A stretch of 29,325 nt of DNA from a virus, in the IMG/VR virus record IMGVR_UViG_3300025849_000154, positions 1 to 29,325 of that record; one strand, 5' to 3'. The notes under the pieces were generated by a model, which made no database searches, was not told the DNA's origin, and saw only the letters and a list, made by a program, of their open reading frames with translations. The position numbers and the translations under genes were made by a program. Shown in pieces: positions 1 to 29,325 of this stretch; the first letter of the stretch is position 1, and each line of letters begins with the position of its first letter.

Positions 1-74
1 CCAGATCCAGAGGTTGGAACATAATATGTTGAACCTGTGTAATATTTTGCGTTAGTTTCAGTTATTAAGCCCAT
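1..74 (-). CDS. N-terminal fragment of a virion protein, cut by window edge
   Basis: An ATG at 74 opens a frame of 24 codons that runs off the left edge of the window, beginning MGLITETNAKYY. It starts three bases after the stop of the connector gene and has the A-rich leader seen throughout this block, so it is probably the next tail or connector gene of the same transcript. Glycine, tyrosine and serine follow in the visible part. Too little is present to name a function. Confidence 0.6.
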   Translation of the reverse strand, partial: MGLITETNAKYYTGSTYYVPTSGS

Positions 75-77
75 TTA

Positions 78-863
78 TTATGATTTTTCATTTTGTTCAT
101 CTTGTTGCGCAAGAGCTGATGCTGCTTGAACAACACTAGGATCTCTTATTATTATTCCAGAATACATTAATATGTTTAATATTATACTAACCTGTTCTGA
201 TGCATCTAATTCAAATTGTACTGATCCAGTTGTTGGATTAGCACTTGAATCAGCAGCACCTTGATATACATAACCACCAGTGTCAGCATTTATAGTATAT
301 GCCCAAACTGGAGATTTAGGTTTTCTAACATAATAAGTTGGTAAGTTTTCAGTAATAGTATCTGGAAAAACTTTTATGCGTGTTGGTGCGGCTTGTGTAA
401 ATGCACCATCTGGACTACCAGTTCCACTGGCATAAAAAGCTGGATATTGCTCTGTAGGCCTTGTTAACTGTGATCTATAAGCTAACAAGTATTCGTTTCT
501 TTGCATTTCTTGCAATGCTTTATCTTTGTAAGATATTGTTCCTAATCTATGCATATCACTAGGTAGAGTATAAGTTCTAGCATTAGGCGGCGGATTATCT
601 GGATCAGGTACAGCTACATAAGTTGAGCTGCCATAAGTTTCAAAAATACTAATTTTTTGTTCTAGTTGTTTTTGTCTATTAGCATACTCATTATCTGTTT
701 GAGGTACTCTTAACAGTTGGTTTAAATCTTCAAAATATTGTTCAAATATTTCAAGTTGAACCTGCTCAGCTACTTTGTTAAACTCAGCTGGGGTTAAAAA
801 TCCTCTTTGTTCTTTGTTTAATATATACAAGACAGTTCTGTACACTACATTTACATCTACCAT
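78..863 (-). CDS. Head-tail connector (adaptor ring) protein, putative
   Basis: 261 aa. The N-terminal ~65 residues look helical (VNVVYRTVLYILNKEQRGFLT, then FNKVAEQVQLEIFEQYF), followed by a proline-rich beta-like middle and a helical C-terminus rich in Ala, Gln and Glu. The arrangement NKxQxGxxxPxxFN followed by a Tyr/Phe-rich helix resembles, from memory, connector or ring proteins of crAss-like and marine flavobacterial podoviruses. Such proteins sit under the portal and join head to tail. Position supports this: it is the last complete gene after TerL, portal, scaffold and capsid. A strong terminator-like hairpin lies between this gene and the 266-aa gene upstream, so transcription into it may be reduced. 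Function is inferred from context and general resemblance. Confidence 0.6.
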   Translation of the reverse strand: MVDVNVVYRTVLYILNKEQRGFLTPAEFNKVAEQVQLEIFEQYFEDLNQLLRVPQTDNEYANRQKQLEQKISIFETYGSSTYVAVPDPDNPPPNARTYTLPSDMHRLGTISYKDKALQEMQRNEYLLAYRSQLTRPTEQYPAFYASGTGSPDGAFTQAAPTRIKVFPDTITENLPTYYVRKPKSPVWAYTINADTGGYVYQGAADSSANPTTGSVQFELDASEQVSIILNILMYSGIIIRDPSVVQAASALAQQDEQNEKS

Positions 864-883
864 TTTTAGTATTTATTTAAATA

Positions 884-910
884 AAAAAAGCGGCCGCATA
901 GCCGCCTTTA
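884..910 (-). terminator. GC-rich hairpin with T-tract, Rho-independent terminator
   Basis: Read on the minus strand: AAAG, stem GCGGC, loop TATGCG, stem GCCGC, then seven T. The stem can be extended by a G-T pair and three A-T pairs into the flanking A and T runs. It lies in the 60-base gap between the 266-aa gene and the connector gene. Because A-runs and T-runs flank both sides it could act in both directions. Genes continue downstream in the same direction, so it is likely a partial terminator or attenuator within the structural operon. Confidence 0.8.
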
Positions 911-923
911 TTATAATCACTTG

Positions 924-1724
924 TTATTTATATTTTTTCTGTATAGATCTATAAACTTCTATACCTTCGTCAGTTTTAAACCAAACAGCCATAGCTGAAT
1001 ATGGGTTTTCTTCAAAAGGAACATTCATAAGCTTTTTATCATTAGATGCCCAAGAAAAAGATCTTTGATCTTGAGAAAGTTTAATGATTCCAGCTTCTGT
1101 AGCTTTTATAGCAAAGTTTCTAAGCTCTACATTTTCATCATTAGCAAGCTCTAAGAACAGTCTAGGTTTGTTTTGAGCAAATAACAATAAATCTCTTTTA
1201 AGCTCTTTAGAACTCATCTTAGACACGCTAGAGCCTTCTTCAACTCTTAATATCGCCTCAGCTTTATCGACATCTATTTCATAAGCTAAGTTCATAGCGG
1301 CTAATGAATTTTCTAAATCTTGTAAATCATCTTTAGCTTCTTCAACAGCATCAAACTCATCATAGTGTTTACCTTTACTAGGATGATATAATGAAAGCAG
1401 TTTTTGAAGTTGTGACTTTTCTTTAGGTACTGATAAAATGCCATTTTCAAACATTATATGTTCTAAAGTTACAGGTCCTTGTTGCTCATCTGCAAATACG
1501 CTTTTTTGATTTGTAGCATATCTTAATTCCCTGTTATAACCTTTTTCAGGATCAAACCACATTAGCGGATGTCTAGAAGTGTGTCTAGATGCTAATTTAT
1601 AAGTTAAAGGTTCTTTGTCAAAGCTTAAATAATAATTTCTATCTTTATACTCCCAAGTGTCTTTTTCTACTTTTGGAGTTGCCTCGGCTTTAGCCACAGG
1701 CTTTTTCTTTTCTTTTGTTTCCAT
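924..1724 (-). CDS. Unknown structural-region protein, 266 aa
   Basis: The N-terminus is lysine-rich (METKEKKKPVAKAEATPK), followed by aromatic residues (WEYKDRNYYLSF) and several charged helical segments, one strongly acidic around residues 120-150. It has no membrane segment or signal peptide, and I do not recognise the family. It sits between the capsid genes and the connector and is bracketed by two hairpin terminators (1751-1774 and 884-910), the only gene in the window isolated that way. Its start is preceded by a tandem ATTAT pentamer leader, also seen at two other genes. A head-completion, decoration or virion-internal protein are the main options. An ejected protein is possible given the Lys-rich head, but this is a guess. 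Confidence 0.6.
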   Translation of the reverse strand: METKEKKKPVAKAEATPKVEKDTWEYKDRNYYLSFDKEPLTYKLASRHTSRHPLMWFDPEKGYNRELRYATNQKSVFADEQQGPVTLEHIMFENGILSVPKEKSQLQKLLSLYHPSKGKHYDEFDAVEEAKDDLQDLENSLAAMNLAYEIDVDKAEAILRVEEGSSVSKMSSKELKRDLLLFAQNKPRLFLELANDENVELRNFAIKATEAGIIKLSQDQRSFSWASNDKKLMNVPFEENPYSAMAVWFKTDEGIEVYRSIQKKYK

Positions 1725-1750
1725 AATATAATATAATATAATAATTAATA

Positions 1751-1774
1751 AAGACCCCGCCGAAGCGGGATCTT
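1751..1774 (-). terminator. Perfect 10-bp hairpin with TTCG tetraloop
   Basis: On the minus strand AAGATCCCGC, loop TTCG, GCGGGGTCTT, with all ten positions pairing (one T-G). TTCG in this setting is the very stable UUCG tetraloop in RNA. It ends in TCTTTATTA, a short, imperfect U-tract. It lies 13 bases after the stop of the 114-aa gene that follows the major capsid gene, the usual place for a terminator that keeps capsid transcripts abundant relative to downstream genes. Confidence 0.85.
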
Positions 1775-1787
1775 ATATTTTAGTCTA

Positions 1788-2132
1788 CTAAGATATAGTG
1801 TACTCAGATGCCGCAGCGCTTGTAACGATTTTACCAACAGGTAAAATTACGTCTTCAGCCTCTACGAAACCAGTTCCTTTTTTCAAAGTAGAAACAATAG
1901 CAGCATTAACTGCATCTTGTAGTTCAGCAGCCCCTGTCGCATCAGCAAATCCACTAACAATAACTTTGTTAGATACTAATTTGCCTGAAGCAGAGCCAGC
2001 AGCCATGTGTACAACTTCTACAAAAGCATCAGCTGGTGTAGCATCAACACGATCTGTACCTTTTATGTATATTACGTCATCGATAGGAATTAAATCATAT
2101 CCTGACGCTTTGTTAAATTTTAACCATTTCAT
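1788..2132 (-). CDS. Small protein downstream of major capsid gene
   Basis: 114 aa, acidic and alanine/valine-rich, with an alternating beta-like pattern (VIYIKGTDRVDA, AFVEVVHMAAG, SNKVIVSGFADATGA) and no membrane segment. It begins MKWLKFNKASGYDLIPIDDV. It directly follows the capsid gene with only a 26-base A-rich leader between, and a strong hairpin terminator follows it, so capsid and this gene probably form one high-expression transcript end. A capsid decoration or cementing role is the natural inference from position, size and composition. I recognise no family, and the beta-rich pattern is a visual impression. Confidence 0.6.
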   Translation of the reverse strand: MKWLKFNKASGYDLIPIDDVIYIKGTDRVDATPADAFVEVVHMAAGSASGKLVSNKVIVSGFADATGAAELQDAVNAAIVSTLKKGTGFVEAEDVILPVGKIVTSAAASEYTIS

Positions 2133-2158
2133 ATCTTTATATTTTTAAATGTTTATAA

Positions 2159-3619
2159 TTATACAGTTGACTTAAACAATACGAAATTGTTAGCAGCTTG
2201 TGTCACTAAACATCTTTCAGTTAAGAAATGTACTTCCATAGCATCAAGATCAGAAGTGTAAGCACCACCGACAGAACCAGTGATCCAAGACTTCATTCTT
2301 CTGTCATCAGCTTCAGACGCTCTATATCTTACGTGTAAGAAAGGTCTTCTGATGTTAGATCCTAACATTTGATCATAAACAGTAGTAGTACCAGCAGGAA
2401 CCATAACACCATCAATATCTTGTGTTAAACCTCTAGTAGTAGCATCGTTTAAGTATTTCCAGTCAGTTTTGTAGAAGTCATAAGAACCTCTTCTAAATCC
2501 TGCAAATCCAAAGTTAAGTGCCATTTCAGCTTCATTATCAAATAAACCGTAAGAAGCAGCTTGAGTAGAAGCATAACCTCCACCAGCTTGAGCAGCAATC
2601 ATATCATCAAAATCAAGAGCAGTAGCTCTGTTTAAGAATAACATGTTTTCTTCAATAGCTCCTTGCTTGTCTAATTGCTTAAGGATAGCATCAAAATCAC
2701 CTAATGCACCAGCTCCAGGAGCAGCAGCACCAGCAAAATTGTTCCATACATTACCTCTATCTTCGATAGCAGCAAATAAACCTTGAGTACCTTTTGGCTT
2801 AACAGCAGCTGTAAAACCTCCAGTTGCACCCATGTCATCAAGAGCAGCAGAACTTGCAGCAGCAAGCTCACCTTCAACAGACATCATTTCAAGATAATCT
2901 TCAAATCTTAATCTAGTTTCAGACTCAGCTTTTAAGTACCATAAGTACCCATTAGAACCATCTTCAGTAGCTATTTCAATCCAACCAATTTGAGCAGCAT
3001 CAGAACCTGATACTTCAAATTTATCTTTCATGATAATTGGTGAATTTTGGTAAGTTTGAGGAACTGGGCTAATTGAACCAACCATTCCGTTAGTACCTTT
3101 AGCAAATTCAGAACCATAAACAAATAACTTAACCTTTGTACCTAATCCAGATAAATCAGCTGCAGTATATGGTAAAGCAATAATGTCTTGACCAGATGAA
3201 GACTTAACTAAACATTTTAATGTATTAAATCCATCAGAAACAACAATAGTTTGATTAGCTCTTACAGCGTTGTTTTCGCCAGACGAGAGAGTTAATTTAT
3301 TTGATTGATCATTAGTTACTTCATCATAAGCGATGTGTAATCTATTTTGCTCAACCCAAATAACTTGATCAGAAGTCATTGGCATTTCAGCTCCTACCAT
3401 TCTCAAGAAACCAGATAAAGTTCTGTTTCCGTATCTTTCTACTTCCGATTCGTATAATTCAGGTAGATACTGTTGTAACCACTGAGTAAATTCAGCTTTA
3501 CCAGCACCACTACCAGTTCCTGCATCGTTTTGGAAGTTTATATAATTTGTCGGTTGCGCAATCTTTTGAGGCATTGGCGTAATCGACGCGGGGAAAGCCC
3601 CACCAGTTTTAAATCCCAT
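2159..3619 (-). CDS. Major capsid protein (HK97-fold type), putative
   Basis: 486 aa. It has the expected length and composition for a capsid protein: Ala/Gly/Ser-rich, few Cys, no membrane segment, with a central acidic helix (residues around 210-250, ETRLRFEDYLEMMSVEGELA) and many short beta-like stretches. It lies directly after the portal and the acidic scaffold-like gene, the usual order TerL, portal, scaffold, capsid. The N-terminus (MGFKTGGAFPASITPMPQKI) resembles capsid proteins of uncultured marine phages as I recall them. The leader between it and the scaffold is very short and A-rich, so the two are co-transcribed. The fold itself cannot be proved from the sequence by eye; a T7-like or crAss-like capsid is equally HK97-related. 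Confidence 0.75.
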   Translation of the reverse strand: MGFKTGGAFPASITPMPQKIAQPTNYINFQNDAGTGSGAGKAEFTQWLQQYLPELYESEVERYGNRTLSGFLRMVGAEMPMTSDQVIWVEQNRLHIAYDEVTNDQSNKLTLSSGENNAVRANQTIVVSDGFNTLKCLVKSSSGQDIIALPYTAADLSGLGTKVKLFVYGSEFAKGTNGMVGSISPVPQTYQNSPIIMKDKFEVSGSDAAQIGWIEIATEDGSNGYLWYLKAESETRLRFEDYLEMMSVEGELAAASSAALDDMGATGGFTAAVKPKGTQGLFAAIEDRGNVWNNFAGAAAPGAGALGDFDAILKQLDKQGAIEENMLFLNRATALDFDDMIAAQAGGGYASTQAASYGLFDNEAEMALNFGFAGFRRGSYDFYKTDWKYLNDATTRGLTQDIDGVMVPAGTTTVYDQMLGSNIRRPFLHVRYRASEADDRRMKSWITGSVGGAYTSDLDAMEVHFLTERCLVTQAANNFVLFKSTV

Positions 3620-3630
3620 GATTTTTTGTT

Positions 3631-4806
3631 TTAAGTTTTATTTTTTGTTTTAATTTTTAACTTAGAACTATCAACACCACTTATTGCTCTTACTTTTATA
3701 CCATTAACAAAAACATTACCATTGTTAGTTGGTCTTTCATCTAAAGTTATATTTTTAGATTTAGCAGACATTTCCTTAACAGCATCAGCTTTACCTTGTT
3801 CGTAAAAATGATTTATAAGCTTGTCAGTGTTATTGGCAGCGTAAAGAGCTTTGTGGTACTTCTTATAATCAGTTATTTCTCCGTTTTTATCTAAGAACTT
3901 CTTAACAAAATTACCGAGATCAGCTTGATCTTGAGCCACACTTTCGGAATTACTAAGATTATACTTAAACTTTTTTTCTCCAAGATCAAAATCAAAACCT
4001 TTGAAATTATCTTTTTTGAAAAAATCTTCAGTACCTTTAGTAAACCTACTGTATCTTTCTTTTTGTGCTGTTTGTTCGTTGTTATATCTATTGAAGAAGT
4101 CTATAGCTTTTTTCTGTTCTTGAGTAGCGCCCGGTCTCAACTTGATCTCGTCGTAATATTTACTCTTAGAACTTTCTAAAAAATTATAAGCTTCAGCAAT
4201 TTCTTCTTTCAAAGCAAGTTTTTTCTTTCTTACATCTCGCTCTGAGTCCTCGTCATCATCCCAAGCAAAATTGTCTTCTATTAAGAATCCAACTTCTTCA
4301 GAATCTAAGTGAGGTTTAGTCTTTTTATAATACTCTATTAGTATTTCTTCGTTATCATACTTAGAGTAGTCTTTATTTAAATTAACATAGTCATCTAAAG
4401 TACCACCAGTATCTTCCATAAAGCTTAAAAGCTTTTCTATATTTTTAGGTACTGTTATTTTAGGCGTTGTGTTTTCAACAGGTTTTTCTTGAGGAACTTC
4501 TTCTTTTGGTTCTTCATTTATTACAGTAACTTCTTCTTGTTCTTCTACTTTTTCTTCGATCTTTTCTTCAGTTTGCTGAACCTCTGGTTCGGGTACTTCA
4601 ACTTCTTGAATACTTCCGGTAGGTTCTTCTGTAGATACGTCCACTGTGCTTGGCTCTGTATTGCCATCTTCCTCTTTTTTTGTTAAATCAACTTTAGTTG
4701 TTTCTTCTTGTTGTGTTAATTTTTTAGGTTTCTTTTTTACCTTAAATTCACCTTGTTCTAGAGTTCCGTCAGGAGCCTCCTTTATTTCTGATTTTTCTTT
4801 TGACAT
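3631..4806 (-). CDS. Scaffold-like acidic protein between portal and capsid
   Basis: 391 aa. Residues about 1-125 are low-complexity, dominated by Glu, Lys, Val, Pro and Thr (EEKIEEKVEEQEEV). The C-terminal two thirds are charged helices that could form coiled coils (ALKEEIAEAYNFLESSKSKY and onward), ending in a basic tail KLKIKTKNKT. Scaffold proteins of tailed phages are typically acidic, helical and disordered, sit between portal and capsid genes, and bind the capsid shell through a basic C-terminal segment. All of that fits. No protease motif (Ser-His dyad region) is evident, so a separate prohead protease is not encoded here. Its start follows a tandem ATTAT leader. Confidence 0.6.
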   Translation of the reverse strand: MSKEKSEIKEAPDGTLEQGEFKVKKKPKKLTQQEETTKVDLTKKEEDGNTEPSTVDVSTEEPTGSIQEVEVPEPEVQQTEEKIEEKVEEQEEVTVINEEPKEEVPQEKPVENTTPKITVPKNIEKLLSFMEDTGGTLDDYVNLNKDYSKYDNEEILIEYYKKTKPHLDSEEVGFLIEDNFAWDDDEDSERDVRKKKLALKEEIAEAYNFLESSKSKYYDEIKLRPGATQEQKKAIDFFNRYNNEQTAQKERYSRFTKGTEDFFKKDNFKGFDFDLGEKKFKYNLSNSESVAQDQADLGNFVKKFLDKNGEITDYKKYHKALYAANNTDKLINHFYEQGKADAVKEMSAKSKNITLDERPTNNGNVFVNGIKVRAISGVDSSKLKIKTKNKT

Positions 4807-4832
4807 AATATAATATAATAGTTAATATAAAA

Positions 4833-7247
4833 TTATTGAGGCCCAAATTCTTCTAATCCAAAACCACCTAAATTATCATTACCAGATGATTCAAAGTTTA
4901 TTGGAGTACCGTCATTTTTCCTCTGTGAGATCATCTCACTTTGTTGAGTTGCTTGAAGCTTAGTTCTGTTGTCTTTTCTATCTTCAATTTCTTTTTCCTT
5001 AGCAGATTTATTACTTGCCTGAGCTCTACTTAATTGCATATTATAATTAAACTCTTCAGCCATTAACTGCTTTTTAATTTGAGCTTCCATTTGCATCCTT
5101 TGTATTTCAAACTGAGACTTGCCTTGTTCTATTTGTATTTGTGTCTCTGCTAAAGCTTGTTGTTTTTGAACTTCTGCCATTGCGGCTGCTTCAGTTGTTT
5201 GAGCATTTGCTTGTGCTTGTGCATCTATGTTAGCTTGTTGCATTTGCTGATCTTTCTTCTGCTTTTGCTTTCTACGTTTTTTAAGTAATTCGTTAGCTAA
5301 CTTTAAGTTGTTTATCTGTCTTATATCTATTGCGTCTTCTAAGTCTATAGATTGAGTTTGCAAAGAAACTTGAATGTTTTGTTCTAACTGAACTTTATCT
5401 TCCTCATCTGGTTCTAGCTCTATAAATATACCAAAATCTCTTAATTGAGTATTTTGAGTTTCTATTAGAGTTGCTACATTGTACATACTAATACTTTGTT
5501 GTAAAGCCATTTTAGTTATTGGAAACTGTAAAGCATCATTAACTCTCAAAGATATGTTTTCACAAGTTCTCAATGTTAAATATAATCCGCCTTGCATTAT
5601 ATGTCTTGTAGCTACATTTGAGTTAGCAGCAGCTAATTTTTGTAAACCTACTAATGAGTCAGCATTAGGCATAGATCCATCTCTTGCTTCATTAAGTCCG
5701 GTTACATCTCTTATAAGTTGTAAATAATATTGGTAAGTTTGTATTAAGCTTTGTATTTTAGCACCGCCTGAGCTCGACTGTAATTCTTGTATAGGTACTT
5801 TACCTGGATTACCCATACCATCTTGAGTCATTGATCTACCTACTATAGAACCTGTTTGAAAATACATGTTCAATGCTTCCGCTGGGTTGTAGTTAGTTCC
5901 ATTACCAAGATCTACTTCTGCTAAACCATCCATATCTAAATAAACACCGTCAGGAACCATCCTAGACATTACCTGTTGTAATTTTAAATGTGTTATTTGA
6001 ATCATGTCAGCAAAACCTGTTATACGCGACACTAGTGATTCTATTTTACCTTTGTACATTCTTGGAGCAACTATATTGTAACTCATGTTTACTTTTGTAG
6101 AATCTGACTCAGGTCTTGTCATATTTTGAGCCATACCCCACTGCATCATCATTGGGTGTCCTAGTACTTTAGCACCACTGTATAACACTTCTATTGTTCT
6201 AGATACTCTAGAAAATCCCTTAGAATCTTCAGGAGCTAAAAAAGTGTCTTGTTTTTCTAAAGCTTTTTCTAACCCGTTAGGACCTTCTTTTATTTTAAAT
6301 ACTTGATCTGTAAAAGTTTTGTATTCAAAAAATAATACCTGAACTGTGTTATCATCGTATCTACCATTCCAGTCTCTAAGATACTCTTGATGACCTTGAT
6401 ATTTTTCTAATGTAGAAACCTCTTCAGGTGTTAAATTTGGAAACTTCTTTTTAACTTCTGGTATTGTTAAATTTCTAACTTCCCCAACATACCATAAATC
6501 TTGAAAATTAGGATCGTCAGTGTAAGAATATACTATCGAAGCTGGGTCTACATAATCAACTGTAATACCTTGAGATAAATCAAAACATGTTTTTACACAA
6601 GATATACCTAATACTGTTAAATCATAATTTAATCTTTTTCTAATTAAATCGTATTTGTTTTTATCTAAAACATAATCTATTAATTCTTCTTGAGCTGTTT
6701 CTATAGATTGCTTGTAATTTAATTGCATGTGAGCAGGAAGCTCATCAAGTGTTTCAGGCGTGTTATCACCTGTTTGACTCAAAGATATATTTACACCAAA
6801 TGTTTCTTGTACAGCTGCTATGTATTCTTTTTGCTCTATATCTTGTATTATTCTTTGAGCGTAATCAGTTCTTTTTTGAAGTGACTCAGGATCTTGAGCC
6901 ATTGTTTTTACTTCGTAATTCCTCTGTGACATACCATTAACCACTATATCAACAAACTTGGATATAATAGGAACTGGTTTCCAGTCTAAATTTAAATAAG
7001 ATAAATCTCCATTGATTGCTAACTCATCTTTATATTTCTGCACAGGTTGCTCACCTCTAGCGTATAGCTTCAAAGTATGAAACCAGGTATAATTAGTTTG
7101 AAACTTGTATCCAGTTCCTCTAAAATTTCTAAACCATTCACCCTCTATAGCTCTACCTACTGCTAACCCATATTCTTGAGTAGCTTTCTCTGCGGCTGGA
7201 ACTACTTGATCCGGAAAAGTACTATTACTATTAGTGTAAATCTGCAT
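4833..7247 (-). CDS. Portal protein
   Basis: 804 aa. It forms the dodecameric ring at the capsid vertex through which DNA enters and leaves. Visible supporting features: an N-terminal region with KLYARGEQPVQKYKD and DWKPVPIISKFVDIVVNGM, a pattern of portal N-terminal domains; a central region with DPASIVYSYTDDP, resembling portal wing elements; and a long C-terminal part (from about residue 640) rich in Gln, Ala and Lys that looks like an extended coiled coil or barrel (QKQQALAETQIQIEQGKS). The length is at the upper end for portals but similar to podovirus and crAss-like ones. The start codon lies immediately after the TerL stop with no gap, so the pair is probably translationally coupled. 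Confidence 0.8.
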   Translation of the reverse strand: MQIYTNSNSTFPDQVVPAAEKATQEYGLAVGRAIEGEWFRNFRGTGYKFQTNYTWFHTLKLYARGEQPVQKYKDELAINGDLSYLNLDWKPVPIISKFVDIVVNGMSQRNYEVKTMAQDPESLQKRTDYAQRIIQDIEQKEYIAAVQETFGVNISLSQTGDNTPETLDELPAHMQLNYKQSIETAQEELIDYVLDKNKYDLIRKRLNYDLTVLGISCVKTCFDLSQGITVDYVDPASIVYSYTDDPNFQDLWYVGEVRNLTIPEVKKKFPNLTPEEVSTLEKYQGHQEYLRDWNGRYDDNTVQVLFFEYKTFTDQVFKIKEGPNGLEKALEKQDTFLAPEDSKGFSRVSRTIEVLYSGAKVLGHPMMMQWGMAQNMTRPESDSTKVNMSYNIVAPRMYKGKIESLVSRITGFADMIQITHLKLQQVMSRMVPDGVYLDMDGLAEVDLGNGTNYNPAEALNMYFQTGSIVGRSMTQDGMGNPGKVPIQELQSSSGGAKIQSLIQTYQYYLQLIRDVTGLNEARDGSMPNADSLVGLQKLAAANSNVATRHIMQGGLYLTLRTCENISLRVNDALQFPITKMALQQSISMYNVATLIETQNTQLRDFGIFIELEPDEEDKVQLEQNIQVSLQTQSIDLEDAIDIRQINNLKLANELLKKRRKQKQKKDQQMQQANIDAQAQANAQTTEAAAMAEVQKQQALAETQIQIEQGKSQFEIQRMQMEAQIKKQLMAEEFNYNMQLSRAQASNKSAKEKEIEDRKDNRTKLQATQQSEMISQRKNDGTPINFESSGNDNLGGFGLEEFGPQ

Positions 7248-9473
7248 TTATTTATTTATTTTTGATAATGTACCAGAGTTATCGTAAGTTTTAAAATTTA
7301 ATTTCATATCATTACTTCTTTTAAATGGTACAGGTCTGTACTTATTTTTATTACAAGCCATTATAGCTAAACCAGAACTTATAGAAGCATCATGTTTAGT
7401 TCTGTTGTTTATGTTAAATATAGCCCAGTCTTCTAATGTTTTTTGAAAATATACATCTCCAAATCCTGTTTCTAATCTACCGACTTTATCTTCTATATAA
7501 GCTTCTATCGCGGCAGCGTGAGCTTGTTTAACATCTTCACTTGAGTTAGGTATTCCACCTATTTCCTTTTCAGTTGTAGATAATTTATTCCAAACTTTAT
7601 CAGGTCTATTTATTGAAAAACCTCTATAACCTCTTCTTTTAAAATAATATAATAACCTAGGTTTGTTATTTTCACAAAGTATTGGCATGCCATAAAATAC
7701 GCAAGCCATTAGCACGTCTTCAAAAAATATTTCCGCTGTTTGTGGTCTTGATATATATTCTAAAAAGAAATGATTAGGCGGTGAGTCTTCCATTGAAAAC
7801 TTTGTTAATCCATGTAGTGCTCCTTTAGAGCCGCGACCATCAACAGTACCGCTAATATCGTAAGAGTCACAGCCGAAAGCTCCAATATGCTCGTTACCTG
7901 GGTGTTTAGTTCCATTTTTTAATATTACGTTGTTTTGTAGGTTTTTATCAGGAATCCAAGTTATATTAAATCTACCTTGATTGTTTGGGTTAAATTCAAC
8001 TTGAGTATCTTTTACTCCATTAATCCATTGAAAATTACCACAACTAACAACTTTGTTTAAATTCATTTCTTGATTATAATCTATTTGCTCATAAATTTTT
8101 ACAAGATTAAATAAGCTATCTTTAGCTTCATCTCTAAAAGCATGAGCTTCAGATCTTGGAAATTGTCTATAATATTCATTTAAACTATCTTGATCGCTTT
8201 TTAATCCATCAACTTCGTTTTCCCAATGTTCGATAACTCCTGTTGTAATTTCAAAACCATCAACTCCTTTGATTGTATTTTTACCTCTAATGAAGACAGG
8301 TAGTCCATAAGTATCGATGAATCCTTCGTAGTTCCACTCCATAGGTATGAACAAGCTATAGAGTCCAGAAGACGTTTGTCCGTTTCTATTTCTTTTAGTA
8401 ACGTCAGAATTGTAGTATAATTTTTTGAAGTTGTCTCCACCTTTATCTAAAGCATTTGATGTTGAGCCCATCATACATTTACCTACGATTTTAGATCCCA
8501 GCCTCAATGTAGTTTTTGTAACCCTCCAATTATTTAATATATTATCAGGTCTTTCCCACTTACCACTTTCATCATGAGCTAGTAACTTTAGCTTTTCACC
8601 ATCATAAGAGTTGTCACCCGTGTTCTTCCAGTCAATAGTTGTGTCTAGTCCTTCTAGTTCTCTAAGTTGTTCATTCGACTCAAGCTTTCTTCTAGTAAGT
8701 TTCGATGCTGGAACTCTATAAGCCAGTTCAGTCTTCGGCCGGTCCATACCATCTTGAATAGGTTTAAAGAAGAATGGGTAGTTAACTGATATGGGTACAA
8801 CTTTATCCGTGAACATTTTTTTGGCATCTGCACCAGACTTGGAAAGTATTCCGAATCTAGCATCGGAAGATATTGTAGCTTGGTTGACAAGTTCTGAGCT
8901 TGACATAAAAGAGAATCCAGATCGTCTGTTTTTAAGGTAACACATTCCGTAACATCTTGTGTCGGCTTTGCAAGCTTCCCAAAATATGTAGAATAGTCTA
9001 TTTGACTCTCTATAGTCAGGTGCTCCAACGTCAATTTTTGACCATTGCAGGTACATGTAATGAGTGCCAGTAATGTAAGTAGCAACACCATTGTTATAAA
9101 AGTGAAATCCTTGTTCTCGTCTAGTAAATTCATTATCAATATAATCGTACCACTTTTCTTTAAATTCAGCTGGATATTCCTCCCAGTCAAACCTACTTTT
9201 AATCCTACTTAACTCTTTTGGATATTCGGCTTTTTCCCAGTATTGTTCCGCTTTTTCTTTGCTTCGTTTAAACGGTTCATCTGCTGCTGGTAAAGCAATC
9301 CTGAGATTTTGTATTTCAATGATTTGTCCAATTTTACCTGTTTTACTTATTACTATAAAATCATAATCAGAGTTATAGCCATACTCCCATTTTTTAAATC
9401 TATTGTTTTTAGCTAGTATCTTAGGATTTACAACGTCCTTAATTTCTTTCCAAAGCATTTGCTCGTAACTCAC
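7248..9473 (-). CDS. terL: Terminase large subunit (packaging ATPase/nuclease)
   Basis: 741 aa, GTG start overlapping the stop of the preceding gene by four bases (an in-frame ATG is codon 6). It packages DNA into proheads. A probable P-loop is LKNRRSGFSF at about 180-189 and a Walker B-like KLLAHDES at about 297-303 with Asp-Glu. MMGSTSN near 334-340 could be the coupling motif. The C-terminal nuclease is suggested by an Asp in GCDSYDISG (about 530), acidic ENN in CENNKPRLLYY (about 600), and Asp-695 in KHDASISSG, the three acidic positions of RNase-H-like terminase nucleases. The P-loop lacks the usual GK(S/T), having GFS. The length exceeds the 400-600 aa of many TerL proteins. The residues GTHYMYLQWSKIDVG resemble crAss-like TerL from memory. 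Confidence 0.8.
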   Translation of the reverse strand: MSYEQMLWKEIKDVVNPKILAKNNRFKKWEYGYNSDYDFIVISKTGKIGQIIEIQNLRIALPAADEPFKRSKEKAEQYWEKAEYPKELSRIKSRFDWEEYPAEFKEKWYDYIDNEFTRREQGFHFYNNGVATYITGTHYMYLQWSKIDVGAPDYRESNRLFYIFWEACKADTRCYGMCYLKNRRSGFSFMSSSELVNQATISSDARFGILSKSGADAKKMFTDKVVPISVNYPFFFKPIQDGMDRPKTELAYRVPASKLTRRKLESNEQLRELEGLDTTIDWKNTGDNSYDGEKLKLLAHDESGKWERPDNILNNWRVTKTTLRLGSKIVGKCMMGSTSNALDKGGDNFKKLYYNSDVTKRNRNGQTSSGLYSLFIPMEWNYEGFIDTYGLPVFIRGKNTIKGVDGFEITTGVIEHWENEVDGLKSDQDSLNEYYRQFPRSEAHAFRDEAKDSLFNLVKIYEQIDYNQEMNLNKVVSCGNFQWINGVKDTQVEFNPNNQGRFNITWIPDKNLQNNVILKNGTKHPGNEHIGAFGCDSYDISGTVDGRGSKGALHGLTKFSMEDSPPNHFFLEYISRPQTAEIFFEDVLMACVFYGMPILCENNKPRLLYYFKRRGYRGFSINRPDKVWNKLSTTEKEIGGIPNSSEDVKQAHAAAIEAYIEDKVGRLETGFGDVYFQKTLEDWAIFNINNRTKHDASISSGLAIMACNKNKYRPVPFKRSNDMKLNFKTYDNSGTLSKINK

Positions 9474-9742
9474 TTACTTCTCCCTTCTGCAAACTTAAAT
9501 ACTCTTTCTTTTTTTTCTTCTTTAGGTTTGCCTTCTAATAAGTTCTTTTCTTCCTCTATCCTGTTTAATATTTCAAAAGCATCAAATATAGCTAACTTTT
9601 TTGTAGCAGCAGCGTTTTTTAACCTGTCAGCTGTAACATCTTCACCAGTATCTACTATAGGTTCTTTAGCTACTTTAATTAATTCCTTAACTGCTAATTG
9701 CCCAGCTTGGATTATATTCTTTTTCGTTTCCTTGATATTCAT
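9470..9742 (-). CDS. Small terminase candidate (TerS-like)
   Basis: 90 aa, nearly all predicted helical, with a Lys-rich start, a central segment DRLKNAAATKKLAIFDAFEI and a Glu/Lys-rich end. It lies immediately upstream of terL with a four-base overlap, the usual place for the DNA-recognition subunit of the terminase. Small terminases are short helical proteins that form rings and bind packaging sites. I see no classical helix-turn-helix signature, so the call rests on position, size and helicity. The start lies 56 bases inside the 3' end of the upstream gene, an unusually long overlap, and there is no later Met in the frame. Confidence 0.5.
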   Translation of the reverse strand: MNIKETKKNIIQAGQLAVKELIKVAKEPIVDTGEDVTADRLKNAAATKKLAIFDAFEILNRIEEEKNLLEGKPKEEKKERVFKFAEGRSK

Positions 9743-10280
9743 GAGTTAAAGCTATATCATTAGATTTCATACAATACAAACGTTCATTACCTATTATAAA
9801 TTCAAACTCTGAATTTGGCGTGAACGTTATAAGTGCCCCAGGTTTTATTCCTATGGCTTCTAAAGAGCTATTTGAATATTTTAGTATTCCAGTATTAACT
9901 TGCTCCTTATTGTTTATTAAAATGTCTTTATTTAAAATTGGCTTTACAAAGCAGTAATCTAAATGGCTTTTGTCATTATATAAATATATTTGACTTGGCG
10001 AACAGAAGTATAGATTATCTTTAAAAAAAGTAGCACTATTACGCTCTTTTCCTTTTTGATCATACCATCTTCTAAATACATTATGATGTATATAAACTAC
10101 GTCTTTAGGTCTTACGCCAGTGTCAAAAGCGGCAGGTGTAGAAACAACAACCGCTTTTTTACTGACAAATCTATGATCTTCAATATTAGTATTAATGATA
10201 AGAGTTTTATCATCTACTTTTCTTATATTGTCATACCTTTCATTAAAAGGTTTAACAATAAAATTATATAAAGATCTCAT
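9687..10280 (-). CDS. Tandem GroES-like (cpn10-fold) protein, putative
   Basis: 197 aa, starting at ATG 10280, which overlaps the previous stop as TAATG. An upstream ATG at 10337 gives 19 extra residues but lies deep in the previous gene. Two halves look alike and like co-chaperonin 10: about residues 5-100 (YNFIVKPFNER, AVVVSTPAAFDTGVRPKDVVYIHH, ending IYLY) and about 104-183 (CFVKPI, VNTGILKY, GIKPGALITFTPNSEFEF, LYCMKSNDIAL). Both follow the cpn10 order FIVKP..., gain of a V/G turn, GD-like x-x-V-x-F, then a final strand ending in dI-hydrophobic. The central GD is replaced by KD and GA. The mobile-loop motif is not obvious, so a chaperonin partner role is uncertain. The separate groES at 15.6 kb is a normal single domain. 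Confidence 0.5.
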   Translation of the reverse strand: MRSLYNFIVKPFNERYDNIRKVDDKTLIINTNIEDHRFVSKKAVVVSTPAAFDTGVRPKDVVYIHHNVFRRWYDQKGKERNSATFFKDNLYFCSPSQIYLYNDKSHLDYCFVKPILNKDILINNKEQVNTGILKYSNSSLEAIGIKPGALITFTPNSEFEFIIGNERLYCMKSNDIALTHEYQGNEKEYNPSWAISS

Positions 10281-10507
10281 TAATAATTTAAGTCGTACTC
10301 TACAGAGACAGCCATATTGCCATTGAATTTTTTCCAAGGCAATACTTCATTGTTTTTACTTATAAAGATATTATAAGAACTATCTTTATCATCAAACAAT
10401 ATGTCAGTTATAGTATGTCCACCATAAACTTCTTGACCAGTAGAATAGTGCATAGCATCATTCTTGTAATCAGAACCAATACTTATTTTTCTGATTATTT
10501 TAGACAT
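10280..10507 (-). CDS. Small conserved-looking phage protein, 75 aa
   Basis: The protein begins MSKIIRKISIGSDYKNDAMHYSTGQ and ends with acidic and aromatic residues (VSVEYDLNY). It is mixed alpha/beta with no membrane segment. It overlaps both neighbours by TAATG stop-start junctions, so it is translationally coupled between the coiled-coil protein and the cpn10-like protein. The style of DYKxDAMHYxxGQ resembles small uncharacterised proteins of marine phages, but no function can be given. Confidence 0.6.
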   Translation of the reverse strand: MSKIIRKISIGSDYKNDAMHYSTGQEVYGGHTITDILFDDKDSSYNIFISKNNEVLPWKKFNGNMAVSVEYDLNY

Positions 10508-10758
10508 TACTTTACTGCTTCTAAAGTTTCTATTGGTGTTACCTCACCAGTTTCTAAGTTAATGTTAACTGATCCGTATTTCTTTTCTAGCTTTGTTTTT
10601 TGTTCTTCTAAACCTTCATTTAGCATACCAACTTCATGAAGTAAAGCGTGCTTTTTAGATTCTAAAGATCCAATACTAGTTATTAAGTTATTTAACTTTT
10701 GGTGTGGTTCAACTAAACTTTCTAATTCTTTTTTAGTTATTTTTTTTGCTTTTGCCAT
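10507..10758 (-). CDS. Small coiled-coil protein, 83 aa
   Basis: A basic start (MAKAKKITKKELESLVEPHQ) is followed by a long helix with heptad-like spacing from about residue 15 to 60 (KLNNLITSIGSLESKKHALL, then VGMLNEGLEEQKTKLEKKYG), and a short extended tail, VNINLETGEV. This is a coiled coil capped by a small beta segment. Proteins of this build occur beside packaging genes in marine phages, but the role is unknown. The start is preceded by a CAAAAA and TAAAA repeat leader of 45 bases, so it is probably well translated. It couples downstream by TAATG to the 75-aa gene. Confidence 0.65.
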   Translation of the reverse strand: MAKAKKITKKELESLVEPHQKLNNLITSIGSLESKKHALLHEVGMLNEGLEEQKTKLEKKYGSVNINLETGEVTPIETLEAVK

Positions 10759-10803
10759 TTTATTTTATTTTATTTAATTTAATTGTTTGTTTTTGTTTTT
10801 GTT

Positions 10804-11160
10804 TTAATAATATGCTATTATATCTGCAGCAGTAGTTCCACTAGTACCGTCTTTACCGTATATCTTTTTAACAAGTATAGGCATAAAAGTACCAGCAGGT
10901 ACACCTACAAATTTAACAGCAGCGCTATCCCCTTCTAGTAGTACTTTAACATTACCAGTACTGCCTACATATAAGCAAGCTCCTCTTCTTAACACAGCAA
11001 CTTCATCAGCTGCAGGTGCAGGTAGCACATCTTGAGCTACGTCGTTTTTACCAGTTCCACTTGCTATTGTTATAATATTAGCAGAGTGTGCAAATCGTCT
11101 TGGCTCAGCTGCCATGTTACCTTCTAATCCAGCAATATCTATTTCTATTGATCCAGCCAT
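10804..11160 (-). CDS. Beta-rich small virion protein, 118 aa
   Basis: Glycine/alanine/valine-rich and probably all beta: SANIITIASGTG, EVAVLRRGACLYVGSTGNV, AVKFVGVPAGTFMPILVKKI, ending in GTTAADIIAYY. The order (aLyVGstGnv, then a segment fVgvPaGtfmPi, then a terminal TTA-ad-I) resembles the spike-base or baseplate protein family known from gene transfer agents (RCAP_Rcc01079 type), though I could not search it. It sits two bases downstream of the holin candidate and belongs to the same transcript. A tail-spike base, fibre adaptor or decoration protein is plausible. No signal peptide or membrane segment is visible. Confidence 0.55.
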   Translation of the reverse strand: MAGSIEIDIAGLEGNMAAEPRRFAHSANIITIASGTGKNDVAQDVLPAPAADEVAVLRRGACLYVGSTGNVKVLLEGDSAAVKFVGVPAGTFMPILVKKIYGKDGTSGTTAADIIAYY

Positions 11161-11162
11161 TT

Positions 11163-11612
11163 TTATTTATTTATTTTTGTTATTTTTTCAGCACCACGAC
11201 TTCCGAAGTATGCTACGTAAACTGTTACCAGTAATGTTTTTAATAAGTTTATCCATGACTCATCTACGTCAAATTGTAAATGAAATGAATCTACAGCCAT
11301 CATGAATATTGATGATACTGTTAAAAATACTAAAGCTAAAGGTCTTGTATTTTTACTAAGCCAAGAGTCTGACTTCATATCAGCTCTCCACCTACTAGAT
11401 ACCTCTTTTAACTCTTGCATGTCTTGACTTATAAGCATCATAGCTTGCTCTTTGTCAACCGCCTTAATCTTATTATCACTTGATATAATATTTTTTACAA
11501 CACCTAGTGTTCCTTGATTAGGCAATACGTCGCCTATTGCATCTAATACCTTAGGTGCTTTAGCAGCTAAAAAAGCTCCTATTTTAGTTTCTTTAAATGT
11601 TTTTTTAGACAT
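11163..11612 (-). CDS. Holin candidate of the gene-transfer-agent 3TM type
   Basis: 149 aa. It has a mostly helical N-terminal region, then SSRWRADMKSDSWLSKNTRP at 72-91 followed by one hydrophobic helix at about 91-108 (PLALVFLTVSSIFMMAVD) and a second at about 121-136 (INLLKTLLVTVYVAYF), ending in a basic tail. The pattern W-R-x-D, S-D-x-W-L-S-x-x-x-R-P before the first helix is what I recall for the GTA-release holin family (GTA_holin_3TM). Holins make holes in the inner membrane so that endolysin can reach peptidoglycan. The amidase lies 2.2 kb away in the same transcript, not adjacent. It overlaps the 418-aa gene by eight bases. Confidence 0.6.
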   Translation of the reverse strand: MSKKTFKETKIGAFLAAKAPKVLDAIGDVLPNQGTLGVVKNIISSDNKIKAVDKEQAMMLISQDMQELKEVSSRWRADMKSDSWLSKNTRPLALVFLTVSSIFMMAVDSFHLQFDVDESWINLLKTLLVTVYVAYFGSRGAEKITKINK

Positions 11613-12861
11613 TACTTAGCTTGTTTTTTAGAAAATCTCTATTTTTTGAAGCAGCAGTAGATTTTCCAGCTGTAGCTCTTTGTTGTTGCTTTCTTTTTCC
11701 TAACAAGCTAGTTGTAATTTTAGCTCCAATTTGTTTACCTTTTGAAACCCTACCACTTGTATTTTCAGCCTGTCTAAACCTTTGTCTAGCATTTTTATTT
11801 TTTCTACTTTCAGCAGCTTTCCTTCTATCACTCAAACCTATTTTAGTTTGTCTAAGTTTGTCTTTTTGATAAGACTTTAATTGTTTTCTTTCAGCTCTTG
11901 TTTCAGCTCCCATTTCTTTAGCAAAATCTTTATTGCCTTGCCTAACTTTAGCTAATTGCTCTTTTCTATAATCTTTAGAATTAGATTTTACTGTTTTATC
12001 AATAGCAGATCTTCTATTCTTAGCATCTTTTTCAGCATTTTTTTCAGCTAATTTCTTTTTGTCACCCTTTGCAAACATTTTATTTATCATGCTTCCTGGA
12101 GGGCCATCATTTTCAAAAGAGCCAGTACACGCATCTGGATTATCCTTAGTACATAGACCATCGCCAGGAGGGTTGCCTCCGCCTGGTGGATTTGAAGGTG
12201 GTGGATTATCATCTTTAGGACGTTTTATTTTTTCCTCATAAGAACTATAAGTGCTAGGTGTTATAGTTTTAACACCTTTAATGCTTAGATTTCCACCAGA
12301 GTTATAATCTAGTCTTACAGCTCTTCTCCCTGGTATAGTACCAATATCACCATCATTTTTCTTGCCCGGATTATTTTTAGGTGGATTTTCTTTGTTCCAT
12401 TTATTAATATATTCATTATATTGAGGAAAATCCATATCTTTAAACTGCTCTCCTCTATTTTCAAAAGCTTCTTTTCTTGATCTTAACGGCTTAACGAAAG
12501 GTTTATCACTACCTTCTTCAGAACTTGGCTTTTCAACTGAAGGTGGTTTAAAATCTACCTTAGGACCAAAGTAACCTATGGTAGGCTTAACCTCTGCACC
12601 TACGTTAGCTGATATTTCAGCAGCTTCAGTTACCTTGTAAGTAGTAGGTCCTTGAACTTCTTTAGATTTCTTCTTTGTTCCGTCTGCCAATACTGTTCTC
12701 TTCTTGATCGTTTTCTTCCCAGTCTTTTTATTGACTTTTACTTTTACTTTTTCCTTAGGCTCTCCATCATTAAATATACTTTGATCTCCAGCTACTAAAC
12801 CAGTTTTCTGCATGCTATCGTAAGCTCCTGAGTTGCTATTACTACCTAATTTATATGCCAT
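11605..12861 (-). CDS. Disordered lysine/arginine-rich protein, 418 aa
   Basis: Low-complexity and very basic overall, built in blocks. Residues about 35-70 are Lys/Val repeats (EKVKVKVNKKTGKKTIKK). About 95-235 are Pro/Lys/Asn-rich with a PPSNPPGGGNPPG turn. A short CTKDNPDACTG segment with two Cys follows at about 238-248. From 265 to the end the protein is helical and Arg/Lys-rich with repeated RK, KN and AE. No membrane segment, signal peptide or catalytic motif is visible. Placement among other short basic proteins in the virion region suggests an internal or DNA-associated virion component. That is inferred only from charge. Confidence 0.6.
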   Translation of the reverse strand: MAYKLGSNSNSGAYDSMQKTGLVAGDQSIFNDGEPKEKVKVKVNKKTGKKTIKKRTVLADGTKKKSKEVQGPTTYKVTEAAEISANVGAEVKPTIGYFGPKVDFKPPSVEKPSSEEGSDKPFVKPLRSRKEAFENRGEQFKDMDFPQYNEYINKWNKENPPKNNPGKKNDGDIGTIPGRRAVRLDYNSGGNLSIKGVKTITPSTYSSYEEKIKRPKDDNPPPSNPPGGGNPPGDGLCTKDNPDACTGSFENDGPPGSMINKMFAKGDKKKLAEKNAEKDAKNRRSAIDKTVKSNSKDYRKEQLAKVRQGNKDFAKEMGAETRAERKQLKSYQKDKLRQTKIGLSDRRKAAESRKNKNARQRFRQAENTSGRVSKGKQIGAKITTSLLGKRKQQQRATAGKSTAASKNRDFLKNKLSNV

Positions 12862-12866
12862 AACTT

Positions 12867-13061
12867 TTACTTTTTATTTTTACAACCAAAGTTTTTAGCA
12901 TAATTAGCCATTTTAACTACATCTGAAGAATACTTTTTCTTTGATCTCATTACTTTATTTGCGGCTTTACAGTTGTCAACACCAGGCATATTTTTCTCTA
13001 CCCAGGCTGTAAACTTGCCTTCATTTTTTTTATCTATTTCTGGAAACTCTTCTTTAGCCAT
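12867..13061 (-). CDS. Small basic protein with two cysteines, 64 aa
   Basis: Helical, charged, with segments KFTAWVEKNMPGVDNC and KYSSDVVKMANYAKNFGCK. Cysteines at about 31 and 60 could pair. It ends in KNKK and resembles no family I know. Its start block (AAAATAAAGTTATGGC) is nearly the same as that of the 418-aa gene just downstream and the 82-aa gene just upstream, so the three share a duplicated translation leader. It sits in a run of small basic proteins. Confidence 0.6.
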   Translation of the reverse strand: MAKEEFPEIDKKNEGKFTAWVEKNMPGVDNCKAANKVMRSKKKYSSDVVKMANYAKNFGCKNKK

Positions 13062-13071
13062 AACTTTATTT

Positions 13072-13320
13072 TTATCCTTTTTCCTTGTCTAAAGGATCAG
13101 TTTTTGGGTCAGTTTTAATTTTATCTTTATCTTCTTTCTTTATCCCTGGCTTACGTATTTTAATGCACTTAAACTTTTTTTCACCAGGATTTTTAGATTT
13201 TTTCTTTTTCGAGGGGTTTTCTCCGTAAGAACTATCTTCTTCATTTGGGTCTATCTCTACTCTTCTATAGCCTTCTCCGCAAGGACGTTCTTTTTTCTTT
13301 TCTTTTCTTTTTGTTGCCAT
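13072..13320 (-). CDS. Small basic protein, 82 aa
   Basis: Begins MATKRKEKKKERPCGEGYRR, contains an acidic patch (DPNEEDSSYGENPS) and then KKKKSKNPGEKKFKC and an end of alternating Lys/Asp. A longer frame upstream exists to 13401, but it runs back across the neighbouring 47-aa gene; ATG 13320 has the repeated AAAATAAAGTTATGGC leader and is preferred. Two Cys, no membrane segment, and largely disordered. Function unknown; it belongs with the lysine-rich cluster. Confidence 0.6.
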   Translation of the reverse strand: MATKRKEKKKERPCGEGYRRVEIDPNEEDSSYGENPSKKKKSKNPGEKKFKCIKIRKPGIKKEDKDKIKTDPKTDPLDKEKG

Positions 13321-13324
13321 AACT

Positions 13325-13468
13325 TTATTTTTTATAAGGAAAATTTTTATTGAACCAGTCTTTACTATTAATACATCCACAACCACCAGGTATAGTATCA
13401 ACTAATTTTTTTATACCTGTAGCTCTAGTAAATTTTTCTATCGAATCTCCTAATCCTTTAGATTTCAT
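13325..13468 (-). CDS. Small cysteine-containing protein, 47 aa
   Basis: Begins MKSKGLGDSIEKFTRATGIK, then KLVDTIPGGCGCINSKDWFN and ends in KNFPYKK. A helix (residues 6-25) leads to a CxC pair (Cys30, Cys32), a Trp/Phe patch and a basic tail. The DSIxxFTxxTGIKKLVD...CGC pattern resembles short proteins I recall from marine phage structural regions. It fits exactly between its neighbours (three and one bases apart), a strong sign that the frame is real despite its size. Function unknown. Confidence 0.65.
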   Translation of the reverse strand: MKSKGLGDSIEKFTRATGIKKLVDTIPGGCGCINSKDWFNKNFPYKK

Positions 13469-13469
13469 T

Positions 13470-13844
13470 TTAGTATTTTGTTTTACTTTTCTTTACAGAT
13501 CTAGATCCTTTGCTTTTAACAACTTCTTTTCTGGTTTTTACTCCTTTTTTCTTTTTTTCTACTACTTTAGTTGTTGCTTTTTTACCGTCTTTTACAAACT
13601 TTGTTTTAGACTTATATTTTCCACCTTCACTAGCACCTGTTTTACCACTCATTTTAGCAGTTTGCTTTGTTTTTTTCTTAACAACACCAAGTCTTGCTTC
13701 TTTTGCAGATTTAGGACCTTTTTGCTTTGTTTTTTTAGTTTGTTTAGAAGCATATTTATCTCCTTTTTTAAATACATTTTTAGTAGATGCATCTGAAGTT
13801 TTAGTTTTTTTAACTTCTCTTTTTTTCTTTGTTTTGTCTGGCAT
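13470..13844 (-). CDS. Very lysine-rich protein, 124 aa
   Basis: About one third Lys, with Thr, Ser and Arg and hardly any hydrophobic residues (KKTKQKGPKSAKEARLG, ending VKKSKTKY). Such a polymer-like composition is typical of DNA-condensing, histone-tail-like or capsid-internal proteins. It is not a classical HU/IHF protein: no HU/IHF DNA-binding loop is seen. A same-strand shadow frame overlaps it and was not counted. It lies directly downstream of the amidase gene in the transcript. Confidence that it is translated is fair; the role is inferred only from charge. Confidence 0.6.
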   Translation of the reverse strand: MPDKTKKKREVKKTKTSDASTKNVFKKGDKYASKQTKKTKQKGPKSAKEARLGVVKKKTKQTAKMSGKTGASEGGKYKSKTKFVKDGKKATTKVVEKKKKGVKTRKEVVKSKGSRSVKKSKTKY

Positions 13845-13853
13845 GATAATTTA

Positions 13854-14267
13854 TTATAAATGTTTATATTCTTCTGTCGCATCAAAGCTTGGACAAGCTT
13901 TATTAGCAAATTCATTGTGTGAATAAATAGTAGAAAGCGGAAACATCGCCATTAGCGTTTTAAGGACATGTAACAAGCTTTCTTTTTGTTTTGGTGTTCT
14001 TGTATCTTTCGGTGTCTTACCATCAGCCTCGACGCCTCCGCAATAACAAACCCCTATAGAATTTTTATTGTGCCCCTTTGTGTGAGCCCCTGATCTATCT
14101 ATATCTCTTCCTTTCCATATCTTACCATTAATGTCAATGTAGAAATGATAGCCTATGTCTGACCATCCACGACCTTCAACGTGCCACTTTTTTATAGTAT
14201 CAACTGATATGTCTTGACCTTCTCTTGTAGCAGAGCAATGTATAATAATTTCGTTTATGCTTCTCAT
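13854..14267 (-). CDS. N-acetylmuramoyl-L-alanine amidase (T7 lysozyme type endolysin)
   Basis: 137 aa. It cleaves the bond between N-acetylmuramic acid and L-alanine in peptidoglycan. Like T7 lysozyme it keeps the zinc ligands: His10 (IIIHCSAT), His117 and Cys125 in SHNEFANKACPSFD. The spacing His-8-Cys and Lys123 between them match the T7 pattern (His122, Lys128, Cys130). Tyr40 in GYHFY and the segment GxGWxDIGYHF also fit. No signal peptide, so release needs a holin. It starts inside the last codons of the one-helix membrane gene by an ATGA overlap, pointing to a lysis pair. T7 lysozyme also inhibits T7 RNA polymerase; that is interesting given the T7-like promoters, but the enzyme sequence here does not prove that role. 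Confidence 0.85.
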   Translation of the reverse strand: MRSINEIIIHCSATREGQDISVDTIKKWHVEGRGWSDIGYHFYIDINGKIWKGRDIDRSGAHTKGHNKNSIGVCYCGGVEADGKTPKDTRTPKQKESLLHVLKTLMAMFPLSTIYSHNEFANKACPSFDATEEYKHL

Positions 14268-14419
14268 TTTTTACCTTTTAATAAATACCACTTGTGAGCA
14301 GTATAACCTAAAGTAGTTAATAACAATAGTATAGACAATACAGGCTCTAGCCATCCTAAACTAACTACAGTAGCTGAAGTTATGTTAAGGCAATATAATT
14401 TTAAATCTTCTAAACCCAT
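14264..14419 (-). CDS. One-helix membrane protein, lysis accessory candidate
   Basis: 51 aa, MGLEDLKLYCLNITSATVVS followed by one hydrophobic helix (LGWLEPVLSILLLLTTLGY) and a basic tail HKWYLLKGKK. The stop codon overlaps the amidase start (ATGA). Short membrane proteins directly before an amidase are often class II or III holins, antiholins or spanin-like partners, so this is a lysis candidate. One helix and small size resemble T7 gp17.5 only loosely. The other candidate holin (11163-11612) has two helices and a recognisable pattern, and the two may cooperate or antagonise. Confidence 0.6.
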   Translation of the reverse strand: MGLEDLKLYCLNITSATVVSLGWLEPVLSILLLLTTLGYTAHKWYLLKGKK

Positions 14420-14586
14420 TATTTTTGCGCTAATAAAGCTGGGTTACCCTTGGTACCACAGTTTTTGATTTCTAATGTACTAGCGACTAAACCGTTTCTA
14501 GAAACCATTTTTCTGACTCCTGGAGGAACCATCATAGGGCTTTTATCTACACCTGCTGGTGCTTGTTTTTTTCCGTAACTTGGCAT
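14419..14586 (-). CDS. Small basic protein, 55 aa
   Basis: Begins MPSYGKKQAPAGVDKSPMMV and continues PPGVRKMVSRNGLVASTLEI, ending in KNCGTKGNPALLAQK. Pro/Lys-rich at the start, one Cys. The start is preceded by a T-tract-complement A-run leader and its stop overlaps the next start by TAATG. No membrane segment, motif or family is recognised. Its place immediately before the membrane and amidase genes puts it in the same transcript. Confidence 0.6.
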   Translation of the reverse strand: MPSYGKKQAPAGVDKSPMMVPPGVRKMVSRNGLVASTLEIKNCGTKGNPALLAQK

Positions 14587-14604
14587 AATTTTTTTTTTTA
14601 AATG

Positions 14605-15129
14605 TTAATAATATGCATCCATATATGATTCTGCTAATTCAGCGTCATCCATTTTTTTATTACCTTTATAGGTTTTCCAAGCAGCTTTTCTTTCTGCTTT
14701 TCTTTGCTTACGCATTACTCTTTTTGCTTTTCGACCTTCTTTACCACCTAGTTCTCCTTTGAGTTCTTTTCTAGCAATTTTATCCTGTTTTCTTGTTGCT
14801 TTCTTTTGTTTTCTAGCAGCTTTTTTACCCGCCTCAAAAAACTTACCGTCTGCATCAGTAAAACCTTCTTCATCAGCTTTTTCAAAGTCTTCAGTATCTT
14901 CTTCTACTCTATCTATAGGATCAGGTATCATTGTTTCATACTGATCACTTGGAGGAGCCATACCAACGACACCACCGACATTACCACCTACAGATGTTTG
15001 AGCAACACCTTGTATTGGTGTTGGAGTAAACGTAGCTAAACTACCCGTTGGATCTGGGTTAGCACCTTCTGCAGCGTCTCCACCTGACATGGCGCTAAAA
15101 ATATCTTCTTGAGAACTATCTATTGGCAT
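14605..15129 (-). CDS. Two-part protein with acidic N-half and basic C-half, 174 aa
   Basis: Residues 1-90 are Ser/Thr/Gly/Pro-rich and acidic (TGSLATFTPTPIQGVAQT, DPIDRVEEDTEDFEKADEEG). From about 98 to 160 the protein becomes strongly Lys/Arg-rich (KKAARKQKKATRKQDKIARK), with a helix-like spacing, ending MDDAELAESYMDAYY. The composition suggests an extended acidic segment and a nucleic-acid-binding helix. No enzyme motif is present. The start lies just three bases after the stop of the winged-helix-like gene and its long hairpin. A virion-internal or ejected protein is possible; nothing identifies it. Confidence 0.6.
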   Translation of the reverse strand: MPIDSSQEDIFSAMSGGDAAEGANPDPTGSLATFTPTPIQGVAQTSVGGNVGGVVGMAPPSDQYETMIPDPIDRVEEDTEDFEKADEEGFTDADGKFFEAGKKAARKQKKATRKQDKIARKELKGELGGKEGRKAKRVMRKQRKAERKAAWKTYKGNKKMDDAELAESYMDAYY

Positions 15130-15130
15130 A

Positions 15131-15565
15131 TTATCTTGTTTTATCTTTATTTACAAATGTAACTGCTTTTGCAGTTACTTTGTAAATATATCTATTGTTT
15201 TTATCTAATTTTTTAGTAGGCATATCTTCTTCGCCTAGCATTATACGATACATTCTGCTTATTAGTTGTTTGCACTTTATGGATACTTTATATATATGAT
15301 ATTTTTGGGTAGTGCGATTTCTATTTCTCCACACTGTAATCCACCCTTGTTTCAATAATCTGTTCCAGCGCCTATTGTCCCAACTATAAGAATATGTACC
15401 TTTTTTAAAATCATCTTTAGTAAACATGTCTAAAGCATCTAAGTAGATTAATAACTCAAGGTCTGCATCTTTAATATCACATGTTTTGCAAGCCCATTTA
15501 CGTATTATTCTGTAATGCTTTAATAATTTAAGTTCTTTTAAATCTGAAGATGTTAGTTTTCTCAT
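15131..15565 (-). CDS. Winged-helix-like protein coupled to groES
   Basis: 144 aa, basic. A possible DNA-binding core at about 37-95 combines helices (LELLIYLDALDMFTKDDFKK, RRWNRLLKQGWITVW) with a following beta hairpin (TTQKYHIYKVSIK), which is the order of a winged helix. Cys26 and Cys29 in WACKTC could form a small metal or disulphide knuckle. The C-terminus continues KQLISRMYRIMLGEE. Its start overlaps the groES stop (ATGA), so groEL, groES and this gene form a three-gene coupled unit. A regulator or a chaperonin-linked structural protein would both fit, and no name can be given. Confidence 0.6.
   Translation of the reverse strand: MRKLTSSDLKELKLLKHYRIIRKWACKTCDIKDADLELLIYLDALDMFTKDDFKKGTYSYSWDNRRWNRLLKQGWITVWRNRNRTTQKYHIYKVSIKCKQLISRMYRIMLGEEDMPTKKLDKNNRYIYKVTAKAVTFVNKDKTR
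15148..15188 (-). other. Long near-perfect hairpin at end of chaperonin unit
   Basis: On the plus strand 15148-15187 reads TATTTACAAA, one unpaired T, GTAACTGC, TTTT loop, GCAGTTAC, TTTGTAAATA; 18 base pairs with one bulge. It lies in the last codons of the winged-helix-like gene, ending 15 bases before its stop at 15131. On the coding (minus) strand no U-tract follows it, so it is not a classic Rho-independent terminator. RNA processing, mRNA 3'-end protection or an operator are possible. Confidence 0.7.
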
Positions 15566-15822
15566 AATATAATAACAACATCAATCTCTTTAATTACCTT
15601 ATAATTATCTTTGTTTATTTCAATACCAAATCCAGCGTTTCTGTCGTAATATATTTCATCGCCTTTTTTTAGTACTTTAACTTCAGAGCCAGTTTCTATA
15701 ACCTTAGCTCTTCTGTATCTTATATCTTCTCTTTGCTTTTCAGCTAAGATTAAACCTCCTTTTGTAGTCGTATCAACTTCTTTGATAGGATCTATAACTA
15801 TATACTTACCTACCGCTTTCAT
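15562..15822 (-). CDS. groES: GroES co-chaperonin
   Basis: 86 aa, slightly shorter than the 97 aa E. coli protein. It caps the GroEL ring with substrate and ATP-dependent partners. The order is normal for cpn10: N-terminal strand MKAVGKYIVIDPI, mobile loop with GGLIL at 22-26 (the GroEL-binding I/V/L triplet), then KVIETGSEVKVLKKGDEIYY at about 39-59 with the conserved GD, and DNYKVIKEIDVVIIL as last strand. The roof loop is short (RNAGFGIEIN). Start ATG overlaps the groEL stop as ATGA, and its stop overlaps the next start the same way. In bacteria groES usually precedes groEL; here the order is reversed. A working cap for phage or host GroEL is likely. Confidence 0.9.
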   Translation of the reverse strand: MKAVGKYIVIDPIKEVDTTTKGGLILAEKQREDIRYRRAKVIETGSEVKVLKKGDEIYYDRNAGFGIEINKDNYKVIKEIDVVIIL

Positions 15823-17363
15823 GCTCTAATATTACTTACGACACAGTCAGTTGATAATATTGTCGTAGCCACTGAAGCTGCATTTTTTAAAGCGCTTTTA
15901 GTAACCAACAAAGGATCTATAATACCGGCTTTTATCATATCGACAGGTAGACCAGTAATAACATCTATTCCTTTACCATCATCAAATTTTTCTAACTTTT
16001 CTACACCAGCATTTTTTAATATTAACTCGTAAGGTTTTCTTATTGCTTGATATAAAACTTCTTCACCTATACAAGTTGGTTTCAAGTTGAAACTAGCATT
16101 TAATAAAGCAACACCACCACCTGGTAATATACCTTCTTTAATTGCAGCTTTTGTAGCACAAATAGCGTCTTCTACTCTATCTCTCTTCTCTTTTAACTCT
16201 ATTTCAGAGTTAGCCCCAACTTTAACTGTAGCGACTTTAGCTTTTAATCTAGCCAATCTAGTTTCTAACCTTAAAATAAGATTTGGGTTTTTAGTTTCTT
16301 TTATTTGATTTTCTAAAGAATTAATAGTTTCTTTTACTTTTTCATTTTCAGAAAGATCAACTTGTAATATAGTTTCTTCATTATTAGTTATAGACTTTAT
16401 ACATGTGCCTAATAAGTCAGGTTGTATAATATCCATATCATCACCTAGATCTTCATTAATAAGTGTAGCGCCAGTAACAGCACATAGATCGGATAATACG
16501 TCTTTTTTGCTGATTCCAAATATTGGCGCATCTATGATGTTGACTTTTATATTACCCTTCTTCTTATTCATAGACAACGCGGAAACTACCTGTGGGTCAA
16601 CATCTGCAATGATAAGAAGACTCTTACCATTTTTTATAATATATTCAAGGATTGACTGAATTTTCCTTATGTTGGTTATTTGTGACTCTACAATGAGCAC
16701 GAGCGGATTATCTAATTCAGCCGTTCCTTTTTCTATGTTGGTGATAAAGTGGTTGTTCTTTAACGCTTGGTTATATTGAACACCCTCTATTAACTCAACG
16801 ACTGTTTCTGGTTGCTCGTTTGTTTCCATCATAACAATACCAGTCTCGTCCACTAATCTGAATGCTTCTCCTATAACCTTACCTAGCTGTTTATCATTAT
16901 TAGATGATATAGTAGCTACTTGGTATATTTTCTTTCCAGTTATCTTTTTACTTTTCTTATTTAGATACTTAACAACTTTATCTACTGCACTTTCAATACC
17001 TTGTTTCATTGTTCTTGTATCGTCAAGTAGTGAGTGCTCTGTTGCTTGATCTAGAATAGCCTTTGCTAATACTGTTGCTGTAGTTGTACCGTCACCAGCA
17101 TCTGAAACAGTACGTTGTGCAGCTTGTTTAATTAACGTAGCTCCAATATTTTCTAATGGATTTTGTAACGTAATTGAATTAGCTACCGTTACTCCATCTT
17201 TTGTTATCTGCGGCTTGCCATTGCTATCTTCTAATATAACACATTTACCACTTGCTCCTAGAGTTGATCCTACTGCATTAGTAAGTTTCTCAACCCCAGT
17301 TAATACCTGACTTCTAGCAGTATCGCCAAAAGCCAGGTTTTTAACTAACTTTAATTCTTGCAT
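15819..17363 (-). CDS. groEL: GroEL chaperonin, phage-encoded
   Basis: 514 aa, versus about 548 in E. coli. It forms the double-ring ATP-driven folding chamber. Key residues are present: ATP-site TLGASGK at 34-40 (usually TLGPKG), Asp56 in ITKDGVTV, DGTTTAT at 91-97, Asp399 in RVEDAICATKAA (E. coli Asp398) and GGG at 415-417. In the apical substrate face KNNHF at 202-206 replaces the usual LSPYF, so Tyr203 is His, hinting at altered substrate choice. The GGM-rich C-terminal tail is missing; it ends CVVSNIRA. Leader is a TAAAT repeat. The gene is followed by groES and a coupled third gene. Phage GroEL may fold capsid or fibre proteins that host GroEL handles poorly. Confidence 0.93.
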   Translation of the reverse strand: MQELKLVKNLAFGDTARSQVLTGVEKLTNAVGSTLGASGKCVILEDSNGKPQITKDGVTVANSITLQNPLENIGATLIKQAAQRTVSDAGDGTTTATVLAKAILDQATEHSLLDDTRTMKQGIESAVDKVVKYLNKKSKKITGKKIYQVATISSNNDKQLGKVIGEAFRLVDETGIVMMETNEQPETVVELIEGVQYNQALKNNHFITNIEKGTAELDNPLVLIVESQITNIRKIQSILEYIIKNGKSLLIIADVDPQVVSALSMNKKKGNIKVNIIDAPIFGISKKDVLSDLCAVTGATLINEDLGDDMDIIQPDLLGTCIKSITNNEETILQVDLSENEKVKETINSLENQIKETKNPNLILRLETRLARLKAKVATVKVGANSEIELKEKRDRVEDAICATKAAIKEGILPGGGVALLNASFNLKPTCIGEEVLYQAIRKPYELILKNAGVEKLEKFDDGKGIDVITGLPVDMIKAGIIDPLLVTKSALKNAASVATTILSTDCVVSNIRA

Positions 17364-17398
17364 TTAATTTAATTTAATATGATTTGTTTTTGAATACT

Positions 17399-17689
17399 TT
17401 ACTTAAAGGTTTTTACTACTTTAGGTCCTTTGGTAAACTCTAGCTTTTTAGTGTAGTGCTCAATAGAACTATCTATTGCAGCTTCTGCACCTGCTATTGT
17501 TTCTCTTCTGGTAACATCGATCCATTCATCTGAATCTATATGTTTGTATTCGGTTTGTAAAAATCCATTAGGTAATTGAACTATTCTCCAGTTTTTCTTC
17601 TGTGAGATATGCTCCCATAGCTTAATGGTTTCTTCATTTGGTTGTGGTGCACTAGACCACGTGTTAGTGCGGGTATATAAAAACGTCAT
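17399..17689 (-). CDS. Unknown protein upstream of groEL, 96 aa
   Basis: Mixed alpha/beta with Trp-containing segments (LWEHISQKKNWRIVQLPNGF, TEYKHIDSDEWIDVTRR) and a helical C-terminal half rich in Glu, Ala and Lys, ending in KGPKVVKTFK. No membrane segment, motif or family recognised. It lies 35 bases before groEL with its leader just upstream, and two adjacent inverted repeats occupy the gap on its upstream side (17726-17761). It may share the chaperonin transcript. Confidence 0.55.
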   Translation of the reverse strand: MTFLYTRTNTWSSAPQPNEETIKLWEHISQKKNWRIVQLPNGFLQTEYKHIDSDEWIDVTRRETIAGAEAAIDSSIEHYTKKLEFTKGPKVVKTFK

Positions 17690-17725
17690 TGTATTTGGTT
17701 TTAAGTTAAACGTTGGTTATTATAT

Positions 17726-17761
17726 ACTATCACTTGATAGTTCGGTTTTCTACATTTGTAG
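17726..17761. repeat. Two adjacent inverted repeats in intergenic gap
   Basis: 17726-17741 reads ACTATC ACTT GATAGT, arms of six bases with a four-base loop. 17750-17761 reads CTACA TT TGTAG, arms of five with a two-base loop. Eight bases separate them. They fill the 81-base gap between the 86-aa and 96-aa genes, upstream of the chaperonin unit. Both are short and AT-rich, so they may be operator-like sites or weak RNA hairpins. I cannot tell which. Confidence 0.5.
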
Positions 17762-17770
17762 TTAAAAAGT

Positions 17771-18031
17771 TTATTCTAGTGTAGGGTTATCTAAATCAGG
17801 AACATATGTAATTGTAATTGCATTTACAGTGTCAGCTTGATCAAAATCATTTTCAATTGCCCAGTCGTTAAATTCATCTATAGTGCTAAACTGTTCATCA
17901 TACACAGCGAGTTCAGATGTTACTCTTACTAGTATATAGTCTTTTGATGGTAGCTTTTGATGAATAAATTTAATTATACTAGAATCTAGCTTCCAAAACT
18001 CATTCATTGGTATTACGTAATAATATTCCAT
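17771..18031 (-). CDS. Unknown acidic protein downstream of fibre gene, 86 aa
   Basis: Begins MEYYYVIPMNEFWKLDSSII and contains alternating hydrophobic strands (KDYILVRVTSELAVYD, NAITITYVPDL) and a charged helix in the middle (IDEFNDWAIENDFDQAD). Acidic, no Cys, no membrane segment. It starts two bases after the stop of the LamG-bearing protein, so it is in the fibre transcript and could be a fibre-assembly chaperone or accessory cap. That is suggested only by context. Confidence 0.55.
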   Translation of the reverse strand: MEYYYVIPMNEFWKLDSSIIKFIHQKLPSKDYILVRVTSELAVYDEQFSTIDEFNDWAIENDFDQADTVNAITITYVPDLDNPTLE

Positions 18032-18032
18032 T

Positions 18033-19463
18033 TTAACCGTCTATTGTGTTACTACCAGATCCAAATCCAGATGAACCATCTATTTCAAACTTACCTTTAT
18101 TATTGTTTGTACTAGGGTTTGGCCATACTGGTAATACAGTGTTGTTTGTAGTGTCTTGAGAGTTTGAATCAAAGGAGTAATATGTTATTAAGCCTGCAGG
18201 TTGTGAGGTTTTAGATATAGTACCTCCAACACCCTCATTGTATAAACTTTCTACTTCTTCTGAATCTAAAGCACTATCCCATAGACTGTATTCGTCCATG
18301 TAAGTATCTCCATTACCTCCCAAGTAACCTCCTTTTAAGTCTCCAGTTCCTCCAAAAGAATTATTTTGAGAATAAGGAGCACCTAATATAGTCATAAGTC
18401 TAGCATCAGTTGTATTAAAACCAGCATTAACATTTCCACCACTAGTTTGTCCATTTGTGCCTGAAAATGCTGGACTACCACAGTCAACTCCATTCCAGTA
18501 TAATTTACAATTAGATGGGCTAACAGTACCATTAAATGTTATTGTTATCATACAATAACCATTATCATTTACATTACCATCGTTAGTGTTTGACCAAAAC
18601 GTATTTCCTAAACCTGTTGCTTGAGCCATACTTGATTCCTCATTAGAGTTATTCATTTGCCAATAGTTTTGAGCATATTTAAGATTGTTACCTAAAAACC
18701 CAAAATACAGCCTATTATAATCTTCTCTAAAAAATAATCTAACATTTTGGTTATAAACATTAGAAGCATAGGGAGATTGAATTGCATTAGCAGATACTCC
18801 CCAGAGAAATTGATATGTTCCTTGAGACGGAGATAAATTAGCTGTCCAACCAACTTTTAACCAAAAATTAAGTGTAAAATTAGTATTATAACCTAATCTT
18901 AAATCACTTGTTGACTCATCAGTAGATTTCATTATTATTCTATTAGCTATACTAGTCATAACATTAGTACCATCTCTATAAATAGAACCTTTTGTTTCTG
19001 CTGCTGATTGAGTAGCTTGAGATACTCCAGCTGTTACAGTTGTACCTTGATTATTTGTTGCAAAAGCAAAAATATAATATGTAGTACCAGCTGTTAAACC
19101 AGTTCTAGCACTAGAATATGTACCTGTTCCAGATCCAACAGTAATTTGAGTATTTCCTGCTCCGTTGTAAGTACTAGCAGTACCAAACCAAAATCCTCTA
19201 GAAGTTACTGGCGCACTGCCTTGAGCTGTAACATTAGCATTTATAGTCATACTTGTTTGAGCTACACTTGTAGCAGAACTAGTTTGAACAGAAGGATTAG
19301 TAGACGCAGCTCCATAAAAGTCAGCTAGCGTTATTCTTTGACTTGACGATTTACCTATATAAGAGCCTAAGTCTTTAGAAAGCTCTACCGCTTCTTCGGT
19401 AGATACTCCAAATTCTTCACATATATCTCCTATGGTTATTCTACCTGATTCTGGTAACGGCAT
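18033..19463 (-). CDS. Tail fibre or adhesin with FN3-like and lectin-like domains
   Basis: 476 aa. Residues 1-54 form an N-terminal module (PESGRITIGDICEEFG, then SQRITLADFYGA) that recurs at the start of many phage tail-associated proteins and likely anchors to the tail. About 55-155 is a Thr/Ser-rich Ig- or fibronectin-III-like domain (GLTAGTTYYIFAFATNNQG is typical of the FN3 last strands). About 160-440 is a concanavalin-like (LamG) jelly-roll region with DEYSLWDSALDSEEVESLYN, the standard end of such domains. LamG-type domains bind carbohydrates, so a receptor-binding role is reasonable. Start overlaps the S74 protein's stop as TAATG; the 86-aa gene follows two bases later. Confidence 0.7.
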   Translation of the reverse strand: MPLPESGRITIGDICEEFGVSTEEAVELSKDLGSYIGKSSSQRITLADFYGAASTNPSVQTSSATSVAQTSMTINANVTAQGSAPVTSRGFWFGTASTYNGAGNTQITVGSGTGTYSSARTGLTAGTTYYIFAFATNNQGTTVTAGVSQATQSAAETKGSIYRDGTNVMTSIANRIIMKSTDESTSDLRLGYNTNFTLNFWLKVGWTANLSPSQGTYQFLWGVSANAIQSPYASNVYNQNVRLFFREDYNRLYFGFLGNNLKYAQNYWQMNNSNEESSMAQATGLGNTFWSNTNDGNVNDNGYCMITITFNGTVSPSNCKLYWNGVDCGSPAFSGTNGQTSGGNVNAGFNTTDARLMTILGAPYSQNNSFGGTGDLKGGYLGGNGDTYMDEYSLWDSALDSEEVESLYNEGVGGTISKTSQPAGLITYYSFDSNSQDTTNNTVLPVWPNPSTNNNKGKFEIDGSSGFGSGSNTIDG

Positions 19464-19927
19464 TACTTAGATTTTTTAAGTTCGTCTATTTCTACTTTTA
19501 ATTCTTTAATTGCCTCAATTAGTAAAGGCACAATTTTTTCATATTTAACGGCTTTATATCCAGTGTCTCTTGTTGTTACTACCTCTGGTAATACTTTTTC
19601 AACTTCTTGAGCAATAACCCCAACATCTCTCCCTTCAAATGAATGTACATTTTCTTTTATGTCATCACTTGCTTTTCTCCATATAAAATTAACTCCGTTT
19701 ATTTGGTTTACTTTATCTAAAGCATTTGGTATATTTTTAGGGTATTTTTTTAAACGCTCATCTGAAGTAGCAAAAGCAACAACATCATTAGCGGCATATA
19801 TAGCGCCATTTGTTGCAGATTCGGTTACACTACCTATTTTCAAGGCGCCATTAGTAACTGTAGTGGCGCCATCTATATCGGCGCCACCACCTGTTACATT
19901 TATTTTGCTTACAAAATTAATAGCCAT
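19463..19927 (-). CDS. Short protein with Peptidase_S74 intramolecular chaperone
   Basis: 154 aa. The S74 domain folds a fibre trimer and then cuts itself off by a Ser-Lys dyad. Here Ser55 and Lys60 in SDERLK are present with the normal spacing, followed by the family pattern GVNFIWRKASDD, VGVIAQEVEKVLPEVV, VKYEKIVPLLIEAIKELK. Only about 54 residues precede the cut, beginning MAINFVSKINVTGGG, similar to the start of the 591-aa fibre next to it (MAINFLSDIDLKGNK). The usual S74 protein is the tail end of a long fibre; this one is almost free-standing. Its start and stop both overlap neighbours as TAATG. The stub could be a mini-fibre trimer or the domain could act on a partner. Confidence 0.88.
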   Translation of the reverse strand: MAINFVSKINVTGGGADIDGATTVTNGALKIGSVTESATNGAIYAANDVVAFATSDERLKKYPKNIPNALDKVNQINGVNFIWRKASDDIKENVHSFEGRDVGVIAQEVEKVLPEVVTTRDTGYKAVKYEKIVPLLIEAIKELKVEIDELKKSK

Positions 19928-21702
19928 TACAGTATAACTGAAACTCTTAATTCATAATCAGCAGCCACTGCTTGAGAATCAATACCAAATTTAGCATCTA
20001 TTCTATTAGCAGAAGCAGTGTTTAATTCAGCCATTACTGGATAATTAGCTCCACCTTTAATATAATAAAGTTGTGCATGATAATCCGAAGTATTTAAACT
20101 GTGAGTAAACTGTAGATCTGCACTAGATTTTGTACCAGTACCAACCCAAGTAATTGCAGACTCAGATATAGATGTAGCAACACCAGTTGCAGCCATAGCA
20201 ACTTGTACAGCCTGTCTTCCAGTTGATGTATCATCACCATAAGTGGCAGCAGTTATTCCTTGATTTTTAAGTTCTACAAAACCGTTAGTAACTGCAAAAT
20301 CAACATTATCATAAGCAGATATACCAATTACCGCAGAACCTAAATTAGCCGCAGCAGTTGCAACATCTAATTGGTTATTAGCAAAAGCTAAATCTGAAGC
20401 AGAAGTACCAGCGTTTGTAGCAACATCGGCTACAAAGTAAACACTATCACCAACTTCTAATTTATTGCCTAAAAGAGTACCTGCAGTTGTAACAACATAC
20501 ATATCTCCTTTTTTACAGTCAAAATCTGGAACTGTAATTGAATCACCATTTGAATCATTACCTGTTGTAGCATTTAAACCACCTTTAAAATCTAGTAATC
20601 CTGTTACAGCAGTATTAAGTTGGTTAACAGTTACAGCATCTTGAAGAGCAGAACCATCAGTAAGACCAGTAATCTTATTAGAGTTCATTGCTATAGCAGC
20701 ATCTGGAGTTCCAAATATAGATAAAGGGAAGTCTGCTGGATTAGCACTTAAAAGCTTATTTTGACTAATGTCGTAGATAGCAATTTTATCATCGCCTGCA
20801 ACATCAACAGTAGTTGCTGTAAGATTGTCTATATCCATCTTAGCAGTAAGTGTAACTGCACCTGCAGAACCACCTTGTACCATATCAATACCACCTGGAG
20901 AGCTAGATAAGAACTCAAGTGTTCCATTAGCTATTGAAGCAGAAGAACCACCGTCAGTTTTAACACCTACTGTAGTAGAACTAGAATCTGTCCACGGAAC
21001 GTTAACTACCGCTTGACCAGCACTGTTTAATTGTATACCATAAGTTCTACTAGCCGTAGTTGAAACACTATTTGCAGCTACTGTTTGAACATCGTTAGAG
21101 AATAATTCAACACCACCTTTTACTGTAGCAGTTGCTGTATCTAAGCTAAAAGTAAAACTTGATAAACTTAAACCAGTACCAGCAACATATGTGTTCTGCG
21201 TGTTATTATCAGTCCAAGGAATATGAGAAAAAAGTTTATTATCCTTGTCCATAAATACTTGATACAGCCTATCACCGTTACTTGTAGGTACAGTCTGTGA
21301 GCTTGGAGTTATTGAAGCTGAACTAGCAGCTTGATATAACAAAAACGAACCTAACTTAGAATTCGAAGCAGCTCCTAACTCTAATGTAACTGTGTTACTA
21401 GCAGAAGTTAAAGTAGCGTTAGAACCAGAGTCTACAGCTAAAGCAACATTAGTAGTTACACTATCAGAGCCAGTTAACGTAATATTGTTAGAGGCAGCTG
21501 TTAAAGCATAAGTTGTATTTGTATTTGTTGATCCTACTTCATTCCAATTCGAGCCGTCATAAGAATAAAGTTTTTCATCACCTGTGTTGTAATATAATTC
21601 ACCTTCGGTAGCAGTTGCTGGTGCTGAAGACTGTGGGTTAATTGCCGCAGAAATTAGCTTGTTACCTTTTAAATCTATATCACTTAAAAAATTAATTGCC
21701 AT
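19927..21702 (-). CDS. Tail fibre protein, 591 aa
   Basis: A fibre-like protein: Ser/Thr/Ala/Asn-rich with few charged residues and repeated beta segments. It begins MAINFLSDIDLKGNKLISAA, continues with ATEGELYYNTGDEKLYSYDG, a common opening of fibre modules, and then repeats such as ALTAASNNITLTGSDS and VPWTDSSSTTV. The centre holds DPDAAIAMNSNKITGL-like turns of type KITGLTDGSALQDAV typical of fibres. The C-terminus from about 505 (TGVATSISESAITWVGTGTK) to RVSVIL looks like a compact receptor domain. No membrane segment. It precedes the S74 protein by a TAATG overlap, so the two may be co-folded. It is separated from the 315-aa fibre by a 33-base A-rich leader. Confidence 0.75.
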   Translation of the reverse strand: MAINFLSDIDLKGNKLISAAINPQSSAPATATEGELYYNTGDEKLYSYDGSNWNEVGSTNTNTTYALTAASNNITLTGSDSVTTNVALAVDSGSNATLTSASNTVTLELGAASNSKLGSFLLYQAASSASITPSSQTVPTSNGDRLYQVFMDKDNKLFSHIPWTDNNTQNTYVAGTGLSLSSFTFSLDTATATVKGGVELFSNDVQTVAANSVSTTASRTYGIQLNSAGQAVVNVPWTDSSSTTVGVKTDGGSSASIANGTLEFLSSSPGGIDMVQGGSAGAVTLTAKMDIDNLTATTVDVAGDDKIAIYDISQNKLLSANPADFPLSIFGTPDAAIAMNSNKITGLTDGSALQDAVTVNQLNTAVTGLLDFKGGLNATTGNDSNGDSITVPDFDCKKGDMYVVTTAGTLLGNKLEVGDSVYFVADVATNAGTSASDLAFANNQLDVATAAANLGSAVIGISAYDNVDFAVTNGFVELKNQGITAATYGDDTSTGRQAVQVAMAATGVATSISESAITWVGTGTKSSADLQFTHSLNTSDYHAQLYYIKGGANYPVMAELNTASANRIDAKFGIDSQAVAADYELRVSVIL

Positions 21703-21735
21703 TTTTTATTTTTTTAGTTATTATTTATTTGTTTA

Positions 21736-22683
21736 TTAATTAAGATACGCATATCCTGCGACAGCAGAACTAAATGTTATTTGTATCTGATTTGAGGAGC
21801 TGTAAACTACATCTCCAAAAGTTCTTTCATCTTTATCATCAAAAACCTCAACAGATGGATATTTATCCAAATTATGGGTTATTGTCCATGTTGTTGCAGA
21901 TGATGATTGAGTATGTTCATATGTTATTACACTAACATCTGCTTCTCCAGTTGCACTAGTAGATACATTGAATCCAGCATTGAATTTTAATTTAGTAACG
22001 TTAGGTATATCACTTTTACCCTCGTTTTGCACAATTAAAGATCCACCAGTTCCTCCACCAGTTGTTCCTATGTATCTCCAGCCTCTAACATAGAGTTCTG
22101 GAAAAGATCCTGAATTTTTTCCTTTTAAAAAGTTTATTGCATCTGTAGACAACAACAATAAACCTTGATCGTAGTTCCAAACCCAACCAACTTCCTTTAA
22201 GCCTGATATAGACGCAGCATCAGTAGCTTGAAGTTGTGTGTATGTTGTGTCCACTTTGTAATATATTTCTATAGTGTAATAAGGTACTGGCACTCCATTA
22301 ACAGGTACACTAGAAGGATTTATCCAGTTCCACTTTCTATCACTGTCTCTATCAGCTGGATCTGTATATGAAACATATGTTGTGTCATTACCATTTGTAG
22401 CTTGGGTTAATCTATGATAGACAGGTGTCCCTGAGTTTTCATAATCATTAGATACTATACCATTTAAAGCTCCACCACTAGCTGTTAATGTTACTAGATT
22501 AGCTACACTAGTAGGTGCGTTAGAAGTTACAGTTGAATATTGAGATAATATTCTATCTGGAGTTATCTTAGGACTGTTCTCAAGTCTTGACTCATACCAC
22601 TGAAATGTAGTATTAGCGTCAATTACATTAGCTGCTTGAACTTTGAACGTTAATTTACTAACTGCATCCTGTATAAAACCCAT
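21736..22683 (-). CDS. Tail fibre or receptor-binding protein with HNLxKYPSV C-terminal module
   Basis: 315 aa. Residues about 1-230 are mixed (GFIQDAVSKLTFKVQAANV at the start, later LKEVGWVWNYDQGLLLLST and ELYVRGWRYIGTTGGG). The last 60 residues match a module frequent at the ends of phage fibres: TTWTITHNLDKYPSVEVFDD, FGDVVYSSSNQIQITFSSA, ending AGYAYLN. That module is thought to be a trimeric receptor-contact or tip domain. Glycine-rich hinge TGGGTGGSLIVQ precedes it. The start overlaps the stop of the 55-aa gene as TAATG, so the small gene is translated just before. Confidence 0.75.
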   Translation of the reverse strand: MGFIQDAVSKLTFKVQAANVIDANTTFQWYESRLENSPKITPDRILSQYSTVTSNAPTSVANLVTLTASGGALNGIVSNDYENSGTPVYHRLTQATNGNDTTYVSYTDPADRDSDRKWNWINPSSVPVNGVPVPYYTIEIYYKVDTTYTQLQATDAASISGLKEVGWVWNYDQGLLLLSTDAINFLKGKNSGSFPELYVRGWRYIGTTGGGTGGSLIVQNEGKSDIPNVTKLKFNAGFNVSTSATGEADVSVITYEHTQSSSATTWTITHNLDKYPSVEVFDDKDERTFGDVVYSSSNQIQITFSSAVAGYAYLN

Positions 22684-22850
22684 TATTCTTCTATTAAAGC
22701 CTGATTGTATATTCCTATTATTTTATTAAGGTCAGCAAAGGTTAGTTGATAGTTGTTTACAACAGTATCATTCACCTTAATACTTAGATCACATGTCTCA
22801 GCCGGTACATTTACCTTTAAAGTCACTTTATTTTTAAAAACATCTTCCAT
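22683..22850 (-). CDS. Small acidic protein between two fibre genes, 55 aa
   Basis: Begins MEDVFKNKVTLKVNVPAETC and continues DLSIKVNDTVVNNYQLTFAD, ending with LNKIIGIYNQALIEE. It is a beta-hairpin followed by an alpha helix, with one Cys. The frame runs from 22850 to 22683 without a break, begins six bases after the 814-aa stop, and overlaps the 315-aa start (TAATG), the same coupling seen for annotated neighbours. It could be a fibre chaperone or linker. No family recognised. Confidence 0.7.
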   Translation of the reverse strand: MEDVFKNKVTLKVNVPAETCDLSIKVNDTVVNNYQLTFADLNKIIGIYNQALIEE

Positions 22851-22856
22851 TTATAA

Positions 22857-25301
22857 TTAATTAAAGGCGCATAAAACGCTGTTTATTTTTACATCGTTGC
22901 TTAGGTATTGTATTTCTATATACATACCTTGATCTGTTTGCCAGTTGCCAAATGTAGCTGTAACACTGTTGCTACTAGAGGTTGAAGTTCTAATAGTAGC
23001 GCTATGAGTATCTATACCAGAGCCTCCATCTGTAAAAGCACTTGGGCTCCAATATTTATTTGGGTTTGAAGGAGTACTGTTCCAGTTGTGTAAGTTTAAA
23101 GGAACTGCAGTGTTAGGACCAAAACTTCCACCTGATGCTGAAGCAACTCTTCTTATATATATTTTAATACTTTGATCATCTAAAGCATCATTAACATTAC
23201 TATTACCAGAACCCCAACTAGAACCTGTAAATGTTAAAGTGAAACTTGGTATACTATTATTTGAACTAGAAAATTTTCTATGATATACACTCGGCTTGCT
23301 GAAAGAGCTAAAGTTTGTTGTTTGAGTAGGTAAATATCCACTAAAAGTTGTAGTTGTAGTGTTATTACTTAAGTAAAATTTATCAGCAGATATTAATTTT
23401 GCTCCAGTACTGCTAAATGCGTCTACTATTTGACAAGCATCTTGAAAATCAGTGTTAGTAGCTGCGCTAGGCTTTGTACCAAATGCTGAGTTAGTTAAAG
23501 CCGTTTGAGAATTCCAAGCAACGTAGTTGGATGTTAAATTAGCTTTACTAAGTCTAAAACTTTCATTATCAAAATATTCAGCGCCTCCTGCACTAGAGCT
23601 ACTACTACCAGGAGTTAATACTAATACATCTAAAACACTAGCACTAGCTTTGGTATTATTATTCCAAGGATCTGACATTGTAAGTGTAGAACTACCAGCG
23701 ACACCTCTATAAGTAAAAGCAGAGTTTTGTATAGTAAAATCATTATACTTATACCCTACGCCTGTATTATCCCATATATCGTTATATCCTGTAACCGTTC
23801 CAGTTGAGGGCGACCATGCTTTATCACTAACACTATTAGTGTTTAGATTTGCTAAAGCAGAGTATGCCAAGTTATTATTAGCAGCACCATTTTTACCTTG
23901 AGTATTTCCATTTATACCTTTTATATCGCTGGCTTCTACACCAAATTTAGAACCTGATGTTAAATACTTAACACCGCTTAAATATGAATTAGTTTCTGAT
24001 TTAATGTTTGCATCAACAAAACTAACAGCAGATGTGTCTGGGCTTGTTGGATCTGCATCAGCAAAAACACTTGATAAATTATATGTTATAGCAGCTCGTG
24101 GAGTACCTGGATCTCCAGTGCCTGGTTCTGGTAAAACCTGATCTGGAGTAAAAATTATTTGAACAGAGTATCTACCTCCTACCAGACTAGCAGCAGTTAG
24201 TATATCCTTTATGTAAACTTTTATATTTAATTTAGCTTGGTATTGAGTTGGAGCTCCATATGGATCTACTATAGCAACATAGTTAGAAACTGTTATATCT
24301 ATATTGTTTTGTGAGAATGAAGTGTTTTGATCTAAAACACTAGCGGTTTCATCTCTAAATGTTGTTGAACCATTAGCGTCAAAAACTTTAACTTGAACTT
24401 TACAACCAGTAGAGCTTGGTGCTCCAGCTGGACTAAATCCTAGTATATATACATTGTTGCCAGGTTTAAACTGTATTGTGTTTGCGTTAGATAATAAATA
24501 AGAAGAATGAACGTTTAAATCATCCCAACCACCTGTTTTAAAGTTACCAGGAGCTGTTCCGTCAGGATCACTAACTATTAGTGACTTTCTGAAAGAAGCA
24601 AGTGGATCAGCTACTACTGCACCACTTTGATTAAAATAGGGTGGGTACGTAGGTGAAGCAGGTGGTGGAAAAAATACGTTTACTTGATCACTGTCATTAG
24701 GATCTTCTTGAGCAAATACTCTTAAATCGTTAGGATCGTAATTAACAAAGTTAAATTTATTATACTCACCAGCTAATGATGTTGGTGTGCCAGTAGGACC
24801 TGTTTGGTTTTTTATAGTATTTTTACCAGCACCGCCTAATGAATCTATTTTTATCCCTCCAGTTACTTTAGTTAAAGTAATGTTAGTTCCTTCAGTTAAA
24901 TTAACTACAGAGTCGTCAGTTCCAGATCCCGATGTTAGTTTTAAAGGTATTTTTGTCCCATCTTTATCACCAGCACTTAAATCATAGCTATCCCCACCAG
25001 CATCTGTAGCCCATATAAGACCGTCTCCTCCTGAGTTTACTTTTAATATTTGACCAGCAGTTCCAAAACCTGTTATACCAGTAAGAGATACTGTTACATC
25101 GCCTGTTTTTTTGTCTACTGCTAAAGGTTCTATAGCATTTAACTTGTCAACAACGTCAATAGCATCTTTTAAATCACCTATTAGCGTTGTTTTTGTTTCA
25201 AGTGTTTTTACACCATTCTTCTCGGCTTGCGAATCAGATATTATTAATATATCTTCTAATACCGGTGTGTTTTTTCTAGGATAAGTATATATTATAGCCA
25301 T
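22857..25301 (-). CDS. Large tail fibre or structural protein, 814 aa
   Basis: The N-terminus (MAIIYTYPRKNTPVLEDILI, then SDSQAEKNGVKTLETKTTLI) is a type I know from marine phage tail fibres as a tail-attachment module. Residues about 55-150 include TGFGTAGQILKVNSGGDGLI and a Thr/Gly-rich beta pattern (TLTKVTGGIKIDSLGG), typical of fibre shafts. The rest is Ser/Thr/Asn/Asp-rich with beta strands and Pro-rich turns (PPPASPTYPPYF near 212), ending VKINSVLCAFN. No enzyme motif is visible, so a pure structural fibre is the simplest reading. It is the first and longest gene of the fibre module and likely begins the tail-tip transcript section after the 88-aa gene. Confidence 0.75.
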   Translation of the reverse strand: MAIIYTYPRKNTPVLEDILIISDSQAEKNGVKTLETKTTLIGDLKDAIDVVDKLNAIEPLAVDKKTGDVTVSLTGITGFGTAGQILKVNSGGDGLIWATDAGGDSYDLSAGDKDGTKIPLKLTSGSGTDDSVVNLTEGTNITLTKVTGGIKIDSLGGAGKNTIKNQTGPTGTPTSLAGEYNKFNFVNYDPNDLRVFAQEDPNDSDQVNVFFPPPASPTYPPYFNQSGAVVADPLASFRKSLIVSDPDGTAPGNFKTGGWDDLNVHSSYLLSNANTIQFKPGNNVYILGFSPAGAPSSTGCKVQVKVFDANGSTTFRDETASVLDQNTSFSQNNIDITVSNYVAIVDPYGAPTQYQAKLNIKVYIKDILTAASLVGGRYSVQIIFTPDQVLPEPGTGDPGTPRAAITYNLSSVFADADPTSPDTSAVSFVDANIKSETNSYLSGVKYLTSGSKFGVEASDIKGINGNTQGKNGAANNNLAYSALANLNTNSVSDKAWSPSTGTVTGYNDIWDNTGVGYKYNDFTIQNSAFTYRGVAGSSTLTMSDPWNNNTKASASVLDVLVLTPGSSSSSAGGAEYFDNESFRLSKANLTSNYVAWNSQTALTNSAFGTKPSAATNTDFQDACQIVDAFSSTGAKLISADKFYLSNNTTTTTFSGYLPTQTTNFSSFSKPSVYHRKFSSSNNSIPSFTLTFTGSSWGSGNSNVNDALDDQSIKIYIRRVASASGGSFGPNTAVPLNLHNWNSTPSNPNKYWSPSAFTDGGSGIDTHSATIRTSTSSSNSVTATFGNWQTDQGMYIEIQYLSNDVKINSVLCAFN

Positions 25302-25311
25302 GCTATACTAT

Positions 25312-25578
25312 CTATGCTGTGTAACGTGAACTATTTGTTTTTCCTCTTCTATGTATTTTGTTTGCTGAAGCAGCATACCCGTGCTCTTCTCTATGCAATC
25401 CTTCGTCCTCTTCGTGAATATCAGTCTTAGCATCGTAAATCATCTCTCTATCATGGATCATTTCTTGCTTTTTACCTTTGTCACCTTCTTTATACTCTTT
25501 GTCTGCTTCGTGTATTTGCCCTTTTGCATCATAGATTAGCTCTCTTTCATGCATCATATCTTTTCTATACTTATTCAT
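25312..25578 (-). CDS. Charged protein with two tandem repeats, 88 aa
   Basis: Almost entirely charged and helical. Two copies of a unit can be aligned: MHERELIYDAKGQIHEADKE at about residues 9-28 and IHDREMIYDAKTDIHEEDEG at about 41-60, with the shared core DAKxxIHExD. The C-terminus is basic. This looks like a duplicated helix-turn-helix coiled-coil or metal-binding repeat with several His and Asp/Glu. No known family. It overlaps the preceding gene by ATGA and precedes the large fibre by ten bases. Confidence 0.6.
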   Translation of the reverse strand: MNKYRKDMMHERELIYDAKGQIHEADKEYKEGDKGKKQEMIHDREMIYDAKTDIHEEDEGLHREEHGYAASANKIHRRGKTNSSRYTA

Positions 25579-26096
25579 TGCTTTTGTATTTTACCGTCTT
25601 TGTAAGTTAATCTTTCACTTGCCTCGACAAATGATGTTCCTTCTGGAGCTTTCATCATTTTAACACCTGATGAGTCAAATGGCATGTTTTTGTTTAGTTT
25701 AGTAACAAATATGCTGTCATTTTTTACTTCTTGAGTATCATCACCAAACATATTCCAAGATTTTAAAACATCTTTAGCTCTTTTTTGTTTACCTTTAATA
25801 TCTTTAACTGCTTGAGCTGCTTTTTTTCCTGCTTTTTGGGCTGGTTTGTCTACAGCGCCCCTTTTTCCAAGATTTTGAGCAACTTTTGCTAGTTTCTCAA
25901 TAGCTTGCTTATTGTCAGGTCCATCGTGCGATGGTTTTAATGGTCTCAATGTTTTGCTTGGAGCAAATTTAGGAATTTTTTTTGTAATAGTACCCTTCTT
26001 CTTGTTGAATACTATTTCTACTTCAGGTAATGTTCCCGCGTCATGCACTGTTTCTTGTGCTTTTCCACCTGGACCACCTGGCTTTTTATCATACAT
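25575..26096 (-). CDS. First gene of the late strand: basic protein, 173 aa
   Basis: Begins MYDKKPGGPGGKAQETVHD with a disordered, Gly/Pro-rich head, then a Lys/Ala-rich centre (AVDKPAQKAGKKAAQAVKDI), a short hydrophobic block near WNMFGDD and a C-terminal segment with SIFVTKLNKNMPFDSSG. No membrane segment or enzyme motif; no family recognised. It is the promoter-proximal gene of the minus-strand block. Its leader is A-rich, with a TAGACGTCTA palindrome 19 bases upstream of the start. Confidence 0.6.
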   Translation of the reverse strand: MYDKKPGGPGGKAQETVHDAGTLPEVEIVFNKKKGTITKKIPKFAPSKTLRPLKPSHDGPDNKQAIEKLAKVAQNLGKRGAVDKPAQKAGKKAAQAVKDIKGKQKRAKDVLKSWNMFGDDTQEVKNDSIFVTKLNKNMPFDSSGVKMMKAPEGTSFVEASERLTYKDGKIQKQ

Positions 26097-26114
26097 AATT
26101 CTTTTTTTTATTGT

Positions 26115-26124
26115 TAGACGTCTA
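26115..26124. promoter_or_regulatory. Perfect palindrome TAGACGTCTA, operator candidate
   Basis: Ten-base perfect palindrome, TAGACGTCTA, centred 23 bases upstream of the first minus-strand start codon. Short palindromes of this kind can be operators or restriction-like sites (it contains AATATTAG-adjacent GACGTC, an AatII site). Only one copy is obvious, so support is weak. Confidence 0.3.
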
Positions 26125-26191
26125 TATTAGTAATTCACTTATTTTTTATAAGATTTACCTTATTTTAACAGTATTTATTTATAGCACAGGG

Positions 26192-26235
26192 GTGACACTT
26201 GCCTCTTATTAGTAGCTTTAATAGGCTAATGTCAC
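26192..26235 (+). terminator. Hairpin followed by T-run, plus-oriented terminator-like
   Basis: Outer stem GTGACA (26192-26197) pairs with TGTCAC (26230-26235). An inner stem GCCT with AGGC and a three-base TTA/TAA follow, with an internal loop and a ten-base loop. Directly after comes TGTTTTTA. Orientation fits plus-strand transcription, yet no plus-strand gene lies to the left, so it may protect the late region from read-through or serve another role. On the minus strand there is no T-tract after it. Confidence 0.45.
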
Positions 26236-26425
26236 TGTTTTTAGAAAATTATTAGAAATATAGAACTTTGGGGTTACCCCCTCATCGTAATCTATTTACG
26301 TTCTACCCAAATCAATTTTAATTTTACGGGCCCCCTTCTGTTTTTTTGTCTTTTTTAAAAAGTTTTGGCTTTTACTTTTAGTTTTCTTAATACCATTTAC
26401 CTTTTATGTTTTGACTATACATAGT

Positions 26426-26449
26426 AAATACGATGTTTATAAGATAATA
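26426..26449 (+). promoter_or_regulatory. T7-like promoter copy 1
   Basis: AAATACGA (26426-26433), nine bases, then G at 26443 in AGATAATA. With G as +1 the core sits exactly as in T7 promoters. It precedes the G-free gene by 23 bases. Upstream is an AT-rich stretch with TTTGACTATACATAG. Confidence 0.7.
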
Positions 26450-26465
26450 GTACTAAATAATCAAT

Positions 26466-26705
26466 ATGACAAATACAATTAAAACAAATCAACTACATAT
26501 CTTAACTCTTAACAATCAAACTTATATCCCATTTCAACCTCACACTCTACCTTCTTACTTTAATAATATTCCACTCTCTTCTATTATTAACTATAAATCT
26601 TATACTTATATAAATATTAAATCTCTTAAACAATCATTAAAATACTATACAAACAACTTAACATTCAACAAACATTTATCTCCAAATTTATTACATCAAA
26701 AATAA
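26466..26705 (+). CDS. G-free gene, 79 aa, function unknown
   Basis: ATG at 26466 opens 79 codons and the only G in them is in ATG. The protein starts MTNTIKTNQLHILTLNNQTY and is Asn, Leu, Thr, Ser, Tyr, Ile, Lys and Pro-rich. Apart from Met1 only the 11 residues with G-free codons are used: no Ala, Arg, Asp, Cys, Glu, Gly, Val or Trp. It is basic with no acid. No signal peptide, membrane segment or family. In a random sequence of the same A/T/C make-up a TAA would be expected every 15 or so codons, so 79 open codons suggest translation (rough estimate near 1% by chance). It lies between T7-like promoters 1 and 2. Alternatively it is a functional G-free RNA whose frame is open by accident. 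Confidence 0.5.
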   Translation: MTNTIKTNQLHILTLNNQTYIPFQPHTLPSYFNNIPLSSIINYKSYTYINIKSLKQSLKYYTNNLTFNKHLSPNLLHQK

Positions 26706-26722
26706 ATATACAATATAAATAC
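26469..26722 (+). other. 254-base stretch with no G on the plus strand
   Basis: Read base by base, no G occurs from 26469 (after the ATG) to 26722 (before the G of promoter 2), while C is 54 of 254 (about 21%). The neighbouring 26724-27000 has 15 G in 277. Low GC alone therefore does not explain it. The span starts at the first gene's start codon and ends inside the next promoter's TACGA. The transcript from promoter 1 would be G-free over its whole coding part. Confidence 0.9.
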
Positions 26723-26740
26723 GACTAACTAAAGATAATA
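26717..26740 (+). promoter_or_regulatory. T7-like promoter copy 2
   Basis: AAATACGA (26717-26724), then CTAACTAAA, then G at 26734. This copy is the closest to T7: AATACGACTAACTAAAG against AATACGACTCACTATAG differs at two positions. It closes the G-free stretch. A tiny ATG frame (MTNFTII) follows at 26766 but is not counted as a gene. The stretch to the next gene at 26907 has no gene and includes a hairpin (26810-26843). Confidence 0.75.
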
Positions 26741-26809
26741 ATACTAAATAATAAATAAAAACAACATGACTAACTTCACTATAATCTAATACTAATATAA
26801 ACTAATTAA

Positions 26810-26843
26810 CTTGCATTCTCATGTAAAACATAGAGAGGTCAAG
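26810..26843 (+). other. Structured element in leader after promoter 2
   Basis: CTTG (26810-26813), TCTCATGT (26817-26824), loop AAA, ACAT (26828-26831), bulged A, GAGA (26833-26836), CAAG (26840-26843). The pieces pair as three stacked stems of four bases each, with short internal loops. It lies in the 140-base noncoding part of the promoter 2 transcript and is the only G-rich patch there. It may be a structured leader or small RNA. No known RNA family is recognised. Confidence 0.4.
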
Positions 26844-26906
26844 TGAAGTACCTTAACACTAAAATTAACTAATAAACTAATATACACTTTTAAACTAACA
26901 AAAAAT

Positions 26907-27020
26907 ATGAAAACTTTAAACTATTTACCACTAATATTTATAACTTCAATTATAACTCTAATTGCTTACAATATAATAACTTACGGAATTATTAACTACA
27001 TTTCATTTAATGGAATTTAA
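26907..27020 (+). CDS. Single-helix membrane microprotein, 37 aa
   Basis: MKTLNYLPLIFITSIITLIA then YNIITYGIINYISFNGI. Almost the whole peptide is hydrophobic, forming one membrane helix (about residues 6-24) and possibly a second amphipathic stretch. The A-rich leader CTAACAAAAAAT and the tight fit before promoter 3 support translation. Such microproteins are common in phage early regions and can target host membrane complexes, but the role here is unknown. Confidence 0.55.
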   Translation: MKTLNYLPLIFITSIITLIAYNIITYGIINYISFNGI

Positions 27021-27028
27021 TACAAACT

Positions 27029-27052
27029 AAATACGAGAAACTAAAGATAATA
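27029..27052 (+). promoter_or_regulatory. T7-like promoter copy 3
   Basis: AAATACGA (27029-27036), GAAACTAAA, then G at 27046 in AGATAATA. It starts nine bases after the stop of the 37-aa gene and drives the 58-aa gene at 27083. Confidence 0.7.
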
Positions 27053-27082
27053 TATATAAATAAACTAAATAACAAATAAATT

Positions 27083-27259
27083 ATGAAATACTTTAATGAC
27101 GATACTATAAATCACTTTCAATTTGAATCAAATTATGTAAGTAAAAAAGAAATTCAAAAACAAGTAAATGAATTTGTAGAAATTGATTGTGAATATAATT
27201 CAAATGAAGATAAACAAATGCTAATTGATACTTTAATTAAATTAATATATACAAAATAA
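27083..27259 (+). CDS. Small acidic protein, 58 aa
   Basis: MKYFNDDTINHFQFESNYVS, then KKEIQKQVNEFVEIDCEYNS and a helical end NEDKQMLIDTLIKLIYTK. Charged, helical, one Cys, no membrane segment. Codons are all AT-ending. It lies between promoters 3 and 4 and its stop overlaps the first bases of promoter 4. Family unknown; size and charge are typical of phage early proteins. Confidence 0.65.
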   Translation: MKYFNDDTINHFQFESNYVSKKEIQKQVNEFVEIDCEYNSNEDKQMLIDTLIKLIYTK

Positions 27260-27281
27260 ATACGAATACTTAAAGATAATA
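27258..27281 (+). promoter_or_regulatory. T7-like promoter copy 4
   Basis: AAATACGA (27258-27265), ATACTTAAA, G at 27275, AGATAATA. It overlaps the TAA stop of the 58-aa gene by two bases. It precedes the 87-aa gene by 43 bases of A-rich leader. Confidence 0.7.
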
Positions 27282-27323
27282 ATAATAACTAAACTAAATA
27301 TAAATAAATAAAATAAAATAAAT

Positions 27324-27587
27324 ATGAAAACTAATAACTTAACAACAAAAAGATTTGTAATCAGAAAATCATTAATAGGTACAAATACAATTGTAACTTT
27401 TGTAAACAAAAAACAAGAAACTGTTTCTTATGATCATGATGAAATTTACTCAACATTTCAAGAAAAGTTTGAAACTATGGCTTGTTTCCAACAGTACAAA
27501 TCTTATACAAACTCAAATTGTATACCTAAATTTTGTAGAGATTTTTCTATAAATGCTTCACATTCTAAGTCAGTTCACTCTGAATAG
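27324..27587 (+). CDS. Small basic protein, 87 aa
   Basis: MKTNNLTTKRFVIRKSLIGT, then a beta-like segment NTIVTFVNKKQETVSYDHDE and a C-terminal part with three Cys (MACFQQYKSYTNSNCIPKFC). Cys about 54, 66 and 71, with several His at the end (ASHSKSVHSE), might bind metal, but the pattern does not match a known zinc finger. The 104 bases after it hold no T7-like motif but include an ACTCT/AGAGT inverted repeat and a long A-rich leader. Confidence 0.65.
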   Translation: MKTNNLTTKRFVIRKSLIGTNTIVTFVNKKQETVSYDHDEIYSTFQEKFETMACFQQYKSYTNSNCIPKFCRDFSINASHSKSVHSE

Positions 27588-27690
27588 TTGAATAAAAACT
27601 CTTAGTTGATAGTAATACTTTAGAGAGTATAAATATAACGAACATATTACTCAGCACAAACTAATTAATAACTAATAAATAAATATAACT

Positions 27691-27891
27691 ATGTATAATC
27701 CTAACAACCCAAGTAATTGGTCTTGGTCAAAAGCTTTTGATGAAATGAATCAAACAGTAAATCAAGCTGAACTTACTCAACAATGTATAAACCATGTTCT
27801 AAATTATCCTGGTGAAGCTAATGGTGTCTTTATGTCACTAAACAAAACTCAACAAGATGATGTTTATGAACTACTAAATCAAATATTATGA
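27691..27891 (+). CDS. Small acidic helical protein, 66 aa
   Basis: MYNPNNPSNWSWSKAFDEMN and then QTVNQAELTQQCINHVLNYP and GEANGVFMSLNKTQQDDVYE, ending LLNQIL. Helical with two Trp, acidic, one Cys. No membrane segment. The TGA stop overlaps the next ATG (ATGA), starting a chain of three coupled genes. Family unknown. Confidence 0.65.
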   Translation: MYNPNNPSNWSWSKAFDEMNQTVNQAELTQQCINHVLNYPGEANGVFMSLNKTQQDDVYELLNQIL

Positions 27892-28049
27892 GTACTAAAG
27901 TAATAAAAGGTGGTTATAATTTAAATACCACAATAGACAAAGTAGCAATGTCAGAATTTAAAATGCACTACTATCAACTCGGTGAAAACGAGCAACAATG
28001 GTGTAATGATGAAATGGTAAATAATCCTAAATGGTTATCAAAAATATGA
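27888..28049 (+). CDS. Small protein, 53 aa, coupled between two genes
   Basis: MSTKVIKGGYNLNTTIDKVA then MSEFKMHYYQLGENEQQWCN, ending DEMVNNPKWLSKI. Both ends overlap neighbours by ATGA, strong support for translation. Two Trp, one Cys, mixed charge, no membrane segment. Function unknown. Confidence 0.65.
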   Translation: MSTKVIKGGYNLNTTIDKVAMSEFKMHYYQLGENEQQWCNDEMVNNPKWLSKI

Positions 28050-28303
28050 ATAAAATAATACTAACAATTGGAGTAGCTAGTTCGTTGCTAGCTTCTCCTG
28101 CAGAAAAAGATGGTACAATAGTAAACTCAGTAGAAACAAACAAATATCTACTAAGTGAAGCTTTAAATAATATCCAAGATATGAAAGAGTGGATGCAGAG
28201 TGATGTAGACAAAGATAATATAATTACAGATTTAGGTGAATATTACATTGAATATCTTAATGAAACTGAAGATATATTACTTGAAATTTCTAACACAAAA
28301 TAA
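28046..28303 (+). CDS. Small exported protein candidate with signal peptide, 85 aa
   Basis: ATG 28046 overlaps the previous stop (ATGA) and is preferred to an in-frame upstream start at 28031. The N-terminus MNKIILTIGVASSLLASPAE has a Lys, a hydrophobic core and small residues before a likely cleavage near SPA, fitting a Sec signal peptide. The rest is acidic and helical (KYLLSEALNNIQDMKEWMQS, EYYIEYLNETEDILLEI). Export to the periplasm would be unusual for an early phage gene and could affect the envelope or superinfection. A lone membrane anchor is the alternative. Confidence 0.6.
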   Translation: MNKIILTIGVASSLLASPAEKDGTIVNSVETNKYLLSEALNNIQDMKEWMQSDVDKDNIITDLGEYYIEYLNETEDILLEISNTK

Positions 28304-28305
28304 AT

Positions 28306-28407
28306 ATGAAAAAGAAAACAGATTTTACTACAGATGGATTTGAAGTACTAGGTTACTTCTTATTAACAGCAATAACAGTAATATTATTTGCTTACATTAC
28401 AAACTAA
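28306..28407 (+). CDS. Single-helix membrane microprotein, 33 aa
   Basis: MKKKTDFTTDGFEVLGYFLL then TAITVILFAYITN. A Lys-rich start and one membrane helix (about 14-31). It starts two bases after the previous stop and its own stop overlaps promoter 5. It has the same size class as the 37-aa and 49-aa membrane proteins nearby. Function unknown. Confidence 0.6.
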   Translation: MKKKTDFTTDGFEVLGYFLLTAITVILFAYITN

Positions 28408-28429
28408 ATACGAATAGTGATAGATAATA
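28406..28429 (+). promoter_or_regulatory. T7-like promoter copy 5
   Basis: AAATACGA (28406-28413), ATAGTGATA, G at 28423, AGATAATAATAAC. The TATAG end is T7-like. It overlaps the stop of the 33-aa gene and lies just before the gene starting at 28435. Confidence 0.7.
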
Positions 28430-28434
28430 ATAAC

Positions 28435-28683
28435 ATGAAACATATACAAACAGACAATTTAACTATAATTGACTATGGTGACAACACAGGTAAATTACAA
28501 ATATATAATAAAACTAAATCACCTTATGGTTATAATCCAAGAAACCTTATTGTTTCACTATTAGGTAGACCACTAAAAGAAATTACGTACAACTATGTAC
28601 AAAAACAAGTAGACAAAGTGTATTCTACTTTCAACTATGATGAAATACACGAACTAATAACTAAAATAAATAAAAATGACTAA
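28435..28683 (+). CDS. Small basic protein, 82 aa
   Basis: MKHIQTDNLTIIDYGDNTGK then LQIYNKTKSPYGYNPRNLIV and a helical end (KEITYNYVQKQVDKVYSTFN, HELITKINKND). An upstream GTG at 28417 lies inside promoter 5 and would be lost from a transcript that starts at 28423, so ATG 28435 is chosen. No known domain. It overlaps the next gene by eight bases. Confidence 0.65.
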   Translation: MKHIQTDNLTIIDYGDNTGKLQIYNKTKSPYGYNPRNLIVSLLGRPLKEITYNYVQKQVDKVYSTFNYDEIHELITKINKND

Positions 28684-28825
28684 AACTCTTAAACAAGCAG
28701 TAACATTTCTAACAGAGTGGAATATGCTAAAAATATACGCTACAATTATGACTACGGTTTTCTTATGTATATGGATTCCAACTATGTTTATGGTAATTAA
28801 AGAATTAATACAAACTTTTATATAA
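28676..28825 (+). CDS. Single-helix membrane protein, 49 aa
   Basis: MTKTLKQAVTFLTEWNMLKI then YATIMTTVFLCIWIPTMFMV and IKELIQTFI. One long helix (about 20-40) that would cross the membrane, with Met and Trp. Overlaps the previous gene by eight bases and the next as TAATG, so it is coupled on both sides. Function unknown. Confidence 0.65.
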   Translation: MTKTLKQAVTFLTEWNMLKIYATIMTTVFLCIWIPTMFMVIKELIQTFI

Positions 28826-29046
28826 TGATACTAAGCAATAAAGAAAAACTTAAAATTACTTGGAGAGTAGTTGACTCACTATACGAAAAACTAGCTAACG
28901 AACTAGAATATGAACTTGAAAGTCACAGTGACTTCATAGAAACTAACGATGAATTTATGGATTTATTCAATGAAATGACTATAAAAATAGTAAAGTATAT
29001 GAGAAGCGAACTATTTCAACCAATGACTAATGAAGATTTAAAATAA
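28825..29046 (+). CDS. Small acidic helical protein, 73 aa
   Basis: MILSNKEKLKITWRVVDSLY, then EKLANELEYELESHSDFIET and a helical end (MTIKIVKYMRSELFQPMTNE). Amphipathic helices, acidic, no Cys and no membrane segment. It starts in TAATG overlap with the membrane gene. A DNA-mimic or inhibitor type is conceivable from the acidic helices but not shown. Confidence 0.65.
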   Translation: MILSNKEKLKITWRVVDSLYEKLANELEYELESHSDFIETNDEFMDLFNEMTIKIVKYMRSELFQPMTNEDLK

Positions 29047-29050
29047 TAAT

Positions 29051-29221
29051 ATGACAGAACAACAAGCGATTGAAGCAATCGCTAATGATATACAGGATGG
29101 TATCTACGGTTGGACACAGAAATGTGGCACAGAATGGCAAAAGTGGACATACTCACTAATGCAAGCAAGAAAAATATATGATGGTGAACTAATAATAGAT
29201 TTAGAAAATGGAAGTGAATGA
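29051..29221 (+). CDS. Small protein with tryptophans, 56 aa
   Basis: MTEQQAIEAIANDIQDGIYG then WTQKCGTEWQKWTYSLMQAR, ending in KIYDGELIIDLENGSE. Three Trp and one Cys, acidic, helical. It starts four bases after the previous stop and is overlapped by the last partial gene by 14 bases. No family recognised. Confidence 0.65.
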   Translation: MTEQQAIEAIANDIQDGIYGWTQKCGTEWQKWTYSLMQARKIYDGELIIDLENGSE

Positions 29222-29325
29222 ATTAGAAGATGCTAAAACATTAAAAGCAGTGATGTTCTTAATGATACAAGAGCATGTGAGAAGTATACCTAATGATCAA
29301 GAATTAGGTCAAAGAATAATAAAAA
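29208..29325 (+). CDS. N-terminal fragment of a small protein, cut by window edge
   Basis: ATG 29208 opens 39 codons reaching the end of the window: MEVNELEDAKTLKAVMFLMI then QEHVRSIPNDQELGQRIIK. Charged and helical with a hydrophobic patch. It overlaps the 56-aa gene by 14 bases in another frame. It cannot be named; the tail is missing. Confidence 0.6.
   Translation, partial: MEVNELEDAKTLKAVMFLMIQEHVRSIPNDQELGQRIIK

Follow-up and report, generated by a model that had tools for sequence, protein, structure and literature searches.

A phage chaperonin gene set with a predicted tandem GroES-like co-chaperonin encoded near the terminase

The virus record analyzed here, a contig of 29,325 bases whose whole length is referred to below as the window, carries a phage chaperonin set within its run of structural genes, consisting of a GroEL, a single-domain GroES and a second co-chaperonin, ES2. 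By sequence and model comparison, the three genes encode the folds expected of them, GroEL keeps an intact ATP site, and the genes recur together. ES2 lies outside the coordinates covered by an earlier note on this DNA, in the same window, and was overlooked there.

The source is a marine virus with flavobacteria-type hosts. groEL, groES and the gene that follows them, g3, are found within a long co-directional run that also holds tail-fibre, lysis, terminase, portal and capsid genes (Table 1). All three lie on the minus strand. As the earlier note described, groEL comes before groES, and both junctions are four-base ATGA overlaps. Elsewhere in the window, a separate 154-aa gene at 19463-19927, adjoining the tail-fibre genes, carries a Peptidase_S74 intramolecular chaperone domain, and the region 26097-29325 comprises a strand switch and then short plus-strand reading frames, with no tRNA genes there.

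Table 1. Positions of the chaperonin genes, their junctions, g3 and the terminase in the window
Feature	Position	Strand	Basis
Terminase large subunit, two genes downstream of ES2	7248-9473	-	phrog_6681 E 1.2e-164
ES2, 197 aa, predicted tandem two-domain GroES-like co-chaperonin	9687-10280	-	phrog_13932 E 9.6e-18; model; Foldseek
ES2 domain 2, about residues 103-181, predicted GroES domain, short loop	9738-9974	-	hhalign, VIA
ES2 domain 1, about residues 1-102, long mobile-loop-like segment, LII motif	9975-10280	-	ES2 alignment A1
g3, 144 aa, MarR-like winged-helix protein (predicted)	15131-15565	-	phrog_17028 E 5.7e-12
groES/g3 ATGA overlap	15562-15565	-	reads ATGA on minus strand
groES, 86 aa, single-domain co-chaperonin, GGLIL mobile loop	15562-15822	-	Pfam Cpn10; alignment A3
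groEL/groES ATGA overlap	15819-15822	-	reads ATGA on minus strand
groEL, 514 aa, group I chaperonin	15819-17363	-	Pfam Cpn60_TCP1, phrog_5725 E 1.6e-134

GroEL and its single-domain GroES

The GroEL matches the Cpn60 family profile (Pfam Cpn60_TCP1, 185.7 bits against a cut-off of 34.3) and NCBIfam NF009487 (454 against a threshold of 352), and scores below the NCBI GroEL equivalog TIGR02348 (445.6 bits against a cut-off of 582.1). Judged by its sequence, it is a family member that has diverged from the standard bacterial GroEL; in the PDB it is matched best by a reconstructed Fibrobacteres-Chlorobi-Bacteroidetes ancestor. Like the E. coli system, the phage set combines a GroEL with the same ATP-site residues (37% identity to E. 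coli GroEL) and a GroES with a GGLIL loop. Residues T30, G32, K51, D52, D87, T89, T90, D398 and D495 are kept in every one of 128 sequences when aligned to E. coli, T91 is kept in 127 of them, and the ATP site reads as intact at every residue checked. The 86-aa GroES meets the Pfam Cpn10 profile at 42.1 bits (cut-off 21.1), and its mobile loop with the hydrophobic tripeptide (KGGLILAE) is conserved in the GroES alignment A3. Unlike in E. coli, groEL precedes groES, the GGM tail is missing, and substitutions occur on the apical face (Y203H, L234Q, V264M) and between rings (R452E).

Two of these differences had been pointed out in the earlier note and are borne out by the alignment: E. coli GroEL is the sole bearer of a GGM tail among 129 aligned sequences, and phage His205, standing where tyrosine is usual, aligns with E. 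coli Tyr203. Further apical changes are Y199L, S201N, L234Q, V263S and V264M, with F204 and L237 unchanged; Y203H (112/128), L234Q (123/128) and V264M (124/128) predominate in the clade. The suggestion that substrate choice may therefore differ does not follow from them. Since the GroES mobile loop is bound by the same apical helices (PMC5780408), apical changes alone do not indicate new substrates, and the altered residues may have as much to do with the choice of lid as with that of substrate.

A side question, compatible with the mixed-lid model set out below, is whether the phage GroEL acts as a single ring, like the chaperonins of phages OBP and AR9. Inter-ring contact residues are changed (R452E, K105E, E434K, S463L, V464E), although the alignment is gapped near 425-470, and R452E is also present in the engineered single-ring mutant SR1. 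We nevertheless consider a single ring unlikely: inter-ring E461 is kept, and the chaperonins of OBP and AR9 work without any co-chaperonin (PMC9598537), whereas two are encoded here. The same difference extends to phage EL, which like OBP and AR9 encodes a GroEL homologue acting without a co-chaperonin (PMC7185714, PMC9598537).

The leaders of groEL (e.g., L007 and L008) are conserved and AT-rich (caaattaaattaaATG) and show no evident ribosome-binding site ahead of the gene, a pattern that would be in keeping with translation starts in Bacteroidetes.

The ES2 gene beside the terminase

The first match to the GroES family phrog_13932 was a 216-aa reading frame by the terminase; the likely gene is 197 aa long and overlaps the preceding gene by one base, and its length and position before the terminase are kept in relatives. 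Between ES2 and the terminase lies a 90-aa gene (9470-9742) that overlaps the ES2 end by 56 bases and is, by position only, a small-terminase candidate.

Structural modeling of ES2 (pLDDT 88, pTM 0.82) gives two beta domains. Over its full length, the model is matched best in the PDB by chloroplast Cpn20 (7ekq_R; Foldseek E 4.4e-4, TM 0.54), and residues 1-180 of the model align with Cpn23 (7ekq_Q) at VIA Z 9.4, with an rmsd of 4.8 Å over 155 residues. On the model, then, one ES2 chain holds two GroES-fold domains. Domain 2 is the clearer of the two, matching the phage GroES profile at an hhalign E of 2.4e-8 and single GroES structures at VIA Z 7-8. The GroES rows of the latter alignment span domain 2 only, and, as one domain can fill such a list, they carry no weight for domain 1. 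By sequence, domain 1 resembles GroES weakly (hhalign probability 32%, E 5e-4). Pfam searches with the separate domains of the window sequence gave no Cpn10 match, and in phi19:3 and phi38:1 domain 2 is matched by Pfam. The GroES profile A3 has Cpn20 7ekq_R, over both domains, as its top PDB match (E 8.6e-19).

The loop of domain 1 (residues 21-40) is modeled at pLDDT 72-79, below the rest of the model, as expected of a mobile loop, and domain 1 of relatives carries GroES-like loop motifs (GLIL in elemo, SGLEL in phi19:3). Mobile loops are not found in both domains: the domain 2 loop is shortened in the window's clade, and may therefore not reach GroEL, and is longer in phi38:1 and phi19:3. 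Because of this shortened loop, ES2 is filed as Cpn20-like and not as Cpn20. It resembles the chloroplast pairing of Cpn20/Cpn23 with Cpn10/Cpn11 in its tandem GroES domains, its length of about 200 aa and the single-domain partner encoded alongside; it differs from Cpn20/Cpn23 in being phage-encoded, in an identity of about 10%, in the domain 2 loop, in the placement of its gene by the terminase and in that its assembly is something we only infer here.

Related phages were found via the terminase large subunit. The related terminase is present in 89 phage records and ES2 in 85 (77, plus 8 more from a further search), and in every phage examined ES2 sits with terminase, portal and capsid genes. 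The four records beyond the ES2 set match, by number, two Tenacibaculum and two crAss-like records; Gundel_1, the one of these checked, lacks ES2. Eight complete or near-complete phage records were compared, and the seven with ES2 (Manatee Spring, elemo, Panino, phi13:2, phi19:3, phi38:1 and Calle_1), which represent only about six lineages, form the reference set. All seven also carry a single-domain GroES and clear g3 matches, and five carry groEL. Gundel_1, the eighth record, has neither ES2 nor GroES, and its g3 match is short and weak. Seventy viral contigs carry ES2 together with 9.5 kb or more of upstream sequence; groEL occurs on 66 of them, groES on 67 and g3 on 68. A strict co-occurrence of ES2 with groEL, a first impression from tblastn, was rejected, as phi19:3 and phi13:2 have ES2 and no groEL. 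That both lid genes persist in these two phages suggests that the lids work together and can serve the host GroEL.

When genome contigs were searched with profile A4, every ES2 hit fell on a contig binned into a metagenome-assembled genome, and these contigs are probably of phage origin. Cellulophaga phage phi14:2 also encodes an unnamed protein of 129 aa with a GroES-like predicted fold (BFVD S0A2F3).

Parts of this gene set have been recorded before. GroEL and GroES have been reported from phages, among them Panino (PMC11590407), and from Southern Ocean viruses (PMC8407431), cpn10 is a core gene of the Pervagoviridae (PMC8776804), and the ES2 gene of relatives is already annotated as 'chaperonin cpn10' or 'co-chaperonin GroES'. 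Tandem GroES co-chaperonins have been reviewed as chloroplast-specific (PMC5780408), and within the literature searched plant chloroplasts and their relatives are the only source given for the double lid type. That literature yielded no paper on a double-domain GroES in phages, on a fold of this chloroplast type there or on its joint occurrence with a single-domain GroES, and earlier notice elsewhere is possible. The terminase-adjacent ES2, the single-domain GroES and g3 are shared with phi38:1 and Calle_1 (Pervagoviridae), phi13:2 and phi19:3 (Pachyviridae), Elemovirus and Maribacter phage Panino; unlike the window, the Baltivirus phages phi13:2 and phi19:3 lack groEL, and the named relatives arrange g3 and groES differently.

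The gene following groES

The AlphaFold model of g3 (pLDDT 87.4) agrees with the winged-helix-like fold that the earlier note had read from the sequence. Its best Foldseek matches are MarR-family regulators (E 3.1e-4), to which it aligns at VIA Z 10.8 with an rmsd of 4.0 Å over 108 residues, and it also resembles the T4 MotA activation domain (VIA Z 9.5, rmsd 3.1 Å over 85 residues). The winged-helix core is shared with MarR, TcaR and MepR (VIA Z 10-11), whereas, unlike MarR-family regulators, g3 has no MarR match in Pfam or NCBIfam and no above-threshold sequence family there. By its modeled fold, g3 is likely a DNA-binding regulator, and probably an ordinary one rather than part of the chaperonin.

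The earlier note had taken the coupling of g3 to groES as a hint that its product works with the chaperonin or controls it, the three genes forming one unit, and we now regard that reading as improbable. The close clade speaks for it, with the order groEL-groES-g3 on one strand in 150/150 related viral loci scored, as do the regulator fold and the placement of g3 within about 1.1 kb of groES in 5/7 complete relatives. Against it, the junction itself is not uniformly kept: groES and g3 overlap or adjoin in 97/143 distinct regions and are separated by an inserted gene in the other 46/143. In the largest group, the inserted gene encodes a Lys-rich protein resembling in kind the window's own Lys-rich genes, whose low-complexity products are encoded at 12867-13844 and 14605-15129. 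Beyond the close clade, g3 lies on the opposite strand from groES in 5/7 relatives (Manatee Spring, elemo, Panino, phi13:2, phi19:3), and in phi38:1 and Calle_1, where groES comes before groEL, it is unlinked, lying tens of kb from groES. Phages phi13:2 and phi19:3 keep g3 with groEL absent, and g3 therefore does not need a phage GroEL. A scan of the groEL leader for a regulator site found no inverted repeat of 8 bases or more. Gene overlap as proof of partnership was also rejected, overlapping junctions being common in this genome (10 of the 30 junctions in the window, with overlaps of 4 bases at 4 of them and of 1 base at another 4). We conclude that g3 is a conserved groES neighbor and not a dedicated GroEL partner, results that weaken the reason to treat it as part of the chaperonin. 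Being regulator-like, it may still control nearby genes.

Lid assembly and alternative roles for ES2

We tentatively propose that a single lid with seven GroES domains is built jointly from ES2 and the single-domain GroES, three ES2 and one GroES being one possible combination. The mixed lid would close the phage GroEL, or in relatives with no groEL that of the host, and the closed chamber would enclose phage virion proteins during folding, while g3 would be a separate MarR-like DNA-binding regulator kept near groES and no part of the chaperonin. As a whole, this account commands slightly less than even confidence from us, and its client proteins are a guess from gene position. It has a precedent in plants, where Cpn10(1) works only together with Cpn20 (PMC4242682) and the native chloroplast lids are most likely seven-domain hetero-oligomers (PMC5780408). 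Several points tell against it: ES2 domain 1 is weak by sequence, with no Pfam Cpn10 match alone; the short domain 2 loop may fall short of GroEL; the ES2 gene lies by the terminase, far from groES, and its product could act alone; GroES and ES2 could each form homo-oligomers; and the reference phages cover only about six lineages.

The main alternative separates the two lids, with a heptamer of the 86-aa GroES serving the phage GroEL and an ES2 oligomer redirecting the host GroEL to capsid proteins in the manner of T4 gp31. The location of ES2 beside terminase, portal and capsid genes in all phages examined fits such a role, Cpn20 homo-oligomers function with GroEL (PMC5780408), and gp31 resembles ES2 domain 2 (VIA Z 6.0). 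Phage-encoded lid proteins that serve capsid folding are indeed known from T4 (gp31) and RB49 (CocO) (PMC9598537), but these are single-domain proteins of phages without their own GroEL, whereas here two lids and a GroEL are encoded. Separate lids would not predict the single-domain GroES kept in phi13:2 and phi19:3, which have no groEL, and we find this alternative plausible yet doubtful. We think it very improbable that ES2 is instead a component of the virion or of the packaging machinery, built on a borrowed GroES fold, and no co-chaperonin. Its fixed position beside terminase and portal, its occurrence in phages without groEL and the short domain 2 loop of the window's clade would all suit a virion part, but domain 1 of relatives keeps GroES-like loop motifs, and phi38:1 gp089 has no structural label while its neighbors gp092 and gp093 are labeled structural.

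These phages may have independently evolved a mixed lid of the chloroplast type, for their own GroEL or, where groEL is absent, to take over that of the host, a possibility that we rate at rather less than an even chance. How a seven-fold ring accommodates lid domains in even number has been debated for the chloroplast (PMC5780408), and a small phage system that encodes one double lid and one single would make that question simple to test. With some members lacking a GroEL of their own, such a system would also show how phages retool host folding machines.
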